The notes below the pieces were generated by a model. That model was not told the DNA's origin, did no database searches, and was given only the letters and a program-made list of their open reading frames with translations. Both the position numbers and the translations under genes were made by a program. DNA of 64,000 nucleotides, taken from the NCBI RefSeq assembly GCF_900128445.1, contig NZ_LT671417.1, positions 1,226,769 to 1,290,768 on the forward strand. Reading direction: 5' to 3'. The stretch comes from Thermophilibacter provencensis. Its GTDB lineage: Bacteria; Actinomycetota; Coriobacteriia; Coriobacteriales; Atopobiaceae. Positions 1-64,000 of this stretch are shown here, piece by piece; positions within the stretch are counted from its first letter, which is position 1; every line of letters begins with the position of its first letter.

Positions 1-3000
1 GAGCACGCCCGAACCGCCCGTGAGCCCCTCGACGCGGGCCACGCCGTCGGTCCCTCCCCCCACGCGCGAGAACACGATTCGCTCCTCGCTGACCTGGTCT
101 CCCGCGTGGCGCGTCGCCTCGAAGGCGAGCGCGTCCTCGTCGGGGTGCGCCGCGAAGAGGCCTCGCACGACCACTTCGAACGAGACCGCGCGGTCGGGCT
201 CGGCGTCGTTGCCGGCCATCACGCTGGCGATCCCCAGGTCGCCCGCGCTCCACGCGTTGGTGAAGGAGGCGAGCGCCTCCCCATCAGCCTCGACCGCTCC
301 CTCGCCGCCCGTTTGCAGGGAGAGGTAGCCGGAGCCCGAGTAGTCGTCCTCCCGCACGAGGTAGCGCGTCCCGGCGGGAAGCCCCTCGACCACGAGCTCC
401 TGGCCGCCAGCGAGCCTTGCCGAGAAGGACCCGCCCCCGTCGAGCGCGGCCGTCGCCGCGGAGTCGCCCACGCGATAGGTGACCTGGCCGGAGAGGGGCT
501 CCCCGTCCTCGTCCCTGAGCGTGACGGAGAAGGAGAAGCTCGCTCCCGCCGGCCCGCCGTCGACGTCCTTGCGAACGCGCAGAGACCCCGTCCTGACCCC
601 AAGGGGCACGACGAGCGCGCCGTTGTTCCCGAGGCTCGACACGAGGTGGACGCCCCCGGACTCGGGGGCCTCCACGGAGAGGCGCTCCACGTAGGGCGCG
701 CTCGCGGTGGCGTTGGGGTCCTTGCCCACGGACCCGAGGGCCTCCGCGGCGATGCGGCGCGGGGTCCCGGCGAGCGCGACGCACTGCCCGTCCCTGACGG
801 CAAAGTGCCTCGGGGCGTCCTCGTCGTCGACCGCCATCACATAGGGGGCGTACGCCCGCTCGACGCGTGCCGGGACCGTGTCGTCGGGGGAGGGGAAGCT
901 CGCCGAGTACACGGTCCTCTCGAAGTAGTACGTCCTGCCGGCCACGGGCATCGTGGTGAGCGGGACGTAGGCGTCGCCCCGGCGCTCGAACAGGGGCGTG
1001 TCCCTCGTGAAGGCGTAGTAGGGGTTGGCCTGGGACGCCCAGGCGCCTCCCGTCGCGCCCGCCTCGGCGGAGTCTCCCGACCCAGTGAACGCGCTCGCAT
1101 AGACGAGACGGCCCGCGAGCCCGTTGCTCGCTGGGCTCTCGCCGAGCGCGCCCTCGAGCTCCGCGTCGCTCACGACCTCGCCGGCCTCCATGCGCTTGAG
1201 CAGCGTCGAGAGGGCGGGCGTCGGCTCCACCTGGTAGGCGAGGCGGATCGGGGTGGTCTCGAGCGCGTGGTCGAGACTCATGGTGGCGGAGCCGTCCTCC
1301 CGCACGCTCACGTCTGCGCGCAGGGCGGGCACGGCCTCCACGGGGACGGAGAGCAGGAGCTCCTGGCGACCCGTCGCGAGGTCGGTCTCCACCATCACGA
1401 CGAAGTCGTACAGGGTGACGTCGCCGCCGTCGTACTGGCTTCGGTAGTTGCCGATATAGAAGTAGGTCTCGCAGACCGCGGCGGCACCCGCCGCCTGGGC
1501 GGCCTCGATGCGGGCGCGCACGCTCTCGGGGGCGCGATCCTTCCAGTCTCCGTCCGTCGCGGCGTCGACCTCCTCCTGCGTGGCGAAGGTGTACGAGCGG
1601 CCCTGCGAGGGGACCATCCCGTGCGCCCCGTTGACGTACCAGGAGGCGTGGTTGGAGAAGTCGTCATCGCTCGCATAGGAGAACTGCCCGTCGGCGAGGG
1701 CCTGGTAGAAGAGGTCGTATGTCTCGTTGCCCAGTCCGTAGCGCGCGTTCATGGCCTCCACGAGGTAGCTGAACTCGTGGGTGGCGTCGGGGTGGTAGGG
1801 GTCCTCCAGGCTGATCTTCACCGCCTGCGCGGCGAGCGCGCCGCTGAGCAGGTGAGAGCCGTAAACGATGCCGTCAACGCGCGCGACCCGCATGCCCGCG
1901 CCTACCCGGTCGGAGAGCTGGACGCGGCTGCCGCCCGGCATGTCCTCGTCCGGCCCTCCCGAGGCAGGAGCGGCGTACGAGATGCCGAGCGAGCGACCCA
2001 CCGCCGAGCCGAGCGCCCAGGTGAGCGCCCGGGCGCTGCGGGCGGGAAGGTAGTCGTCGACGGGGGAGAGCGCGAGCGGGTCACCTGCCGGGACCAGGCC
2101 GTCCTTTGTGGGGAGCGTCACGCTTGCGGCGACGAGCCCGCCCGCGCCCGAGCCAAAGAGGTCGAGCGTCACGCTCTGCTCGCCCGCGGCTGCCGCGTCC
2201 GCGTATGCCTGGGCCGCGCCCCTGAGGTTGTCGCGCAGGTCCTGGCCGGCGGCCGCCCCCGAGCCCGGCAGCTCGTGGGCCGCCTGCTCGAGCGGGGTCT
2301 CCAGCAGGTAGGCCGCCGTCTCGCTCGTGTCGAGGCCAACGGTGCAGAGGCTGAGCTCGCCTCCGGCGCCGCCCCAGGCATCGCTCACGCGGCCCGCCTC
2401 GTAGCGCATGGTGAGCAGCGTGGCGAGGAGCGCGTCGGTGCCGTAGCCGGTCTGCCGGCTCCCGGGGAGGGGCCCGAGAAACCCGGTGCCGTCCCCCTCG
2501 TAGGAGGGAGGGTCGAAGAGGCTCGTGCTCGCCATGGGCGGCGTCTCGATCCCCATGGCAACGAGGACCGGCTCGCGCGACCCGGAGCCCTGGTCCACGG
2601 CCGCGCCGACGAGCTCGTCCGCGGCGACGTGCACGGCCCGCTGCAGGTAGGATCCGCTGCCGAGCGCGGCGTTCTCGGTGCCCGAGCCGCTCGTCGAGGA
2701 GGCGACGACCTCAAGCGACCCGGGGGCGCCGCCCGTCCCCGGGGAGAAGCGCACGTAGTGTCCCTCTGCGTCGGGCTCGTAGACGTCAAGCGGCATGAGG
2801 GTGACGACGTCGGAGCTGTATCCGACCACGCCGACGCGCGTCGGGACGGGCGCCCCGTCGTTTTGCCCCATGAGGCGCGCGATGGAGGCGTTGAGCGCGT
2901 CGGCGAGGTAGGCCGCCTGGGGCCGCCCGCCGTAGGGCAGGTCGGAGAGGACGCGGTTCGTGCTCACGACGAAGATGACGTCATGGGCGGGACCGCCCTC

Positions 3001-3330
3001 CTCGCGAACGGAGACGGCTGAAGAGAGCGCAGAGAGTCCCACCACGAATCCGTGCTGCTCGTCCTCGAGCGTGACGTCGAGCCCGGCGTTGCGGGCCTCC
3101 TGGGAGCTCGCGTAGACGGACTTGTCGACCCAGATGCGTCCCGCCTGGTCGGTTGAGTAGCCCCCTTCGGATCCGTCCCCGAAGACCGAGGTCCACCGAG
3201 AGGAGGTGTCCGGGTCGACGACCTTAGAGACGGGCTGGCCCAGGGCGTGGCGGGGGCCGAGGCAAGCGAGGAGGGCTGCGAGCGCCACGCTGGCGAGAAG
3301 GGCTGCGGTGCGGCGGGGGTTGCGCGACAT
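1..3330 (-). CDS. VWA-domain surface adhesin / pilus-type protein, 3' end beyond window
   Basis: An open frame on the minus strand starts at ATG 3330 (MSRNPRRTAAL) and runs off the left edge, giving about 1110 codons without a stop. Residues 1-32 look like a signal peptide (Arg-rich start, then an Ala/Leu core). From about residue 115 there is a von Willebrand A-type stretch opening HDVIFVVSTN, where a classical MIDAS would read DxSxS, so metal binding may be lost. From about residue 915 comes a Cna-B/DUF5979-like beta domain (SLRVRKDVDGG ... GLPAGTRYLVRE ... FTN), and a second one begins before the edge. This order is typical of pilus-tip or wall-anchored adhesins of actinomycetes; an LPxTG anchor would lie beyond the window. 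No clear SD precedes 3330; an in-frame ATG at 3381 is an alternative. Adhesin role is inferred. Confidence 0.8.
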   Translation of the reverse strand, partial: MSRNPRRTAALLASVALAALLACLGPRHALGQPVSKVVDPDTSSRWTSVFGDGSEGGYSTDQAGRIWVDKSVYASSQEARNAGLDVTLEDEQHGFVVGLSALSSAVSVREEGGPAHDVIFVVSTNRVLSDLPYGGRPQAAYLADALNASIARLMGQNDGAPVPTRVGVVGYSSDVVTLMPLDVYEPDAEGHYVRFSPGTGGAPGSLEVVASSTSGSGTENAALGSGSYLQRAVHVAADELVGAAVDQGSGSREPVLVAMGIETPPMASTSLFDPPSYEGDGTGFLGPLPGSRQTGYGTDALLATLLTMRYEAGRVSDAWGGAGGELSLCTVGLDTSETAAYLLETPLEQAAHELPGSGAAAGQDLRDNLRGAAQAYADAAAAGEQSVTLDLFGSGAGGLVAASVTLPTKDGLVPAGDPLALSPVDDYLPARSARALTWALGSAVGRSLGISYAAPASGGPDEDMPGGSRVQLSDRVGAGMRVARVDGIVYGSHLLSGALAAQAVKISLEDPYHPDATHEFSYLVEAMNARYGLGNETYDLFYQALADGQFSYASDDDFSNHASWYVNGAHGMVPSQGRSYTFATQEEVDAATDGDWKDRAPESVRARIEAAQAAGAAAVCETYFYIGNYRSQYDGGDVTLYDFVVMVETDLATGRQELLLSVPVEAVPALRADVSVREDGSATMSLDHALETTPIRLAYQVEPTPALSTLLKRMEAGEVVSDAELEGALGESPASNGLAGRLVYASAFTGSGDSAEAGATGGAWASQANPYYAFTRDTPLFERRGDAYVPLTTMPVAGRTYYFERTVYSASFPSPDDTVPARVERAYAPYVMAVDDEDAPRHFAVRDGQCVALAGTPRRIAAEALGSVGKDPNATASAPYVERLSVEAPESGGVHLVSSLGNNGALVVPLGVRTGSLRVRKDVDGGPAGASFSFSVTLRDEDGEPLSGQVTYRVGDSAATAALDGGGSFSARLAGGQELVVEGLPAGTRYLVREDDYSGSGYLSLQTGGEGAVEADGEALASFTNAWSAGDLGIASVMAGNDAEPDRAVSFEVVVRGLFAAHPDEDALAFEATRHAGDQVSEERIVFSRVGGGTDGVARVEGLTGGSGVL

Positions 3331-3351
3331 GCGGGCTCGATTCTGTGGGAG

Positions 3352-3367
3352 GGGGCACAAATGCCCC
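3352..3367 (-). terminator. hairpin downstream of the kinase remnant
   Basis: GGGGCA-CAAA-TGCCCC forms a perfect 6-bp stem with a 4-nt loop. It lies between the end of the minus-strand kinase remnant and the start of the adhesin gene, so it may be the old terminator of the two-component operon. There is no long U run. Confidence 0.4.
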
Positions 3368-3456
3368 TTCTCTACCCGCATGGGATGTGGTTCATTCATG
3401 AGGAGGGAGACGGGCCCGCCGACGGTGCCGGCGGCTCGGCGGCTCGTCCGCGACCC

Positions 3457-3564
3457 CTAACCCCGGCGCGCCGGCAGGCGCACCTCGAAGACCGACCCCC
3501 TGCCCGGCGAGCTCTGCACGTCGATTGAGCCGCGGTGCAGCTCGATGATGCGCGCGGCGAGCGC
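3457..3564 (-). pseudogene. C-terminal remnant of a sensor histidine kinase
   Basis: Reading on the minus strand, the last 35 residues before the TAG at 3457-3459 (LAARIIELHRGSIDVQSS then PGRGSVFEVRLP) match the end of a HATPase_c domain, the G2-box region of histidine kinases. Upstream of about 3564 the similarity stops abruptly and the sequence becomes, on the other strand, a response-regulator domain. The catalytic core, the His phospho-acceptor and the sensor are absent, so this is a fragment with no kinase activity. It was probably the downstream gene of a regulator-kinase operon on the minus strand. Confidence 0.7.
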
Positions 3565-3864
3565 CGGCTCGAGGTGGGCCGCGTGGTGCTCGACGCCGAT
3601 GCGCTCGTGGTGGTGCGCGGCACCGAGGAGGTCTGCCTGCCGCCCAAGGAGTTCCGGCTGCTCCAGTTCCTCCTGCAGGGCCCGGGGCGCACCTACACGC
3701 GTATGCAGCTTCTTGACGAGATATGGGGCTGGGACACCGAGGGCGCCGAGCGCACCGTGGACGTGCACGTCAACCGCCTGCGCACGCGCTTCGCGGGCTG
3801 GGGGGAGCTCTCCATCGAGACGATCCGCGGCCTGGGGTACCGGGCCGTGGTGCCGGGGGAGTGA
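3535..3864 (+). pseudogene. OmpR-type DNA-binding domain of a response regulator, receiver missing
   Basis: The plus-strand frame (GTG 3535 to TGA 3864, 109 aa) carries a complete winged-helix Trans_reg_C domain: RRLEVGRVVLDADALVV, LPPKEFRLLQFLL, the recognition region TVDVHVNRLRTRF and the wing ETIRGLGYRAVVP. The CheY-like receiver domain that normally precedes it (about 120 residues) is absent. The first 9 codons overlap the kinase remnant in antisense, so the frame begins exactly at the rearrangement junction near 3562. It could still make a small unregulated DNA-binding protein, but no SD precedes GTG 3535; I treat it as a decayed gene. Confidence 0.7.
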
Positions 3865-3903
3865 GCCCCGCGGCCCGCCGCGCTTCTCGTCGGTCCAAGC
3901 TGC

Positions 3904-3909
3904 TACACT
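3904..3909 (+). promoter_or_regulatory. extended -10 element TGCTACACT before the riboswitch
   Basis: TACACT preceded by TGC (3901-3909) just upstream of the cobalamin-type leader. The same extended box occurs before comF at 36123-36131. No convincing -35 hexamer was seen. Confidence 0.45.
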
Positions 3910-4050
3910 GAGGTCCCCAACCGCATAGAGGGCACGGTTCGAAGAGCTGCTACGCCTAGTAGATGAAAAAAGGATTCCGGTTTGACTCCGGATCAGCACA
4001 CGGCTGTGTCGAGGAAGGCGACCGCGCGGGTCGTCGGTCCTGCCTTGCCC
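3910..4050 (+). promoter_or_regulatory. probable cobalamin riboswitch
   Basis: The leader of the DUF4430/ECF operon has cobalamin-riboswitch landmarks in order: GGTCCCC at about 3912, the core AAGGATTCCGGTTTGACTCC followed by GGATCAG and ACGGCTGTGT (about 3970-4012), and a B12-box-like GTCGTCGGTCCTGCC at 4030-4044. The core departs from the common CGCCACTGTG form (here ACACGGCTGTGT). A C-rich/G-rich hairpin (GCCCCCC-AA-GGGGGAG, about 4061-4076) covers the ribosome binding site of the next gene, which suggests translational control. The call rests on reading the motifs by eye; a covariance-model search would settle it. Confidence 0.7.
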
Positions 4051-4086
4051 TCACGACGCCCCCCAAGGGGGAGAGAGCGAGGCATC

Positions 4087-4560
4087 ATGTCCAAGAAGAA
4101 CAGCACTGTCGAGAAGAACCTGCTCACGCGCCTCGGCGCCGCCTTCGCGGCGCTCGTGCTTGCCGTGGGCCTGGCCGCGTGCGGCGCCGCGCCCGCCACG
4201 GACGGCTCCGCGGCCTCCGGCGCAGATGAGTCCCAGGAGCAGCAGGCAACCATCTCCGTCACCGTGGAGATTGACGCCACGGCTGGCGAGGGCGGGTCGA
4301 CCACCGCTGACGTCGACCTTCCCGAGGGAGCCACGGTCTACGACGCGCTGGTCGCAACCGGCGCCGACGTCAACGCCACCGACTCCGACTACGGCATGTA
4401 CGTCCAGGGCATCAACGGCCTCGCCGGAGGGGACTTCGGCGACATGAGCGGCTGGATGTTCGAGGTCAACGGTGAGATGGCCGAGGTCGGCTGCTCCCAG
4501 TACGAGCTCAAGGCCGGCGACGTGGTGACCTGGACCTACGTGACCGAGTTCACCGAGTAG
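4087..4560 (+). CDS. DUF4430-domain lipoprotein (transcobalamin-like)
   Basis: 157 aa from ATG 4087, preceded by GGGGGAGAGAG. The signal peptide ends in a lipobox, LAAC near residue 32, so the protein should be lipid-anchored on the outer face of the membrane. An Asp/Ser/Gln-rich linker follows. Residues about 55-157 form a DUF4430 domain, a fold shared with the C-terminal part of transcobalamin, with the usual motifs LPEGATVYDAL, GMYVQGINGL and SGWMFEVNGE. It is the first gene after the B12-type leader and sits 8 bp before ecfT, so it probably helps capture or present a corrinoid to the ECF transporter. That substrate is inferred from leader and context. Confidence 0.8.
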   Translation: MSKKNSTVEKNLLTRLGAAFAALVLAVGLAACGAAPATDGSAASGADESQEQQATISVTVEIDATAGEGGSTTADVDLPEGATVYDALVATGADVNATDSDYGMYVQGINGLAGGDFGDMSGWMFEVNGEMAEVGCSQYELKAGDVVTWTYVTEFTE

Positions 4561-4568
4561 CCCCTGCG

Positions 4569-5444
4569 ATGGCGCGTCCGCGCTCCACAGCCTTTGACGC
4601 CTGCCACGCGGCCGTCCCCGCGATGCTCTTTGCGGGGGTGGCCGCGCTCTCGATGCTGGCGGTCCATCCCGTCCTCGTGACGTTCTCGCTTTCGGGCGCG
4701 CTGGCCTTCTCGCTGGTCGCCCGAGGCGCGGCGGCCACGGTGCGCGGGCTCGCCTGGCAGCTGCCGCTGCTCGTGCTCGTGTGCCTGCTCAACCCGTTCT
4801 TCTCGGCCTCCGGGTCCACGCTGCTCCTCAAGGTGGGGCCTCGGAGCGTCTACCTGGAGAGCCTTGCGTACGGCGCCACGATGGGGGCCCTTCTGGTCGC
4901 GACGGTCCTGTGGTTCGAGGACGCCGCGGCGGTTCTCACGCAGGATCGCCTGCTCGCGCTCGCAGGTAGGCGCGCTCGCTCGGTGCCGCTCGTGGCGTCC
5001 ATGGCGGCCCAGCTCGTGCCGCAGATGCTGGGCAGGGCTCGCGCGGTGCGCGCGGCGGCGCGCGCCTGCACGGCGGCGGGCCCGCGCCCGCCCGCGCGCG
5101 ACGAGCTGCTCCGCACGTCGACGATGCTGCTCTCCTGGTCGCTCGAGGACTCCCTCGAGCGGGCTGACGCCATGCGGGCGCGGGGCTGGGAGTCCGGCAG
5201 CCCGCGGACGCGCTACCGGCCCGAGCGGTTCCGCGCGCGCGATGCCGTGGCGGCAGCAGGGATCGCGGCCCTTCTCGCCCTGGGCGCGGCGGGCGCGTGG
5301 GCGGCCTGCTCCTCCTGGGAGTTCTACCCGAGGATGTCCGGGCTCGCTCCCTGGTGGTGCTACCTGCCGTTTGCCCTGCTCGCCCTGCTGCCCGCCGTCG
5401 CGGAGCTCGCGGCGAGGTGGGCCGAGCGAGGGGATGCGGGATGA
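4569..5444 (+). CDS. ecfT: ECF transporter transmembrane subunit EcfT
   Basis: 291 aa, ATG 4569. Several hydrophobic segments (around residues 15-45, 60-80, 220-245 and 255-280) flank the cytoplasmic coupling helices. The EcfT signature ARG pair is visible as AVRAAARACTAAG and RADAMRARGWESG (around residues 160-210), the motifs that contact the two ATPases. It transmits ATP hydrolysis to the substrate-binding S component in the membrane. The stop overlaps the start of the ATPase gene (ATGA). Together with the DUF4430 lipoprotein it is probably under the riboswitch. Confidence 0.88.
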   Translation: MARPRSTAFDACHAAVPAMLFAGVAALSMLAVHPVLVTFSLSGALAFSLVARGAAATVRGLAWQLPLLVLVCLLNPFFSASGSTLLLKVGPRSVYLESLAYGATMGALLVATVLWFEDAAAVLTQDRLLALAGRRARSVPLVASMAAQLVPQMLGRARAVRAAARACTAAGPRPPARDELLRTSTMLLSWSLEDSLERADAMRARGWESGSPRTRYRPERFRARDAVAAAGIAALLALGAAGAWAACSSWEFYPRMSGLAPWWCYLPFALLALLPAVAELAARWAERGDAG

Positions 5445-6940
5445 GCGCGCTCGAGTTCCGCGACGTGACGTTCTCGTACCCCGGCGGCGCGGACGTCCTG
5501 CGCGGCATCTCCCTCGATGTGCCCGAGGGCGCCTTTGCCCTGCTCGTGGGCGCAACGGGGTCAGGAAAGTCCACGATGCTGCGTCTCGTCAAGCCTGAGA
5601 TCGCCCCTGCCGGCGAGCTCTCCGGCGCGGTGCGCGCCTTCGGGGAGGACGTGCGCTCGCTGGGGCCGCTCGCCTCCGCGCGCGCCGTGGGCTACGTCTT
5701 CCAGAGCCCGGACGCGCAGGTCGTCTGCGAGACCGTCTGGCACGAGATGGCCTTCGGCCTGGAGAACCTCGGAGTCCCGGAGCCGGAGACGCGCCGGCGC
5801 GTGGCGGAGACATGCTCGTTCTTTGGCATGGGGCCGTGGTTCCGCGAGCGCACGGCGGAGCTCTCTGGCGGGCAGCGCCAGCTTCTCGCCCTCGCTTCGA
5901 CGCTCGCCATGCGGCCGCGCCTGCTTCTGCTTGACGAGCCTACGAGCATGCTCGACCCCCTTGCCGAGAAGGACTTCCTCGCGATGCTCTTCCGCGTGAA
6001 CCGCGAGCTGGGCGTCACCGTGGTGGTGGCCACCCACGCGCCCGAGGCGATGCTTGACTACGCGACGTGCGCGTTCGAGCTCGCGGAGGGGCGCGTGCGG
6101 GAGGTCCCGCTGGAGGAGGTGGCTCGTCCCGAGCCGCTGCGCGCCGCCCAACGTCAAGCCCGCCCACGGGGTCCTGGCGCTCCCGGCGCAGGGTGCGGGG
6201 CAGGGAGCGCCAAAAGCCCGCGGGCAGATTCGCTGCAAGGGGGATGCGCGCCCGACGGGCCCTCGGGAGGGCGCTTCGAAGAGAGGGGCCTGATCGTCGC
6301 AGACGACCTCTGGTTCCGCTATGACCGCGACGGACGGTGGGTCCTGCGCGAGCTGGACCTCGATCTGGGCGCGGGCGAGGTTCGTGCCGTGGTGGGCGCC
6401 AACGGGTGCGGCAAGTCGACGCTGCTTGCGGCGATGGCGGGGGTCGTGCGCCCTCGGCGGGGGCGGGTGCGCAACGCCGCCGCGACGAGCCAGGCGCTGC
6501 TGCCGCAAAGCCCCAAGGCGCTCCTCTCCCGCGAGACGGTGCGCGACGAGCTCATGGAGTGGTCGCACGCTGGCGGGTATGGCGCGCGGGAGGTGGGGGC
6601 GTCCCTCGCCGAGCTCGGTCTCGACGCTGCCGCCGACCGGCATCCCTACGACCTCTCCGGAGGCCAGCAGCAGCTGCTGGCGCTCGAGAAGCTGCTGCTC
6701 GTGCGCCCGCGCCTGCTGCTGCTCGACGAGCCGACCAAGGGGCTCGACCGCTCGGCGCGCGAGCGGGTGGCCGCCCGCGTGGCCCGGGCGCGCAACGAGG
6801 GCGCCACGGTCCTTCTCGCCACGCACGACATGGCCTTCGTGCGCGCCGTGGCGGACCGCGTCTCCCTCATGTTTGACGGCGGCATCGCCGTGACCGAACC
6901 CACCGAGGAGTTCTTCAAAAACTCCTGGCTGTATCGCTGA
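5441..6940 (+). CDS. ECF transporter ATPase with two fused ABC domains
   Basis: 499 aa from ATG 5441, overlapping the ecfT stop. Two complete ATP-binding cassettes lie in one chain. The first (residues about 1-215) has Walker A GATGSGKST, signature LSGGQRQ and Walker B LLLLDEP. The second (about 285-490) has Walker A GANGCGKST, signature LSGGQQQ and Walker B LLLLDEP. They are joined by a poorly conserved Gly/Pro/Arg-rich linker of about 60 residues. This replaces the usual EcfA1/EcfA2 pair. It acts at the cytoplasmic face with EcfT. A longer frame from 5297 exists, but the internal ATG fits the domain boundary and the translational coupling. Confidence 0.9.
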   Translation: MSALEFRDVTFSYPGGADVLRGISLDVPEGAFALLVGATGSGKSTMLRLVKPEIAPAGELSGAVRAFGEDVRSLGPLASARAVGYVFQSPDAQVVCETVWHEMAFGLENLGVPEPETRRRVAETCSFFGMGPWFRERTAELSGGQRQLLALASTLAMRPRLLLLDEPTSMLDPLAEKDFLAMLFRVNRELGVTVVVATHAPEAMLDYATCAFELAEGRVREVPLEEVARPEPLRAAQRQARPRGPGAPGAGCGAGSAKSPRADSLQGGCAPDGPSGGRFEERGLIVADDLWFRYDRDGRWVLRELDLDLGAGEVRAVVGANGCGKSTLLAAMAGVVRPRRGRVRNAAATSQALLPQSPKALLSRETVRDELMEWSHAGGYGAREVGASLAELGLDAAADRHPYDLSGGQQQLLALEKLLLVRPRLLLLDEPTKGLDRSARERVAARVARARNEGATVLLATHDMAFVRAVADRVSLMFDGGIAVTEPTEEFFKNSWLYR

Positions 6941-6954
6941 ATGCTCGGCTCGCC

Positions 6955-7392
6955 CTAGAACAGCAGGAACGGGTCGCTCTCCACGAGGTCGTCCTCGTCG
7001 ATGTCCTCGAAGGAGACGTCGTCGTGGTCGCCGTCGTGCTCGTGGTCGTGCTCGTCGTCGCCCCAGGCATAGGCGTTCGCGAAGTCGCTCTCCTCGTCCA
7101 CGACGGGCAGCGCGCTCGTGACGCTGCACAGTCCGTCCATCGCCGGTACGATCTTCTGCCACTGGCAGATCACGGGCTCCGTCGGCGCCGCCTCGAGCTC
7201 CGCGAGGGAGTCGAGATAGATCTCGTGCGCCCCGTCGAGCAGGTCGGAGTTCTTGCGGACCTCGTGGAAGTGCGTGGCGAACTTCTCCATAGCCTCGTCG
7301 GCGCTCGCTGCCTCGACGACGCAGGGCATGAGGCAGTAGTTGTCCTTGCTGTCGGCGTCGTCGTTGTAGCTGAAGTTCCCGATGTACAGCAT
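6955..7392 (-). CDS. small acidic hypothetical protein with His/Asp-rich tail
   Basis: 145 aa from ATG 7392, with a strong SD (GAGGAGGCACC) upstream on the minus strand. It opens MLYIGNFSYNDD and has a soluble alpha/beta composition to about residue 100. The tail is very acidic and contains an EHDHEHDGDHDD run before ending FLLF. I recognise no family. The tail could bind divalent metal; that is inference from composition. It is convergent with the ECF ATPase gene (14-bp gap, no room for a separate terminator) and divergent from the S-component gene, so it interrupts the transport locus on the opposite strand. Confidence 0.75.
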   Translation of the reverse strand: MLYIGNFSYNDDADSKDNYCLMPCVVEAASADEAMEKFATHFHEVRKNSDLLDGAHEIYLDSLAELEAAPTEPVICQWQKIVPAMDGLCSVTSALPVVDEESDFANAYAWGDDEHDHEHDGDHDDVSFEDIDEDDLVESDPFLLF

Positions 7393-7449
7393 GGTGCCTC
7401 CTCGCTCGCGGGCGCCCTCCCGGCGGGTGCCTATGGCACACTGATACCC

Positions 7450-8160
7450 ATGATGGAAGGAAAGCAGACAGCCACGCCCGCCCACCGGCTCCCTGCGGTC
7501 GCCGAGGCGCTCGCCCTCGCGGCCGTCCCCGCGACGCTCGTCGCCCTCGCCGCGGCGGGGGTGCGCGCGACGGCCGGTCTCACCCTTCTCGTCGCGCTCG
7601 CCGCCCTCGCCGTCGCCCTTGCTGGCTTTGAGGCATCGCGTCCGCCGCTGCGCCAGCTCATGCCCACGGCGGTCCTCGCCGCGCTCGCCGCTGCGGGACG
7701 CGTGCTCTTTGCCCCGCTTCCCGACGTCAAGCCCGTCTCGGCCGTCGCCATCGTGGCCGGGGCCGCGCTCGGTCGCAGGAGCGGCTTTGTGGTCGGCGCG
7801 CTCGCCGCGCTGCTCTCCAACTTCTTCTTCGGACAGGGCCCGTGGACGCCCTGGCAGATGTATGCGTGGGGCCTCGTTGGCTACATCGGGGGCGTCCTCG
7901 GCGAGAGGGGCCTGCTCGCGCACGATGCCGTGCTGTACGGCTGGGGCCTTCTCTCGGGACTGGTCTATGGCCTCATCCTGAACGGATATCACGTGCTTGG
8001 CTACGTCCAGCCCCTCACCTGGCCGGCAGCGCTCGCGGCCTGCGTGGCCAGCCTGCCGCTCGACGTCACGCACGGCGTGGCGACGGTCGCGTTTCTCGCT
8101 GCGATCTGGCTGCCGTGGGGGAGGGCGATCCGCCGCGTGGTGGCGAAGTACGACCTCTGA
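7450..8160 (+). CDS. ECF transporter S component (substrate-binding membrane subunit)
   Basis: 236 aa, ATG 7450 (or 7453; no SD is visible, so it may be leaderless). Six hydrophobic segments are apparent. The central stretch LSNFFFGQGPWTPWQMYAWG followed by LVGYIGG is the hallmark of ECF S subunits, which bind the vitamin in the membrane and dock on EcfT. Closest by style to cobalamin- or riboflavin-type S components. The nearby B12-type leader and DUF4430 gene favour a corrinoid, but this gene has its own upstream region and the substrate is not proven. It forms a working transporter with the EcfT and double ATPase encoded about 500 bp upstream. Confidence 0.82.
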   Translation: MMEGKQTATPAHRLPAVAEALALAAVPATLVALAAAGVRATAGLTLLVALAALAVALAGFEASRPPLRQLMPTAVLAALAAAGRVLFAPLPDVKPVSAVAIVAGAALGRRSGFVVGALAALLSNFFFGQGPWTPWQMYAWGLVGYIGGVLGERGLLAHDAVLYGWGLLSGLVYGLILNGYHVLGYVQPLTWPAALAACVASLPLDVTHGVATVAFLAAIWLPWGRAIRRVVAKYDL

Positions 8161-8291
8161 CGGCCCGGCGTTCTTCTCGCCCATCGTTGCCCCGCGCGAT
8201 CCCGGCGAGCATGCCTCCGCGCACGGAGTCGCGACCTTGGCGTGAAGAGCCGTGCGCAGAGGCGTGCTCGCGCCAAGTGGGATCGCGCCCC

Positions 8292-8320
8292 TTTACAACT
8301 CACGCCGTCTCCGCTATCGT
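8292..8320 (+). promoter_or_regulatory. promoter of yebC
   Basis: TTTACA (8292-8297), a 17-bp spacer and TATCGT (8315-8320) lie about 80 bp before the yebC start. It is one of the few good -35/-10 pairs in the window. Confidence 0.55.
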
Positions 8321-8400
8321 AGGCACGTTTCATGCCGTGAATCATCGTCGAGGGCTTCGCGCGCGGGGGCAGCCGCCTGCGGGGCAAGAAGGAGATGCAC

Positions 8401-9198
8401 ATGTCCGGACACTCTAAGTGGGCAACCACCAAGCACAAGAAGGCCGCCATCGACGCCAAGCGCTCGTCGCTCTTCTCCAAGCTCTCCCGCAACATCACCG
8501 TTGCGGCCAAGCTCGGCGGCGACCCCAACCCGGACAACAACGCGACGCTTGCCGCCGCCGTGGCCCGCGCGCGCATGGTCTCAATGCCCAACGCCAAGAT
8601 CAAGGCCGCCATCGACAAGGCCTTCGGCTCCGGCGCCGACGCCGCCAACTACGCCGAGATCACCTACGAGGGCTACGGTCCCGCCGGCGTTGCCGTCTAC
8701 GTTGACTGCCTGACCGACAACAAGAACCGCACCGCCGCTGACGTGCGCTCCGCCTTCTCCCACTCCGGCGGCTCGCTCGGCACCTCCGGCTCCGTCGCGT
8801 TCCAGTTCGAGCGCAAGGGCTCCATCGCCGTGGAGAAGGTCATCAAGTCCGAGGACAAGAAGGTCGCCGACAAGGAGAACGCCGTCGACGAGGACGAGTT
8901 CATGATGGCCGTTGCCGAGGCCGGCGGCGAGGACTACGAGGACGCCGGCGAGGAGTGGATCGTCTGGACCGCGTACGACAAGATGCAGGACGTGGCAAAG
9001 GGTCTCGAGGAGCAGGGCATCGAGGTCAAGGGCTCCGAGCTCACCATGGTCCCGACCACCCCGACGCAGGTCTCCGTGGCTGACGCCAAGAAGGTCCAGC
9101 GCCTCGTCGACCGCCTGGACGAGCTGGAGGACGTCCAGAACGTCTACCACACCATGGACATGACCGACGAGATCGTCGCCGCCCTCGAGGAGGAGTAG
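8401..9198 (+). CDS. yebC: YebC/PmpR family translation/transcription factor
   Basis: 265 aa. The family start MSGHSKWATTKHKKAAIDAK is exact and continues with LFSKLSRNITVAAKLGG. AAGGAG lies 6 nt before ATG 8401, which makes this start better than the in-frame ATG at 8395. The three-domain YebC fold is intact, with EGYGPAGVAVYVDCLTDN, ADVRSAF and FERKG. The loop after residue 140 is longer and more charged than usual (KSEDKKVADKENAVDEDE). YebC proteins have been described as DNA-binding regulators and, more recently, as factors helping ribosomes through proline stretches. Monocistronic, with its own promoter. Confidence 0.93.
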   Translation: MSGHSKWATTKHKKAAIDAKRSSLFSKLSRNITVAAKLGGDPNPDNNATLAAAVARARMVSMPNAKIKAAIDKAFGSGADAANYAEITYEGYGPAGVAVYVDCLTDNKNRTAADVRSAFSHSGGSLGTSGSVAFQFERKGSIAVEKVIKSEDKKVADKENAVDEDEFMMAVAEAGGEDYEDAGEEWIVWTAYDKMQDVAKGLEEQGIEVKGSELTMVPTTPTQVSVADAKKVQRLVDRLDELEDVQNVYHTMDMTDEIVAALEEE

Positions 9199-9223
9199 GC
9201 GCTCGTCACATACGCACCTGGGG

Positions 9224-9293
9224 GCGCACCCGTTCTTCTCTCCGGCTCACTGCGCTGCGCGCAGAAATCGCCGGGCGAGAAGAACGGGTGCGC
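9224..9293. repeat. long hairpin after yebC
   Basis: GCGCACCCGTTCTTCTC (9224-9240) and its exact reverse complement (9277-9293) enclose a 36-nt loop containing TGCGCTGCGCGCAG. It lies between two convergent genes and may serve as a bidirectional terminator. The arm contains the recurring GCGAGAAGAAC-type motif. Confidence 0.7.
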
Positions 9294-9357
9294 TCGTGCG
9301 TGCGGGGCGAATGTCGCCAACCGCAACGATTTGGGCTGTGGGTACGATTCGGGCGCG

Positions 9358-9618
9358 TCACTCCACGGTGCCGTAGTAGCTGCCCCAGCCGTGGCCGGAG
9401 AGGATGGAGTTGATCTGATCGCAGAGTCGGGTGCGCGTGAAGCTGCCAGAGGGGAGGAGCTCGATTACCTCGACGAGGTCGTCATTGAGGTCAAAGGCGT
9501 CCGCGCGCACGAGGATGTCGATCTTCGAGACCGCGGCGCGCGCCGAGACGCCCGGCGCAAAAAGCGCGTCAACAAGTCGCTGCAGCTCGCCGTAGTCCTC
9601 CGACCGCACCTCGAACAT
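9358..9618 (-). CDS. conserved-looking small hypothetical protein
   Basis: 86 aa from ATG 9618, with a good SD (AGGGAGGGCGCC then ATG). It opens MFEVRSEDYGELQRLVDALF and reads as a compact alpha/beta protein with no signal peptide or membrane segment. I do not recognise a family. Codon use matches its neighbours, and the clean SD and start make it a likely real gene. It is divergent from the aminotransferase gene with a shared upstream region of about 100 bp. Confidence 0.65.
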   Translation of the reverse strand: MFEVRSEDYGELQRLVDALFAPGVSARAAVSKIDILVRADAFDLNDDLVEVIELLPSGSFTRTRLCDQINSILSGHGWGSYYGTVE

Positions 9619-9684
9619 GGCGCCCTCCCTGTAAGCGTTCCCTTTCGTGGAGAACATGGTAGCAGCCCGGGGGCGTTTTGCATC

Positions 9685-9690
9685 TATACT
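9685..9690 (+). promoter_or_regulatory. -10 element TATACT before the aminotransferase gene
   Basis: TATACT 28 bp before the ATG. The same hexamer appears at 28394 and 37067, so it looks like the usual -10 form in this genome. The -35 is not evident. Confidence 0.45.
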
Positions 9691-9717
9691 CTCACTGGAC
9701 CCTATGGAGGAGGAACC

Positions 9718-11004
9718 ATGCCCAACGCCTATCAGAAAATGACCGACGCCCAGCTCGACGCCGCGATCGCGGAACTCGAGCGCCAGGCGGCCGACCTGCG
9801 CGCGCTCAACCTCAAGCTCGACATGGCCCGCGGCAAGCCGAGCCCCGAGCAGACCGCGCTCTCCAAGCCCATGCTCGACCTGCTGAGCGCAGACTCTGAC
9901 CTCTCCGACCAGGGCGTCGACGCCGACAACTACGGCGCGCCCGACGGCCTGCCCTCGGCGCGCGCCCTCGCGGCCGAGCTCCTCGGCGTGGACGCGGCCA
10001 ACGTCTCCGTCATGGGGTCCTCGAGCCTGAACATCATGTATGACTGCGTGGAGCACGGCTACGTCCACGGCATCGGCGGCGAGAGGCCCTGGTGCCAGCA
10101 GGGCGAGGTCAAGTTCCTCTGCCCGGCGCCCGGCTACGACCGCCACTTCACCGTGACGGAGAGCTTTGGCATCAAGAACGTCCCCGTCCCCATGCGCGAG
10201 GACGGCCCCGACATGGACGTCGTCCGCGAGTACGTCGAGAAGGACGCCACGGTCAAGGGCATCTGGTGCGTGCCCAAGTACGCCAACCCCACCGGCATCA
10301 CCTACTCAGACGACGTGGTGCGCGCCTTTGCCGCGCTCAAGCCCGCCGCGCCCGACTTCCGCATCTTCTGGGACAACGCCTACGTCGTCCACACCTTCGA
10401 GGGAGAGGGCGACGAGCTCCTCAACATCTTCGACGCGCTTGCCGAGGCGGGGGCCGAGAACCTCGTCTACGAGTTTGCCTCCACGGCCAAGGTGACCTTC
10501 CCCAGCTCCGGCATGGCCTGGGTTACGGCGTCCCCGGCCGACATGGCAGAGCTGCGCCGCGCCTTCGCGGCCATGCGCGTCTCCCCGGAGAAGATCTCCC
10601 AGCTCGCGCACGTCCGCTTCCTGAAGGACGCCGCCGGCGTGGCCGAGCACATGAAGAGGCACGCCGCCCTCGTGGCCCCGCGCTTCGCGCTCGTCGAGGA
10701 GAAGCTCACTGCCGGCCTTGGCGCGCTCGACTGCGCCGCGTGGACGCACCCCAAGGGCGGCTACTTCGTCTCCTTCGAGGGCCCGGAGGGTTCGGCGAAG
10801 GCCGTCGTCTCGCTCGCCAAGGAGCTCGGCGTCACGCTCACGCCCGCCGGCGCCCCCTGGCCCTACGGCAACGACCCGCGCGACACCAACATCCGCATCG
10901 CGCCCACGTACCCGACGCTCGACGAGCTCGGCCAGGCGCTCGACGTCTTCGTCGTGGCGGTCAAGCTGGTGTCTGCGCGCCTCGCGCGCTCCGAGCGCGG
11001 CTAG
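9718..11004 (+). CDS. class I aminotransferase, aspartate aminotransferase type Ic-like
   Basis: 428 aa from ATG 9718, after GGAGGAGGAACC. It is a PLP-dependent fold-type I aminotransferase. LKLDMARGKPSPEQ near residue 35 and CVPKYANPTGITY at about 190 are characteristic of the PF12897 group, called aspartate aminotransferase type Ic. The PLP lysine is expected in EFASTAKVTFPSSGMAW (about residue 260); the phosphate-binding MGSSSLNIMYD is near 100. Likely reaction: reversible amino transfer between aspartate (or another amino acid) and 2-oxoglutarate in the cytoplasm. Followed by an inverted repeat rather than a further gene, so probably monocistronic. Confidence 0.88.
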   Translation: MPNAYQKMTDAQLDAAIAELERQAADLRALNLKLDMARGKPSPEQTALSKPMLDLLSADSDLSDQGVDADNYGAPDGLPSARALAAELLGVDAANVSVMGSSSLNIMYDCVEHGYVHGIGGERPWCQQGEVKFLCPAPGYDRHFTVTESFGIKNVPVPMREDGPDMDVVREYVEKDATVKGIWCVPKYANPTGITYSDDVVRAFAALKPAAPDFRIFWDNAYVVHTFEGEGDELLNIFDALAEAGAENLVYEFASTAKVTFPSSGMAWVTASPADMAELRRAFAAMRVSPEKISQLAHVRFLKDAAGVAEHMKRHAALVAPRFALVEEKLTAGLGALDCAAWTHPKGGYFVSFEGPEGSAKAVVSLAKELGVTLTPAGAPWPYGNDPRDTNIRIAPTYPTLDELGQALDVFVVAVKLVSARLARSERG

Positions 11005-11012
11005 GTATCCAG

Positions 11013-11092
11013 AATTAATCCGCCCTGTGGGGCGCATGCCTGACGTTTTCCCAGTTGGCAAACAGGCGACAGCGCTACAGGGCGGATTAATT
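11013..11092. repeat. inverted repeat with AATTAATCCGCCCTGT arms
   Basis: AATTAATCCGCCCTGT (11013-11028) and its reverse complement (11077-11092) bracket a 48-bp centre. The centre contains GTTTTCCCAGTTGGCAAAC, 17 of 19 bases identical to the middle of the unrelated-looking palindrome at 40132-40206. AT-rich arms contrast with the surroundings. Confidence 0.75.
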
Positions 11093-11283
11093 TCGAGGGG
11101 CGCACTGAGACGCTTGCGTGCGCCCGGAGGCGCACGGCGCCGTGCCCGGCGGAACTCTTGACAAAGTTCTGTTATTATCGCCGCGCATGCGTCGCCTCGT
11201 CCTGAGGCGACGCCGCGTGGCCTATGCTAGCAATTTGCGGGCTCGACGCCCGTGCGGACGAGCAGGGGAAAGGTGTCACGATA

Positions 11284-12093
11284 ATGGCGGGAAAGACTGT
11301 GGCCAAGGCAGGCAGGCAGGAGGGCCCCAGGCAGGCGCCCAAGAAGCGCGAGCGCAAGCCGGGCGAGCTCTCCCGCTTCCAGAAGGTCGTCATCGTCCTC
11401 TTCATCGTCGTCTTCGCCCTTTCCACGCTGGCAGGCGCGCTCGCCTCGGTCTTCCAGGGCCAGCAGACCCAGACCGCCGACCAGAGCCAGGAGGACGTGA
11501 CCATCGAGTCGCTCGACGAGGACTACCAGCCCGTCATCTCCGACCTCGAGGCCAAGGTCGCCGAGAACGCCGAGGACACCGCATCGCTTCTCGCCCTCGG
11601 CCGCTACTACTTCTCGTGGGGCGCGAGCGTGGCCCAGCTCGCCCAGGTCGACTCCGAGACCTCGCACGCCAACGAGCTGCTCGGCAAGGCCGTCGAGTAC
11701 TACGACAGGTACCTCGAGCTCGAGGACTCGGATGCCGCCCGCGTGGACCGCGCCCTGTGCTTCTACTACGAGGGCGACACCACGACCGCGCTCAACGATC
11801 TCGAGGAGATCACCCAGAGCTCCCCGGACTACGCGCCCGCCTGGGCCAACCTCGGCATGCTCTACGAGGTGCGCGGGGACACCGACAGCGCCAAGTCCGC
11901 CTACCAGAAGGCGGCCGAGCTCGACCCTGATGACGAGTACAACGCGAAGACCTTCGCCGAGCAGCGCCTCGACGCCATCGCCCAGTCCGAGGCCGACGCC
12001 GAGGCGCAGGAGTCGCTCGGCACCGGCGACATCACCTCGACCACCGGCAGCATCGGCGACGACCTCTCGAGCGTCACCGGTACGGGACTCTAG
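11284..12093 (+). CDS. membrane-anchored TPR protein
   Basis: 269 aa from ATG 11284 (an in-frame start at 11224 lacks an SD). A Lys/Arg-rich N-terminus (residues 1-37) is followed by one membrane helix (VVIVLFIVVFALSTLAGALA, about 39-58), then an extracytoplasmic region with tetratricopeptide repeats (about 100-245): LLALGRYYFSWG, ALCFYYEGDTTTALNDLEEI and PAWANLGMLYEVRGDTDSAK. The end is Ser/Thr/Gly-rich. TPRs mediate protein-protein contacts. It leads a compact run TPR-STAS-tatA-tatC-topA, so it may be an assembly or quality-control factor at the membrane; this is inference. Confidence 0.82.
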   Translation: MAGKTVAKAGRQEGPRQAPKKRERKPGELSRFQKVVIVLFIVVFALSTLAGALASVFQGQQTQTADQSQEDVTIESLDEDYQPVISDLEAKVAENAEDTASLLALGRYYFSWGASVAQLAQVDSETSHANELLGKAVEYYDRYLELEDSDAARVDRALCFYYEGDTTTALNDLEEITQSSPDYAPAWANLGMLYEVRGDTDSAKSAYQKAAELDPDDEYNAKTFAEQRLDAIAQSEADAEAQESLGTGDITSTTGSIGDDLSSVTGTGL

Positions 12094-12116
12094 GCCGGGC
12101 CAGAAAAGGAGAAGAC

Positions 12117-12443
12117 ATGAGCCTTTCGATAACCGTCACCAACGACGTCCGCGACGGCGTCGAGGAGAGCGTCGTCCTCGTGGACGGCGAGGTGGACGTC
12201 TCGAACGCCGACCAGCTGCGCGACGCGATTGACGCGCGGCTCGAGGCGGGGACGGCGCGGGTCGTCGTCGACCTCTCGGACGTGCCGTACATCGACTCCA
12301 CCGGCATCGGCGTCCTCGTGGGCGCCGCCCATCGCGCGGGCGAGAAGAACGTTCGCCTCGAGGTCGCCCGTCCGCAGAGAAACGTCGCTCGCGTGCTCGG
12401 CCTGCTGGGCGTGGGTGCCGACCTCAACATCCGCGAGTCGTAG
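12117..12443 (+). CDS. STAS-domain anti-sigma factor antagonist
   Basis: 108 aa, ATG 12117, SD AAAAGGAGAAG. A single STAS domain of SpoIIAA/RsbV size. The phospho-acceptor motif is present as VPYIDSTGIGVLVGAAHR (Ser about residue 61), and the N-terminal strand VVLVDGEVDVSNADQL is typical. Such proteins switch a partner kinase/anti-sigma factor by reversible Ser phosphorylation. No anti-sigma kinase or sigma factor is encoded in the window. Lies 23 bp after the TPR gene and about 36 bp before tatA. Confidence 0.88.
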   Translation: MSLSITVTNDVRDGVEESVVLVDGEVDVSNADQLRDAIDARLEAGTARVVVDLSDVPYIDSTGIGVLVGAAHRAGEKNVRLEVARPQRNVARVLGLLGVGADLNIRES

Positions 12444-12479
12444 GCCCGCGGCGGGCCTCAGAGGGGAAAGGAACCAAGC

Positions 12480-13145
12480 GTGTTTGGCATCGGAGAAGGT
12501 GAGCTCCTCCTCATCGTCCTCTTTGCGTTCATGATCTTCGGCCCGGACAAGCTCCCGGGCATGGGCAGGACGCTCGGGCGCGCGCTGCGCCAGTTTAGAA
12601 ACGCCCAGGAGGGATTCACCGAGGTCGTTCAGACCAACATCGTGGACCCCGCCGCCGAGGCGATCAGCGACACCCCCAAGAAGCCCAACCGCAATCGCGC
12701 GGCCGAGCTCGAGGAGGACGCCGACATCGAGGCTCCCGAGGGCGAGGGCGCCCCGGCGCCGCGCCGCGCGGAGACCTTCGCCGAGCGCAAGAAGCGCCTC
12801 GCCGCCGAGAAGGCCGCCCGCGAGGAGGCCGAGAGGGCAGCGGCGGCAGCACCTGTGGCAGATGACGAGGACTCCGACGCCGTCGAGGGAGCGTCGGCGC
12901 AGCCGGCGCCCGACGGCGCAGAGGGCTCCACGGCCCCGACCAAGCCGGCTAGCAAGCCGTCGGCAGCCGACCTCTACGCCATGCACCGTCCTTCTCGCCC
13001 CGCGACGCCCGCTGACGGCGGAGCTGGGGTCTCCCCCAGCGCGAGTCACGAAGTGAGCGAGGAGCGCAGCGACGAGCGCCGAGCGGCTGGGGGAGACCCC
13101 AGCTCCGCCGTCAGCTCCGTCAACGACGACGAGAAGGAGGCGTAG
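12480..13145 (+). CDS. tatA: Sec-independent protein translocase TatA/TatB
   Basis: 221 aa from GTG 12480, preceded by GGGGAAAGGAACC. The N-terminus FGIGEGELLLIVLFAFMIFG gives the single membrane helix, followed by the hinge GPDKLPGMGRTLGRALRQFR and the amphipathic helix, the classic TatA/B plan. The cytoplasmic tail is long (about 160 residues), charged and Ala/Glu-rich, well beyond the usual 60-100 aa for TatA and nearer to TatB. Its end contains a coding inverted repeat (13011-13115). Paired with tatC 4 bp downstream. Which of A or B it functionally replaces cannot be told; only one is present here. Confidence 0.88.
   Translation: MFGIGEGELLLIVLFAFMIFGPDKLPGMGRTLGRALRQFRNAQEGFTEVVQTNIVDPAAEAISDTPKKPNRNRAAELEEDADIEAPEGEGAPAPRRAETFAERKKRLAAEKAAREEAERAAAAAPVADDEDSDAVEGASAQPAPDGAEGSTAPTKPASKPSAADLYAMHRPSRPATPADGGAGVSPSASHEVSEERSDERRAAGGDPSSAVSSVNDDEKEA
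13011..13115. repeat. 30-bp perfect inverted repeat inside tatA coding sequence
   Basis: Arms 13011-13040 and 13086-13115 are exact reverse complements (GCTGACGGCGGAGCTGGGGT ...), with a 45-nt loop. In frame it encodes a low-complexity stretch including SHEVSEERSDERRAAGG. It resembles intergenic hairpins that have entered the 3' part of a gene without breaking the frame. Confidence 0.85.
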
Positions 13146-13149
13146 AGCG

Positions 13150-13938
13150 ATGCCGATCGGTCCCGCACGCATGCCCATCATGGATCACCTGGGCGAGCTG
13201 AGGCGCCGCGTCACCATCATCGTGGTCGCGGTCATCGCCTGCGCGCTCATCGTCTACATGGCCACCCCCACGCTGATCGAGCTCATGATGGGCCAGATCG
13301 AGGAGGCCATGCGCGGCCAGGAGCTCGTCGTCATCTCGGTGCTCGGCGGCTTCACCATCCGATTCAAGGTCGCCCTGTTCTTCTCGGTGATCATCTGCTG
13401 CCCGATCATCATCTGGGAGATCATGGCCTTCTTCCTGCCGGCGCTCAAGCCCAAGGAGCGCAAGTGGGTCGTGCCGACCGTCGCCGCCATGGTGGCGCTC
13501 TTCTTCCTGGGCATGATCTTCTGCTTCTTCGTCATCCAGCCGGCAGCCTTCGGATGGCTGCTCGACCAGTCCTTCGAGATCGGCGCCATCATGCCCAACG
13601 CCGAGGACTACCTCGACATCTACATGCTGCTGGAGATCGGCTTCGGCATCGCCTTCCAGCTGCCGCTGGTGATCTTCTACCTCTCCGTCTTCCACCTCGT
13701 GCCGTACAAGACCTTCCGGGCGCAGTGGCGCTTCGTCTACGTGGGGCTCATGGTGCTCTCCGCCGTGGTCACGCCGGACGCCTCGCCCATGACGATGGTC
13801 CTCATGTTCGCCGCCCTCATCGGTCTCTACGAGGTCGCCTTGGCCGTGGCGCGCGTCATCATCGTGGCGCGCGACGGCAGGGAAGCCCTCAAGTGGTCGC
13901 GCGACGACTACGAGCAGCACGCCTTTGACAAGCAGTAA
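13150..13938 (+). CDS. tatC: Sec-independent protein translocase TatC
   Basis: 262 aa, ATG 13150. Multi-spanning membrane protein with the TatC hallmarks MPIMDHLGELRRRV at the N-terminus (the signal-peptide recognition region) and FFLPALKPKERKWV after the second helix. The conserved EDYLDIYMLLEIGFGIAFQL and SAVVTPDASPMTM segments are also present. It recognises twin-arginine signal peptides and, with TatA, exports folded proteins. A candidate substrate with a TRRDALRLF motif is encoded at 62491-63708. The ATG lies 4 bp after the tatA stop, so the genes are co-translated. Confidence 0.94.
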   Translation: MPIGPARMPIMDHLGELRRRVTIIVVAVIACALIVYMATPTLIELMMGQIEEAMRGQELVVISVLGGFTIRFKVALFFSVIICCPIIIWEIMAFFLPALKPKERKWVVPTVAAMVALFFLGMIFCFFVIQPAAFGWLLDQSFEIGAIMPNAEDYLDIYMLLEIGFGIAFQLPLVIFYLSVFHLVPYKTFRAQWRFVYVGLMVLSAVVTPDASPMTMVLMFAALIGLYEVALAVARVIIVARDGREALKWSRDDYEQHAFDKQ

Positions 13939-13941
13939 GGA

Positions 13942-16452
13942 ATGCCCTTGAAGCTTATCGTCACCGAGAAGAACGACGCCGCCCAGCAGATTGCCCGCCT
14001 GCTCTCCGAGTCGGGCAAGCCTACGGCAGACAAGGTCTACAACACCCCGGTATACCGCTTTCGCATGGGCGGGGAGGACTGCGTGACCATCGGCCTGCGC
14101 GGGCACATCCTGAAGGTGGACTTTCCGGTGCAGCTGACCTTCAACGAGCAGGACGGCTGGCAGGGCCTCACGGCCGACGGGGAGCTCATCCCCGCCGACG
14201 TGCCGGACGGCCTCGCGCGCCCGCCGTACAAGTCGCGCCGCAAGCCCTTCCTCGCGGACGGCGTGGACCTCAAGGGCTGGAAGATCGCCAGCCTTCCGTA
14301 CCTCGTGTGGGCCCCCATCGAGAAGCTCCCCGCCGAGAAGGAGATCATCCGCGCCCTCAAGAACCTCGCCAAGAAGGCCGACAGCGTGGTCATCGGCACG
14401 GATTTCGACCGCGAGGGCGAGCTCATCGGATCGGACGCCCTGCGCCAGGTCCGCGAGGTCGCGCCGGACGTGCCCGTCTCGCGCGCCCGGTACTCCGCCT
14501 TCACCAAGGCGGAGATCGACCACGCCTTCGCGAACCTCGTGAGCCTCGACCAGGACCTCGCCGACGCCGGCGAGTCCCGCCAGTACATCGACCTCATATG
14601 GGGCGCCGTCCTCACCCGCTATCTCACGGCGGCGCGCTGGAGCGGGCTTGGCAACGTACGCTCGGCCGGCCGCGTCCAGACGCCCACGCTCGCCCTCGTG
14701 GTGGAGCGCGAGCGCGAGCGGCTCGCCTTCAAGCCGGAGGACTACTGGCAGATCCAGGGGCAGGGCGAGAAGGACGGCGCGGACTTCCGCATCACGCACG
14801 CGACCGGCCGCTTCTGGGAGAAGGACGCCGCCGACGCCGCGTACGGCCGCGTGGCGGACGCCACCGAGGGGCGCGTCACGGCCGTCGAGCGAAAGAGCCG
14901 CACGCAGCGCCCTCCCGCGCCGTTCAACACCACCTCGCTCCAGGCTGCCGCCGCGGCCGAGGGCATCAGCCCGGCGCGCACGATGCGCCTTGCCGAGAGC
15001 CTCTACATGGACGGCCTCATCTCGTATCCGCGTGTGGACAACACCGTCTACCCATCCTCGCTCGACCTGCGCGACTGCGTGCGCACGCTCTCCAAGGTCC
15101 CGCAGTACGCCGGCACCTGCCAGGCGCTGCTCTCCCAGGGCAAGCTCACCGCCACGCGCGGCAAGCAGGAGACCACCGATCACCCGCCGATCTATCCCAC
15201 GGCGGCCGCCTCGCCGGATGCGCTCCAGCCCGCAGCTTGGAAGCTCTACAACCTCATCGCGCGGCGCTTCCTGGCCACGCTCATGGGCCCGGCCACGATC
15301 GAGGGCACCAAGGTCTCGATTGACGTTGCGGGGGAGCCCTTCACGGTCTCGGGCTCCGTGCTCGCAAGCCCCGGATTCCGCGCGATCTACCCCTACGGCC
15401 TCAAGAAGGACGACCAGCTCCCGGCCCTTGCCGAGGGCGACGTGGTGGGCGTCTCGCAGATGGAGCTTCTGGCCAAGCAGACCGAACCGCCCGCACGCTA
15501 CAGCCAGGGCAAGCTCATCCAGGAGATGGAGAAGCGCGGCCTTGGGACCAAGTCCACGCGCGCGAGCATCATCGACACCCTCTACGAGCGCAAGTACTTC
15601 CGCGGCGACCCGGTGGAGCCGAGTCAGCTCGGCATGGCGATCATCGATGCCCTGACGCAGTACGCGCCGCGCATCACCTCGCCGGACATGACGGCCGAGC
15701 TCGAGGACGACATGACCAAGGTGGCCGACGGCGCCCAGACGCAGGAGCAGGTCGTGAACCACTCGCGGGCGCTTCTCGCCGGCCTCATGGACGCCCTGGT
15801 GGAGCACACCGACGATCTCTCCGAGCAGATCGCCGACGCCGTGACGGCCGACGCCAAGATCGGCGTCTGCCCCAAGTGCGGCAAGGACCTCGTGGTGAAG
15901 ACCTCCGCCAAGACCCGCGGCAGCTTCGTGGGCTGCATGGGCTGGCCAGACTGCGACGTCACCTACCCGCTGCCGCAGGGCAAGATCATCGCCCTCGAGG
16001 GCGAGGCGGCCGTGTGCCCGGAGTGCGGCGCGCCGCGCGTGAAGGTGCAGCCGTTCCGCAGCCGCGCCTACGAGGTCTGCGTGAACCCGGCCTGCGCCAC
16101 CAACCGCGAGCCCGACGTCGACGTGGGCGCGTGCCCCGCGTGCGCCGCAGCCGGCCGCGAGGGGCGCCTGGTGGCGCACAAGTCCGAGAAGAGCGGGAAG
16201 CGCTTCATCCGCTGCACCAACTATGACGAGTGTGGGACCAGCTATCCGCTCCCCGCGCGCGGCGCGCTCGAGGCCACGGGCGAGGCCTGCCCGGACTGCG
16301 GCGCCCCCATGGTCGTGGTGACCACGGCGCGGGGGCCCTGGAAGCTCTGTCCCAACATGGACTGCCCGGGACGCGAGAAGAAGGCCGCGTCGCCGCGGCG
16401 CGGCGGGCGGCGCGCCGGGGGCGCCCGCGGGTCCAGAAAGAAGTCCTCGTGA
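13942..16452 (+). CDS. topA: type IA DNA topoisomerase I, archaeal-like
   Basis: About 836 aa. The Toprim motif is IGTDFDREGELIG (around residue 150); RSAGRVQTPTLALVVERE follows at about 235. The catalytic tyrosine lies in LISYPRVDNTVYP (about 360), a form typical of archaeal topoisomerase I rather than the bacterial ITYMRTDS form. From about residue 640 there are four Cys-rich zinc-ribbon modules (CPKCGK, CPECGA, CPACAA, CPDCGA), then a Lys/Arg/Gly-rich tail. It relaxes negative supercoils by single-strand passage. The start could be ATG 13942, but AAGGA is then too close; TTG 13948 has better spacing. Confidence 0.93.
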   Translation: MPLKLIVTEKNDAAQQIARLLSESGKPTADKVYNTPVYRFRMGGEDCVTIGLRGHILKVDFPVQLTFNEQDGWQGLTADGELIPADVPDGLARPPYKSRRKPFLADGVDLKGWKIASLPYLVWAPIEKLPAEKEIIRALKNLAKKADSVVIGTDFDREGELIGSDALRQVREVAPDVPVSRARYSAFTKAEIDHAFANLVSLDQDLADAGESRQYIDLIWGAVLTRYLTAARWSGLGNVRSAGRVQTPTLALVVERERERLAFKPEDYWQIQGQGEKDGADFRITHATGRFWEKDAADAAYGRVADATEGRVTAVERKSRTQRPPAPFNTTSLQAAAAAEGISPARTMRLAESLYMDGLISYPRVDNTVYPSSLDLRDCVRTLSKVPQYAGTCQALLSQGKLTATRGKQETTDHPPIYPTAAASPDALQPAAWKLYNLIARRFLATLMGPATIEGTKVSIDVAGEPFTVSGSVLASPGFRAIYPYGLKKDDQLPALAEGDVVGVSQMELLAKQTEPPARYSQGKLIQEMEKRGLGTKSTRASIIDTLYERKYFRGDPVEPSQLGMAIIDALTQYAPRITSPDMTAELEDDMTKVADGAQTQEQVVNHSRALLAGLMDALVEHTDDLSEQIADAVTADAKIGVCPKCGKDLVVKTSAKTRGSFVGCMGWPDCDVTYPLPQGKIIALEGEAAVCPECGAPRVKVQPFRSRAYEVCVNPACATNREPDVDVGACPACAAAGREGRLVAHKSEKSGKRFIRCTNYDECGTSYPLPARGALEATGEACPDCGAPMVVVTTARGPWKLCPNMDCPGREKKAASPRRGGRRAGGARGSRKKSS

Positions 16453-16454
16453 GC

Positions 16455-16482
16455 GCGGGGCCGAGGTCCTTCTCGGCCCCGC
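16455..16482 (+). terminator. terminator after topA
   Basis: GCGGGGCCGA / TCGGCCCCGC form a 10-bp stem with an 8-nt loop 2 bp after the topA stop, followed by GTCCTTAT. The loop side carries the recurring TCCTTCTCG motif. Confidence 0.65.
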
Positions 16483-16616
16483 GTCCTTATCGGCTTGCGC
16501 TCGCCTTCACGCGCCGCGGTCGCCCCTCTCTCTGCACTCCCTAGGCATCCCGCGCGGGGACGTCTCGCGCGGACCGGGCCGGCGTGCGAGAATGAGTGGA
16601 GTCGAAAGGGGCGAGG

Positions 16617-18449
16617 ATGCTGGACCTGAGGCGCGTGCTTAAGAGCAAGCCCAAGCCGCCGGAGGACGTGAGGCTCACGCCGCTCTGGACGCCGTGGGGC
16701 GAGAAGATCGCGGCGGGCGAGGGGGACCTCGAGCCACCGTCCCACCCGCGACCGCTTCTGGCACGCGACGCATGGTCGTCGCTCAACGGCATCTGGGAGT
16801 GCGCCTTCGCCCCCGCGGCGAACTCCGCCTCGGCCTGGAGGGCGGCCCCCGTCCCAGACGGGCCCTGGATGCCCATCCGCGTGCCCTTCTCGCCCGAGGC
16901 GCCGCTTTCCGGCGTGGGCCGCCAGCTCCGCCCGGACGAGCTCCTCTGGTACCGTCGCGTCTTCGACGCTGCGCCGCTTTGCCCCGAAGATCGCCTCATC
17001 CTGCATCTCGACGCTGTCGACTGGGCCTGCGCGGTGTACGTGAACGGCGTCCGCGTGGCCGAGCACACGGGCGGTTACCTGCCCTTCTCCGCAGACGTCA
17101 CGGACGCGCTGCGCGCCGGCGAGAAGAACGAGCTCCTCGCGTGCGTCCACGACCCGTCCGATGCCGGCACGCAGCTCCGCGGCAAGCAGCGCCTCGCGCG
17201 GGGCGGCATCTGGTACACGGCCCAGAGCGGCATATGGCGCGACGTCTGGTACGAGGTCGTTCCCGCCGCGCACGTGACGACGCTCGCCTCGGACGCGCGT
17301 CCTGCCGACGGCCGGGTCCTGCTCGCCGTCGGCGTGGTGGGGGAGGGGGCGGTGACGGCCCGCATCCTGGACGGGGGCTCGGAGGTCGCCCGTGCGTCGG
17401 CGCCCGCCCGCGACGGTCGCTGCGAGCTCGCCCTCGACGTTCCCGCCCCGCGCCTCTGGAGCCCCGCCGACCCGCACCTCTACGACGTCGAGGTCTCCTT
17501 CGGCGCCGACCGCGTCCGCAGCTACTGCGCCTTCCGCTCGGTTGAGGTGCGCGCGGATGCGCGCGGCGTCCCTCGCGTGCACCTCAACGGCGAGCCCCTC
17601 TTCCTGCGCGGCGTGCTCGACCAGGGCTACTGGCCGGACGGCCTCATGACGCCACCCTCGGAGGCGGCCCTTGAGCATGACGTCCGCGCGGCCCGCGAGC
17701 TGGGCTTCAATCTGCTGCGCATGCACATCAAGGTCGAGCAGCCGCGCTTCTATGCGCTGTGCGACCGGCTTGGCATGCTCGTCTGGCAGGACATGGTCTC
17801 CGGCGGCGGACCCTACAGCGCGCTTCACACGAGCTACGTGCCCACGCTCCTGCGCGCGAGCTGGACGCGTCGCACCGACGAGGGGCCGCGCGCCCGCCGG
17901 CGCCTCTCCGCGGCGGACCCGGCCTACCGCCGCGAGTGGCTTGACGCCTGCTCCGGCACGGTGGGCCTGCTCGCCGGCCACCCCAGCGTGGTCGGCTGGA
18001 CGCTCTTCAACGAGGGCTGGGGACAGTTTGACGCGCGCGCCGCGTGCGACGCCGTGCGCGCCCTCGACCCCACGCGTCCCGTGAGCGCCACGAGCGGCTG
18101 GTACGACCGCGCCTGCGGCGACCTCTTCAGCGTGCACAACTACTTCCGCCCGCTCGAGGTCTGGCCCGACCGCGCACGTCCCCCGCGCGCCTTCGTGGTC
18201 TCCGAGTTCGGCGGCGTGAGCTGGGCCGTCCCCGGGCACGTCTCGCTGGGGACGTCATACGGCTACGAGGCGGCCTCCGGGGCGGCCGACTTCGCGCGCG
18301 AGGTGCGCGGGCTCATCTCCCGGGCTGACGCGCTTGAGGCAGAGGGCCTCGCCGGCTACGTCTATACGCAGCTCTCGGACGTGGAGGAGGAGACCAACGG
18401 CCTTCTCACCTACGACCGCCGCGTGAACAAGCTCCTCGCCGCAACCTGA
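16617..18449 (+). CDS. glycoside hydrolase family 2 (beta-galactosidase/glucuronidase-like)
   Basis: 610 aa from ATG 16617, with AAAGGGG 7 nt upstream (an in-frame GTG at 16596 is less likely). Domain order is that of GH2: a jelly-roll sugar-binding domain (about 45-215, YRRVFDAAPLCPEDRLILHL, YVNGVRVAEHTGGYLPF), an Ig-like sandwich (about 215-300), then a TIM barrel (about 305-600). The acid/base Glu is in TLFNEGWGQF (about residue 464) and the nucleophile Glu in VVSEFGGVSW (about 528). No signal peptide, so cytoplasmic. Substrate cannot be read from the sequence. The stop codon is part of a dispersed repeat. Confidence 0.88.
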   Translation: MLDLRRVLKSKPKPPEDVRLTPLWTPWGEKIAAGEGDLEPPSHPRPLLARDAWSSLNGIWECAFAPAANSASAWRAAPVPDGPWMPIRVPFSPEAPLSGVGRQLRPDELLWYRRVFDAAPLCPEDRLILHLDAVDWACAVYVNGVRVAEHTGGYLPFSADVTDALRAGEKNELLACVHDPSDAGTQLRGKQRLARGGIWYTAQSGIWRDVWYEVVPAAHVTTLASDARPADGRVLLAVGVVGEGAVTARILDGGSEVARASAPARDGRCELALDVPAPRLWSPADPHLYDVEVSFGADRVRSYCAFRSVEVRADARGVPRVHLNGEPLFLRGVLDQGYWPDGLMTPPSEAALEHDVRAARELGFNLLRMHIKVEQPRFYALCDRLGMLVWQDMVSGGGPYSALHTSYVPTLLRASWTRRTDEGPRARRRLSAADPAYRREWLDACSGTVGLLAGHPSVVGWTLFNEGWGQFDARAACDAVRALDPTRPVSATSGWYDRACGDLFSVHNYFRPLEVWPDRARPPRAFVVSEFGGVSWAVPGHVSLGTSYGYEAASGAADFAREVRGLISRADALEAEGLAGYVYTQLSDVEEETNGLLTYDRRVNKLLAAT

Positions 18450-18473
18450 CAAAGGTGACAGGGTCATCTGTCA
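18447..18473. repeat. TGACAAAGG palindromic repeat, single unit
   Basis: One unit of the TGACAAAGGTGACAGGG ... TGTCA family. Its first three bases are the stop codon of the GH2 gene. Confidence 0.75.
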
Positions 18474-18522
18474 TAATCGCGCGCCATGCTTTTTGGTGAC
18501 CAAGACGACGAGAGGGGAAGCC

Positions 18523-19146
18523 ATGAAGGTATTGATGGTAAACGGGAGCCCGCACGAGCACGGCTGCACGGACCGCGCGCTCCAGGAGGTGGCGGGCGCA
18601 CTCGAGGCCGAGGGCATGCAGACAGAGATCTTCTGGATCGGCCCGCGCCCGGTGGGCGGGTGCACGGCCTGCGGCGCGTGCGGGAAGCTCGGCCGCTGCG
18701 CCTTCGGGGACGGCGGCGTCAACGAGTTTGCGGCCAAGGCCGCCGATGCCGACGGGTTCGTCTTCGGCGCGCCGACGCACTACGCGCACGCCGGGGCGTC
18801 GCTGCTCGGCTTCATGGACCGGCTCTTCTACTCGGCGGGCGCGGCGTTTGCCCATAAGCCCGCCGCCGCGGTCACCTCTGCCCGACGCGCCGGCACCACC
18901 ACGGCGCTTGCGGACATAGAGAAGTTCTTCACCATCTCGCAGATGCCCATTGTGAGCAGCCGCTACTGGAACATGGTCCACGGCAACAGCGCCGAGGAGG
19001 CCTCGCAGGACGCCGAGGGCCTCTGGACCATGCGCCAGCTCGGACGCAACATGGCATGGCTGCTGAGGTGCATCGAGGCCGGCCGCGAGGCAGGCGTCCC
19101 CGCGCCGGCGGGCGAGCCCGGCGTGCGGACGAACTTCATCCGCTAG
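18523..19146 (+). CDS. NADPH-dependent FMN reductase / iron-sulfur flavoprotein-like
   Basis: 207 aa from ATG 18523, after AGGGGAAGCC. Flavodoxin-like fold: MVNGSPHEHGCTDRAL binds the FMN phosphate and FGAPTHYAHAGASLLGFMDR lies near the isoalloxazine. The motif GGCTACGACGKLGRC (about residues 46-60) is the Cys pattern found in the iron-sulfur flavoprotein and related reductase families. It probably transfers electrons to FMN-bound substrates in the cytoplasm; the natural substrate is unknown. It stands alone, after the GH2 gene. Confidence 0.82.
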   Translation: MKVLMVNGSPHEHGCTDRALQEVAGALEAEGMQTEIFWIGPRPVGGCTACGACGKLGRCAFGDGGVNEFAAKAADADGFVFGAPTHYAHAGASLLGFMDRLFYSAGAAFAHKPAAAVTSARRAGTTTALADIEKFFTISQMPIVSSRYWNMVHGNSAEEASQDAEGLWTMRQLGRNMAWLLRCIEAGREAGVPAPAGEPGVRTNFIR

Positions 19147-19150
19147 GCGC

Positions 19151-19185
19151 GGCGCGCTCACGCCGCGAGGGGGTGGGAGCGCGCC
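19151..19185 (+). terminator. GC-rich hairpin after the flavoprotein gene
   Basis: GGCGCGCTC (19151-19159) pairs with GAGCGCGCC (19177-19185), 5 bp after the stop codon. No U tract. Confidence 0.35.
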
Positions 19186-19204
19186 CTGAGCGCCCTCGTC
19201 CGTT

Positions 19205-19321
19205 TGTAGTGTATTTCATCGCGGGGCCCCAGAGTATAAAACGGTTCACAATCTGATTAATCGCAGGTAGATGGGCCGTGCAAAAAGTAGTGTACTTCGA
19301 GTTCGTTGAGGGAAGTACACT
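19205..19321. repeat. TGTAGTGTACTTC repeat element, copy 1
   Basis: Two direct sites, TGTAGTGTATTTC (19205) and AGTAGTGTACTTC (19286), about 81 bp apart, are followed by an inverted site GAAGTACACT (19312-19321). The interior has GCGGGGCCCCAGAG and an AT-rich stretch. The 343-bp gap between the flavoprotein gene and tmk (19147-19489) holds only this element and the hairpin before it; no convincing gene. Confidence 0.7.
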
Positions 19322-19489
19322 CAAAGCGGAGCCTCTCGCGCTGAGGGGCGCTCGAGGGCCGTTCCGGGACCCCAAAGGGGGCAAAACGGCCGGACAGGCG
19401 CTCCGCGCGTGGTTTTCTCGCGGCCCGAGCGGGGCGCAACCTCCGAGGCGCTACCATGGAAAGGCTAGGCAACCGAGGAGGGGAGGCGC

Positions 19490-20107
19490 ATGGCGCGGGG
19501 CATCTTCATCACGCTCGAGGGGGCTGACGGCAGCGGAAAGTCGACGCAGGCAGAGCTGCTGGCGGAGGTCCTTCTTGCCCGCGGGCGAGAGGTCGTGCGC
19601 CTGCGCGAGCCGGGTGGCACCCCCATCTCCGAGAAGATTCGCGCGCTCCTCCTGGACCCGGCGAATGCCGAGATGTCCCCGGAGTGCGAGCTCCTGCTCT
19701 ACGAGGCCAGCCGCGCGCAGCTCACGCGCCAGGTGATTGAGCCGGCGCTCGCACGCGGCGCCGTCGTCCTGTGCGACCGCTACTACGACTCCACCTATGC
19801 CTACCAGGCCGGAGGCCGCGGGCTGGACGAGACGCTCGTCCGCCAGGCCAACGTCCTCGGCAGCTGCGGGCGCGTGCCCGACCGCACGCTCGTGCTCGAC
19901 CTCGACCCTGCGCTCGGCTACGCGCGCGCCACGGCCGCCGGCGCCGACCGCATGGAGGCCGAAGGCCTTGCCTTCCAGGAGCGCGTCCGCGCGGCCTACC
20001 TGCGCCTTGCGTTCGAGGAGCCGGCGCGCGTGCGCGTGGTGGACGCCGCGGGCGAGAAGGACGCCGTCACGGCCCGCCTCATCGCCGCGCTCGAGGACCT
20101 GCTGTGA
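19490..20107 (+). CDS. tmk: thymidylate kinase
   Basis: 205 aa, ATG 19490, SD GAGGGGAGG. P-loop EGADGSGKSTQAELL at residues 9-23, the DR(Y/F) motif as LCDRYYDSTYAYQ (about 92-104), and the lid/LID region near ADRMEAEGLAFQERV. It phosphorylates dTMP to dTDP with ATP. First gene of the tmk-holB-ricT cluster; the stop overlaps the GTG of holB by 4 bp, so the two are translationally coupled. Confidence 0.95.
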   Translation: MARGIFITLEGADGSGKSTQAELLAEVLLARGREVVRLREPGGTPISEKIRALLLDPANAEMSPECELLLYEASRAQLTRQVIEPALARGAVVLCDRYYDSTYAYQAGGRGLDETLVRQANVLGSCGRVPDRTLVLDLDPALGYARATAAGADRMEAEGLAFQERVRAAYLRLAFEEPARVRVVDAAGEKDAVTARLIAALEDLL

Positions 20108-21267
20108 GCGCCGCACCCGCACAAGGCGCTGCCGCGCCCCCTCCCGCCGCGCTCGACGCCCTCGCCGACCAGCCGCGCGTGCGCGACCTGCTTGCCACCG
20201 CGGTGGCGGAGGGCCGCCTCTCCCACGCCTACCTCTTCGTGGGTGCGCCCGGCTCCGGCAAGCACGAGGCGGCCGAGGCGCTCGCCGAGTGCGTGATCTG
20301 CCCCCATGGCGGGGACGCCGCCTGCGACGAGTGCCGCCGTGTGCGCCATCGCACGCACCCGGACGTCCGCTGGCTCAGGCCGGGGAGCGCCACGGGCTAC
20401 CTCGTGGCCCAGGTCCGCGAGGTCATCGAGGACGCGAGCCTCGCCCCCGTGCGTGCCCGAGCAAAGGTCTACGTGCTCGAGCGCGCCGAGCTCCTGCGCG
20501 GAACGGCGGCAAACGCACTGCTCAAGACCCTCGAGGAGCCGCCCGAGGGCGTGATGTTCGTGCTTTGCGCCCGCACGACGGCCTCGATGCTCCCCACCAT
20601 CGTCTCGCGCTGCCAGCAGGTGCCCTTCCGCGCGGTCTCGCCGGACGAGGGCGTGGACGCCGTCATGCGCTCCTGCGCCGCCACGCGCGAGGAGGCTCGC
20701 GTGGCACTCGCCGTGGCGGGCACGCCCGCGCGCGCGACGGAGTTCTTGCAATCGACGGCCCGCCGTCAGGTGCGTCGCCTCGTGGTGAGCACGCTCGACG
20801 CGCTTGCCCGCGACGACTCGTGGGACGTGCTCCTGGCTGCTCGCGAGCTCGTGGCCGCGGTGGCCGTGCCGCTTGCCGACGTCAAGGAGGCCCAGGAGGC
20901 CGCCCTCCAGGAGACCCAGGACTTCCTCACCGCCGCCGCGCTCAAGCAGGTGGAGGACGCCAACAAGCGCGAGCTCACTGCGCGGGAGCGTTCGGGTATG
21001 ATGGAGGCCCTAACCGCGGCCGAGTCCGTCCTGCGCGACGTGCTCCTCCGCTGCGAGGGGGTCGGCCAGCCCATCGTCAACGAGGACGCGGCCGCCACCG
21101 TGGACCGCATCGCCGCCGGCTGCGACACCGCCGGCGCGCTCAGGGCGCTCGGGGCCGTGGCGCGCGCCGCGGACGACCTCGCCCACAACGTATCGCCGCA
21201 GCTGACCCTCGAGGTCATGCTGCTTTCCGTCAAGGAGGCACTCGCATGCCCACCGTCATCCCGGTGA
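20104..21267 (+). CDS. holB: DNA polymerase III delta' subunit
   Basis: 387 aa from GTG 20104, inside the tmk stop. AAA+ clamp-loader fold: FVGAPGSGKHEAAEALAECV is the P-loop with Lys kept but no Ser/Thr after it (GKH), as is common in non-hydrolysing delta' subunits. The zinc-binding set is reduced to CVICPHGGDAACDECRRV. ANALLKTLEEPPEGVMFVLC and TIVSRCQ(Q/R) are diagnostic. It forms part of the clamp loader that opens the sliding clamp. Ends 22 nt inside ricT. Confidence 0.92.
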   Translation: MSAAPAQGAAAPPPAALDALADQPRVRDLLATAVAEGRLSHAYLFVGAPGSGKHEAAEALAECVICPHGGDAACDECRRVRHRTHPDVRWLRPGSATGYLVAQVREVIEDASLAPVRARAKVYVLERAELLRGTAANALLKTLEEPPEGVMFVLCARTTASMLPTIVSRCQQVPFRAVSPDEGVDAVMRSCAATREEARVALAVAGTPARATEFLQSTARRQVRRLVVSTLDALARDDSWDVLLAARELVAAVAVPLADVKEAQEAALQETQDFLTAAALKQVEDANKRELTARERSGMMEALTAAESVLRDVLLRCEGVGQPIVNEDAAATVDRIAAGCDTAGALRALGAVARAADDLAHNVSPQLTLEVMLLSVKEALACPPSSR

Positions 21268-22763
21268 AGTTCACCTATGCCGCCCGCGACCTCTGGTTCA
21301 GCCCGGCCGGCACCGGCGCCCAGGAGGGCGACCACGTCATCTGCCAGACCGAGCGCGGCCGCGAGATCGGCCTCGCCACCGCGGACGCCCGCGAGGTGAG
21401 CGAGGAGGAGCTCGCCGCCACGATCGGCCACGCCACCCTGCGCGACGTGGTGCGCATCGCCACCGAGGACGACCTCGCGCGCGCCGAGCGCCTAGCCCGG
21501 CGCGGCGAGGACTCCATGCCCGCCTTCCGCCGCCACGTCAAGGAGTCCGGGCTGGACATGAAGCCCGTGGGAGTGGAGTACCTCTTCGACGGAGAGAAGG
21601 CCGTCTGCTACTTTGCCGCCGAGGAGCGCGTGGACTTCCGCCAGCTCGTGCGCGACCTCTCGCGCGAGTTCCACGTCCGGATTGACATGCGTCAGATTGG
21701 CGTGCGCGAGGAGGCCGCCATCGTGGGCGGCTACGGCCACTGCGGCCAAGAGCTCTGCTGCCGCCGCTTTGCCACGGGCTTCGACCCGGTCTCCATCCGC
21801 ATGGCCAAGGAGCAGGACCTGCCCCTCAACTCCACCAAGATCTCAGGCGCGTGCGGCCGCCTCATGTGCTGCCTGCGCTACGAGTTCGAGGCGTACCGCG
21901 ACTTCAAGGGGCGCGCGCCCAAGCGCAACGCCGTGATTGACACCCCGCTCGGCAAGGGCAAGATCGTGGAGTACGACACGCCCAAGGAGCAGATCGTCCT
22001 GCGCCTGGAGAGCGGCAAGCAGATCCGCGTGGCGCTTGCGGACATGACGGCCTCCGAGGCCGCGCACAAGAAGAGCGAGGAGCTCGGCTGCCCGTGCCGC
22101 CCGGACACCGTCACGCGCGAGGTTCTGGACCGCCTGGAGTCCCCGGACGTGCAGATGGCCCTCGCCGAGCTTGACCGAAAGATGGGTGTGCTGCCCGAGC
22201 AGGGGCCGGACGCCTCTGACATCTTCGTCGAGCCCAAGCGCAAGCGCCGCCGGCCCTCCAACGGGGCCCCGGCCGGAGAGAAGGGCCCGCAGGGCGATAA
22301 GAACGCGCGGCGCGAGGCCTCAGGCGCCCCCTCCGGTGACGAGGCGCCCGCGCGCCGGCGCCGCAAGCGCCGCCCGGGCGATGGTGGGGGAGCGGCGGCC
22401 CCGGCCCCCGCGCACATGGCGCCCGAGGCGGGGGCGGGCTCTGCGCCCGCGCGCCGTCGCCGTCACCACCAGGCGGCGGAGGGCGCCGCGGAGGCGGGTG
22501 CTTCCGCAGGCGGCCAGCAGCCCGTCAAGCGCACCCGCCGGCCCGGCGACAAGGGCGGCCAGGCCGAGAAGGGCTCGCAGCCGCGCGGCATGCAGCCCTC
22601 GCGCAAGAAGCGCGCCCAGCAGCAGGGCAAGGCCGGCGAGCAGCACGGGCCGCAGGCCGCGCGCCCGCAGGGGGGCGATGACGCCTCCAAGCCGCGTCGC
22701 CGCCGTCGCCGCGGCGGTCGCGGGCGCGGTGGCGCCGGCGCCGACGGCGGCGCGCCCGCGTAG
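21246..22763 (+). CDS. ricT: PSP1 domain protein RicT (YaaT) with a long basic tail
   Basis: 505 aa from ATG 21246, SD AAGGAGG, overlapping holB by 22 nt. Residues 1-290 form the PSP1/RicT core with the conserved cysteines GYGHCGQELCCRRF and KISGACGRLMCCLRYEFE, which in the Bacillus Y-complex hold an iron-sulfur cluster and help RNase Y mature transcripts. The holB-ricT order matches Bacillus. Residues 330-505 are disordered, rich in Lys/Arg/Gly/Ala/Gln, ending in KPRRRRRRGGRGRGG, and are absent from Bacillus RicT. The tail resembles RNA-binding RGG/poly-Arg tails; that role is inference. Confidence 0.9.
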   Translation: MPTVIPVKFTYAARDLWFSPAGTGAQEGDHVICQTERGREIGLATADAREVSEEELAATIGHATLRDVVRIATEDDLARAERLARRGEDSMPAFRRHVKESGLDMKPVGVEYLFDGEKAVCYFAAEERVDFRQLVRDLSREFHVRIDMRQIGVREEAAIVGGYGHCGQELCCRRFATGFDPVSIRMAKEQDLPLNSTKISGACGRLMCCLRYEFEAYRDFKGRAPKRNAVIDTPLGKGKIVEYDTPKEQIVLRLESGKQIRVALADMTASEAAHKKSEELGCPCRPDTVTREVLDRLESPDVQMALAELDRKMGVLPEQGPDASDIFVEPKRKRRRPSNGAPAGEKGPQGDKNARREASGAPSGDEAPARRRRKRRPGDGGGAAAPAPAHMAPEAGAGSAPARRRRHHQAAEGAAEAGASAGGQQPVKRTRRPGDKGGQAEKGSQPRGMQPSRKKRAQQQGKAGEQHGPQAARPQGGDDASKPRRRRRRGGRGRGGAGADGGAPA

Positions 22764-22771
22764 AGTTGCCG

Positions 22772-22892
22772 AACTTCTGTACATTGCGGGGCCCCGAGCG
22801 CAGATGCACTCGGGGCCCCATCGCGTTTTCGCAGGTAACGGGCTTGCAGGTTCTTCTCGCCCCGTCGAGCTGTGGCGCAATGTACAGAAGTT
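22772..22892. repeat. AACTTCTGTACATTGC inverted repeat element
   Basis: Arms 22772-22787 and 22877-22892 are exact reverse complements. Inside is a GGGGCCCCGAG / CTCGGGGCCCC hairpin; GCGGGGCCCC is shared with the element at 19205. Located 8 bp after the ricT stop. The same AACTTCTGTACAT motif sits at the centre of the inverted duplication at 25074. Confidence 0.75.
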
Positions 22893-22981
22893 TAGGCACT
22901 GTCTGTCGCGTCGCCGCATCCCATGAGCAGCAGCGACGTGGCGAGCGCAGTCCTGAGGAGCCTCATCAGGACCTCCGCCCC

Positions 22982-23434
22982 CTATATGAGCCTGAGCATC
23001 AAGAGCACAACAATAAGCAGCGGAAGTGCCCAGACAGCTCCGAAGAAGCCGGGGAGCATGTCGCGGTGCTCCTCCTGCACCGACGGGTCGAGGCGCAGCT
23101 GGTCTATGAAAAAGAGAACGAGGCTCGCCGCCCAGAGCCCGCAGAAGCCGATTCCCAGCCAGAAAGGCGCTTGGTAGCTCCAGGAGAGCGCGTGCGCGAT
23201 TCCGTACGTCACGCTAAACGCGAGCGGGGCCAGGATGAGGTTGATGAGGGAGGCGTCTCGCACGAGCCGGTTGACTCCCGGATGGTTCTTGCGGGCGGAG
23301 AGCTCCCACAGGAGCACGCCCACGAGGAGGGGGAGGCCATAGAAGGGGGAGAGGACTACGACGACGCCAAAGAAGCTCGACACGAGCTCAAGCGGGCTGG
23401 GGCACGTCTCTGGCGAGAGACTGGAGGGGAACAT
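22982..23434 (-). CDS. small integral membrane protein, function unknown
   Basis: 150 aa from ATG 23434, with AAGGAGGCCCC upstream. Four hydrophobic segments: around residues 18-42, 68-86, 92-112 and 128-149. The loop HPGVNRLVRDASLINLILAP and the final pair of helices suggest a DUF4870- or DUF805-like small membrane protein, but I do not assign a family. Its leader (AAGGAGGCCCC then ATG) is identical to that of the transglutaminase gene at 27719. It ends near two plus-strand repeats and lies 78 bp downstream of the LuxR/PASTA gene on the same strand, so the two may be co-transcribed. Confidence 0.72.
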   Translation of the reverse strand: MFPSSLSPETCPSPLELVSSFFGVVVVLSPFYGLPLLVGVLLWELSARKNHPGVNRLVRDASLINLILAPLAFSVTYGIAHALSWSYQAPFWLGIGFCGLWAASLVLFFIDQLRLDPSVQEEHRDMLPGFFGAVWALPLLIVVLLMLRLI

Positions 23435-23512
23435 GGGGCCTCCTTGGGGCTGGACCTGGAGCGAGCGCGGGCCAAATGAGGAGCTGATGCGACCAGCTGA
23501 GCAATCTGATGG

Positions 23513-24796
23513 CTAGTTGCCCTCAGAATCTACGGTGTGGGCTGTCCCTTCAACAGGACCCGAGTACTCTACGCGGATAGTAGTTCCAACAGGGACGCTC
23601 TCTCCGGGCTGAATTGAGGTTGAGAGTACAGTCGGAGTGTCCCATCCGGCCCGATCAGAAAGCTCCCACCCGTCGACGCGTGGACTCGGAATAAGCCCTG
23701 AAAGCGTGATAACACTGCTTGCTTCCACAGGGCCCATACCTATGACGTTTGGCATAATGACCTCATCTGCCACCGTGAGCTCAATGAGCGTGTCGGGTGT
23801 AACCCAGGCGCCTGGCGCGGGAGAAACGCCAATGACCCTGTTGTTTTCAAAACCTACTCCGTTGCCGACGGCTGAGACGTTGGTGAAGCCTGCTGCGGCA
23901 AGCTTGGATCGCGCTTGCTGCTCAGAGTGGTTGGTCGTTAGTTCGAGCGGTATCTGCAAGACTCCCGTTACGGTGACGATGACCTCCGCCTTCCAGGGGA
24001 TTGCATCGTATTCATGACGCAGGGCGCCGTTGGGGTCGAGAACCCCTAAGACATTCTTTGTGCGTAGCTCATGGGTGGATTGGTTGATGACTGTTCCCGC
24101 TGCTCCACGTGCCGATCCCTGGCGAACGATGGGAAGAAAGTCCGCCTCGACGAGCGCCTCCCACGCCTGCTGCAGGTCCATGCCCACGACGTTGGGCGCC
24201 TCGCCGAACTCGGTCTCCACCACGGCGGGCGGCCGCGAGCCGAGATGCGATGCCGCCGTCACCGCTACGGCGATGACCATCGCCGCCGCCAGGAACGCGG
24301 CCGCGAGGCGCGCGGCGCGCCGGCGGCGCGGGGCGGCGTCCTCGCGCTCGAGGAGGTCGGCGAGCTCCTCGCGGGAGTGCACGCCGAGCATCCGGTAGCC
24401 CGTCGCGCGGGCGGCGCGCACGGTGCCCTCCGCCAGGTGGAGCTCGTCGGCGATCTGCGCGGTTGAGCGCCCGGAGCAAGCGAGCGAGAGCACGGACGCC
24501 TGCGTCTCGGAGAGCCCGTGGGAACGAAGCGCGGGCCGCCAGTCCCTCTCGCCCGCGTTCTTGTCGGCGCTCTTCTCGGCGTACTTTCTGACAAGCTCGG
24601 CGGCGCCGCTGACGCCGAGCTTCTGGTACGCGCGCTGACGGAGGCTCCCCACGGTGGAGGCGCTGATACCCATCTCGCGCGCGGCGGCCGCCGCCGTCAT
24701 GCCGGCGAGCGCCGAGCGCGCCGCGTCGGCCTCGCGCTCGGTGAGCCCGCGCTCGCGGAAGTCCCGCTCCGCCTCGTGCGACGCCGTGGGAATCAT
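23513..24796 (-). CDS. tandem LuxR-type HTH, one membrane helix, three PASTA-like domains
   Basis: 427 aa from ATG 24796 (SD GGAGAGGAGG). Residues about 15-65 (GLTEREADAARSALAGMT ... GISASTVGSLRQRAYQKLG) and about 90-140 (GLSETQASVLSLACSGRSTA, LHLAEGTVRAARATGYRMLG) are two LuxR/GerE helix-turn-helix domains. A basic stretch RRRRAARLAAAFLAAAMVIA leads into one membrane helix (about 158-182). Outside follow three PASTA-like repeats starting at APNVVGMDLQQAWEALV, IPLELTTNHSEQQARSKLAA and MPNVIGMGPVEASSVIT. PASTA domains usually bind muropeptides on kinases or penicillin-binding proteins. This suggests a one-component envelope sensor that binds DNA from the membrane. Its upstream region has been replaced by the inverted duplication. 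Confidence 0.82.
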   Translation of the reverse strand: MIPTASHEAERDFRERGLTEREADAARSALAGMTAAAAAREMGISASTVGSLRQRAYQKLGVSGAAELVRKYAEKSADKNAGERDWRPALRSHGLSETQASVLSLACSGRSTAQIADELHLAEGTVRAARATGYRMLGVHSREELADLLEREDAAPRRRRAARLAAAFLAAAMVIAVAVTAASHLGSRPPAVVETEFGEAPNVVGMDLQQAWEALVEADFLPIVRQGSARGAAGTVINQSTHELRTKNVLGVLDPNGALRHEYDAIPWKAEVIVTVTGVLQIPLELTTNHSEQQARSKLAAAGFTNVSAVGNGVGFENNRVIGVSPAPGAWVTPDTLIELTVADEVIMPNVIGMGPVEASSVITLSGLIPSPRVDGWELSDRAGWDTPTVLSTSIQPGESVPVGTTIRVEYSGPVEGTAHTVDSEGN

Positions 24797-24837
24797 GCCG
24801 CCTCCTCTCCGCAGCCGATTACCGGAAGCGTACACGA

Positions 24838-25020
24838 GCGCGCGACGACTTCTCCGAGCTGCCGGAGCGCCTCGCGCGCCGCATGTTCGCCAACCCGGAG
24901 CTGCTGCCGCTCGCCGTCCTTATTGACGCGCGAGCGGAGACGCCCGTGGGGCTCTTTGCGCGCGGCGGCTACGCCGTGGGCACCGTGGAGCTCGTCCTGC
25001 GCCTCGCCGCACTGGCGTAG
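24838..25020 (+). pseudogene. inverted copy of the 3' end of the transglutaminase gene
   Basis: The last 60 codons of the gene at 25134-27719, including its stop codon, are repeated here in opposite orientation with no difference that I can see. It has no start or promoter of its own and sits where the promoter of the LuxR/PASTA gene would be. Confidence 0.9.
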
Positions 25021-25316
25021 CAGCGGGGGCAATCAGCGCCGAAGCCCCCTCGCTCCCCGCTCCCGCCCCATCCCCCAAACTTCTGTACATGGAGCGGGGA
25101 GCGAGGGGGCTTCGGCGCTGATTGCCCCCGCTGCTACGCCAGTGCGGCGAGGCGCAGGACGAGCTCCACGGTGCCCACGGCGTAGCCGCCGCGCGCAAAG
25201 AGCCCCACGGGCGTCTCCGCTCGCGCGTCAATAAGGACGGCGAGCGGCAGCAGCTCCGGGTTGGCGAACATGCGGCGCGCGAGGCGCTCCGGCAGCTCGG
25301 AGAAGTCGTCGCGCGC
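24838..25316. repeat. large inverted duplication, 226-bp arms
   Basis: 24838-25063 and 25091-25316 read as perfect reverse complements over 226 bp, with a 27-nt centre that contains AACTTCTGTACAT. The right arm includes the 3' end of the transglutaminase gene and 70 bp beyond it. The 337 bp between the two minus-strand genes is therefore entirely duplicated DNA and the loop. Such a near-perfect palindrome may be a real fold-back rearrangement or an assembly or library artefact. Confidence 0.9.
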
Positions 25317-27719
25317 GAGGGTCACGGGCACGCCGGCCGCATCCAGCGCCGCGAGCGCGCGGGCGAGGGTGGGATCGCCCGTCGCGTCCTCGCGGGTCAC
25401 GAGCGTGAGGGAGAGCCCCGCCGCCGCGACGGCCCCCGCCGCACCCGCGAGCTCGTTCAGCAGGTGCTCCGTCGGCTCCTCCGCCGGCTCCAGGAACGCC
25501 AGGAGCGCAAGGCCGTCGCGCTCGCCGAGCAGCGGCGCCGCGTCGGGGAGCGGGATGCGCTGGAGCATGTCCTCGGGGCGGGGCGCACGCCGCCGCGCGC
25601 GGACCTCGGTGGGGCCGTCCACGGCAAAGACGAGCTCGGCGGCCTGCTGGTTGCCGTTGGGCAGGCGCGTCGTGGTGGTAAGGCGGTAGGTCCCGGCCGG
25701 CACCTCGAGGGCGTCCGGGTCGCAATCCCAGAGGTCGAGCTGGTGGAACCCCCAGAGCTCCTGCCCGCCCACCTGCATGGCGCGTCCCAGGCGCGCGAGG
25801 CCCCAATCGGTGCCGTAGACAAGGGGCGTCCCGTCCGCGACCACGCGCAAGGGGCACGTGCGCTCGCTTGCGGCCTCGCCCTCGACGCAGGACCAGCGCC
25901 CGTCCGCGAGCACCTCGGCGCGCCCGTCGGCGGGCGCCAGGCGCGCGGGCACCCCGAGGCTGCGGCACGCCGCCACGAAGAGCGTGCGCAGCGTCACCTC
26001 GGAGGCCTCGCCGGACGCAAGGGCGCCTGCGGGCGTGCCCACGAGCTTGGCCAGGTGCTCGGCGGGCGAGAAGGACATGCGCTCGCAAAGCCACGCCCAC
26101 GCGGCGCGCGGGTCGTCAGCAATGAGGCGGGCGAGCTCCTCCGGCAGCGCCTCCGGAAAGGCCGGCCGCCAGGCGCTCAGGTGCTCGAGGCCGATTCGCG
26201 GGCAGAGGACGTAGCGCTCCCATGCCTCGCGATCCTGACAAACGACCCGGTCACCTTTGTCATCATGACAAACGCCCCCGGCACCTTTGTCAGGAAGGTG
26301 GCCCTCCAGGAGGGCGGGGTCGGCGTCCAGGTAGTCCTTCTCGGCGAGCGTGGCGAGAAGCGCCAGGCGCTCCGGCTCCGCGCCCGCGGTGAGAAACGAG
26401 AAGATCTCGCCCGCGTGCCCGCGCGCGGTCTCGAGGATGTGAGCCACGAGCGCGGCGTCATCCGCCGGGCGCAACTCTGCCGCGCGGGCGGCGAGCTCGG
26501 CCGAACGCTCACGCATCCGTCCCACGCGCTCGCGGCGGCACTCGTCGGCGGCCGCCTTGCGCGCCCGGCCGCGCTCCGCGGCCTCGGGCGAGAGCGCCTG
26601 CGAGGGCGCGGGGTGGTCCTCGGGCGCGCGCACGTCAACGTCACGCCAGGGGCCGTCCGCCGCCCCGCACGGCGCTGGGGCCGGCGCGAGCACGAGCCCC
26701 ACCTCGGCGACCTCCGCCGTGTCCACGTCCTTCTCGGCCATGAGCGAGCCGGCCGAGGCGTGCACGCGCACGCTCCCCAGACCCAGCTCCACCGAGCAAC
26801 GGCCCTCGTCGTCCGCCGTGAGCACGGAGAGCGGGCGCCACCCGGCCATGTTGAGCACCTCGAAGGCCACGGTGGCACCGGAGGCCGGCGCGCCTTCGGG
26901 GCGCGACACGCGTACGGAGAGGCGCGTGGTGTCGGCGTAGCTCCCGGTCACGTTGACGAGCACGGTGCAGCCCGCGCGGCCCACCACGTCCTCGGGCCTG
27001 CAGCCAAAGTCAGAGAAGAGCCGCGTGGCCACCATGGGCGCGCGTCCGGAGGCGGCGGTGAACCAGCCGCGGTCGAGCGCCTCCTCGGGCTCGCAGGCGC
27101 CGAGGTAGTGCCAGCGGCCGCCCGCCCAGGCCTCCACCCAGGCGTGGTTGTCGTCGCAGTGCGCCCACCAGGGCACGTAGAGCTGCCGGGCGGGGATGCC
27201 CACCGCGCGCAGGGCCGTCACGAGGAGCGTGGACTCCTCGCCGCAGCGCCCGGCCGCGGCCGCGATGACGCCGGGCGCCCCGAGGGTGCGGCCGTCCGTG
27301 GTCTGGTAGGTGGCCATCTCGGCGCACCAGTAGTTGACCTCGATGGCGGCGCGCTCGGGATCGAGCCCGGCCACGCGCGGGGCGAGCTCCCCCCAGAGCG
27401 CCCCCCGGCAGTCCTGGAGCGGCTCGTTGTTGACGCGCGCCGTGGCAACGTAGTGGACGAAGAGGTCCTCCGGCAGGCCTGCCGCCGGCCCCTCGCGGAG
27501 CATGAGGGCGTGGCGCGCGAAGGCGAGAAGGACCTCGAGCGGCGCGTCCACGGCGTCCGTGAGCGGCAGCGTGGCCAGGTGGTAGCGCAGGAGCGTGGCC
27601 TCGTCGGGCGAAAGCGTGGGGAAGAGCGCCTCGGCCTCCATGGCCCGCTCTCCCAGAAGGGCGCGGCGGGCGTCGAGGCGGCGGGCGGCATAGGTGGCGA
27701 GCTGCTCGGAAAGCGGCAT
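25134..27719 (-). CDS. transglutaminase-fold protein, large, function unknown
   Basis: 861 aa from ATG 27719 (AAGGAGGCCCC upstream). A transglutaminase-like papain fold occupies about residues 130-220: AGRCGEESTLLVTALRAVGI with the catalytic Cys, DNHAWVEAWAGGRWHYLG with the His, and GACEPEE where the acidic residue is expected. An Ig-like segment follows (NVTGSYADTTRLSVRVSRPE), then a long helical region and a C-terminal thioredoxin-like or beta-rich part. No signal peptide. The family is often linked to proteolysis of carbohydrate-attached or wall peptides, but substrate and site are unknown. Codons about 478-496 (CHDDKGDRVVCQD) are made by a dispersed palindromic repeat inserted in frame. 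Its 3' end is duplicated upstream. Confidence 0.8.
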   Translation of the reverse strand: MPLSEQLATYAARRLDARRALLGERAMEAEALFPTLSPDEATLLRYHLATLPLTDAVDAPLEVLLAFARHALMLREGPAAGLPEDLFVHYVATARVNNEPLQDCRGALWGELAPRVAGLDPERAAIEVNYWCAEMATYQTTDGRTLGAPGVIAAAAGRCGEESTLLVTALRAVGIPARQLYVPWWAHCDDNHAWVEAWAGGRWHYLGACEPEEALDRGWFTAASGRAPMVATRLFSDFGCRPEDVVGRAGCTVLVNVTGSYADTTRLSVRVSRPEGAPASGATVAFEVLNMAGWRPLSVLTADDEGRCSVELGLGSVRVHASAGSLMAEKDVDTAEVAEVGLVLAPAPAPCGAADGPWRDVDVRAPEDHPAPSQALSPEAAERGRARKAAADECRRERVGRMRERSAELAARAAELRPADDAALVAHILETARGHAGEIFSFLTAGAEPERLALLATLAEKDYLDADPALLEGHLPDKGAGGVCHDDKGDRVVCQDREAWERYVLCPRIGLEHLSAWRPAFPEALPEELARLIADDPRAAWAWLCERMSFSPAEHLAKLVGTPAGALASGEASEVTLRTLFVAACRSLGVPARLAPADGRAEVLADGRWSCVEGEAASERTCPLRVVADGTPLVYGTDWGLARLGRAMQVGGQELWGFHQLDLWDCDPDALEVPAGTYRLTTTTRLPNGNQQAAELVFAVDGPTEVRARRRAPRPEDMLQRIPLPDAAPLLGERDGLALLAFLEPAEEPTEHLLNELAGAAGAVAAAGLSLTLVTREDATGDPTLARALAALDAAGVPVTLARDDFSELPERLARRMFANPELLPLAVLIDARAETPVGLFARGGYAVGTVELVLRLAALA
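26236..26292. repeat. TGACAAA palindromic repeat, two units, inside a gene
   Basis: Two units (26236-26262 and 26266-26292), each TGACAAACG...CCTTTGTCA, lie within the transglutaminase coding sequence. They add in-frame codons on the minus strand, read as DKGAGGVCHD and DKGDRVVCQD. Confidence 0.85.
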
Positions 27720-27822
27720 GGGGCCTCCTTGGGTCGGTGCGCGGCGGTGCGACCGACTATGGTACGCCGCCGCCGACGCTGCGTCACGCGGGGGAGGGCC
27801 TGGCGGCGCGGACTCCCTGTCG

Positions 27823-27884
27823 AGTGACGGTTTTTGGACGAAAGATCGCCCTCGGGGGGTCTCGTCCGTCCAAAACCCGTCACT
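27823..27884. repeat. hairpin with AGTGACGG...TTTTGGAC arms
   Basis: AGTGACGGTTTTTGGAC (27823-27839) pairs with GTCCAAAACCCGTCACT (27868-27884), 16 of 17 bases. It lies between the divergent transglutaminase and queD genes and just upstream of a TATAGT box at 27890-27895 that may serve queD. Confidence 0.65.
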
Positions 27885-27955
27885 CTGTCTATAGTGCGTG
27901 AGGCACGGGGCCGCGGCAGGCCGCCGGCCGCCAGGGACACGACGGGAGGACACCC

Positions 27956-28384
27956 ATGTACGGACTCAAGAGCGAGGCGAGCTTCGACTCCGCCCACTTC
28001 CTCGCGGACTACTACGGCAAGTGCGAGAACCTCCACGGGCACCGCTGGCGCGTCGTGGCGTACCTGCGCGCGCCCGAGCTCGGATCGGAGGGGACCCAGC
28101 GCGACATGGTCATGGACTTCGGCGTCTTCAAGCGCGCCCTGCGCGAGCTCGCCGAGGAGTTCGACCACACCTTCCTCGTGGAGGAGGGGACGCTGCACCC
28201 GGCCACGATCGAGGTGCTCGAGGGCGAGGGCTTCTCGCTCAAGCTGCTGCCCTTCCGCACCACGGCCGAGAACCTCGCCCGGCACTTCTGCGAGCGCCTG
28301 TGCGAGCGCGGCCTTCCGTGCGCGCAGGTGGACGTCTACGAGACGCCGCTCAATTGCGCCACATATGTCCGGGACGGGGTGTAG
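27956..28384 (+). CDS. queD: 6-carboxytetrahydropterin synthase QueD / PTPS family
   Basis: 142 aa, ATG 27956, SD ACGGGAGG. Zinc-binding histidines in the first strand (SFDSAHFL) and in CENLHGHRWRV, with the catalytic Cys in GKCENLHGH, match QueD. The third catalytic element EFDHTFLVEE and the C-terminal Glu in VYETPLNCATY are present. It converts dihydroneopterin triphosphate to 6-carboxytetrahydropterin in queuosine synthesis. No queC/queE/queF neighbours are seen, so it stands apart from a biosynthetic operon here. Confidence 0.9.
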   Translation: MYGLKSEASFDSAHFLADYYGKCENLHGHRWRVVAYLRAPELGSEGTQRDMVMDFGVFKRALRELAEEFDHTFLVEEGTLHPATIEVLEGEGFSLKLLPFRTTAENLARHFCERLCERGLPCAQVDVYETPLNCATYVRDGV

Positions 28385-28393
28385 GATTCAGCC

Positions 28394-28399
28394 TATACT
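28394..28399 (+). promoter_or_regulatory. -10 element TATACT before the GH5-like gene
   Basis: TATACT inside CCTATACTCAGG, 68 bp before the ATG at 28462. No clear -35. Confidence 0.4.
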
Positions 28400-28461
28400 C
28401 AGGGAAGGGGGATGCGGAAAGCGCGATGCGGCCCCGCGGCCGCGGGAGGCGAAGGTGTGAC

Positions 28462-29505
28462 ATGGGCAATCGTTCCCTGCACGGAGTCAACCTCACCGGA
28501 TGGCTGACGCTCGAGTCGTGGGTCACCCCCGAGCTCTTCGCCGGCGCCGGCGCGCTGGACGAGGAGTCGCTCGTCACGGCGCTCGGGGAGCGGCGCTACG
28601 CCGACTGCGTCCGCGCGCACCGGCGCGAGTTCGTGACGCGCGACGAGTTCGTCAAGATCGCCGCGCGCGGGTTCAACGCTGTGCGCCTCCCCGTCCCCTG
28701 GTACGTCTACGGGGACGATGGACCCGAGCCCGGCCCGTACGTCGGCTGCATCGAGCTCGTCGACCAGGCGCTCGACTGGGCGGAGGAGATCGGCCTCAAG
28801 GTCATCTTTGCGCTGGCGATAAACCCGGGCGCGCCGCACACGGACAACGGGACCTCCCCCGACAACGCCGACTGCCACATCGCGCGCGAGGAGATGCTCG
28901 ACGTGGTGTACGCCCTCTCCAGGCGCTACGCCTCGCGCATGGGCTTCTTCGGGATCGAGCTCGCCGACGACCCGGTGGTCCAGGTCCGCCGCGGCCTCAT
29001 GCTCACCGACGGCGTCCCCATACACCGCCTGCGCAACTACTACCGCGAGGCCTACGAGCTCGTGCGCCACGCCGCGGGCGAGGACCCCGTGGTCATCATG
29101 CCCGACGCCGCCTTCCCCGGCGGGTGGGGCCGCTTCATGGCCCAGCGCCACTACAAGAACGTCTGGCTCGACTGCCATCTTGATCGCACGAGCGTCCGCG
29201 TGGATGTCTCCGGCCCCGCCGGCGTGCGCCGGCTCGTGGCCGCGCTCGAGAGGCGCGTCCACGACGCCCGCCGCTCCGGCATGCAGGTCATGGTGGGCAA
29301 GTGGTCGTCGTCGCTGCCCATCGCCGACTCCCAGATGACGCCCGAGGGCCGCATCGCGCTCGAGCGCGTCTACACCTCTGAGCAGATCGGCGCGTACGAG
29401 AAGTGCCCGGCCTGGTTCTTCAACACCTGGAAGACCTCCGGCAAGCTCGCGAGCTGGGACGCTCGCGTGGCGCTCGCCACCTTCGAGCGCGGGATGATCG
29501 TCTGA
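28462..29505 (+). CDS. GH5-family protein lacking both catalytic glutamates (probable pseudoenzyme)
   Basis: 347 aa from ATG 28462. The N-terminus HGVNLTGWLTLESWVTPELF is diagnostic of GH5 exo-beta-1,3-glucanases (usually [20 protein letters not shown]). The barrel motifs FNAVRLPVPWYVY and YYREAYELVRHAA continue the match. The acid/base site, normally (L)NEP, reads IELADDPVV, so Asn-Glu is replaced by Asp-Asp. The nucleophile site, normally VGEWS, reads VGKWSSS, Glu to Lys. Loss of both catalytic residues in an otherwise full-length barrel argues for a non-hydrolytic role such as sugar binding. No signal peptide. Ends by overlapping rsmI by 1 nt. Confidence 0.78.
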   Translation: MGNRSLHGVNLTGWLTLESWVTPELFAGAGALDEESLVTALGERRYADCVRAHRREFVTRDEFVKIAARGFNAVRLPVPWYVYGDDGPEPGPYVGCIELVDQALDWAEEIGLKVIFALAINPGAPHTDNGTSPDNADCHIAREEMLDVVYALSRRYASRMGFFGIELADDPVVQVRRGLMLTDGVPIHRLRNYYREAYELVRHAAGEDPVVIMPDAAFPGGWGRFMAQRHYKNVWLDCHLDRTSVRVDVSGPAGVRRLVAALERRVHDARRSGMQVMVGKWSSSLPIADSQMTPEGRIALERVYTSEQIGAYEKCPAWFFNTWKTSGKLASWDARVALATFERGMIV

Positions 29506-30362
29506 TGCCGGGAGTTCTGAGCGTCGTCGGCACCCCCATCGGCAACCTCGAGGACGCGTCGCCCCGCGTGCGGCGGGTGCTCGGGGAGGCAGACGCGGTG
29601 CTCTGCGAGGACACGCGCGTGACGGGCCGGCTTATGAGCGCCTTCGGCATCTCCGCGCGCCTCGAGCGCTGCGACGAGAACGTCATGGACGCCCGGATCG
29701 CAGGCGTGCTGGAGCGCGTCGCCGCAGGCGAGCGCGTTGCCTTCGTCTCAGACGCCGGCATGCCGGGCGTGTCCGACCCGGGGCAGCGCCTCGTGGACGC
29801 CGCGCTCGACGCGGGGCTGCCCGTCGAGGTGATTCCGGGTCCGAGCGCCGTGACCTGTGCGCTCGTTGCGTCGGGCCTCGCGAGCGAGCACTTCTTCTTC
29901 GAGGGGTTCCTGCCGCGGAAGCGCGGGGCGCAGCTCGCTCGCCTGGCTGAGCTGGCGCTGGTCCCGGGGACGCTCGTCGTCTACGAGAGCCCGCGCAGGG
30001 TCGCGGAGACCCTCGCCAACGTCGCCGAGGCGATGCCGCGCCGGCGCGCGGCGCTCGTGCGCGAGCTCACCAAGCTGCACGAGGAGGTCGTGCGCGGAGA
30101 GGCCGCGGAGCTCGCGGAGCTGATCGCGGCGCGCGACGAGCTCCGCGGCGAGTGCGTCATCGTGATCTCGGCCCCAACCGAGGAGGAGCTCGCGGCGCGG
30201 CGCGCCGCCGCCGCGGGCTCCGAGCGGACGCTCGCGGAGGAGATCGCCGCCGGACTCGAGGCGGGGGAGCCCAAGAGCGCGCTTGCCAAGCGGCTTGCAA
30301 AGTCCTTCTCGCTTCCGCGCGCAGAGGTCTACGACGCCGTGGTGGCCGCCGCGTCCGCGTGA
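29505..30362 (+). CDS. rsmI: 16S rRNA (cytidine(1402)-2'-O)-methyltransferase
   Basis: 285 aa from ATG 29505, sharing one base with the stop of the upstream gene. Tetrapyrrole-methylase fold: LSVVGTPIGNLEDASPRV at the N-terminus, CEDTRVTGRLMSAFGI, VSDAGMPGVSDPGQRLV and EVIPGPSAVTCALVASGL are all RsmI signatures. It methylates the ribose of C1402 in the decoding centre with SAM. It opens the group rsmI - (toxin pair) - metG - rsmA - tatD. Confidence 0.95.
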   Translation: MPGVLSVVGTPIGNLEDASPRVRRVLGEADAVLCEDTRVTGRLMSAFGISARLERCDENVMDARIAGVLERVAAGERVAFVSDAGMPGVSDPGQRLVDAALDAGLPVEVIPGPSAVTCALVASGLASEHFFFEGFLPRKRGAQLARLAELALVPGTLVVYESPRRVAETLANVAEAMPRRRAALVRELTKLHEEVVRGEAAELAELIAARDELRGECVIVISAPTEEELAARRAAAAGSERTLAEEIAAGLEAGEPKSALAKRLAKSFSLPRAEVYDAVVAAASA

Positions 30363-30418
30363 CGATGAGGGCGGGTTCCGCCGTCACGCTGGGTCAATAC
30401 TCCCAGTATGAGAGGGCG

Positions 30419-30434
30419 TTATAACGGTTATAAT
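30419..30434 (+). promoter_or_regulatory. TATAAT -10 within a 15-bp palindrome, likely autoregulatory operator
   Basis: TTATAACGGTTATAA (30419-30433) is a perfect odd palindrome that overlaps the -10 hexamer TATAAT (30429-30434), 31 bp before the antitoxin start. Antitoxins of this kind normally bind such sites to repress their own operon. A second small palindrome, ATACTCCCAGTAT, lies 30 bp further upstream. Confidence 0.55.
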
Positions 30435-30465
30435 CCAAGAAAGACATGAGGAGGGAAGGGGAGTC

Positions 30466-30738
30466 ATGCCAATCGCGACGGTATCCAAGGTGGGCAACGG
30501 TCGGGCGGTGTTCATTCCGGCAAGCGTTACCGACGAGGCCTTCGCCCTCGGCAACAAGGTTGAGATCGAGTACGTGGGGGAGGGGACACTCCTCATACGC
30601 TCGGCGGTCGATGACAGGAAGCTCCGGCAGGAGGCCCTCGGGCGGCTGCTCGATATTGTGGGGGAGCAGCCCGAGGTTCTCTGGGAAGATGACTCTCGTG
30701 CCGCAGACCGGGAGCTGATCGGGGGCAGGTATGCGTAG
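30466..30738 (+). CDS. AbrB/MazE-type antitoxin
   Basis: 90 aa, ATG 30466, SD GGAGGGAAGGGGAG. The first 45 residues (ATVSKVGNGRAVFIPASV, GNKVEIEYVGEGTLLIR) form a swapped-hairpin AbrB/MazE DNA-binding domain. The remaining half should wrap around the toxin. It overlaps the PIN gene by 8 nt, the usual layout of a VapBC-type module. Confidence 0.82.
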   Translation: MPIATVSKVGNGRAVFIPASVTDEAFALGNKVEIEYVGEGTLLIRSAVDDRKLRQEALGRLLDIVGEQPEVLWEDDSRAADRELIGGRYA

Positions 30739-31159
30739 GGTGATGATTGACACCAACGTGCTCATCGATCTTGTCTCCTCGAGCCGGCCGGCTCATGAGG
30801 ACACCGTCGATGCCGTTCGGGCGCTGTGCGCCGCGGATGGCTTTGGGGGCTGCGTCCTCTCGTCCTCGCTCAAGGACGTCTACTACGTCTACCGTCGGCA
30901 CTATGGGGACGAGCCGGCGGCACGCGCGGCCGTTCGCGAGCTGCGTCGCATGTTCGCGCTCGTCAACCTCACGACGGCGGTGGTCGACGGCGCGCTTGAT
31001 TCTGACGAGCCGGATTTCGAGGACGGCCTCCTGCGGGCCGCCGGCGAGCAGTCCCGGTGCGACTACCTGCTCACGCGGGACGCCCCGGGGTTTTCCGCGG
31101 CGTCGTTCGAGAAGGTCGACGCCCCCGGGCTGCTCGAGGTCTTGTCTCGTGCCGTGTAG
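30731..31159 (+). CDS. PIN-domain toxin (VapC-like endoribonuclease)
   Basis: 142 aa from ATG 30731. PIN fold with acidic active-site residues: MIDTNVLIDLVSSS (Asp at position 7), the central SLKDVYYVYRRHYGD, DEPDFEDGLLRAAG and CDYLLTRDAPGF. VapC toxins cut tRNA or rRNA; the target here is unknown. The pair interrupts the otherwise continuous rsmI-metG-rsmA-tatD order. Confidence 0.85.
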   Translation: MRRVMIDTNVLIDLVSSSRPAHEDTVDAVRALCAADGFGGCVLSSSLKDVYYVYRRHYGDEPAARAAVRELRRMFALVNLTTAVVDGALDSDEPDFEDGLLRAAGEQSRCDYLLTRDAPGFSAASFEKVDAPGLLEVLSRAV

Positions 31160-31293
31160 GCAGGGCCTCGATTCACGTAAGCCGGGCATGGGGGCTGGCA
31201 CGCCCTCGCCCCATGCGTGGCGAGAAGGACGCGCGGGCCGGCAAAGAGTACAATCGACCCCGCATGCCACATTCCGTCATGAGGAGTCGTCAT

Positions 31294-32901
31294 ATGGCAG
31301 AGAAGCCGTCCTACTTCGTCACCACCCCCATCTACTACGTCAACGCCGCCCCGCACCTGGGAACCGCCTACTGCACCCTGCTCGCGGACGTCCAGGCGCG
31401 CTTCCGCCGCGCGGCAGGCTATGACGTCAAGTTCCTGACCGGCATGGACGAGCACGGCGAGAAGGTCGCCGAGGCCGCCGCCGACCACGGCATGACGCCG
31501 CAGGAGTGGTGCGACTCCCAGGCCCCGCTCTTCCAGGACCTCTGGAGCGAGCTCGAGGTCTCCAACGACGACTTCATCCGCACCACCGAGCCCCGCCAGC
31601 ATCACGCGGTCCAGTACCTGTGGGACCGCATGCTGGAGAGCGGCTACCTCTACAAGGGCTCCTACGACGGCTGGTACTGCGTGCCGGAGGAGACCTACTT
31701 CACCGAGACCCAGGTCGAGAAGGCAGACGAGGAGCGCGGCACCAAGGGCGAGCACCTCTGCCCGGACTGCGGCCGCCCGCTCGAGCGCGTCCAGGAGGAG
31801 TCCTACTTCTTCAAGCTCTCCGCCTTCCAGGACCGGCTCCTCGCGCTCTATGACGAGCACCCCGACTTCGTGCAGCCGGACTTCCGCATGAACGAGGTCC
31901 GCAGCTTCGTAGAGGGCGGGCTCACGGACACCTCGGTCTCCCGCACGACCTTCGACTGGGGCATCAAGGTGCCCTTCGACGACAAGCACGTCACCTACGT
32001 GTGGTTCGACGCCCTGCTCAACTACATGACCGCCGTGGGCTACAGCCTGGACGACCCGGAGTCGCGCGCCGAGCTCGCGCGCCGCTGGCCCGCCCAGTGC
32101 CACCTCATCGGCAAGGACATCATCCGCTTCCACTGCATCCTCTGGCCCGCCATGCTCATGGCCATCGACGAGGCCCTGCCCGAGCACGTCTTCGTGCACG
32201 GCTTCCTCACGGTGCGCAACCCCGAGACCGGCCAGGCCGAGAAGATGTCCAAGTCCCGCGGCAACGCGATCGCCCCGCGCGACGTCATCAACCTGCTGGG
32301 CGTGGAGGGCTACCGCTACTACTTCATGACCGACGTCGTCCACGGCGACGACTCCGCCATCTCCTTCGAGCGCATGGAGCAGGTCTACAACGCCGACCTC
32401 GCCAACAGCTGGGGCAACCTGGTGAGCCGCGCCCTCAACATGAGCGCCAAGTACTTCGACGGCAAGACGCCGGAGCTGGCCGAGGGCTGGGCCGAGAAGG
32501 ACGGCGCGCTCCGCGGCGTTGCCGAGGGCATCTACGACCGCTACGCGAGCCGCATGGAGGTCTTCGACTACGCCGGCGCCAAGGACGTGGTCATGGAGCT
32601 CGTTCACGCCGCCAACCACTTCATCGAGGACTCCGCGCCCTGGGCCGTGGCCAAGGACCCGGAGCGTGCCGGCGAGCTCGCGGACATCATCGTGAGCCTG
32701 CTCGAGTCCATCCGCATCAGCGCGCACCTGCTCGCGCCGTTCATGCCCGAGACCTCGGCCGAGGTCCTGCGCCGCATGTCGCTCGAGGGTGAGGCGGACA
32801 CCGACGACCTGCGCGCGGCCTGCGCCTGGGGCGGGCTTGCCGGCGGCGTGGCCGTGACCAAGGGCGACGCGCTCTTCCCGCGCCTCGACATCAAGAAGTA
32901 G
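31294..32901 (+). CDS. metG: methionyl-tRNA synthetase
   Basis: 535 aa from ATG 31294, SD GAGGAG. Class I synthetase: TPIYYVNAAPHLGTAYC holds the HIGH-type motif (HLGT), and EKMSKSRGNAIAP the KMSKS loop at about residue 320. The insert has one Cys pair (LCPDCGR), as in the short, monomeric class without the C-terminal tRNA-binding domain. The anticodon-binding helical bundle ends the protein. It charges tRNA-Met. Confidence 0.95.
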   Translation: MAEKPSYFVTTPIYYVNAAPHLGTAYCTLLADVQARFRRAAGYDVKFLTGMDEHGEKVAEAAADHGMTPQEWCDSQAPLFQDLWSELEVSNDDFIRTTEPRQHHAVQYLWDRMLESGYLYKGSYDGWYCVPEETYFTETQVEKADEERGTKGEHLCPDCGRPLERVQEESYFFKLSAFQDRLLALYDEHPDFVQPDFRMNEVRSFVEGGLTDTSVSRTTFDWGIKVPFDDKHVTYVWFDALLNYMTAVGYSLDDPESRAELARRWPAQCHLIGKDIIRFHCILWPAMLMAIDEALPEHVFVHGFLTVRNPETGQAEKMSKSRGNAIAPRDVINLLGVEGYRYYFMTDVVHGDDSAISFERMEQVYNADLANSWGNLVSRALNMSAKYFDGKTPELAEGWAEKDGALRGVAEGIYDRYASRMEVFDYAGAKDVVMELVHAANHFIEDSAPWAVAKDPERAGELADIIVSLLESIRISAHLLAPFMPETSAEVLRRMSLEGEADTDDLRAACAWGGLAGGVAVTKGDALFPRLDIKK

Positions 32902-32907
32902 GCTGGC

Positions 32908-33768
32908 GTGGGCGGATCTCCCCTTGCAAGCCCCGGCGCCACGCGCGCCCTGCTCGAGGCCTATGGGCTTGCGACCAAGCACAGCCTGGGCCAGAACTTC
33001 TTGGTCAGCAACCACGTGATCGAGAAGATCATGGGTCTGGCGGAGCTTGGGCGGCAAGATCGCGTGCTCGAGGTGGGCCCCGGCATCGGCACGCTCACGC
33101 TGGCGCTCCTCGCCGAGGCCGGGCGCGTGGTCTCCATCGAGATGGACCGCGAGCTCGAGCCGGTGCTCTCCGCGCACGCCGCGGCGCACCCGAACTTCTC
33201 GTACCTCATGGGAGACGCGCTGCGCGTGACGCCGGATCAGGTCGCGGCGGCCGCGGGCGGCGAGCCCGACGTTCTTGTCGCCAACCTGCCCTACAACGTG
33301 GCGGCCACGGTGATCCTGTGCTACCTGCAGGAGGTGCCGACCCTGCGCCGCCTCGTGGTGATGGTGCAGGCCGAGGTGGCCGACCGCATCTGCGCGGCGC
33401 CCGGCAACCGCACCTACGGCGCCTACACGGCCAAGCTCGCGCTTCTCGGCCGGGTGACCGGGCGCTTTGAGGTGGGGCCGGGAAACTTCATGCCGCCCCC
33501 GCATGTGGACTCCGCCGTGGTGCGCATCGATCGCCTCGACGAGCGCCTTCCTCCAGAGCGCTACGAGCAGGTAGCGGCCGTGATCGATGCCGCGTTCGCG
33601 CAGCGCCGCAAGACCATCCGCAACTCCATGTCCGCCTCGGGCTACTCGCGTGACGCGCTCGACGCCGCCTTCGCCGAGTGCGGAATCGCGCCCACCTGCC
33701 GCGCCGAGACCCTCGCGCCGGCGGACTTCGCCCTTCTCGCGTCAGCACTCTCCCAACGTCAGGAGTAA
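32908..33768 (+). CDS. rsmA: 16S rRNA dimethyladenosine transferase
   Basis: 286 aa, GTG 32908, 6 bp after metG. Rossmann methyltransferase: KHSLGQNFLVSNHVIEKI, the SAM-binding VLEVGPGIGTLTLALL, and the catalytic VANLPYNVAATVI. NFMPPPHVDSAVVRI is typical of KsgA/RsmA. It dimethylates A1518 and A1519 of 16S rRNA. SD is weak; the coupling to metG probably helps. Confidence 0.95.
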   Translation: MGGSPLASPGATRALLEAYGLATKHSLGQNFLVSNHVIEKIMGLAELGRQDRVLEVGPGIGTLTLALLAEAGRVVSIEMDRELEPVLSAHAAAHPNFSYLMGDALRVTPDQVAAAAGGEPDVLVANLPYNVAATVILCYLQEVPTLRRLVVMVQAEVADRICAAPGNRTYGAYTAKLALLGRVTGRFEVGPGNFMPPPHVDSAVVRIDRLDERLPPERYEQVAAVIDAAFAQRRKTIRNSMSASGYSRDALDAAFAECGIAPTCRAETLAPADFALLASALSQRQE

Positions 33769-33771
33769 CCC

Positions 33772-34782
33772 ATGGCCCAGAACGTCGCGCTCGATGACCT
33801 CACGCTCGCCGACGGCGAGCTCTTCCACAACCGCAAGGGGGAGGCGTGCCCGCTGCCGGCCCCGCTCGCCCCGCTCGCGGACACCCACGGCCACCTCACG
33901 AGCTTCCGTGCTCACGACCCGGCGATGGCGATCGCGCGCGCCGCGCTCGCTGGCGTGCGGCTGCTCGTGGTGCCGCTTGACCCTATCGATGACGTCCCCG
34001 GGAAGTGGGAGAGCGTCCCCGCCCTCCTGTCCTGGATCGACGAGCAGGTGGAGCTTGCGCGCGCGTGCCTTGCGGAGTGCGCGGAGCACGGCTTCGTGCC
34101 GCCCGCCTTCGAGGGCTACGACGCCCCCGAGCTCGTCGACAACGTGCGCATCGTGGCCGGCGCGCACCCCTATGGCGCCGCCCAGCTCGACGACGGCGCC
34201 ATGTCCCGCCTGCGCGAGCTGCTCAAGAGCCCGCGCTGCGCGGGCGTGGGAGAGATCGGCCTCGACTACGGCCCCAACAGCAAGATCGCCTACCCCATCC
34301 AGGAGGAGGCATTCCGCCGCCAGCTCCGCGTGGCACACGAGCTGGGCCTGCCCGTCCAGCTCCACATCCGCGACGCCGTGGGTGACATCCGCTGCGGCGC
34401 GCACCGCGACGCAGCGCGGATCCTGCGCGAGGAGGGGGTTCCCGAGACGGGCTGCGACCTTCACTGCTTCACCTCGGACCTCAGGGTGATGGAGATGTTC
34501 ACGAGCCTCGGCTGCCACATCGCCTTCGGCGGCGCGGCCACGTTCTCTCGTTCCGACGAGATACGCAAGGCGGCCACGTTCTGCGCCGAGCGCTTCCTCC
34601 TCTCCGAGACCGACAGCCCCTACATGGCTCCGGTGCCCCTGCGCGGCGAGGAGTGCGAGCCCGCCATGGTGGCCTTCACCGCCGCCCTCGTGGCCGACGT
34701 GCGCGAGGCGGGCGGGCGCGGCAGCCGCCAGGCGTCCTATGACGCGCTCTGGGGCAACGCCTGCGCCCTCTTCGGGAGGTAG
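33772..34782 (+). CDS. tatD: TatD family metal-dependent deoxyribonuclease
   Basis: 336 aa, ATG 33772, 3 bp after rsmA, with CAGGAG as SD. Metal-binding motifs in order: DTHGHL near residue 39, AGVGEIGLDYGP (about 155), VQLHIRDAVGD (about 198), DLHCFTSD (about 229) and LSETDSPYMAP (about 280). It is about 75 residues longer than the usual 260 aa, with an extended N-terminus and an insert around residues 70-115. TatD proteins are 3'-5' exonucleases and act in DNA repair; the name does not imply a Tat role. Confidence 0.92.
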   Translation: MAQNVALDDLTLADGELFHNRKGEACPLPAPLAPLADTHGHLTSFRAHDPAMAIARAALAGVRLLVVPLDPIDDVPGKWESVPALLSWIDEQVELARACLAECAEHGFVPPAFEGYDAPELVDNVRIVAGAHPYGAAQLDDGAMSRLRELLKSPRCAGVGEIGLDYGPNSKIAYPIQEEAFRRQLRVAHELGLPVQLHIRDAVGDIRCGAHRDAARILREEGVPETGCDLHCFTSDLRVMEMFTSLGCHIAFGGAATFSRSDEIRKAATFCAERFLLSETDSPYMAPVPLRGEECEPAMVAFTAALVADVREAGGRGSRQASYDALWGNACALFGR

Positions 34783-34787
34783 CCGTC

Positions 34788-35219
34788 ATGCCCGCCTCGC
34801 TCGTCGTCGTCCTTCTCGTCATCCTGGCGTGCTGCGTCGCCATGGTCGCCCTCTTCGTGGCCGCGTGGCGTCGGACGCTGGCCGAGGTCGATGCCTCGGG
34901 GCTCGCCTATCGCATGCGCTGCGAGAGGTGCGGGGCGGAGTTCGACCTCGCCCCGCGTGACTTCGCGCGTCCCGGGATGCGTCGCGCCCGCTCGACCACG
35001 CGGACGCGCGCCAAGGGCGTGGCGCTGGTGAGCCAGCCCCGCTACCACTACGTTGCCAAGCGCCTTGCCTGTCCCGCGTGCGGCGAGAAGACCTGGTGCG
35101 AGAACCTCAACGCCAACGAGGCCCAGGACGCGGTCACTCCTATTGCGCTGCGTAACTTCGGCGGCGCGCTCCTGATCATGGTGGTCGTGGGGTTCGTGCT
35201 GAGGGCGGTCTTCGCGTAG
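34788..35219 (+). CDS. two-helix membrane protein with paired zinc ribbons
   Basis: 143 aa, ATG 34788, 5 bp after tatD. A hydrophobic helix at residues 4-27 and another at the very end (GGALLIMVVVGFVLRAVFA) place both termini in the membrane, with the middle in between. The loop carries two CxxC pairs (MRCERCGAEF and ACPACGEKTWC), as expected for a zinc ribbon. No known family. Part of the rsmA-tatD group by spacing. Confidence 0.72.
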   Translation: MPASLVVVLLVILACCVAMVALFVAAWRRTLAEVDASGLAYRMRCERCGAEFDLAPRDFARPGMRRARSTTRTRAKGVALVSQPRYHYVAKRLACPACGEKTWCENLNANEAQDAVTPIALRNFGGALLIMVVVGFVLRAVFA

Positions 35220-35256
35220 GGCTTCTGGACGCTCGCGCGTCCTGCCCGCGCCCGGC

Positions 35257-35901
35257 TCATGCGGTGGCCTCCGGCCCCGTGCCGATCCGACGGGCGAGCC
35301 GGTAGCCCCACCTCGGCACGGGGGGACGCGCGAGGATGACCCCCGCCTCGGCGCCCGAGAGGATCGCCATGATGAGCCGGTCGACGGCCTCGGACCTCTG
35401 GCGTCTCCAGATGCCCATGCGCGGGGTCCCCGCCGTGGGGAGGACTAGCCCGCCGCCGCCCACGGCCACGCCGCCCATCCAGCGCGCACCGCTCGCCGAG
35501 CAGGCCTGCCCGATCGCATCGAGGGAGGGGAGCGCTCGCTCGGGCTCGTAGAGCCCCGTGACGGAGAGGGCATAGACGCGCATGCCGGGCGCGAGGCCGC
35601 CTCCCGAGCCCTCGAGCAGGTCGATGAGGCACGCGGGCGGCTCGTCCGCGCGGGACTCGCATCCCAGGACGACGGCGCCCTGCCCGGGGCGCGGGGCCTT
35701 CGTCACCTCGGGGGGCTCCACGCCCGCCATGCGGGCGTACACGGGAAGGGCCTCGGCGAGGTCCGCGAGCAGGTGGTCCGCAGCGGACCGTGCGCCCCAG
35801 GCGCCCGCGTTGACAAGCGCCACCCGGAGCGGAGTCCGAGGGGCGGCAGGCGTCGGCGCGGGGCCGTCGCCCCCATCGCCCCGCACGTCCTTCTCGCGCA
35901 C
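35257..35901 (-). CDS. hypothetical, possible flavodoxin-like NADPH-dependent reductase
   Basis: 214 aa from GTG 35901, which has GGAGG 4 nt upstream; an in-frame ATG at 35970 would give 237 aa but has no SD. Segments LRVALVNAGAWGARSAADHL, MRVYALSVTGLYEPE and ARWMGGVAVGGGGLVLP recall the alternating strands of flavodoxin or FMN-reductase proteins, but key motifs are too divergent for a firm call. Soluble, no signal. Divergent from comF with about 270 bp between. Confidence 0.6.
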   Translation of the reverse strand: MREKDVRGDGGDGPAPTPAAPRTPLRVALVNAGAWGARSAADHLLADLAEALPVYARMAGVEPPEVTKAPRPGQGAVVLGCESRADEPPACLIDLLEGSGGGLAPGMRVYALSVTGLYEPERALPSLDAIGQACSASGARWMGGVAVGGGGLVLPTAGTPRMGIWRRQRSEAVDRLIMAILSGAEAGVILARPPVPRWGYRLARRIGTGPEATA

Positions 35902-36125
35902 GTTCCCTCCCTCCCGCGCGCTGCCGCGCTTGCTCGCGCAAACTCCGCTGGCAGATTCTGCCTCCAGCATAGTCCATTTGCGTTTGCGCAGCTAGGAGGC
36001 CCGTGTCCGCAGCGTGCCCCGAGCGAGTCGCTCGAGTTTGCTCGTGCAAACGCGAGGGGGGACGGGCGGGAGAGAAAGGCGTGCGAGAAGGGCGTTCGAG
36101 AAGGACGTGCGTGCCCGCGGCGTGC

Positions 36126-36131
36126 TACACT
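36126..36131 (+). promoter_or_regulatory. extended -10 element of comF
   Basis: TACACT preceded by TGC (36123-36131), 42 bp before the comF start; the same box as at 3901-3909. The region just before has two head-to-tail GCGAGAAGG motifs (36083-36105). Confidence 0.45.
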
Positions 36132-36172
36132 GCCCCCACCGAGCGACCCCCATCCGACCGGAAGGGGGTCGC

Positions 36173-36904
36173 ATGTTGTTTCTCGCCATGGCCCGCGCGG
36201 CCGGCGACGCGGTTGCGGAGCTGGTCAGCCCCACGCGGTGCGTGGGCTGCGAGCAGCCGGGGGAGCTCGTCTGCGAGGAGTGCCGCGCGTCGCTGCCGTG
36301 GGTCGAGCAGCGACTGGCGTGCCCGGTCTGCGGCGCGCCGTACGGTTTTCTCACCTGCACGGAGTGCCGGGGGGACTGGCCCGCGCGTGCGACCGTGGCC
36401 GCGCTCGGCTTCCGGGGGACGCCCGCGCGCATGGTCACCTGCCTCAAGGACGCGCACGAGCTGCGACTCGCGCCCGTGATGGCGGCCGCCATGCTCTGCG
36501 CGCTCGAGGAGGCGTCCGCCTGGCCCGGCGCCGACGGCGCCCCGCGCTTCGACGTCGCGGCGACCGACGCGGTCTGTTTCGTGCCGGCCACCGCGGAGGC
36601 GTTCGGGCGGCGCGGCTTCGACCACATGGAGCTCGTCGCGCGGCCCCTCGCGGCCCAGCTGGGGCTGCCGCTCGCCGACGTGCTCGTACGCGGCGCCGCC
36701 CGCGACCAGCGCGCGCTCGGCCGGGAGGAGCGCGCGGGCAACCTCGCGGGCACCATGCGGGCGGTGGGCGACGTCTCGGGCGCGCGGCTGCTGCTGCTTG
36801 ACGACGTGGCGACGACGGGCGCCTCGATCGCCGAGGCGGTGCGCTCGCTCGAGGGTCGGGGCGCGGCGTCGGTCACGGCCTGCGTGCTCGCGCGCGTCTG
36901 GTGA
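36173..36904 (+). CDS. comF: ComF family phosphoribosyltransferase-like protein
   Basis: 243 aa from ATG 36173, SD GAAGGGGGTC. N-terminal zinc-ribbon cysteines CVGCEQPGELVCEECR and CPVCGAPYGF, CTECRG, then a type I phosphoribosyltransferase fold whose PRPP loop reads LLLLDDVATTGASIAEAV (about residue 205). FGRRGFDHMELVA corresponds to the ComF-conserved RGFNQ motif. ComFC is linked to DNA uptake in transformable bacteria, but is also common in non-competent ones. No other competence gene is in the window. Confidence 0.9.
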   Translation: MLFLAMARAAGDAVAELVSPTRCVGCEQPGELVCEECRASLPWVEQRLACPVCGAPYGFLTCTECRGDWPARATVAALGFRGTPARMVTCLKDAHELRLAPVMAAAMLCALEEASAWPGADGAPRFDVAATDAVCFVPATAEAFGRRGFDHMELVARPLAAQLGLPLADVLVRGAARDQRALGREERAGNLAGTMRAVGDVSGARLLLLDDVATTGASIAEAVRSLEGRGAASVTACVLARVW

Positions 36905-37403
36905 CCAGGGCGCCCCGTGGGCGGCCTCGAGGCCTGTCGCCTCGCCCCCGCGCGGCGGCCATGAGGGGGAGCCGACGCCCGCGCGCCCCTCCATCACGCC
37001 CCCCCGCGTGGGCGGCGCTACCTGCCGTCCGCCCCACTCGGGGTCGCGCCGCTCGCGAGCGGCGGTTATACTGGCAGAGTCTCAACCCAGGTCTGTGGTT
37101 GCGGGCGGGCGCCCCCCTGGGGCGGGCGCTGCGGCGCCGGGTCCGCCCAAGTCCATGCCAGACGAGGGCAAAGGGATCCACGTAAGCTCGGGCGTGCGCG
37201 CCCGAGCGATCATGGCTCGTCCTAGAGGTAAGTCGCACCGCCCGTTATACGCATGAGGCATCCGGCCTCGCGGGCGAGAGGGGCAACAGTGGAGGCGCCG
37301 CGGCGCCGCAAGCGACGTCCCCGGTGCGCGGGTGTGGGGTCAAAGACCAGGTCAGCTGGGTGAGACGATCGAGACCGTACCGAGAGGGACAAGAGGGCAG
37401 GCC
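36905..37403. other. 499-bp gap between comF and the binding-protein gene
   Basis: No convincing gene on either strand. It holds a TATACT box at 37067-37072, a strong hairpin GCTCGGGCGTGCGCGCCCGAGC-like stem at about 37182-37203, a second box (TATACG) near 37245 and a CGCGGCGCCGCAAGCG hairpin at about 37299. The region 37073-37390 could be a transcribed structured leader or small RNA. It lacks the conserved motifs of RNase P RNA, tmRNA, SRP RNA or the riboswitches I know. Confidence 0.5.
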
Positions 37404-38360
37404 ATGAAGCGCAACCGTACGAACACCATCATCTCCGTCGTGGGCGCGGCGCTCTCGCTCGCCCTTCTCGCCGGGTGCTCCGGCGTTCCCACCGAGGTGA
37501 CCGACGCCCTCGGCGGGGCGGGGGAGGCGCTCTCGGGCGTGGGGCAGGCAATAGGCGGCGCAGTCGACGGCCTGCTCGACGAGACGTCCGTCGCGGAGGC
37601 GCGCGAGCAGCGTCGCGCGGACCTGACGCCTGCCCTGTCCGACGCCGACCTCAAGACCCCCGGCACCCTCACGGTGGGCATCGAGGCAGCGGAGTCCGCC
37701 CCGCTCGCCTTCTCGGCGACCGACGGCTCGCTCGTGGGGATTGACGTCGACACTGCGTACGCCCTCGCCGACGAGCTCGGCATGGCAAACGTCGAGATCG
37801 TCTCGGTCCAGAACGCCTCCGCGGCACTGGCCTCCAACTGCGACGTGGTCATGGGCGTCGAGGCGGGCAGCGCGACGGACGTGACCGTGCTCGGCAGCTA
37901 CGCTCAGTCCGCGCTCGGCGTCTTTGCCGCCACCGAGGTGACGGCGCCGATCGCCGCGGCGGACCTCTCGGGCAAGACGGTGGGCGTCCAGGCCAACTCC
38001 GTCTCACAGTCCACGCTCGCCTCGCTCGGCCTCGGCGCCGTGGAGCAGACCTTCTCCAACCTCAACGAGGCCTTCGACGCGCTCGCCTCGGGTTCCGTCG
38101 ACTACGTCGTCTGCGACGCCTATGCGGGAGCGTACCTCTCGTGCACCTACGATGCCGGCTTCTTCGCCGGCACGCTTGACGCGCCCGTCGCCGTGGGCGT
38201 GGGCGTCTCGTCGAGCGCCTCGCAGGGGCTCCAGTCCTCCGTCCAGGCCGCGCTCGACGCGATTCAGGGCAACGGTGTGGCAGACATCGCCAAGACCCGC
38301 TGGATCGGCGTCTTTCCGGCGCTCACCGAGGCCTCGCGCCTCTCCGGGGTCGCCGTCTAG
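37404..38360 (+). CDS. solute-binding lipoprotein (amino-acid type, SBP family 3)
   Basis: 318 aa, ATG 37404, SD AAGAGGGCAGG. Signal peptide with lipobox LLAGC (Cys about residue 25). A Gly/Ala-rich amphipathic insert (about 30-62) precedes the binding domain: TPGTLTVGIEAAESAPLAFS, GIDVDTAYALADELGM, LSGKTVGVQANSVSQSTL and VDYVVCDAYAGAYLS follow the family-3 pattern of polar amino-acid receptors. It should sit on the outer face of the membrane. No permease or ATPase gene is adjacent, so it is an orphan receptor or works with a transporter encoded elsewhere. Confidence 0.85.
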   Translation: MKRNRTNTIISVVGAALSLALLAGCSGVPTEVTDALGGAGEALSGVGQAIGGAVDGLLDETSVAEAREQRRADLTPALSDADLKTPGTLTVGIEAAESAPLAFSATDGSLVGIDVDTAYALADELGMANVEIVSVQNASAALASNCDVVMGVEAGSATDVTVLGSYAQSALGVFAATEVTAPIAAADLSGKTVGVQANSVSQSTLASLGLGAVEQTFSNLNEAFDALASGSVDYVVCDAYAGAYLSCTYDAGFFAGTLDAPVAVGVGVSSSASQGLQSSVQAALDAIQGNGVADIAKTRWIGVFPALTEASRLSGVAV

Positions 38361-38488
38361 CGGGCCCGCTCGCCCCGTCCGCGCGTCCGTCGGCGCCCGA
38401 CGCAACGCGCGCGACGCTTTTGGGTATAGGAGTCGTAAGGACGCCGGCGCCCATCCGCCCCGTCCATGGCAATCGTAAGGAGGCAAGC

Positions 38489-39082
38489 ATGGTTGACATC
38501 AAGATCTCTGGTCGCAAGGTAGGTGTCTCCGACTCCCTGCGCGCTCAGGTGGAGGAGAAGGTCGGCAACGCCCTCAAGGTGTTCGACATCAAGCCGATGA
38601 CCTGCGATGTCGTCCTTCGCGTTGACAAGAACCCCTCCAACCCCGAGCGGAAGACCTGCGAGGTCACCGTCTTCGTCCGTGACAACGTGGTCCGCGTCGT
38701 CGCCAGCTCCGACGACATGTACGCCGCCATCGACGAGGCGGCCGACAAGGTCACCCGCCAGCTCCGCAAGTACAAGACGCGCGTCATCGACCGCCGTCAG
38801 CGCGTCGCCGCCGCCAAGACGGGCACCGTCACCCAGGAGGACCTCGCCGCCCTCATCGAGCCCACCGAGGACGAGACCGAGGACGACCAGCTCGTCCGCG
38901 AGAAGTACGTCGACCTCCTGCCCATGACCGAGGAGGAGGCGCTCGTCCAGACCGACCTCATCGGCCACGATTTCTATGTGTTCACCAATGCCACCACCGG
39001 GCTTGTCAACGTCATCTATCATCGAAAGAATGGCGGTTACGGAATCATCAAGCCCAAGATTGAGGAAGAGAATGAGCAGTAG
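38489..39082 (+). CDS. hpf: ribosome hibernation promoting factor, long form
   Basis: 197 aa from ATG 38489, SD GTAAGGAGG. N-terminal S30AE domain (residues 1-100: IKISGRKVGVSDSLRAQVEE, VASSDDMYAAIDEAADKVTR), a charged linker, then the C-terminal dimerisation domain (DLLPMTEEEALVQTDLIGHD, FYVFTNATTGLVNVIYHRKN). The long form pairs two 70S ribosomes into inactive 100S dimers in stationary phase. Overlaps the DegV gene by 11 nt. Confidence 0.94.
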   Translation: MVDIKISGRKVGVSDSLRAQVEEKVGNALKVFDIKPMTCDVVLRVDKNPSNPERKTCEVTVFVRDNVVRVVASSDDMYAAIDEAADKVTRQLRKYKTRVIDRRQRVAAAKTGTVTQEDLAALIEPTEDETEDDQLVREKYVDLLPMTEEEALVQTDLIGHDFYVFTNATTGLVNVIYHRKNGGYGIIKPKIEEENEQ

Positions 39083-40118
39083 CACTGAGTCCGCGGCGGT
39101 CACGGCCGCCGAGAACGAGGTCGACACCAACGCCCAGGCGTCGCGGGAGGCCGCGCGCCTGGGCCGCGCGTATCACGCGCGCGGGAACGTCAACCTCATC
39201 GTTGACTCCTGCGCCGACTTTGCGCCCGAGGTGGCGCGTGCCCTCGGCGTGGAGGTCATCCCGTTTCCCTACGTGATGTCGGACGGCGAGCACGCCGACG
39301 ACCTGTGGGAGACCATGAGCGCGCACGACTTCTACGAGCGCATGCGCGCCGGCGAGCACGTCACCACCTCGGCCGTCACGCCCGGCCACTACCTCGAGGT
39401 CTTCGAGCGCGCCGCAGCCGAGGGCACCCCGACGGTCTACCTGGCCTTCACGCGCGGCCTCTCCTCGAGCGTGGACGCCGCGCGCCAGGCGGCGGACATG
39501 GTCCGCGAGGCGCACCCGGACTTCCAGATCTACGTCGTCGACAACGTCTGCCCGTCTGCCGCGGCCGAGCTTCTCGCCATCGAGGCCGTGCGACAGGTCG
39601 CCAACGGCCTCACCGCGGCCGAGCTGGTGGCCTGGGCCGAGGAGGCGCGCTACTACGTCCACGGCTACTTCACGCTCGACTCCTTCGACGCGCTCGCCCG
39701 CGGCGGGCGCATCCCGCCGGCGGCGGCCACGGTGGGCGGCAAGCTCGACATCAAGCCCGAGCTCTCCTATGACACCAACGGCGCCCTCACGCTGCGCGGC
39801 ATGTGCCGCGGCCGCAAGAAGGCCCTGCGCGCCATCATCGCGGACTTCAGGGCCAACTACCTCGGCGCCGAGGGCGGGGACGAGAAGCTCCCCATGGCCA
39901 TCGTCTCGGCGGACGCCGAGAAGGACGCGCTCTGGCTCGCCGACCAGGTCCGCAAGGAGCCCGGCTGCTCCGACGTCCCCATCATCTACAGCTCTGTGGG
40001 CCCCGTCATCGGCGCCCACGTGGGGCCCGGCATGGTCGCGCTGCTCTTCTGGGGCAAGGACCGCCGCGAGTCCCTCTCGTTTACGGACCGCATCGCCCGC
40101 AAGGTCCGCGGGCAGTAG
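39072..40118 (+). CDS. DegV family fatty-acid-binding protein
   Basis: 348 aa from ATG 39072, with GAGGAAGAG as SD, inside the end of hpf. An N-terminal extension of about 40 residues precedes the DegV fold: NLIVDSCADF, VTTSAVTPGHYLEVF with the Ser/Thr cluster for the fatty-acid carboxylate, TRGLSSSVDAARQAA, and HVGPGMVALLFWGKD near the end. In Gram-positives DegV/FakB proteins present fatty acids to the kinase FakA; no fakA is visible here. Followed by a long palindrome. Confidence 0.88.
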   Translation: MSSSTESAAVTAAENEVDTNAQASREAARLGRAYHARGNVNLIVDSCADFAPEVARALGVEVIPFPYVMSDGEHADDLWETMSAHDFYERMRAGEHVTTSAVTPGHYLEVFERAAAEGTPTVYLAFTRGLSSSVDAARQAADMVREAHPDFQIYVVDNVCPSAAAELLAIEAVRQVANGLTAAELVAWAEEARYYVHGYFTLDSFDALARGGRIPPAAATVGGKLDIKPELSYDTNGALTLRGMCRGRKKALRAIIADFRANYLGAEGGDEKLPMAIVSADAEKDALWLADQVRKEPGCSDVPIIYSSVGPVIGAHVGPGMVALLFWGKDRRESLSFTDRIARKVRGQ

Positions 40119-40131
40119 GCAGGCCCCGGGC

Positions 40132-40206
40132 TGACAAAGGTGACAGGGTCGTTTGTCAGGTTTTCCGACTTGGCAAACCTGACAAACGACCCTGTCACCT
40201 TTGTCA
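40132..40206. repeat. TGACAAAGG palindrome, two units head to head
   Basis: Perfect 32-bp arms (40132-40163 and 40175-40206) around an 11-nt centre. The arms start TGACAAAGGTGACAGGGTCG. It occupies the gap between the DegV gene and the dehydrogenase gene and could act as a terminator. Confidence 0.85.
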
Positions 40207-40238
40207 GCCCGCCTTGGCGCATGAGGAAAGGAACACCC

Positions 40239-41282
40239 TTGCAGATCAGGAAGATCGCCTTCATCGGGACCGGCATCATGGGCGCGCCCATCGCCGGCCA
40301 CATCATGGACGCCGGCTACGACGTCACCGTCCACAACCGCACGCGCGAGAAGGCCGAGGCCCTTCTCGCCCGCGGCGCGCACTGGGCGGACAGCCCCGCC
40401 GAGGCCGCGGCAGACGCCGACGTCGTCTTCACGATGCTCGGCTACCCCACGGACGTCGAGGACGTCTACCTCGCCACCGACGGGCTCATCCGCACCGCCA
40501 AGAAGGGCGCCTGGCTCATCGACCTCACGACGAGCTCGCCCGAGCTCGCGCGCGACATCCACGACGCTGCCGAGGTCGAGGACAAGCATGCCTTCGACTG
40601 CCCCGTCACGGGCGGCGAGCAGGGCGCGATCGACGGCACTCTCACGCTCATCGTCGGCGCTGCAGAGAAGGACGTGGAGGGCGTGCTGCCCGTGCTCGAG
40701 TCCTTCTCGTCCCGCCGCTTCTACTTCGACCAGCCGGGCGGCGGCCAGACCGCCAAGCTCTGCAACCAGGTGAGCCTCGTCTCGTGCATGGTCGGCTATG
40801 CCGATGCCCTCGCGCTCGCCCAGCAGTCCGGCATCGATCCGGAGCTCATGCTCGAGGTGCTCGCCAACGGCACCGGCGGCTCCGGCGCCTCCAGGACGCT
40901 CGCGCCCAAGTCGCTCGCGGGCGACTACAAGCCGGGCTTCCTCGTCGAGCACCTGCGCAAGGACGTCGCGCTGGCGCTGCGCCGCTCGGAGGACCTGGAC
41001 ATCACGCTGCCCGGCGCGGAGACCGCCTTCACGCTGCTCGACATGCTCTGCCAGATCGGCGGGTCGCGCATGGGCACGCAGGCGCTCACGCTGCTCTACC
41101 AGGAGGAGGAGACCTGCAAGGCGGCCGGGCTCGATTGGTCGCTCCTTGACCAGGGCGAGGACGAGGGAGACGGCCACGAGTGCTCCTGCGGCCACGACCA
41201 CGGCGACGGCCACGAGTGCTGCGGCGGGCACCACCACGACCACGGCGACGGCCACGAGTGCCACTGCCATCACCACGAGTAA
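40239..41282 (+). CDS. 3-hydroxyisobutyrate dehydrogenase-type reductase with His/Cys-rich tail
   Basis: 347 aa from TTG 40239, with AAAGGA 6 nt upstream; the frame extends further 5' but without signals. Rossmann motif IAFIGTGIMGAPIAGHIMDA, then DCPVTGGEQGAIDGTLTLIV with the active-site region, and GQTAKLCNQV carrying the catalytic Lys (GxxxKxxxN). This defines the beta-hydroxyacid dehydrogenase family (NAD(P)-dependent oxidation of hydroxyacids). The last 40 residues are unlike the family: GDGHECSCGHDHGDGHECC and then HHHDHGDGHECHCHHHE, a strong metal-ligand cluster. Confidence 0.87.
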   Translation: MQIRKIAFIGTGIMGAPIAGHIMDAGYDVTVHNRTREKAEALLARGAHWADSPAEAAADADVVFTMLGYPTDVEDVYLATDGLIRTAKKGAWLIDLTTSSPELARDIHDAAEVEDKHAFDCPVTGGEQGAIDGTLTLIVGAAEKDVEGVLPVLESFSSRRFYFDQPGGGQTAKLCNQVSLVSCMVGYADALALAQQSGIDPELMLEVLANGTGGSGASRTLAPKSLAGDYKPGFLVEHLRKDVALALRRSEDLDITLPGAETAFTLLDMLCQIGGSRMGTQALTLLYQEEETCKAAGLDWSLLDQGEDEGDGHECSCGHDHGDGHECCGGHHHDHGDGHECHCHHHE

Positions 41283-41299
41283 TATCAAACATATCTGCA

Positions 41300-41320
41300 A
41301 ATTGGGGACTGTCCCCAATT
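41300..41320. repeat. AATTGGGGA palindrome
   Basis: AATTGGGGA (41300-41308) and TCCCCAATT (41312-41320) with CTG between, just before the SD of the NYN gene. AT-rich against a GC-rich background. I know this sequence as a recurring palindrome in genomes of this group, but only one copy is here. Confidence 0.6.
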
Positions 41321-41342
41321 CACATAAGGAGAACCACTAGTT

Positions 41343-42125
41343 TTGAGTGCGACTGACACCCCCCAGAGCTCCATCGCGGTGCTCATCGACTACGAGAACC
41401 TCGCCCTCGGCACCGGCAGGCGCAAGCGCAACGGCCACCAGGAGCCGGGCCCGCTCCCCGACGTGAAGCTCATACTCGAGCGCCTTGTCGACAAGGGGCG
41501 CATCACGGCCAAGCGCGCCTACTGCGACTGGCAGCGCTTCACCGATGCCATCACGCCCCTCCACGAGCTCGGAATCGAGCTCATAGAGATTCCCGACCGC
41601 GCCTACACCGGCAAGAACTCCGCTGACATCCGCCTCGCGGTGGACGCGATGGAGATCTGCCTCACCAAGGACCACATCGACACCTTCGCCATCCTGTCCG
41701 GCGACTCGGACTTCTCGCCGCTCGTCGCCAAGCTCAAGGAGTTCGGCAAGACCGTGATCGGCGTGGGCATGAAGGAGGCCACGAGCACCCTTCTGGCCGA
41801 GGTCTGCGACGAGTTCATCTTCTACGAGGACATCACGCGCGGCCCGGGCATCCCCGACTTCCAGGGCAAGGTCCCCAAGGAGCGGGAGAAGTGCTACCAG
41901 CTGCTCTTCGAGACCATCGACGCGCTGCAGCGCGAAAGCGACTCGTTCATCCTCGCCTCGCGCCTCAAGGACACCATGAAGCGCAAGCGCCCGCAGTTCT
42001 CGGAGGCGTCGTACGGCTACCGCTCGTTCACGGCGCTTCTGCGCGAGGCGTCCAAGCTCGGGTTCATAGACATCCACCAGGACCCCAAGAGCGGCACGGC
42101 CGTGGTCGACGGGTTCAGCGAGTAG
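41343..42125 (+). CDS. NYN domain and OST-HTH/LOTUS RNA-binding protein
   Basis: 260 aa, TTG 41343 (AAGGAG at 41328 is 9 nt before it). Residues 10-150 form a NYN PIN-like nuclease fold: AVLIDYENLALG, ITAKRAYCDWQRF, KNSADIRLAVDAMEICL, and FAILSGDSDFSPLVAKLKEF contain the acidic metal-binding residues. Residues about 180-258 resemble an OST-HTH/LOTUS domain (QLLFETIDALQRESD, FSEASYGYRSFTALL, FIDIHQDPKSGTAVV). The combination suggests a cytoplasmic RNase or RNA-binding factor. Followed by a HEAT-like protein 31 bp downstream. Confidence 0.85.
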   Translation: MSATDTPQSSIAVLIDYENLALGTGRRKRNGHQEPGPLPDVKLILERLVDKGRITAKRAYCDWQRFTDAITPLHELGIELIEIPDRAYTGKNSADIRLAVDAMEICLTKDHIDTFAILSGDSDFSPLVAKLKEFGKTVIGVGMKEATSTLLAEVCDEFIFYEDITRGPGIPDFQGKVPKEREKCYQLLFETIDALQRESDSFILASRLKDTMKRKRPQFSEASYGYRSFTALLREASKLGFIDIHQDPKSGTAVVDGFSE

Positions 42126-42156
42126 GTTCGGCTTTACAAGCAAGGGAGTTGGGAAC

Positions 42157-42720
42157 ATGGCAGATACCGCAGCTACCGAGGTCTCCGGCCTCGTTGAGGA
42201 GCTCTCCGGCGCGAGCAGGCGCCGCCGCCAGGAGGTCGCACACACGCTCGCGCTCGTGGCGCGCAGCAGGCCCGAGACGCTTCTCCCGCACGTCGACGCG
42301 CTCGTGGACGCGCTCTTCCGCCCCGAGGCGCAGACGCGCTGGGAGGTGCTCGACGCCCTCTCCGCCATCGCCGAGAAGGACCCGGACAGCGTGACGGGCG
42401 CCTTCGACGGAGCCGAGGCGTCGCTCTTCGACGACGGGTCGGCCACGGTGCGGCTTGCCGCCTTCGTCTTCCTGTGCCGCCTCGGCGCGAGCTCGCCCGA
42501 GCGCTCCGACGAGGTGTGGCCCCTCATCGACGAGGCCATCCAGTGCTATCACGGTGACGCCGAGTACCGCGACATGCTCGCCGCGCTGCTCGCCCTCGCC
42601 CAGGGGAACGCCTCCGACGCCACGAGAAAGGCGCTCGCCGCGCGCGTGAAGTTCGACTCCGAGAGCGGCTCTGGCTACATCAAGTCCTTCTCGGCGGAGA
42701 TCGTTCAGGCTCTTTCATAG
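42157..42720 (+). CDS. HEAT-repeat-like helical protein
   Basis: 187 aa, ATG 42157 (SD AAGGGAG). All-helical, with repeated units of about 40 residues: LVEELSGASRRRRQEVAHTL, LLPHVDALVDALFRPEAQTR then WEVLDALSAIAEKDPDS, and SATVRLAAFVFLCRLGASSP. This is the alpha-solenoid pattern of HEAT proteins. No enzyme motif. It probably scaffolds a partner, perhaps the NYN/LOTUS protein encoded just upstream; that link rests on spacing only. Confidence 0.72.
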   Translation: MADTAATEVSGLVEELSGASRRRRQEVAHTLALVARSRPETLLPHVDALVDALFRPEAQTRWEVLDALSAIAEKDPDSVTGAFDGAEASLFDDGSATVRLAAFVFLCRLGASSPERSDEVWPLIDEAIQCYHGDAEYRDMLAALLALAQGNASDATRKALAARVKFDSESGSGYIKSFSAEIVQALS

Positions 42721-42822
42721 CTTGTGGGGGCCGCGAGGAGCGCGGCCGCGCGGGAGTAGAATCAGACGAATTGATTGTGGTGGCCGCGCCCGGGCGGGCG
42801 CGGCCGAGGTGAGGGGAGACCC

Positions 42823-43734
42823 ATGGCAGACAAGAACAGCACCGCGGGCGAGAAGAACTCGCCGCTCTCGACCGCAGACGGGAAGGGTCGGGGGCTCGGC
42901 ACGCCGGCGTGGGTGGCCATCTGCGTGGTGGTGCTCGTGGTGGGCGTGCTCTGCGGCCACTTCCTGCTCGGCGGCGCCGGAGCGGGCGCGTCTGCCGGCG
43001 TGGCGCTTGCGGGCAAGACGACGCTCTCCGAGCAGGAGCTTGACAGCACCATCGCCACCTATACCTACAACGGCCAGACGACGGGCATCACCGCGCGCGA
43101 GGTCATCGAGCAGAACTCGAGCGTCGAGGACGCCGCCAACGAGGACGGCACCTACAACGTGCCCACGGCTAACGACGTCGTGACCTACGCGCAGAACGCG
43201 GTGGTCCTGGCCGACGCCGCGGCGCAGGGCGCCACGGTCTCGGACGACGAGGTGTCGGCCTTCGCCGAGCAGATGTTCGGCACGAGCGACTACGCCACCA
43301 TCGCGAGCAACTACGGCATCGACGAGGAGATCGCCAAGGCGACCATCGCCGACTCCGCGACGATGTCCAAGCTGCGCGACTCGGTGGTCTCCACGCCGCT
43401 GCCCGACGCGCCGACGGCGCCTACCGAGCCCGAGGAGGGCGCGGAGGACACCCCGACGGCCGACTATGCGAGCTACATCATCGAGCTTCTCGGCGACGAG
43501 TGGGACTCCGAGGCGGGCACCTGGGCACGCCAGGACGGCGACTACTACGCCACGCTCTCGAGCTACGAGATCACCAACGACTCCGCCACCTACGCCGCGG
43601 CGGAGGCGGCCTATCAGGTGGCGTCGAACAACTACTCCGAGGTGGCCACGCAGGTGAGCGAGGAGTGGGTCGCCTACACGAGGAACCTGCTTTCCAACGC
43701 CACCGTCCAGGTGGGCTCGCTCGTGGCCTCCTAG
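42823..43734 (+). CDS. membrane-anchored extracytoplasmic protein, SurA/PrsA-like N-terminal pattern
   Basis: 303 aa from ATG 42823, SD GAGGGGAGAC. One membrane helix (residues 29-53, WVAICVVVLVVGVLCGHFLL) after a short cytoplasmic tail. The outer part is acidic and helical; TLSEQELDSTIATYTYNG and GATVSDDEVSAFAEQMFGTS followed by IDEEIAKATI recall the SurA_N chaperone-like module, but no PPIase domain is evident. The second half has no family I recognise. Probable envelope protein; low certainty on function. Confidence 0.65.
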   Translation: MADKNSTAGEKNSPLSTADGKGRGLGTPAWVAICVVVLVVGVLCGHFLLGGAGAGASAGVALAGKTTLSEQELDSTIATYTYNGQTTGITAREVIEQNSSVEDAANEDGTYNVPTANDVVTYAQNAVVLADAAAQGATVSDDEVSAFAEQMFGTSDYATIASNYGIDEEIAKATIADSATMSKLRDSVVSTPLPDAPTAPTEPEEGAEDTPTADYASYIIELLGDEWDSEAGTWARQDGDYYATLSSYEITNDSATYAAAEAAYQVASNNYSEVATQVSEEWVAYTRNLLSNATVQVGSLVAS

Positions 43735-43744
43735 CGGGGCGCGC

Positions 43745-44935
43745 GTGCGCGTCTGCGTGAGCGCCTGCCTGCTCGGCGAGCCCGTCCGCTACGATGGGGG
43801 AGCCAAGCCGACGGGCGAGGTCATGGAACTTGCGTCAAAGACCGAGGCCTGCCGCGTCTGCCCCGAGCGCGCGGCGGGCCTCCCGTGTCCCCGGCCTCCG
43901 GCCGAGCGGGTTGGGGGGCGCGTCCTTCTCGCCACGGGCGAGGACGTGACGGGGGCGTTCGCCCGCGGCGCCGAGGCCTGCGCCGCCTCGGTCGCCCGCT
44001 TTGGGGCGACGCTCGCCGTGCTCAAGGCAAAGAGCCCGTCGTGCGGCGTCGGACTCGTCTACGATGGAACCTACTCTGGAAGACTTGTTCCGGGCCGGGG
44101 CGTCCTTGCCGACCGGCTCGCGAGGGAGGGGATCTGCATGGTCACCGAGGACACCGTCCGCGCCTGCAAGCCGAGCGTGGAGCATCCCGTCGCCATCGTG
44201 CTCGGAAGCGGGCTGGGGCATCTGGGGACGCTCGTGCGCCCGGTCCGGCGCATCGACTACCAGGACATCGACGGCTTCCCGGCCACGGCGCGCCCCGTGC
44301 CGGGGCATCGCTTCGAGGCAACGGTGGGCACGATCGACGGCGTCCCCGTGGTGGTCTATCCCGGGCGCATCCACCTCTACCAGGGCTACTCCGCCGCCGA
44401 GGTGACCTCGCTCGTGCGCCATGCGCACCATCTGGGCTGCCGCGACATCGTCTTCGCCTGCGCGACGGGCGCCGTGCCCGGCCAGGCGCACGTGGGACTG
44501 GGCATCCTCACGGACCAGGTCAACCTCACCGGCCGCAACCCGCTCGCCGAGTGGGACGGCCTGCGCGACGTGGACAGCCCCTTCGTTGACATGAACGACG
44601 CGTACTCTCCCTACCTGCGCACCATCGCCCGCGGCGTGGCCGACGACCTCGGCATCGCCGTGGAGGAGGGCGTCTATGCGGGCGTGCTCGGCCCCTGCTT
44701 CGAGACTCCGGCCGAGGTGGCGGCGCTGCGCGCGCTCGGCGTCTCCTACGTGGGCATGTCCACGGTGCTCGAGGTCATCATGGCCCGCGCCCTCGGGATG
44801 AGCGTGCTTGGCCTCACGCTTGCCGCAAACGAGTCTGGCGCCCCCTCGGTGAGCCACGACAGCGTCCTCGCGACGGCGGGGGAGTATGCCGAGGACTTCG
44901 AGCGCCTCGTGCGCGGCGTGCTGCGCCTGCTGTAG
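43745..44935 (+). CDS. DUF523 fused to purine nucleoside phosphorylase
   Basis: 396 aa from GTG 43745. Residues 1-140 are a DUF523 domain (VCVSACLLGEPVRYDGGAK, CPERAAGLPCPRPPAERV, KAKSPSCGVGLVYDGTYSG), with the family cysteines. Residues about 147-396 form a complete PNP of the trimeric class: VAIVLGSGLGHLG, VYPGRIHLYQGYS with the active His, GVLGPCFETPAEV, SYVGMSTVLEVIMARALGM and LAANESGA carrying the base-binding Asn. It cleaves purine nucleosides with phosphate. DUF523 is often found alone; here it is in the same reading frame with no stop between. Confidence 0.88.
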   Translation: MRVCVSACLLGEPVRYDGGAKPTGEVMELASKTEACRVCPERAAGLPCPRPPAERVGGRVLLATGEDVTGAFARGAEACAASVARFGATLAVLKAKSPSCGVGLVYDGTYSGRLVPGRGVLADRLAREGICMVTEDTVRACKPSVEHPVAIVLGSGLGHLGTLVRPVRRIDYQDIDGFPATARPVPGHRFEATVGTIDGVPVVVYPGRIHLYQGYSAAEVTSLVRHAHHLGCRDIVFACATGAVPGQAHVGLGILTDQVNLTGRNPLAEWDGLRDVDSPFVDMNDAYSPYLRTIARGVADDLGIAVEEGVYAGVLGPCFETPAEVAALRALGVSYVGMSTVLEVIMARALGMSVLGLTLAANESGAPSVSHDSVLATAGEYAEDFERLVRGVLRLL

Positions 44936-45008
44936 GGCCACGCGGCGCCGGGCGGCGGGCCGGGGCGCGGAAGGGGGATGCTGCGTCGCAGGGCGAGAAA
45001 AACGGGGG

Positions 45009-45037
45009 TTGCGCCGCGACCGCGCATCTCGTATAGT
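45009..45037 (+). promoter_or_regulatory. promoter of tRNA-Thr
   Basis: TTGCGC (45009-45014), 17 bp, TATAGT (45032-45037), ending 16 bp before the tRNA. Confidence 0.6.
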
Positions 45038-45053
45038 ACTTATCTGCTGATAC

Positions 45054-45129
45054 GCCAGCTTAGCTCAGTTGGTAGAGCACCGCTCTCGTAAAGCGGGGGT
45101 CACCAGTTCGAGTCTGGTAGCTGGCTCCA
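45054..45129 (+). tRNA. tRNA-Thr (anticodon CGT)
   Basis: A full cloverleaf can be drawn: acceptor GCCAGCT/AGCTGGC, D arm TAGCTCAGTTGGTAGAGCA, anticodon stem CCGCT/AGCGG with loop CTCGTAA, giving anticodon CGT at 45087-45089, T arm ACCAG-TTCGAGT-CTGGT, discriminator T and encoded CCA. Only tRNA found in the window. Confidence 0.95.
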
Positions 45130-45139
45130 GCGTAATCTC

Positions 45140-45176
45140 GCAGCCCGGAGGCCATGTGGCCCCGGGCTGCTTTCTT
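45140..45176 (+). terminator. terminator of tRNA-Thr
   Basis: GCAGCCCGG (45140-45148) pairs with CCGGGCTGC (45162-45170), followed by TTTCTT. Good intrinsic terminator 10 bp after the tRNA. Confidence 0.85.
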
Positions 45177-45240
45177 ATCTCAAGGTGGTTCAATGTGAAA
45201 AATATTGTTTGAAAATTATCATAGAGAATATTAGTGACTA

Positions 45241-45262
45241 CATGTAATAGAATAAGTACATG
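45241..45262. promoter_or_regulatory. CATGTA-N10-TACATG inverted repeat before the XRE gene
   Basis: A 6-bp inverted repeat about 65 bp before the XRE start, within an AT-rich patch (45180-45275). Candidate operator of the regulator next to it. Confidence 0.4.
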
Positions 45263-45326
45263 ACGGATTAGAGTGGAAGAGGACATGAGGGACGGACCCA
45301 GGCCGATATGAGAGGACGGGATCGCG

Positions 45327-45533
45327 ATGCCCATCGTGATGAGGCTCGACAGGATGCTCGCGCAGCGAAAGATCACCTCCAAGGAGCTCGCCGCCCGCGT
45401 GGGGGTCTCCGAGGTGACCGTGTCCTGCATCAAGCGGGGGAGGGTCCAAGGCATACGGTTTGCGCAGCTCGAGGCATTCTGCCAGGTGCTTCGCTGCAAG
45501 CCGGGGGACCTCATCGACTACGTCGAACCCTAG
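45327..45533 (+). CDS. small XRE/Cro-type HTH regulator
   Basis: 68 aa from ATG 45327. A single helix-turn-helix: LDRMLAQRKITSKELAARVG then VSEVTVSCIKRGRVQGIRF, LEAFCQVLRCKPGDLIDYVE, the usual Cro/C1 core with the Ser-Glu-Val recognition helix. No other domain. Near tRNA-Thr and in AT-rich DNA. This layout is common for regulators left by integrated elements, but no integrase is seen. Confidence 0.85.
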   Translation: MPIVMRLDRMLAQRKITSKELAARVGVSEVTVSCIKRGRVQGIRFAQLEAFCQVLRCKPGDLIDYVEP

Positions 45534-45601
45534 GGCATGCTCGGGCGGCGCTCCGTGTCCGCACGCGTCACGCATGGACGGAGGACCTTCGCGTCGCGTA
45601 T

Positions 45602-45619
45602 TGTAAGCTCTCTGTAAGC
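45602..45619. promoter_or_regulatory. paired TGTAAGC boxes upstream of pit, Pho-box-like
   Basis: TGTAAGC at 45602-45608 and again at 45613-45619, 11 bp apart start to start. On the other strand this reads GCTTACA-N4-GCTTACA, like the directly repeated TT(A/T)ACA boxes bound by PhoP in Firmicutes. It lies about 95 bp before the phosphate transporter gene. Confidence 0.4.
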
Positions 45620-45710
45620 AACGGCGAACGGAGGCCGCCTTTGGCCGCTTTTCGCGCTATTTGGGACGACCTTACGCTATCCTTATCAAGCGTTAACAAA
45701 GCTGTGACAA

Positions 45711-46799
45711 ATGGCCGCCTTGGTGGCCGGTGAGGAAGCGAGCACGCCCTTGATTAGCTTTGAACAGTTTCTCGGCGTCCTGTCGAGCAATCCCTTCCTG
45801 ATCATCGTCATGGTCCTCGTCATGGGCACTATCTTCGTCAACGGTGCCACTGATGCGGCCAACGCCATCGCCGAGCCCGTCGGAACTCGTTCCATCGACG
45901 TGGACTCGGCGATTTTTATGAGCGTCATCTGCAACTTCGTCGGCCTCGTCGCCATGTCGTTCATCTCCACCGCCGTCGCGGACACCATCTCCGGCATGGT
46001 CGACTTCGGCGGGGACTCCCATGCGGCGCTGATTGCGCTGGCCGCGGCCACGGTGGGCATCGTTACCTGGGGCCTCGGAGCCTGGGCCTTCGGCATCCCC
46101 ACCTCGGAGAGCCATGCCCTCATCGCCGGCCTCACGGGCGCCGCACTTGCGGTCTCCGGCGGCCTTGACGGCGTGAACGGCGCCGAGTGGATTAAGGTCG
46201 TCTATGGCCTCGCGCTCTCCACCGTGCTCGGCTTTCTCGCCGGCTGGGCGATCTCCAAGATCATCCCCATCGCGTGCAAGAACGCCGACCGGCGGACGGC
46301 TAACAACTTCTTCGGTCGCATGCAGGTGCTCGGCGCTGCGGGCGTGGCCCTCATGCACGGCGCGCAGGACGGCCAGAAGTTCATGTCCACCGCCATGCTC
46401 GCCATCGCGCTCTCGCTCAACATGACGGTCGGCGACATGGGCGGCTTCCCCCTCTGGATCATGGTCCTCTGTGCCGCGGTCATGGCCATCGGTACGGCCG
46501 TCGGCGGCAAAAAGATCATCAAGAAGGTCGGCATGGAGATGGTGCGCCTGGACAAGTACCAGGGGTTTGCCGCCTCCGTCTCGGCCACGGCGAGCCTGCT
46601 CATCGCCACGCTGACGGGCCTTCCCGTCTCCACCACGCACACCAAGACCGCCGCGATCATGGGCGCCGGCGCAGCCAAGGACCCCAAGTCCGTCAACTGG
46701 GGCGTCGCCAAGGAGATGGTCCTCACCTGGGTGTTCACGTTCCCGGGCTGCGGCATCATCGGCTTCATCCTCGCCAAGCTCTTCCTGGTCCTGTTCTAA
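45711..46799 (+). CDS. pit: inorganic phosphate transporter (PiT family)
   Basis: 362 aa. About ten membrane helices with the two inverted PiT signatures: GTIFVNGATDAANAIAEPVGTRSI-type at residues 40-63 (NGATDAANAI) and VALMHGAQDGQKFM at about 220, and PVSTTHTKTAAIMGAGA near 305. It imports phosphate driven by an ion gradient. ATG 45711 has no SD; TTG 45750 has GAGGAAG about 11 nt before it and may be the true start. Coupled with a DUF47 gene 43 bp downstream, the usual pit partner. Confidence 0.9.
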   Translation: MAALVAGEEASTPLISFEQFLGVLSSNPFLIIVMVLVMGTIFVNGATDAANAIAEPVGTRSIDVDSAIFMSVICNFVGLVAMSFISTAVADTISGMVDFGGDSHAALIALAAATVGIVTWGLGAWAFGIPTSESHALIAGLTGAALAVSGGLDGVNGAEWIKVVYGLALSTVLGFLAGWAISKIIPIACKNADRRTANNFFGRMQVLGAAGVALMHGAQDGQKFMSTAMLAIALSLNMTVGDMGGFPLWIMVLCAAVMAIGTAVGGKKIIKKVGMEMVRLDKYQGFAASVSATASLLIATLTGLPVSTTHTKTAAIMGAGAAKDPKSVNWGVAKEMVLTWVFTFPGCGIIGFILAKLFLVLF

Positions 46800-46842
46800 G
46801 CGCCGAGCGCGCGTTCTTCTCGCCACAGACAAAGGAGTTGCC

Positions 46843-47469
46843 ATGCCCCGCATCAAGAAGGAAGACGAGTTCTACACCATGCTCAAGGAGTTCGCCGCCC
46901 TCATCACCGAGGCCGCGAACGCGTACAATGCCATCATCGCGGAGTTCCCCGAGTCGATGAGCAGCATCCCGCAGATGAAGGTCTACGAGTCCACCTGCGA
47001 CGAGCGCGTGAAGGCCATCATGGCCAAGCTCTACACCTCCTTCATCACGCCGATCGACCGCGAGGACATCTCCTCCCTCGCCCTCGCCATGGACGACGTC
47101 GTTGACTCCATGTACGGCGTGGCGGTCCGCCTTGACCTCTTCAACCTCTCCGACCTGCGCCTCGAGGCCAAGCAGATCTCCGAGCTCACCGTGCACGCGG
47201 TGACCGAGATGCAGGAGATGATCAACCACCTGCCCGACTACAAGAAGGACCGCATCGTCCTGGAGAAGGCCATCGAGATCGGCACCGTCGAGGACGAGGG
47301 CGACACCGTCTATCAGAAAGCGCTGCGCCGCCTCTTCTCCGACGAGGAGGACGCGAGCGGCAAGTACGCGGTCAGCTGGCTGCGCATCTTCGACCGCATG
47401 GAGCTCTGCCTCGACGCGTGCGATCGCGTCTCCGGCATCGTTCGCGACATCATCATGAAGGACGCGTAG
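46843..47469 (+). CDS. DUF47 / PhoU-like protein
   Basis: 208 aa, ATG 46843, SD AAAGGAG. All-helical, PhoU-like: FYTMLKEFAALITEAANAYN, ITPIDREDISSLALAMDDVV and YGVAVRLDLFNLSDLR are the DUF47 signatures, with the metal-binding Asp/Glu residues of PhoU-related proteins. It is nearly always encoded with Pit and is thought to regulate it. Its 3' end overlaps the reading frame of the convergent XRE gene by 17 nt. Confidence 0.9.
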   Translation: MPRIKKEDEFYTMLKEFAALITEAANAYNAIIAEFPESMSSIPQMKVYESTCDERVKAIMAKLYTSFITPIDREDISSLALAMDDVVDSMYGVAVRLDLFNLSDLRLEAKQISELTVHAVTEMQEMINHLPDYKKDRIVLEKAIEIGTVEDEGDTVYQKALRRLFSDEEDASGKYAVSWLRIFDRMELCLDACDRVSGIVRDIIMKDA

Positions 47470-48253
47470 CGAGAAGAACGTCTCGCGTGTGGGGCCGCCC
47501 CGCCTGCCGGCCTCCGGGTTTCACACGAGAGTGCGCTGCGCGGAACTCTCGCTTAGAAACCCGGAGGCCGGCAGGCGGGGCGGCTTCATCCCGAGCATGT
47601 TCGTGGGGACGCTGCCCGAGGACAAGCGCCCGAGCGCCTGCATCGGCTGCGGGAGCTGCGCGGCGGTCTGCCCGCAGCAGATCGACATCCCCGGCACGCT
47701 GGCCGGGTTCGCGGAGAGGTTCGCGGGCTAGCGGCGTGCGGCGCGCATCGCGCGGCAAGAATGATGACGGGGCGGCGCCGCCCCGCGAGGGGTGCTCGTT
47801 GAGATAGCGGAGCAGGTCATAGACGTTGACGAGCTCGAGATGCCTGGTAAGGCGCCAGGAGGCGACGAGGGCGATAAGCCATGCCCCAAAGACGGCGCAA
47901 TGGAGATACGCCCATCCTTGCGTGGAGAAGACGGGGCTCAGATTCCATGCGCTGCCGGTGACGCTGACTTCGACGAACAGCGAGAAGAGCATGTTGGCCG
48001 TGAAGAGCGCGGCCAACGCCCGCGCCCTCTCGTCGGCGCGGCGCCTGATTTCCGGAACGTCGTCGCCGACGAGGGCGTCGACGGTGGTGCCGAGCTCGTT
48101 CGCCATGACCTTGAGGCTGACGATGTCGGGCAGCGTCTTGTTGCGCTCCCAGTTTGAGACGGTCTGGCGACTCACGTGACAGAGCTCGGCAAGCTGGTCC
48201 TGGCGCATGCCGGCGGCCTCGCGGTGCTCTCGTACGCGCGTGCCCACATCCAT
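47453..48253 (-). CDS. XRE regulator with two membrane helices, read-through C-terminus
   Basis: 266 aa from ATG 48253 (SD GAGGGACC). Residues 1-70 are an HTH_3 domain (GTRVREHREAAGMRQDQLAE, VSRQTVSNWERNKTLPDIVS). Helices at about 95-115 and 130-150 make it membrane-bound. After LLRYLNEHPSRGG (about residue 180) the composition turns Arg/Pro/Ala-rich, because the frame continues through the antisense of a ferredoxin-like remnant and a 28-bp hairpin to a stop at 47453. The natural C-terminus probably ended near 47710; the extra 80 or so residues look acquired. The palindrome at 48319 is its likely operator. Confidence 0.75.
   Translation of the reverse strand: MDVGTRVREHREAAGMRQDQLAELCHVSRQTVSNWERNKTLPDIVSLKVMANELGTTVDALVGDDVPEIRRRADERARALAALFTANMLFSLFVEVSVTGSAWNLSPVFSTQGWAYLHCAVFGAWLIALVASWRLTRHLELVNVYDLLRYLNEHPSRGGAAPSSFLPRDARRTPLAREPLREPGQRAGDVDLLRADRRAAPAADAGARALVLGQRPHEHARDEAAPPAGLRVSKREFRAAHSRVKPGGRQAGRPHTRDVLLATRPS
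47494..47584. repeat. 28-bp perfect hairpin repeat
   Basis: Arms 47494-47521 and 47557-47584 (GCCGCCCCGCCTGCCGGCCT ...) are exact reverse complements; the 35-nt loop contains GAGAGTGCGCTGCGCGGAACTC-like inner pairing. It lies between pit/DUF47 and the remnant gene. Similar in build to the hairpins at 9224 and 13011. Confidence 0.8.
47597..47731 (+). pseudogene. C-terminal fragment of an aldo/keto reductase-ferredoxin
   Basis: 44 codons from ATG 47597 to the stop at 47729-47731 encode LPEDKRPSACIGCGSCAAVC then PQQIDIPGTLAGFAERFAG. This is the 4Fe-4S tail at the C-terminus of one group of aldo/keto reductases. The catalytic barrel is gone; a hairpin repeat abuts the break. The opposite strand is now used by the XRE gene. 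Confidence 0.7.
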
Positions 48254-48318
48254 GGTCCCTCGCTTTCCTCGGCTGCTGACAGCGTATCCGTTGGGTGGGC
48301 GGCGTGGGTGCCGCATCG

Positions 48319-48336
48319 TGTCAAAATGCTTTGACA
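48319..48336. promoter_or_regulatory. palindromic operator between XRE and HAD genes
   Basis: TGTCAAAATGCTTTGACA (48319-48336) has 7-bp arms and a 4-bp centre. Its right arm supplies a TTGACA -35 for the plus-strand HAD gene, while the XRE gene starts 66 bp away on the other strand. It fits an operator bound by the XRE protein to control both genes. Confidence 0.55.
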
Positions 48337-48396
48337 TGCAGGTCAGCGGGGGTCTGGTACACTGACGGGGACTGCAGCCGTCCCCTTGGAGGAGCA

Positions 48397-49026
48397 ATGC
48401 CACGACCCGAGAGCCTCGACGCCGTGCTCTTTGACTTTGACGGAACGCTCTGCAACACCGAGATCGAGAACCTCTACCTGGCGCAGGACATCCTGCGTCA
48501 GATGGGCGCGGAGGTCTCGCGCGAGGAGCTCGAGGTGCTCACGGGCGGGGAGGACCGCGTGACGGTTCCGCCCATCCTCGAGCGCCATCACGTGGCGGGG
48601 ACCATCGACGACTACGAGCGCCTGCGTGACGACTGCTACCGAACGTATGCCGAGGCTTCGCTCTCGGTGGAGCCGGGGGCGACCGAGCTGCTGGACGACC
48701 TGCGGGCGCGCGGCGTCAAGGTTGGGCTCGTGTCGATGACGGTCTCGCGCTGCATCCTCACGGCGCTCGCGCGGCTGGGGATCCTGAGCCGCTTCGACGC
48801 CATCGTCTGCGGGGACATGGTCGAGAACCGCAAGCCGGCGCCCGACCCGTACCTGCGCGCGATGGAGCTTCTGGGCGTGCGCCCGTCGGCCTGCGTGGCC
48901 GTGGAGGACTCGCCGACGGGCATCGCCTCGGCGAAGGCGGCCGGCTGCTATGTCATAGCCTATACCGGATGCGACATCGTCCAAGACGTGAGCGCCGCCG
49001 ACGAGGTCATCAATTCTTTCTGCTAA
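48397..49026 (+). CDS. HAD-superfamily phosphatase (beta-phosphoglucomutase-like)
   Basis: 209 aa, ATG 48397, SD TTGGAGGAG. HAD motifs: VLFDFDGTLCNTE (motif I, nucleophile Asp), VGLVSMTVSRC (motif II), NRKPAPDPYLRAMELLG with the Lys (motif III), and VAVEDSPTGIASAKAAG (motif IV). The helical cap between motifs I and II is of the C1 type. It probably acts on a small sugar phosphate or similar; substrate unknown. Confidence 0.9.
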   Translation: MPRPESLDAVLFDFDGTLCNTEIENLYLAQDILRQMGAEVSREELEVLTGGEDRVTVPPILERHHVAGTIDDYERLRDDCYRTYAEASLSVEPGATELLDDLRARGVKVGLVSMTVSRCILTALARLGILSRFDAIVCGDMVENRKPAPDPYLRAMELLGVRPSACVAVEDSPTGIASAKAAGCYVIAYTGCDIVQDVSAADEVINSFC

Positions 49027-49029
49027 TCC

Positions 49030-49095
49030 TGACAAAGGCGACAGGGCAAGTTGTCATGAATTCCTTCATGACAACTTGCCCTGTCGCCTTTGTCA
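49030..49095. repeat. TGACAAAGG palindrome, 31-bp perfect arms
   Basis: Arms 49030-49060 and 49065-49095, loop TTCC. The arm begins TGACAAAGGCGACAGGGC. It sits between two convergent genes (HAD and threonine aldolase) and could act as a terminator for both. Confidence 0.85.
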
Positions 49096-49114
49096 ACCTT
49101 TGTCAGAAAGACCT

Positions 49115-50170
49115 CTACAGGGTTGCAGCAAACGCCAGGAGCTCGTCGACGTCCTTCTCGCCGGTGGCCCAGGAGCACACGAAGCGCGTCACCACGCGGC
49201 CGTCGCCCAGATCGTAGAAGGTCTCGGCGCCGCACGCCGCCTCGAAGGCGTCGCGCTGCTCGGCGCTCGTGACAAAGAACTGCTGGTTGGAGGGTGCCTC
49301 GCCGTAGGGCGTGAAGCCCAGGCGCACGAGCCCGTCGCGCAGGCGCAGCGCACACTCGTTGGCGTTTCTCGCCAGGCGCCAGTAGAGCGCCTCGCCGCCG
49401 TCCGCCGGACGGGCGAAGGCCGCCTCGAACTGCACGCCCAGCAGGCGCCCCTTGGCGAGCAGGCCTCCGCGCTCCTTCTGCAGGTAGGGGAAGGCCTCGC
49501 GCAGGCGCGGGTGCGAGATGACCATGGCCTCGCCCATGAGCAGGCCGTTCTTGGTGCCTCCGATGTAGAAGGCGCCGCAGCGCGCGGCGATGTGCTCCAG
49601 CGTGAGGCCGCCGGCGGCCGGTGAGGTGAGGGCCGACCCCAGGCGCGCCCCGTCGAGAAAGACCGGCAGGCCGCGGTCGTCCGCCCAGTCGCAGATGGCG
49701 TCGAAGCGCGCGAGGTCCCACACGCCGCCGAGCTCGGTGGTGTTTGAGATGTAGACGCAGCCGGGGCGCGTCATGTGGCGGCCCGTGGAGGTCTGGAAGC
49801 GCCAGACGCGCTCTGCGGCCTCCGGCGTGAGGAAGCCGTCGCGGTCGTCCGTGGGCAGCACGGTGCGCCCGCAGGCGGCCACGGCGCCCGTCTCGTGCAC
49901 GTTGATGTGGGCGTCCGGCGTGCAGACGGCGCCCTCCCAGTCGCGCAGGAGCCCCGTCACGCCGATCACGTTGGCCGACGTCCCGCCGACGCAGAACTCC
50001 ACGTCCACGTCGTCGCGCCCGCACGCGGCGCGGACGAGCTCACGGGCGCGCTCGCAGTGGGCGTCTCCCTCCTCGGTGTAGCCGGGCGTCTGCTCGTCGT
50101 TGGTGGCCACGAGCGCGGCCAGGACCTCGGGCGCAGCGCCCTCTGAGTAGTCGTTGCGGAACATGCGCAT
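49115..50170 (-). CDS. low-specificity L-threonine aldolase family
   Basis: 351 aa, ATG 50170 (a second Met follows at 50164). PLP-dependent fold-type I: RNDYSEGAAPEVLAAL at the N-terminus, EFCVGGTSANVIGV for the PLP phosphate, VFLDGARLGSAL with the Asp that holds the pyridine nitrogen, and FYIGGTKNGLLMGEAMV with the Schiff-base Lys. It cleaves threonine or related beta-hydroxyamino acids to glycine and an aldehyde. Divergent from ilvE. Confidence 0.9.
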   Translation of the reverse strand: MRMFRNDYSEGAAPEVLAALVATNDEQTPGYTEEGDAHCERARELVRAACGRDDVDVEFCVGGTSANVIGVTGLLRDWEGAVCTPDAHINVHETGAVAACGRTVLPTDDRDGFLTPEAAERVWRFQTSTGRHMTRPGCVYISNTTELGGVWDLARFDAICDWADDRGLPVFLDGARLGSALTSPAAGGLTLEHIAARCGAFYIGGTKNGLLMGEAMVISHPRLREAFPYLQKERGGLLAKGRLLGVQFEAAFARPADGGEALYWRLARNANECALRLRDGLVRLGFTPYGEAPSNQQFFVTSAEQRDAFEAACGAETFYDLGDGRVVTRFVCSWATGEKDVDELLAFAATL

Positions 50171-50301
50171 GGTGGGCCTCGGCTCTCTCGGCAAGGGGTT
50201 GGTGTCCCCGCAATGTTACAACCTCCGCAACCTGTCGTTCTTCTCGCCCTGAATGGGTTTATCGTTTGCGCAGCACACAATCCCGGCACGAGGGGGCAAT
50301 C

Positions 50302-51348
50302 ATGGCAGTGGAGAAGAAGGACATCGACTGGGGCAGCCTCGGCTTTGCCTATCAGCCCACCGACTACAGCTACGTCTGCAACTATCACGACGGCACCTGG
50401 GAGGAGGGCGGCCTCACCACCGACCACACCCTCACGCTCTCCGAGTGCGCGGGCATCTTCCACTACTGCCAGGAGGTCTTCGAGGGCCTCAAGGCCTACA
50501 CCACCAAGGACGGTGACATCGTCTGCTTCCGCCCTGACCTCAACGCCTCCCGCATGGCCGACTCCGCTCGCCGCATCGTGATGCCGCCGTTCCCGGAGGA
50601 CAAGTTCGTCGAGGCGGTCAAGATGGTCGTCAAGGCCAACGAGGCATGGGTGCCGCCCTTTGGCTCGGGCGCCACGCTCTACGTCCGCCCGTTCATGGTC
50701 GCCACCGGCAACGTCATCGGCGTCAAGCCGGCCGACGAGTACCAGTTCCGCATCCTCGTGACGCCCGTGGGCCCCTACTACTCCGGCGGCGTCAAGCCGG
50801 TCGCCGTGAAGGTCCCCGAGTACGACCGTGCCGCCCCGCACGGCACCGGCGCCATCAAGGCCGGACTCAACTATGCGATGTCCCTCTACCCGAGCGTCCA
50901 GGCGCATGCCGAGGGCTTCGCGGACAACATGTTCCTCGACCCGCAGACCCACACCTACGTGGAGGAGTCCGGCGGCGCCAACTTCATGTTCGTGGACCGC
51001 GAGGGCACGATCGTGGTGCCGCAGTCCGCCACCGACTCCATCCTGCCCTCCATCACGCGCCGCAGCCTCGTGCAGGTGGCGCGCGAGATGCTCGGCATGA
51101 CCGTGGTGGAGCGCCCGGTCACCTTCGAGGAGGTCGCGAGCGGCGCCTTCGTGGAGTGCGGCATGTGCGGTACCGCGGCCGTGATCTCCCCGGTGGGCAA
51201 GGTCGTCAACGGTGACGTCGAGGTCGTCTTCGGCGAGGGCGGCATGGAGCACGTCGGTCCCGTCATGGCGAAGCTGCGCGAGACGCTCACCGGCATCCAG
51301 GCCGGCGAGGTCGAGGGCCCCGAGGGCTGGGTCGTCAAGATCGCCTAG
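50302..51348 (+). CDS. ilvE: branched-chain amino-acid aminotransferase
   Basis: 348 aa from ATG 50302. Fold-type IV aminotransferase of the long, eukaryote-like group: FHYCQEVFEGLKAYTTKDGD, LYVRPFMVATG, IKAGLNYAMSLYPSVQAHAE with the PLP Lys, EESGGANFMFV and VTFEEVASGAFVECGMCGTA. It interconverts Leu/Ile/Val and their keto acids. Its upstream region carries the GTTCTTCTCGCC motif; after it comes the GTACGTAC repeat element. Confidence 0.93.
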   Translation: MAVEKKDIDWGSLGFAYQPTDYSYVCNYHDGTWEEGGLTTDHTLTLSECAGIFHYCQEVFEGLKAYTTKDGDIVCFRPDLNASRMADSARRIVMPPFPEDKFVEAVKMVVKANEAWVPPFGSGATLYVRPFMVATGNVIGVKPADEYQFRILVTPVGPYYSGGVKPVAVKVPEYDRAAPHGTGAIKAGLNYAMSLYPSVQAHAEGFADNMFLDPQTHTYVEESGGANFMFVDREGTIVVPQSATDSILPSITRRSLVQVAREMLGMTVVERPVTFEEVASGAFVECGMCGTAAVISPVGKVVNGDVEVVFGEGGMEHVGPVMAKLRETLTGIQAGEVEGPEGWVVKIA

Positions 51349-51449
51349 CGCCAGGCGAGAAGAACCTGTCGTCCGTCAGCCGCCCCTGCCCGCCTGGGTG
51401 GGGGCGGCCGCTTGCGCCGGCCCTCGCCCCGCCCTGGAGCGGGTCGGCT

Positions 51450-51619
51450 CCGGGTACGTACACCACCCGCCCGGGTACGTACGCGACTTCCCTGTTGAGG
51501 CATTGACCCGTGCGACAAATCCGCAGGTAGGCATGGTGGCGAAAGTGTATCAAACTCACAACTTAGTACGCACCCGGCGTGGGGTTGTACGTACCCGGAC
51601 GGGAGGTGTACGTACCCGG
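51450..51619. repeat. 33-bp inverted repeat with GTACGTAC blocks
   Basis: Left arm 51450-51482 and right arm 51587-51619 are reverse complements with 2 mismatches; each contains GTACGTAC twice (four in all). The 104-bp interior is less GC-rich than its surroundings and has no gene. The whole gap 51349-51630 holds only this element. Confidence 0.8.
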
Positions 51620-51630
51620 AGGCTTGTAGC

Positions 51631-52875
51631 CTACTCCAGGTGAATGACGCCCTCCGCCTCGTCGACGCTGGCCGTGAGGTCGAAGAGGGCCGCGAAGTCC
51701 TCGACCGGCATTGCCACGGCGTCAGAGAGGCCCGCCTCCTCGGCGCTGCAGCTCACCGTGCTGATGCGGCCGTTGAGCTCCAGGCGCGCGACCTTCCTGT
51801 TGTTCTCCATGCCGACGTATTCCATGTGGCCCCGCACGTCGCCGACCTCCCACGAGAACCCGGTTGCGTCCTTCTCGTAGCTTCCGCCCGCGAGCTGGGC
51901 CACCTGCTGGACGAGCCACGAGCCGCTTTCGTCCCGGTCGCGCGGGTCCGTGCCGTCCATGTTGACGCGCACGAGGTAGCAGCCCTGCTCGTCGCTCCAG
52001 TGGGCGACGACGCCCCCGCCGGCGGAGATGTGGTCGCGCTGGTAGGGGTTGGTGGCGTCTCCCCAGGAGGTCTCGCCCAGGCCAAACGGGACCTCCTCGC
52101 CGCGCACCGCGATGCGGTCGATGGTGGTGCGGTGCAGCGCCTCCAGGAGGCGCTCGGGCAGCGTGGCGTCGGCCGGCGCCACGCCGTCGGCGATGAGCTG
52201 GGCATAGGCGCTTGCGAGCGTCTCGAGGTCCTCCTCGGCGTCAAGCTCGCCGTAGAGCGCGACGTCCCCCAGCTGCTTCCAGCCCGTGGGATCGCCGTCC
52301 TCCGCCGAGAAAGTGCCGTCGAACCAGCGGATGGCCACGCTCGTGGAGGCGTTCTCGCGGACCCACTCGGCGGGGTTGTACGAAAGCTCGGGCTCGTAGA
52401 GGGCGTCGACCTCCTCGAGCAGCGCGAGCGCCTCCTCGAGCTGGGCATAGTTGCGCACGTAGAGCTCTGGCCAGTCGGGCAAGAAGATGATGCCCGACTC
52501 GCCCTGACCGGCAATCCGCTCCGAGAGCTCCGTGACGACGTCGTCGTGGTAGAGGTCCCTGACTGCGGAGGGGTAGTCGCAAGACACGCGCGGCTTGGGC
52601 CCGGAGGGGAACTTGCCGCTCACGGGCTCGGTTATCTCGCCAGAGGCGGTGAAGGTGAGGTCGCGCTCGGTCGAGCGCAGCGTGTAGACGACCTTCTGCG
52701 GAACCTCGCGCACCTCCTCGGACGCCACGACCTCGAAGCCCTCGTTGGGGCACTGGAGCGCGGCGTAGTCAAGCACCTCTGCCTCGCTCGGCGCGGGCGA
52801 GTCGATGGGGACGCCGCAGGCGGCAAGGCAGCAGGTGACGAGCAGGGCGAGAAGAGCGGAGCGCGCGCGTCCCAT
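51631..52875 (-). CDS. large lipoprotein, function unknown
   Basis: 414 aa from ATG 52875 (SD TAAGGAGGCGCCC). Signal peptide with lipobox CLAAC (Cys about residue 20), so exported and lipid-anchored. The rest is acidic, with no repeats: ALQCPNEGFEVVASEEVREV then alternating helices and strands to SVDEAEGVIHLE. I recognise no family. A TACAAT -10 box precedes it at 52909-52914 on the minus strand. Confidence 0.78.
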   Translation of the reverse strand: MGRARSALLALLVTCCLAACGVPIDSPAPSEAEVLDYAALQCPNEGFEVVASEEVREVPQKVVYTLRSTERDLTFTASGEITEPVSGKFPSGPKPRVSCDYPSAVRDLYHDDVVTELSERIAGQGESGIIFLPDWPELYVRNYAQLEEALALLEEVDALYEPELSYNPAEWVRENASTSVAIRWFDGTFSAEDGDPTGWKQLGDVALYGELDAEEDLETLASAYAQLIADGVAPADATLPERLLEALHRTTIDRIAVRGEEVPFGLGETSWGDATNPYQRDHISAGGGVVAHWSDEQGCYLVRVNMDGTDPRDRDESGSWLVQQVAQLAGGSYEKDATGFSWEVGDVRGHMEYVGMENNRKVARLELNGRISTVSCSAEEAGLSDAVAMPVEDFAALFDLTASVDEAEGVIHLE

Positions 52876-52908
52876 GGGCGCCTCCTTACAGGGCGGTGGC
52901 GTGGCCAC

Positions 52909-52914
52909 ATTGTA
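52909..52914 (-). promoter_or_regulatory. extended -10 (TGCTACAAT) of the lipoprotein gene
   Basis: Reading the minus strand, TGCTACAAT ends 34 bp before the start at 52875. Same extended form as the boxes at 3901 and 36123. Confidence 0.5.
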
Positions 52915-52963
52915 GCAGCGGGGCCGGACGGCACGTCCTTCTCGCGGCGCGTACGGGCTGGGC

Positions 52964-53168
52964 GCTGCGGTTTTCGGGGTCGTGGCAGTCTGGCGCGACG
53001 GGGCGTAGCGGAAAATGGGGTTGTGGCAGGGCTGGGGCTGCCACGACCCCGCTTCTCGCAACGTGACATCACAAAAGCCCAGATGGCTGTTCTGGCGCGC
53101 TGCCACAACCCATTTTTAGGCAACGCCCCGCGAGCGGAGATTGCCATAGCCCCGCCCTCTGCAACGCC
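52964..53168. repeat. five-unit CTGCCAC/GCAACG element, copy A
   Basis: Five related units of about 27 bp (consensus CTGCCACRACCCC-N9-GCAACGCC). Units 1 (52964-52988) and 2 (53001-53030) are inverted; units 3 (53038-53063), 4 (53100-53127) and 5 (53141-53168) are direct. Between units 3 and 4 is a small CCAGA/TCTGG hairpin. The gap between the lipoprotein gene and hisS (52876-53252) holds this element, the -10 box and two GAGAAG motifs; no gene. Confidence 0.85.
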
Positions 53169-53252
53169 CTCGGCGGGGCGTGCGAGAAGAACGGGCCGCC
53201 CGTGGGGGTATACTGAACGATTGGAAAACCGGCGCGAGAAGGGAATCGCACG

Positions 53253-54569
53253 ATGGCACAGAAGGTTCAGGGTACCGAGGACCTCTACGGCGGCTACATG
53301 CGCGCCTGGCAGCGCATGCAGGACGTGGCGCGCGAGCTCTTTGGCGCGTACGGCTTCGACATGATCGAGACGCCGGCCATCGAGCAGGTCGACACCTTCG
53401 TGCACGGTATCGGCGAGTCCACGGACGTGGTGCGCAAGGAGATGTTCCGCGTTGTCTCGGGAGCGCTCTTCGGCGACCTGCTGGAGAAGGGCTCCGAGGC
53501 TCACCTCAAGCCGCGCCAGCGCATGGCCATGCGCCCCGAGGGCACGGCCGGCGTGGTGCGCTCTGTGGTGGAGAACAACCTCGTGCCGCAGGGCGCGGCA
53601 CCGGCCAAGCTCTGGTACGCGGAGGCGATGTTCCGCGGCGAGCGTCCGCAGAAGGGGCGCCTGCGCCAGTTCCACCAGGTGGGCGTCGAGTGGCTCGGCG
53701 CGAGCGACCCGGCGGCCGATGCCGAGTGCGTCATCATGCTCATGGAGTACTTCGAGCGCCTGGGCTTTGCCCGCGAGAGCCTGCGCCTCGTGATCAACTC
53801 GATGGGTGACGCCGCGTGCCGTCCCGCCTACCGCGACAAGGTCCGCGCGTTCATCCTCGACCACGCGGGCGAGATGTGCGAGGACTGCCTCGAGCGCGCC
53901 CAGATCAACCCCCTGCGCGCCTTCGACTGCAAGAACGACCACTGCCGCGAGGTCATGAAGGGCGCGCCGCTCGCCCCGGACAACCTCTGCGACGAGTGCG
54001 CCGCCCACTACGCCGCCGTGAAGCGTTACCTGGACGCGGCTGGGGTGTCCTACGTGGAGGACCCCACGCTCGTGCGCGGCCTGGACTACTACACCCGCAC
54101 GGTCTTCGAGGTCGAGGCCGTGGGCGCTGGCGTGGGCGCCATCGGCGGCGGCGGCCGCTATGACGGCCTGGTGGAGCTCGAGGGCGGCAAGCCCACGCCG
54201 GGCCTCGGCTTTGCGGTGGGCTTCGAGCGCATCGCGCTCGCCCTCGCGGCGGCCGGCGTCGAGATGGGCGGCGAGGAGCCGAGCTGCGTCTACGTTGCCA
54301 CGACCGGCGGCGAGGCGGAGCGCCTGGCGGCCTTCGACGCGTGCCTGGCGCTTCGCGCGGCAGGCGTGCGCACCGAGGCCGACTACCAGGGCCGCTCGCT
54401 CAAGTCCCAGTTCAAGCAGGCCGACAAGCTGCGCGCGCGCCTGTGCGTGGTGCTCGGCGGCGACGAGGTCGCCGCAGGCGTGGCGACGCTGCGCGACATG
54501 TCGACGCACGAGCAGTCCCAGGTGCCCATGGCGGAGCTGGCCGGGGCCGTGAGGGCCCGCCTCGGGTAG
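53253..54569 (+). CDS. hisS: histidyl-tRNA synthetase
   Basis: 438 aa, ATG 53253. Class II synthetase: VQGTEDLYGG at the N-terminus, MRPEGTAGVVRSVVENNL (motif 2 region), MFRGERPQKGRLRQFHQVGV, LVRGLDYYTRTVFEVEA and GGGGRYDGLVE (the histidine-binding loops), and motif 3 GLGFAVGFERIAL. The C-terminal anticodon-binding domain ends the chain. It charges tRNA-His. Confidence 0.95.
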   Translation: MAQKVQGTEDLYGGYMRAWQRMQDVARELFGAYGFDMIETPAIEQVDTFVHGIGESTDVVRKEMFRVVSGALFGDLLEKGSEAHLKPRQRMAMRPEGTAGVVRSVVENNLVPQGAAPAKLWYAEAMFRGERPQKGRLRQFHQVGVEWLGASDPAADAECVIMLMEYFERLGFARESLRLVINSMGDAACRPAYRDKVRAFILDHAGEMCEDCLERAQINPLRAFDCKNDHCREVMKGAPLAPDNLCDECAAHYAAVKRYLDAAGVSYVEDPTLVRGLDYYTRTVFEVEAVGAGVGAIGGGGRYDGLVELEGGKPTPGLGFAVGFERIALALAAAGVEMGGEEPSCVYVATTGGEAERLAAFDACLALRAAGVRTEADYQGRSLKSQFKQADKLRARLCVVLGGDEVAAGVATLRDMSTHEQSQVPMAELAGAVRARLG

Positions 54570-54589
54570 GGCGTCGGGCGCCGCGGGTT

Positions 54590-54713
54590 TGTAGTGTGCT
54601 TCCCGGGGGTCACCTTAAGTACGACCTAATTGATAACAATTCTTCTACCAGCGCATTTGCCGATTCCCTTTTTGTAGTGTACTTCGGCTCGTGCCAGGAG
54701 ACTGCACTACAAA
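54590..54713. repeat. TGTAGTGTACTTC repeat element, copy 2
   Basis: TGTAGTGTGCTTC (54590) and TGTAGTGTACTTC (54673), 83 bp apart, followed by an inverted TGCACTACAAA (54703-54713). The interior is AT-rich (CCTAATTGATAACAATTCTT). Same layout as the element at 19205. Confidence 0.75.
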
Positions 54714-54780
54714 GTCGGGGGGAGGCGTAAAGCCGGGCCGCCGCGCCACATAGGCCTGACGCCAGCGGCATGGCGACGAC

Positions 54781-56034
54781 CTACTGGTAGCGCAGGGCCT
54801 CGACGGGGTCCATCCTGGCGCCGCGGCGCGCCGGGTACCAGCCGAAGACGACGCCGATCCCCACGCAGATGACCGTCGCCACAACGACGGTCGCGGGGGA
54901 GATGACGGGCACGAGCTCCCCGCTCCCGCCCATCATCGAGCTCAAGGCCGAGCCCGCCACGCTTGCGAGCAGCCACGCCCCGCCGTAGCCCACGCCCACG
55001 CCGATGACGCCCCCCACGATGCAGATGGTCACGCTCTCCAGCAGGAACTGCCCCGTGATGTCACCGCGCCGGGCTCCGAGCGCCTTGCGCAGGCCTATCT
55101 CCCGGATGCGCTCGGTGACGTTGGTGAGCATCATGTTCATGATGCCGATGCCGCCCACCAGAAGCGAGATGCTCGCCACTGCGAGCGCGAGCATGCGGAA
55201 GGTCGCCGTCGTGGCGTCGAGCTGGTCGATGAGCGCCTGCGCCGTCTGGACGTAGACGTAGCCCTCGTCGCTCGAGAAGGAGGTCTGCCCCTCCTCGGGG
55301 TAGGGGATGTCGTAGCGCTGGTAGAGATAGCTCTCGGTGTTGGCGGCCACGGCGTACATGTCCGACCCCTCGCGCGCAAAGCCGAGGATCTGCCAGGAGC
55401 TGTATCCGCCCTGTCCGATGAGGCGCGTGACGGCGGTCGACGCCGGCATGTAGGCGATGTCGCTCTGGTAGGGCGTGTCGGTCTTGATCGCGCCCACGAC
55501 GGTGTACTGCGACGACCCGATGCGCACGGTCTTCCCCACGCAGTCCGCGTCGGGGGAGCCGAAGAGGTTCTGCACCGAGGACCCGCCGAGCACGACGACC
55601 ATCGCGCCGTCCTCCTCTTCCTCCTCGGTGAAGAGCCTGCCCTGCGTGGCGGCAAGCCCCATGCCCTGGAAATAGGCCGGCTCGCATGCGGTGATGTTCA
55701 GGTACTCCACCTCGGCGGTGCTCGACGAGGCCGGGCCTCCTGCGTAGGTGTAGCCGGTGACGAACTCGTAGTCACCCGCGAGCGCCTGTCCCATCTCCTC
55801 GATGTCGCCCTGGTCGAGCGGCTGGTTGCCGGGAGGCCAGCAGGTGATGCTGACCGTGCGGGACATGTTGAGGCCGAGCTGGCCCACGAGCTGGGCCTTC
55901 ACGCCGTCGATGAGGGCCGTCATGGCGATGACGGACGCGATGCCGATGACGATGCCCAGGATGGTGAGGAGGCTTCGCGCCCGGTTGGCGAGAAGCGCGG
56001 ACGAGGTCTCGTAGGCGAGGTCGCGGAACTTCAT
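54781..56034 (-). CDS. MacB/FtsX-type ABC exporter permease
   Basis: 417 aa, ATG 56034, overlapping the ATPase stop by 3 nt. One N-terminal helix (LLTILGIVIGIASVIAMTAL), a large extracytoplasmic MacB_PCD domain (about 45-280), then three C-terminal helices with the FtsX signature MLALAVASISLLVGGIGIMN and NVTERIREIGLRKALGARRG. Third gene of an operon: adaptor, ATPase, permease. Probably exports a peptide or lipid-like compound. Confidence 0.92.
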   Translation of the reverse strand: MKFRDLAYETSSALLANRARSLLTILGIVIGIASVIAMTALIDGVKAQLVGQLGLNMSRTVSITCWPPGNQPLDQGDIEEMGQALAGDYEFVTGYTYAGGPASSSTAEVEYLNITACEPAYFQGMGLAATQGRLFTEEEEEDGAMVVVLGGSSVQNLFGSPDADCVGKTVRIGSSQYTVVGAIKTDTPYQSDIAYMPASTAVTRLIGQGGYSSWQILGFAREGSDMYAVAANTESYLYQRYDIPYPEEGQTSFSSDEGYVYVQTAQALIDQLDATTATFRMLALAVASISLLVGGIGIMNMMLTNVTERIREIGLRKALGARRGDITGQFLLESVTICIVGGVIGVGVGYGGAWLLASVAGSALSSMMGGSGELVPVISPATVVVATVICVGIGVVFGWYPARRGARMDPVEALRYQ

Positions 56035-56831
56035 AGGCAGGGCACCCCCAGGAGCCGTGAGCGGTTCTTCTGAGCGGCGGACGAGGTCGGGGAGGGGCCG
56101 GCGGCCGCGCCCTCCTCGACTCGCGCGAGGCCCGCGAGGTAGGCGCGCTCCTCCTCGTCCGAGAAGAGCCTGCCGTCGCGGATGTGCACGGTGCGGTCTG
56201 CCCAGGCGGCGACCTCCGGGTCGTGCGTGATGAGGATGATGGTCTTGCCGCGGCGCTGCATGCGCTGGAAGGTGCGCATGACCATCTCTCCGGTGGCGGT
56301 GTCGAGGTTGCCGGTCGGCTCGTCGGCGAGGATGATGGCCGGGTCGTTGACGAGCGCCCGCGCGATGGCCACGCGCTGCATCTGGCCGCCGGAGAGCTCG
56401 TTGGACCGGTGGAGGTAGTGCTCCTCCGGCAGGCCGACCGAGCGCAGGGCGCGCCAGGCGGCGAGCTCGCGGTCGCGCACGGGGCGGTCGGAGTAGACGA
56501 GCGGCAGCATCACGTTGCGCAGCACCGTGGCGCGCGGCAGCAGGTTGAACGATTGGAAGACGAAGCCGAGCCTGCTGGAGCGGACGTGCGCGAGGTCGTC
56601 CTCGGAGAGCTCGGAGACCTCCACGCCCTCGAGCCGGTAGGAGCCGGCCGTCGGTCGGTCGAGGCAGCCGAGGGTGTTCATGAGCGTGGACTTGCCGGAG
56701 CCCGACGGGCCCATGATGGCGAGGAACTCGCCGCGTGCCACCTGGAGGGAGACGCCGCGCAGTGCGGTGGTATGGCCGGCGGCCGTCTCGTAGATGCGCC
56801 AGAGGCCGCGGACGTCGATGACGGCGGACAT
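56031..56831 (-). CDS. MacB-type ABC exporter ATPase (LolD-like)
   Basis: 266 aa, ATG 56831, 2 bp after the adaptor gene. Walker A GPSGSGKSTLMN, Q-loop FVFQSFNLLPRATV, signature LSGGQMQRVAIARAL, Walker B IILADEPTGNLD and the switch His in ILITHDPEVAAWADR. The EPTGNLD form is typical of the MacB/LolD/FtsE group. An extra C-terminal tail of about 35 residues follows the usual end. Confidence 0.94.
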   Translation of the reverse strand: MSAVIDVRGLWRIYETAAGHTTALRGVSLQVARGEFLAIMGPSGSGKSTLMNTLGCLDRPTAGSYRLEGVEVSELSEDDLAHVRSSRLGFVFQSFNLLPRATVLRNVMLPLVYSDRPVRDRELAAWRALRSVGLPEEHYLHRSNELSGGQMQRVAIARALVNDPAIILADEPTGNLDTATGEMVMRTFQRMQRRGKTIILITHDPEVAAWADRTVHIRDGRLFSDEEERAYLAGLARVEEGAAAGPSPTSSAAQKNRSRLLGVPCL

Positions 56832-56833
56832 GG

Positions 56834-58165
56834 CTAGGCCGCCGGGGCGTCGGCCGTCGCCGCGCCCGCCCCGTCGAGCTCGGAGGCCCCGATCGCCGCG
56901 GCGTCCCCGACGGACGTCGGGTCGACGGAGAACGGGTCGAGCACCACGAGGTCGCCCTCGGAAACGTCGCCCTCGATCACGGCCGTGGTGTCGCTCTGCG
57001 CGGGCACGCTCACGTCACGCCGCTCCACCGCCTCGGTCTCGGGGTCGCCCATCACGTAGACGTAGTACGAGACGCCGTCGTCGGTCATGAGCGCGGAGAC
57101 GGGCACGGTGAGCGCGTCGGGCACGCTCTGCATGAGGATCTCCACGCTCGCCGTCATGCCGGGCTTGAGCTCGGGCGCGGGCTCGGGGATGAGAAGCTCG
57201 ACGTCATAGGTGACCACCCCGCCGGAGCCGCCGTAGGGGTCTGCCGTCGCCGTGGTGGAGATGCGGGTCACCTGCGCGTCGAGCATGGCGCCCGGGAGCG
57301 CCGAGAAGGTCACGCGCGCCGCCTGCCCCACGGCGATGCGAGAGATGTCGACCTCGTTCACCTGCACCTTGACGGTCATCTGGGAGAGGTCGGCGATCTG
57401 CACGAGCGGGCCCGAGCCGCCGCCCTCGGCGCCGGAAGACGTCGTCCCGCCCGTGCCGACGGACGCGCCCGTGACGGCGTTCAGCGCCACGACGGAGCCG
57501 GACGCCGGCGCCTTGACGGTGCGTCCGGCCGCCGTGGCGACGGCGTCGTCGTAGGCGTCCTGGGCGATCTCCAGGTTGAGGCGCGAGGTCTCCAGCTCGA
57601 TGAGCTTGGCGTTGGCGGCGTCCCACGCCTCGTCCGCGCCCTCCTCGCGGGCGGCGTAGTAGAGCTCGTTGTAGGCCTTCTGCACGGCGTCGTTCTCGGC
57701 GCGCTTGGTCCTGAGGTCGAGCTCGGCCTGCTTGACGGCGCGGTCGAGCTCGTCGTTCCTGATGGTGAGAAGGACCTGCCCCTCCGCCACGGCGTCGTCG
57801 AGCGCCACGTCCACGGAAGCGATGACGCCGTCGGCCTCGGGCGTCACCACGACGGAGGTGAGCGGCTGGGCCGTTCCCGTGGCCTGCACCGACTCGGAGA
57901 ACTCCCCGCGCATGAGCGGGATCGTCTGAAGCGGGGCCTCCTCTGCGGGCTGGCTCGACGTCGAGGTCAGGACCGCCCAGGCGATGCCCGCCGCCAGCAC
58001 GACGCCGCCCACGACGCCCGCCGCTATGGCCTTCTTGCGCCGCCTCGCCCGGCGGTGCCGCTGGAGGCTCTCGAGGGCGAGGCGCTCCTCGACGTCCTCC
58101 TCGGCCTCGGGGGCGACATCCGTCTCCGAGTGGGGGAGCTTCATCTTGAGGTCGTCGCGCGTCAT
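56834..58165 (-). CDS. MacA-like periplasmic/extracellular adaptor (HlyD family)
   Basis: 443 aa from ATG 58165. A cytoplasmic start rich in Arg (RHRRARRRKKAIAAG), one membrane helix (about 47-68), then the HlyD-type lipoyl/beta-barrel order: PLMRGEFSESVQATGTAQPL, VVVTPEADGVIASVDVALDD, a coiled-coil hairpin (about 150-220: AVKQAELDLRTKRAENDAVQ), VKAPASGSVVALNAVTGASV and VGQAARVTFSALPGAMLDAQ. It links the MacB-type permease to the cell surface. First gene of the operon. Confidence 0.92.
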   Translation of the reverse strand: MTRDDLKMKLPHSETDVAPEAEEDVEERLALESLQRHRRARRRKKAIAAGVVGGVVLAAGIAWAVLTSTSSQPAEEAPLQTIPLMRGEFSESVQATGTAQPLTSVVVTPEADGVIASVDVALDDAVAEGQVLLTIRNDELDRAVKQAELDLRTKRAENDAVQKAYNELYYAAREEGADEAWDAANAKLIELETSRLNLEIAQDAYDDAVATAAGRTVKAPASGSVVALNAVTGASVGTGGTTSSGAEGGGSGPLVQIADLSQMTVKVQVNEVDISRIAVGQAARVTFSALPGAMLDAQVTRISTTATADPYGGSGGVVTYDVELLIPEPAPELKPGMTASVEILMQSVPDALTVPVSALMTDDGVSYYVYVMGDPETEAVERRDVSVPAQSDTTAVIEGDVSEGDLVVLDPFSVDPTSVGDAAAIGASELDGAGAATADAPAA

Positions 58166-58417
58166 GGTGGGGACCGCCTCTCTCGGCAGGCTGAAGGCCG
58201 GCTGAACGGATGGGCCGAGCGTAGACCATCGGCGTGCGCCGCGCCATCCCAAACGGGGCGACCGAGGGGACGAGGGGCGGCAAAAGAGCAGGTGAGCGGT
58301 AGAGCTTACGATACTGTCACACTTGGGGCGCCCTTGGGCCCCGCGTGCGCCCGCGGGGCGTCACGCCCGCCCGGAGCCCCGCACGGGTATGCTGGTAGGG
58401 ACGAAGGGGAGGCAGGC

Positions 58418-59101
58418 GTGGACGGCGTGCGCATCATCTACGAGGACGAGGCCCTCCTCGCCTGCGACAAGCCGGCGGGGATGCTCGTGCACGGGGACGG
58501 CACCGGGGCTCGCGCGCTCACGGACGCCGTGGCGGAGCACCTTGCGGCAAGGGGGCGCCCGGAGGCGCGGCCGCAGGCCGTGCAGCGCCTCGACATGGGG
58601 ACCACGGGGCTCGTGCTCTTCTCGCTCGACCGCGCCACGCAGGCGGAGCTCGACCGTCAGGTGGCGGGCCACGACATGCGCAAGACCTACCTCGCGGTGG
58701 TGCGCGGGGCGTTCCCGGGAGGGGAGCGCCTGATAGACCGACCCATCGGGCGTGACCGCCACGACGCCCGGCGCATGCGCGCCTGCCGGCCGGGACAGGG
58801 CAAGCCCGCCGAGACGCGCGTGCGGCGCGTGGCGAGCGCGGGCGGCCGCTCGCTGCTCCGGGTGGAGCTCCTCACCGGCAGGCGCCACCAGATTCGCGTG
58901 CACCTCGCCTCGATGGGGTTCCCCATTGTGGGCGACGAGCTCTATGGCGGGGCGAGAAGCGCGGAGGGCCTGCTGCTGCACGCCTGGCGCGAGGAGGTGG
59001 TCCATCCCGTGACCGGGAGACTCCTGCGCCTCGAGACCGCCTGGCCCGAGCGCCTCTGGCCGGTCCCGCCCCCGGGGGCGCGCGTCTGGCACGCCGTCTG
59101 A
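58418..59101 (+). CDS. RluA-family pseudouridine synthase
   Basis: 227 aa, GTG 58418 (SD GGGGAGG). Catalytic motif VQRLDMGTTGLVLFSLD with the nucleophile Asp, a KTYLAVVRG motif, and LTGRRHQIRVHLASMGFPIV then GDELYGG. No S4 domain. It isomerises uridine to pseudouridine in rRNA or tRNA; exact site unknown. Confidence 0.9.
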   Translation: MDGVRIIYEDEALLACDKPAGMLVHGDGTGARALTDAVAEHLAARGRPEARPQAVQRLDMGTTGLVLFSLDRATQAELDRQVAGHDMRKTYLAVVRGAFPGGERLIDRPIGRDRHDARRMRACRPGQGKPAETRVRRVASAGGRSLLRVELLTGRRHQIRVHLASMGFPIVGDELYGGARSAEGLLLHAWREEVVHPVTGRLLRLETAWPERLWPVPPPGARVWHAV

Positions 59102-59111
59102 GCGGAGATGC

Positions 59112-59148
59112 CGCGAACCCCCGCCCAGGAGAGGCACAGGGGTTCGCG
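59112..59148 (+). terminator. hairpin after the pseudouridine synthase gene
   Basis: CGCGAACCCC / GGGGTTCGCG, 10-bp perfect stem, 17-nt loop, 11 bp after the stop. The remaining gap to 59368 has no gene, only GC-rich sequence with a GATACT box at 59296. Confidence 0.5.
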
Positions 59149-59295
59149 ACGGCTCCTCTCGTCAGGCCGCCCCTCGGCTCCGCGCGCCGGCCCCGCGGGG
59201 GAGAGGCGACGGTTCGCTCCAGCGCCGGCGCCGCGGCGGCGGGGATCCTCCGCGCCGGCCGCCGCCCCCTTCGGCGAGAAGCCGCCAACGTGTGC

Positions 59296-59301
59296 GATAC
59301 T
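59296..59301 (+). promoter_or_regulatory. -10 element GATACT before the hydrogenase gene
   Basis: TGTGCGATACT, an extended -10, 68 bp before the ATG. No clear -35. Confidence 0.4.
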
Positions 59302-59368
59302 AAACTGCTAGAGGCGCCTCTGAGGGGAAGCGCCGGACAGTGAGAAGAGAGCCGGGAGAGGGGCAACG

Positions 59369-60988
59369 ATGGCCGACACCATGCGTGGCGTGTACACCAA
59401 CCTGACCGAGATCCGTCGCAAGGTCTTCAGCTCCGTGGCGAGCGTCGCCTACGACATGAAGGATGACGACGAGAAGACCACCCGCCGCAAGATCCGCGAC
59501 CTGCCGTACGACATCATCCCCGGCGACGTGGCAACGTACCGCGAGTCGGTCTTCCTCGAGCGCGCCATCGTCGAGCAGCGCATCCGCCTGGCCATGGGCC
59601 TGCCGCTGCAGAGCGTCGACAAGCGCGAGAGCCTGACGGACGGCCTCGCAGACGCCTCCGTCGCCGAGACCTACTACGAGCCGCCCCTGATCAACGTCAT
59701 CAAGTTCGCCTGCAACGCCTGCGCTGACAACACCTATCGCGTGACCGACGGCTGCCAGGGCTGCCTCGCGCACCCCTGCCGCGAGATCTGCCCCAAGGGC
59801 GCCATCTCCTTCAAGGACAAGAAGGCCTACATCGACCAGGAGAAGTGCATCCACTGCGGCATGTGCTTCAACACCTGCCCCTATCACGCCATCCAGCACC
59901 AGGTGCGCCCGTGCGCGGACGCCTGCGGCATGCACGCGATCGGGTCCGACGACAACGGCCGTGCCCAGATCGACTACGAGAAGTGCGTCTCCTGCGGCCA
60001 GTGCCTCATCAACTGCCCCTTCGGCGCCATTGCCGACAAGAGCCAGATCTTCCAGGTCATCCAGGCCATCAACCGTGGCGACGAGGTCATCGCCGCCGTC
60101 GCCCCCGCCTTCGTCGGCCAGTTCGGCGGCAAGGGCAACGTGGACAAGCTCCGCCAGGCCTTCACGACGCTCGGCTTCTCGGGCATGGAGGAGGTTGCCA
60201 TCGGCGCCGACCTCTGCACCGTCCAGGAGGCCGAGGACTTCGTCGAGGAGGTGCCCGAGAAGATCCCGTTCATGGGAACCTCGTGCTGCCCGGCCTGGTC
60301 GGTCATGGCCAAGACCGAGTTCCCGGACCACGCCGACTGCATCTCGATGGCCCTCACGCCCATGACGCTCACCGCCCGCCTCATCCGCAAGCAGCACCCC
60401 GAGGCCAAGATCGTCTTCGTGGGGCCGTGCTCCGCCAAGAAGCTCGAGGCCATGCGCAAGTCCGTCCGCTCCGAGGTCGACTTCGTGCTCACCTTCGAGG
60501 AGATGATGGGCATGATGAAGGCGTGCGGCATCGACGAGTACACCAAGCTCGAGGGCGAGGGTAGCTCGGACTTCGGCGTGGCGTCGGCCGACGGCCGCGG
60601 CTTCGCCGTCGCTGGCGGCGTCGCCAGCGCGGTGGTCAACGCCATCAAGCGCCGCTACCCGGACCGCGAGGTCAACGTGGTCAACGCTGAGGGCCTCGAG
60701 GAGTGCCGCAAGATGATGAAGGACGCCGTCAAGGGAAAGTACCCCGGCTACCTGATCGAGGGCATGGCCTGCCCGGGCGGCTGCGTCGCCGGCGCCGGCA
60801 CGCTCCAGGCCATCAACCGCACCGCTGCGGCCGTCAAGCGCTATGCGAAGAAGTCGCCGCGCAAGAACGCGACCGAGAACGCCTATCGCATGCTCATACC
60901 GGCGCTCGAGCGCGACGCCGACGGCAAGAAGATGACCGGCGAGCAGGCCCTCGCCGAGACCATCGAGGCCAAGCGCCCCAAGGAGTAA
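59369..60988 (+). CDS. [FeFe] hydrogenase, group B-like, monomeric
   Basis: 539 aa from ATG 59369, SD GAGAGGGGC. N-terminal iron-sulfur ligands (CNACADNTYRVTDGCQGCLA, about 115-133), then two ferredoxin clusters, CIHCGMCFNTCPYHAI and CVSCGQCLINCPFGAI (about 165-225). The catalytic H domain has L1 TSCCPAWS (about 304), L2 GPCSAKKLEA (about 351) and L3 GMACPGGCVAGAG (about 465), the four Cys that hold the H-cluster. L2 with GPC rather than MPC and the domain order fit group B. No maturase (hydEFG) or partner subunit gene is adjacent. Role: H2 evolution or sensing during anaerobic growth; not decided. Confidence 0.88.
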   Translation: MADTMRGVYTNLTEIRRKVFSSVASVAYDMKDDDEKTTRRKIRDLPYDIIPGDVATYRESVFLERAIVEQRIRLAMGLPLQSVDKRESLTDGLADASVAETYYEPPLINVIKFACNACADNTYRVTDGCQGCLAHPCREICPKGAISFKDKKAYIDQEKCIHCGMCFNTCPYHAIQHQVRPCADACGMHAIGSDDNGRAQIDYEKCVSCGQCLINCPFGAIADKSQIFQVIQAINRGDEVIAAVAPAFVGQFGGKGNVDKLRQAFTTLGFSGMEEVAIGADLCTVQEAEDFVEEVPEKIPFMGTSCCPAWSVMAKTEFPDHADCISMALTPMTLTARLIRKQHPEAKIVFVGPCSAKKLEAMRKSVRSEVDFVLTFEEMMGMMKACGIDEYTKLEGEGSSDFGVASADGRGFAVAGGVASAVVNAIKRRYPDREVNVVNAEGLEECRKMMKDAVKGKYPGYLIEGMACPGGCVAGAGTLQAINRTAAAVKRYAKKSPRKNATENAYRMLIPALERDADGKKMTGEQALAETIEAKRPKE

Positions 60989-60990
60989 CC

Positions 60991-61017
60991 TGACAAAGGT
61001 GACAGGGCCAACTGTCA
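60991..61017. repeat. TGACAAAGG palindromic repeat, single unit
   Basis: TGACAAAGGTGACAGGGCCA ... TGTCA, 2 bp after the hydrogenase stop. Fifth locus of this family. Confidence 0.75.
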
Positions 61018-61030
61018 TGCTTTCACGCGG

Positions 61031-61053
61031 CCGCGGCGGGTCACCCGCCGCGG
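61031..61053 (+). terminator. hairpin between hydrogenase and NdpA-like gene
   Basis: CCGCGGCGGG-TCA-CCCGCCGCGG, a 10-bp perfect stem with a 3-nt loop, 25 bp before the next start. No U tract; it may be a terminator or cover the upstream region of the next gene. Confidence 0.45.
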
Positions 61054-61077
61054 CGCGCTCTTGAACGAGGGGAACAC

Positions 61078-62133
61078 ATGCTCAAGGTAGACCGCGCCAT
61101 ACTTCACGTCTTCGACTTCGAGTCCGGGTCGACGTACCTCTCTGAGCGCCCGCTCGACCTCACGGTCCGCGCGACGCGCTCCTACGTCCAGCGCCACCTG
61201 CGCAAGATCTCGTCCAACGCGGAGAGCCGCCACGGCGAGTTCGCGCCCGACTCGGGCTTTGCCGGGGAGCTCCAGCGCTACCTCGCCGGCGAGCGGGAGT
61301 TCGTGGAGTTCTCGGTCGAGATCGCCCGGTGGTTCTGGGAGGAGCTGCGCCGCACGGAGGACCTCGAGCAGTGCGACCTGCTCGTCGCGGACTTCTGCGA
61401 CACCGATGCCGGCGGCGTGGACGGCGCCTCAACGGACGCCGAGGTGGACGCCGCCTTCGACGGGCCGGCGGGCCGGCGGTTCTTCTCGATACTGCTGCTG
61501 CCGCGCCGGCAGGCCTTCGTGCACGAGGTAGGCGGCGACTCCAACGACATCGCGCGCGTGGACGCCACGCTGCCCAACCCCTCGCAGAAGGTGGCCTCCT
61601 ACGTGCTGGTGGACGCCGAGACGGGCGCCATCGACTTCCACGACAAGGAGCGCTCCGTGGGCGGGACGAGCGTCTCGCTCATTCCGGAGCGGTTCCTGCA
61701 GTGCTCGAGCGAGGCCTCCAGCCACGAGGTGATCGACGAGGTCAACGTCATCGTGCGTGACGTCGCCGAGGAGTTCGGCCTCACGCCGGCCGTCGAGGTC
61801 TCGCGCGCGAAGGCCGTCGTGGCGCGCGCCGCCGAGGTCGAGGAGTCCTTCACGCCGGCCGAGGTGGGGCGCGAGGTCTTCCAGGATCGTCCCGACCTGC
61901 AGGAGCGCTTCGAGGAGCGCGTCCGAGAGGCGTCCCTGCCCGAGGAGGCGCCCGTGCGTCGGGGCGTGGCCAACCGCCTCACGCGCAGCCACAAGATCCG
62001 CACGGACACGGGAGTGGAGATAACCTTCCCCTCCGACCTGGCCACCAAGCCCGGCTACCTGGACTTCTCCACGGACGCCGAGGGCCGCATCACCATCACC
62101 GTGGGCAACGTGGCGAGCATCGAGAACCGCTAG
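61078..62133 (+). CDS. NdpA/YejK-like nucleoid-associated protein
   Basis: 351 aa, ATG 61078, SD GAGGGGAAC. The PF04245 fold: LKVDRAILHVFDFESGSTYL at the start, FFSILLLPRRQAFVHEVGGD, ASYVLVDAETGAIDFHDKER, and the C-terminal IRTDTGVEITFPSDLATKPG then YLDFSTDAEGRITITVGNVASI. In E. coli YejK binds chromatin and topoisomerase IV. Acidic C-terminal half with many Glu/Ala. No membrane segment. Confidence 0.85.
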   Translation: MLKVDRAILHVFDFESGSTYLSERPLDLTVRATRSYVQRHLRKISSNAESRHGEFAPDSGFAGELQRYLAGEREFVEFSVEIARWFWEELRRTEDLEQCDLLVADFCDTDAGGVDGASTDAEVDAAFDGPAGRRFFSILLLPRRQAFVHEVGGDSNDIARVDATLPNPSQKVASYVLVDAETGAIDFHDKERSVGGTSVSLIPERFLQCSSEASSHEVIDEVNVIVRDVAEEFGLTPAVEVSRAKAVVARAAEVEESFTPAEVGREVFQDRPDLQERFEERVREASLPEEAPVRRGVANRLTRSHKIRTDTGVEITFPSDLATKPGYLDFSTDAEGRITITVGNVASIENR

Positions 62134-62167
62134 GCGAGAAGGGCGAGAAGAACCGCCCACTCGCGGG

Positions 62168-62373
62168 CCGTTGCGGAACGCGGGCCTGTGGCAATGGCTG
62201 CGGTGCCGGCGTTGCGCCGTTTGGGGTCGTGGCAGGAATCGGGCTGCCATGACCCCCTTTCTTGCAACGCGGGCGAGAAGAACCCCAGCTCGTCCTTCTC
62301 GCCCGCTGCCACGACCCCGATTTGCGCAACGCATGAGCGGCCGCCGCTGCCAAACCCCCCCCTGCGCAACGCC
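62168..62373. repeat. five-unit CTGCCAC/GCAACG element, copy B
   Basis: Units 1 (62168-62196) and 2 (62208-62235) inverted, 3 (62244-62270), 4 (62306-62332) and 5 (62347-62373) direct; same order, orientation and spacing as copy A. Between units 3 and 4 lies GGGCGAGAAG ... CTTCTCGCCC, a perfect 10-bp hairpin. The gap 62134-62490 otherwise holds three GAGAAG motifs and no gene. Confidence 0.85.
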
Positions 62374-62490
62374 CCGCATCCCGCCCGCGCGCCCCGCTTT
62401 GGCCCCGTGTGCATCTCGTGGCCCCGGGGGATAACGGATAGAATGGTGGAGCGTTCCTCTGCACCTTATTCGTACCCAAGGAGGCACTTC

Positions 62491-63708
62491 ATGCCCCGAA
62501 CGCATATCAGCATGGGCGACGCCGGCATCACGCCCCGCAGCGTCACGCGCCGGGACGCCCTCAGGCTCTTCATGGGGGCGGGCATCTGCGCCACGTTCTT
62601 CCCCGCCGTCGCGCGGGCCGAGACCACCCAGGAGAAGCTCGACGCGGCGCAGATGAGCTTCGAGGACGCCCAGGCCGAGCTCGACCGCATCGGCCAGGAG
62701 ACCGCCGAGGTCGCCGGGCGCCTCTCCGAGACCCAGGTCCAGATCAGCGAGCTCAACGCGCAGATCGACCAGACGCAGGCCGACATCGAGTCAAAGCAGG
62801 GCGAGATCGACGAGCGCCAGGCCCAGATCGAGGAGAAGCAGAAGCGGCTTGGCGAGCGCATGACGTCCGCCTACAAGTCGGGCACGCAGGGCACGCTCGA
62901 CCTCATCCTCTCGGCGACGAGCTTCGACGAGCTCACGAGCAGCATCTTCTACCTCGACAAGGTGAGCGAGTCCGAGCGCGAGATGATCGATGAGGTCAAG
63001 ACCCTCAAGGCGGAGCTCGAGACGAGCAAGGCCGAGCTCGAGGGGCAGAAGGCCGAGCTCGAGGCGCAGCGCGCCGACCTCGAGGAGCTTCAGGCCCAGC
63101 AGCAGGAGGAGCTCGCGGAGACGCGTGCCAAGCAGCAGGAGGCCCAGAGCCTCGTCGACGGCCTGTCCGCCGAGGTCCAGGAGCTCATGCAGCAGCGCGA
63201 CGAGGAGATCCTCGCCGCCCAGCGCGCGGCCGAGGAGGCCCGCCGCCAGGAGGAGGAGCGCAGGCGCCAGGAGGAGGAGCTCAACCAGGGCGGCGGCTCC
63301 AACTGGGTGGGGGACACTCCCACCAACGGGTCGGGCTCGCTTCAGGCCGTGCTCAACGCCGCCTATGCGGTGGGCTCGCCTGGCACGGGCCTGTGCGCCG
63401 CCTGGGTCACCGACGTCTTCCAGTACGCCGGCCTCGGCTCGTTCTGGGGCAACGCCGATGACATGTACTACAGCTGGTGCCACACCGCCACGTCGCAGAT
63501 CCAGCCCGGCATGATCATCGCCGTGAACTCGTCCCCGGCGAGCGCAGCTGGCCTCATCTACGGGCATATCGGCATCTACATGGGCAATGGCATCGTCCGC
63601 CACAACGTGGGCTTCATCCAGAACATGAGCCTCTCGTCCTGGGTGAGCTACTACAGCGCGCTCGCCACGCCGCTGTGCGGCTGGCTCGGTGGCATCGTGC
63701 TCTCGTAG
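62491..63708 (+). CDS. Tat-exported coiled-coil, CHAP-like peptidoglycan hydrolase
   Basis: 405 aa from ATG 62491 (SD CAAGGAGG). A twin-arginine signal (TRRDALRLFMGAGICATFF) ends near ARA (about residue 46). Residues about 50-285 are one long coiled coil, rich in Glu/Gln/Ala, as in cell-division hydrolase partners (EnvC/PcsB type). Then a GGGSNWVGDTPTNGSGSLQA linker leads into a CHAP/NlpC-like domain (about 305-405) with GTGLCAAWVTDVFQYAG (catalytic Cys) and YGHIGIYMGNG (His). It probably cuts peptidoglycan outside the cell. TatA and TatC are encoded at 12480-13938. Confidence 0.85.
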   Translation: MPRTHISMGDAGITPRSVTRRDALRLFMGAGICATFFPAVARAETTQEKLDAAQMSFEDAQAELDRIGQETAEVAGRLSETQVQISELNAQIDQTQADIESKQGEIDERQAQIEEKQKRLGERMTSAYKSGTQGTLDLILSATSFDELTSSIFYLDKVSESEREMIDEVKTLKAELETSKAELEGQKAELEAQRADLEELQAQQQEELAETRAKQQEAQSLVDGLSAEVQELMQQRDEEILAAQRAAEEARRQEEERRRQEEELNQGGGSNWVGDTPTNGSGSLQAVLNAAYAVGSPGTGLCAAWVTDVFQYAGLGSFWGNADDMYYSWCHTATSQIQPGMIIAVNSSPASAAGLIYGHIGIYMGNGIVRHNVGFIQNMSLSSWVSYYSALATPLCGWLGGIVLS

Positions 63709-63770
63709 GGCAGCCCTGCGTCCCGTGGGGCGGGCCTGCGCGCCGGTGCCCTCAACCGCGGATTCAAAGG

Positions 63771-63799
63771 TGACCGGCGTCGCGGAGTTCTCGTACAAT
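63771..63799 (+). promoter_or_regulatory. promoter of the last gene
   Basis: TGACCG (63771-63776), 17 bp, TACAAT (63794-63799), 36 bp before ATG 63836. The -35 is a weak match. Confidence 0.45.
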
Positions 63800-63835
63800 G
63801 ACCTGCCGACAAGACGGGCAACTGCGAGGAGAGCC

Positions 63836-64000
63836 ATGGCGGGCAGGGCAGGAAGGCGGCCGAGCGCACAGGACCAGCGGCGTCACGCACGGGGACTCCT
63901 CGTGGTGACGATGGCGCTCGTCGTGACGCTTCTCGGCGGCGTGGGCGCGCTGAGCGCGCTCGTGGCGACCGGGGCATCAGGGGAGACCGGCTCCCAGGCG
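63836..64000 (+). CDS. membrane or secreted protein, 5' end only
   Basis: 55 codons from ATG 63836 (SD GCGAGGAGAGCC), running off the right edge. Arg-rich start (MAGRAGRRPSAQDQRRHARG) followed by a hydrophobic stretch VTMALVVTLLGGVGALSALV, a signal anchor or signal peptide. The C-terminus lies outside the window, so function cannot be given. Confidence 0.7.
   Translation, partial: MAGRAGRRPSAQDQRRHARGLLVVTMALVVTLLGGVGALSALVATGASGETGSQA

Follow-up and report, generated by a model that had tools for sequence, protein, structure and literature searches.

The 3' end of a transglutaminase-domain protein gene of Thermophilibacter provencensis is found twice, in inverse orientation, and this structure is probably a young fold-back (inverted template-switch) duplication that arose in a single replication accident through a known mechanism. 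Three observations point to this origin, namely an inverted copy of 226 nt at a distance of only 27 nt from its source, a parental arrangement devoid of the copy in all three relatives with the same tandem gene pair, which are other species, and a microhomology of 7 nt at the outer (return) junction. The mechanism is ordinary, and its survivor is unusual. Throughout, the window is the whole stretch of 64,000 nucleotides that was analysed, and positions are numbered from its first letter.

Anatomy and rarity of the palindrome

The two arms of 226 nt (24838-25063 and 25091-25316) are complementary at 226 of 226 positions (100%) and, together with the spacer of 27 nt, they form an interrupted palindrome of 479 bp in total. 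The left arm sits between the transglutaminase gene and a tandem gene coding for a LuxR/PASTA protein. The inverted duplication of the transglutaminase 3' end was described in an earlier note on this DNA, and its outer coordinates, arm length, 60 codons, 43 nt and 27-nt centre were all recovered as claimed. The features of the region are the following.

23513 to 24796, minus strand: LuxR-type HTH / PASTA protein gene, 427 aa, open frame (Pfam GerE, PASTA), start codon at 24796
24797 to 24837, minus strand: 41-nt LuxR/PASTA upstream block, identical in this genome and in two sister species (G012, G018), containing GGAGAGGAGG, ribosome-binding-like by eye
24838 to 24844: outer junction with 7-nt microhomology GCGCGCG, common to the gene and to the LuxR/PASTA upstream region of two sister species
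24838 to 25063, plus strand: left arm, read as the derived inverted copy, 226/226 identical, not at this place in the three relatives that share the gene pair
25064 to 25090: 27-nt spacer (hairpin loop), CGCCCCATCCCCCAAACTTCTGTACAT
25078 to 25090, plus strand: 13-mer AACTTCTGTACAT, at this site an unpaired end of a REPIN-like family
25091 to 25316, minus strand: right arm, read as the original copy, transglutaminase last 60 codons, stop and 43 nt, with orthologous coding sequence in sister species
25134 to 27719, minus strand: transglutaminase-domain protein gene (Pfam Transglut_core), stop at 25134, likely ATG at 27719, ORF open from 27953

The frequency of such structures was assessed in a sample of 464 kb made of the window and 20 stretches of 20 kb each; three stretches were picked because they contain known 13-mer sites. 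Within this sample the 226-nt pair is unique, the next-longest perfect inverted repeats with a gap of up to 2 kb having arms of 46, 44 and 44 nt, and an inverted repeat of 226 nt far exceeds chance. Many of the inverted pairs next in length resemble, by eye, the REP-type words found around Y1 genes. Elsewhere in the genome, the arm gave short weak matches only.

The earlier note had also read the copy as replacing the upstream region of the LuxR/PASTA gene, where its promoter would be. The distal upstream sequence is indeed displaced, but the conserved block of 41 nt before the start codon is kept; 'promoter replaced' is consequently an overstatement, since what was replaced is the sequence beyond this block. 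Scans for sigma-70 and intrinsic-terminator consensus over 24600-25400 gave no match, a result that is uninformative on promoter loss. An Rfam scan of the window returned a raiA RNA (RF03072, 37081-37364, 131.9 bits) and one tRNA, and nothing else.

Comparison with relatives

The transglutaminase of G012 and G018 is 87% and 89% identical in amino acids, respectively, and in both species the LuxR/PASTA gene comes next and is oriented alike, the stop codon and the 41-nt block lying 148 and 147 nt apart, respectively. The same distance is 299 nt here, which corresponds to 46 nt (stop and 43 nt), the 27-nt spacer and the 226-nt arm. The gene pair is also present in G017, again with a single copy of the transglutaminase tail, such that the left arm is missing in 3/3 relatives with the tandem pair (other species, not strains). 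Since these three relatives have the gene pair without the arm, gene order and alignment show the right arm to be the original and the left arm to be the derived copy. The gap of the relatives, which holds another hairpin and a short T-run, gives no useful alignment with the spacer found here; their gap sequence is missing here and not merely interrupted.

Gene order was scanned at 23 of 51 transglutaminase loci. The LuxR/PASTA gene follows the transglutaminase gene in the same orientation at three of the 23 (G018, G012 and G017), and is found in the opposite orientation at one (G028, 33% identical). A convergent PSP1-domain gene (Pfam PF04468) lies directly after the transglutaminase gene at seven loci, and neither arrangement was seen within the stretch examined at the remaining 12. 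In G017, a 115-bp perfect inverted repeat of REP-like words (locus L057, 5680-5794 and 7250-7364) brackets the LuxR/PASTA gene, and the distant LuxR/PASTA gene of G028 occupies the same site in reverse relative to G017.

The main rival to a chromosomal duplication is an artefact, whereby a chimeric or fold-back read, or a template switch during amplification, would have entered the assembly while the gap in the real chromosome is short and ordinary. In vitro reactions also yield inverted chimeras joined at short microhomology, and the 464-kb sample contained a single structure of this kind. Long inverted repeats at close spacing are moreover described as causing major problems for most sequencing approaches (PMC4057610). 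The genome, however, is 2.63 Mb in three contigs and the palindrome is interior to the 2.63-Mb contig, with conserved genes on both sides. A random chimera would also have to rejoin within the same gap, and the absence, rather than interruption, of the gap sequence of the relatives argues against it as well. An artefact is regarded as unlikely.

Junctions, mechanism and age

G012 and G018 stood in for the ancestor in the reading of the outer junction. The relatives have, on the plus strand, CGTACACGA-GCGCGCG followed by TCCC (G012) or CCCC (G018), the transglutaminase gene has CCCTC-GCGCGCG-ACGAC, and the window at the outer junction has CGTACACGA-GCGCGCG-ACGAC. At least 7 nt are shared at a fraction of 0.0014 of 200,000 random junctions in the window and of 0.0014 of 89,700 local ones. 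As read from these alignments, GCGCGCG at the outer junction is the mark of microhomology-primed inverted template switching, i.e. of a putative return to the original template, although it is a low-complexity word in a genome of 67% GC. At the inner junction, the 13-mer lies at the gene-side edge of the spacer, with its TGTACA core 9-10 nt off the symmetry axis.

We infer the following strand-switching steps, as well as a part for the 13-mer. A nascent strand would have copied through the end of the transglutaminase gene, past a GC-rich hairpin and the 13-mer, and would then have folded back, or continued on the opposite strand, after which 226 nt of the transglutaminase 3' end would have been copied in reverse and the original template regained upstream of the LuxR/PASTA gene through pairing at GCGCGCG. 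The nearest known counterparts are inverted template-switch / MMBIR junctions and tandem inversion duplications in E. coli and Salmonella (PMC3161906, in which Kugelberg et al. 2010 is cited). For E. coli, inverted template switches with microhomology of 3-30 bp are documented in PMC3161906, where REP sequences, described as template-switch hotspots, are the site of 22 of 90 novel junctions. The E. coli/Salmonella junctions treated in that source resemble the present case by their inverted neighbouring copy, the short junction microhomology and REP sequences at or near some junctions; the embedded inverted duplications reported there, on the other hand, measure 5.2 to 42.6 kb and come with selected gene amplification, whereas here 226 nt were copied and no amplification was seen.

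A linear fragment of the transglutaminase 3' end, whether the cell's own or that of a sister cell, could also have been inserted in inverse orientation by end joining, for which a 7-nt microhomology at one end is suitable too. Such an insertion appears very unlikely, given that an independent fragment would have to land inverted at 27 nt from its source, a closeness that comes free with template switching.

The earlier note had taken the duplication to be recent, and the divergence data agree with this. The arms differ at 0 of 226 positions (95% upper bound 1.3%), as against fourfold-site differences in the transglutaminase gene of 84/547 (15%) with G018 and 99/552 (18%) with G012. Because the arms are identical in spite of this 15-18% divergence from sister species, the palindrome appears young; the event would date back no further than about a tenth of the time since the species split, unless the arms have been homogenised.

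The 13-mer family

The 13-mer AACTTCTGTACAT is found at 25078-25090 and at both ends of an element at 22772-22892, making 3 matches in the window (up to 2 mismatches) for a shuffle mean of 0.11, which bears out the earlier claim that the spacer carries the same word as the ends of this element. Genome-wide, 8 exact and 6 one-mismatch copies were counted (0 for the reversed control). A 15-mer, AACTTCTGTACATTG, occurs exactly in 7 copies in this genome, 2 in G006, 1 in G018 and 0 in the other 28 of the 31 genomes of the genus. Two features of the window belong here.

22772 to 22892: inverted doublet of the 13-mer family, 121 bp long, enclosing a GC-rich hairpin
22892 to 22966, minus strand: 24-codon remnant (the gene has ~187 aa in two sister species), its end lying at the edge of the 22772-22892 doublet

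Eight of the 14 copies lie in five inward-facing doublets and four in two outward-facing pairs, and two are single, that of the palindrome included. Doublets were sought in the extracted loci of three genomes, partners being accepted at up to 3 mismatches, and were found at L170, L171, L173, L005, L009, L013, L018 and at 22772-22892 in the window. Their length is 109-110 bp in 7 of 8 across the three genomes, the window copy having 121 bp, and their interiors have diverged.

By its organisation, the 13-mer family is REPIN-like. In common with the REPINs, or REP doublets, presented in PMC3116915, the same word occurs in inverted pairs at several sites (8 inward doublets) and four Y1 transposase (RAYT-type) genes are present in the genome; unlike them, no transposase was tied to the 13-mer here and its copy number is low. 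Within ~1.5 kb on each side of the four Y1 genes, the 13-mer (up to 3 mismatches) was absent save for one 3-mismatch match, at L046. A RAYT partner for the 13-mer was consequently dropped, the four Y1 genes being flanked by other repeat words.

Two other repeats were noted. A REP-like repeat at 26232-26295 (two 30-nt units) lies in frame within the transglutaminase gene, where the protein has 10 residues more than that of G018, and its words are similar to repeats found next to the Y1 transposase gene of locus L046. The 12-mer GGCGAGAAGAAC has 196 copies genome-wide (92 forward, 104 reverse) versus 1 for the reversed control, for example at 9274, 51354, 62142 and 62272 of the window; by eye, its copies between genes are often beside hairpins and sometimes in inverted pairs. 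It is also seen within coding sequence by eye, for which reason a purely intergenic signal was dropped, and it could be an uptake-type or repeat word.

The proposal of the earlier note that the fold-back began at the palindromic 13-mer is supported as to the fold-back (template-switch) origin; a start at the 13-mer is no more than suggested, as the word is off-axis and its other 13 copies have no long repeats. In the 3-kb loci of these 13 copies, perfect inverted repeats did not exceed 25 nt, so that these sites lend no support to a mechanism driven by the 13-mer. In the light of the E. coli junctions at REP sequences, the place of the 13-mer next to the fold-back is suggestive, but it is a single case, in which the word is off-centre.

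The gene to which the remnant at 22892-22966 belongs is putatively lipoprotein-like, judging by its N-terminus, and its full-length relative gave no Pfam match. As the truncated gene and the palindrome, 2.2 kb apart, both adjoin 13-mer sequences, two rearrangements touch the same repeat family, a coincidence that deserves attention.

SbcCD and tolerance of the palindrome

SbcD is a subunit of SbcCD, the hairpin nuclease by which such palindromes are usually attacked, and a profile search of this genome with the SbcD model (TIGR00619) gave no match. SbcD was over the cut-off in 0 of the 31 genomes of the genus, this one included, with marginal matches in two (E 8-9e-4), while in other genomes of the order it was over the cut-off in 10 of 29, and found at E 0.001 or better in 15 of 29; the search control was positive in 13 of 14 named genomes and over the cut-off in 8. 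The sole match of the SbcC model, a candidate at C3:1684728 (25.5 bits, under the cut-off), turned out to be SMC, followed by ftsY. From these profile searches, SbcCD seems missing here.

In E. coli, a 460-bp perfect palindrome is described as lethal when SbcCD is present, and a 480-bp palindrome with a 20-bp spacer as leading to breaks that are reparable by recombination (PMC4245961); a 246-bp interrupted palindrome is reported to give inverted chromosome duplications in cells lacking both SbcCD and RecA (PMC3315005). Among the engineered palindromes of these two sources, the longer has nearly the geometry of the present one (480 bp with a 20-bp spacer there versus 479 bp with 27 nt here), which differs in being natural and in belonging to a genus with SbcD over the cut-off in none of 31 genomes. 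Since a spacer softens such palindromes and SbcCD seems missing, the palindrome probably survived for these reasons, and its tolerance may thus be the result of a lack of SbcCD. Perfect arms of at least 30 nt were found neither in 200 kb each of G007 and G026, two other genomes of the genus in which SbcD was not detected, nor in 200 kb each of G037 and G032, in which it is present. The absence of SbcD alone was therefore dismissed as a cause of many palindromes, G007 and G026 being no different from G037 and G032.

Consequences for expression

Both read-through from the transglutaminase gene and the more distal sequence upstream of LuxR/PASTA may be altered by the palindrome. In a read-through transcript, a hairpin of 226 bp would form, with a predicted energy of -580 kcal/mol, extreme in comparison with a shuffle mean of -259, and the LuxR/PASTA frame is open, as would suit a selected regulatory device in which the hairpin at the end of the transglutaminase mRNA would terminate or stabilise the transcript, offer a site for RNase III, or insulate LuxR/PASTA expression or change it; such a device is nevertheless very unlikely, as G012, G018 and G017 have the same gene pair without the arm, and the arms, identical over their whole length, show none of the compensatory changes by which selection would be recognised. 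Because the fold is a trivial consequence of the duplication, the hairpin is in itself no evidence of function. The palindrome, read as a fold-back duplication, is probably without selected function.

Significance

Taken together, the region presents a clean natural trace of a template switch, of which the source, the copy and the return microhomology are legible through sister species, and it calls for caution against interpreting such arms as designed for regulation. Once confirmed by reads, the palindrome would offer a test of whether, in nature, long palindromes can persist for want of SbcCD. A wider proposition, put forward tentatively and with rather low expectation, is that Olsenella/Thermophilibacter-type bacteria lack SbcCD and so let long interrupted palindromes persist, and that their REPIN-like ends act as fold-back points remodelling intergenic regions, of which the palindrome and the gene truncated at the doublet edge would be instances. 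If this is true, such genomes would keep fold-back products that are erased by other bacteria.
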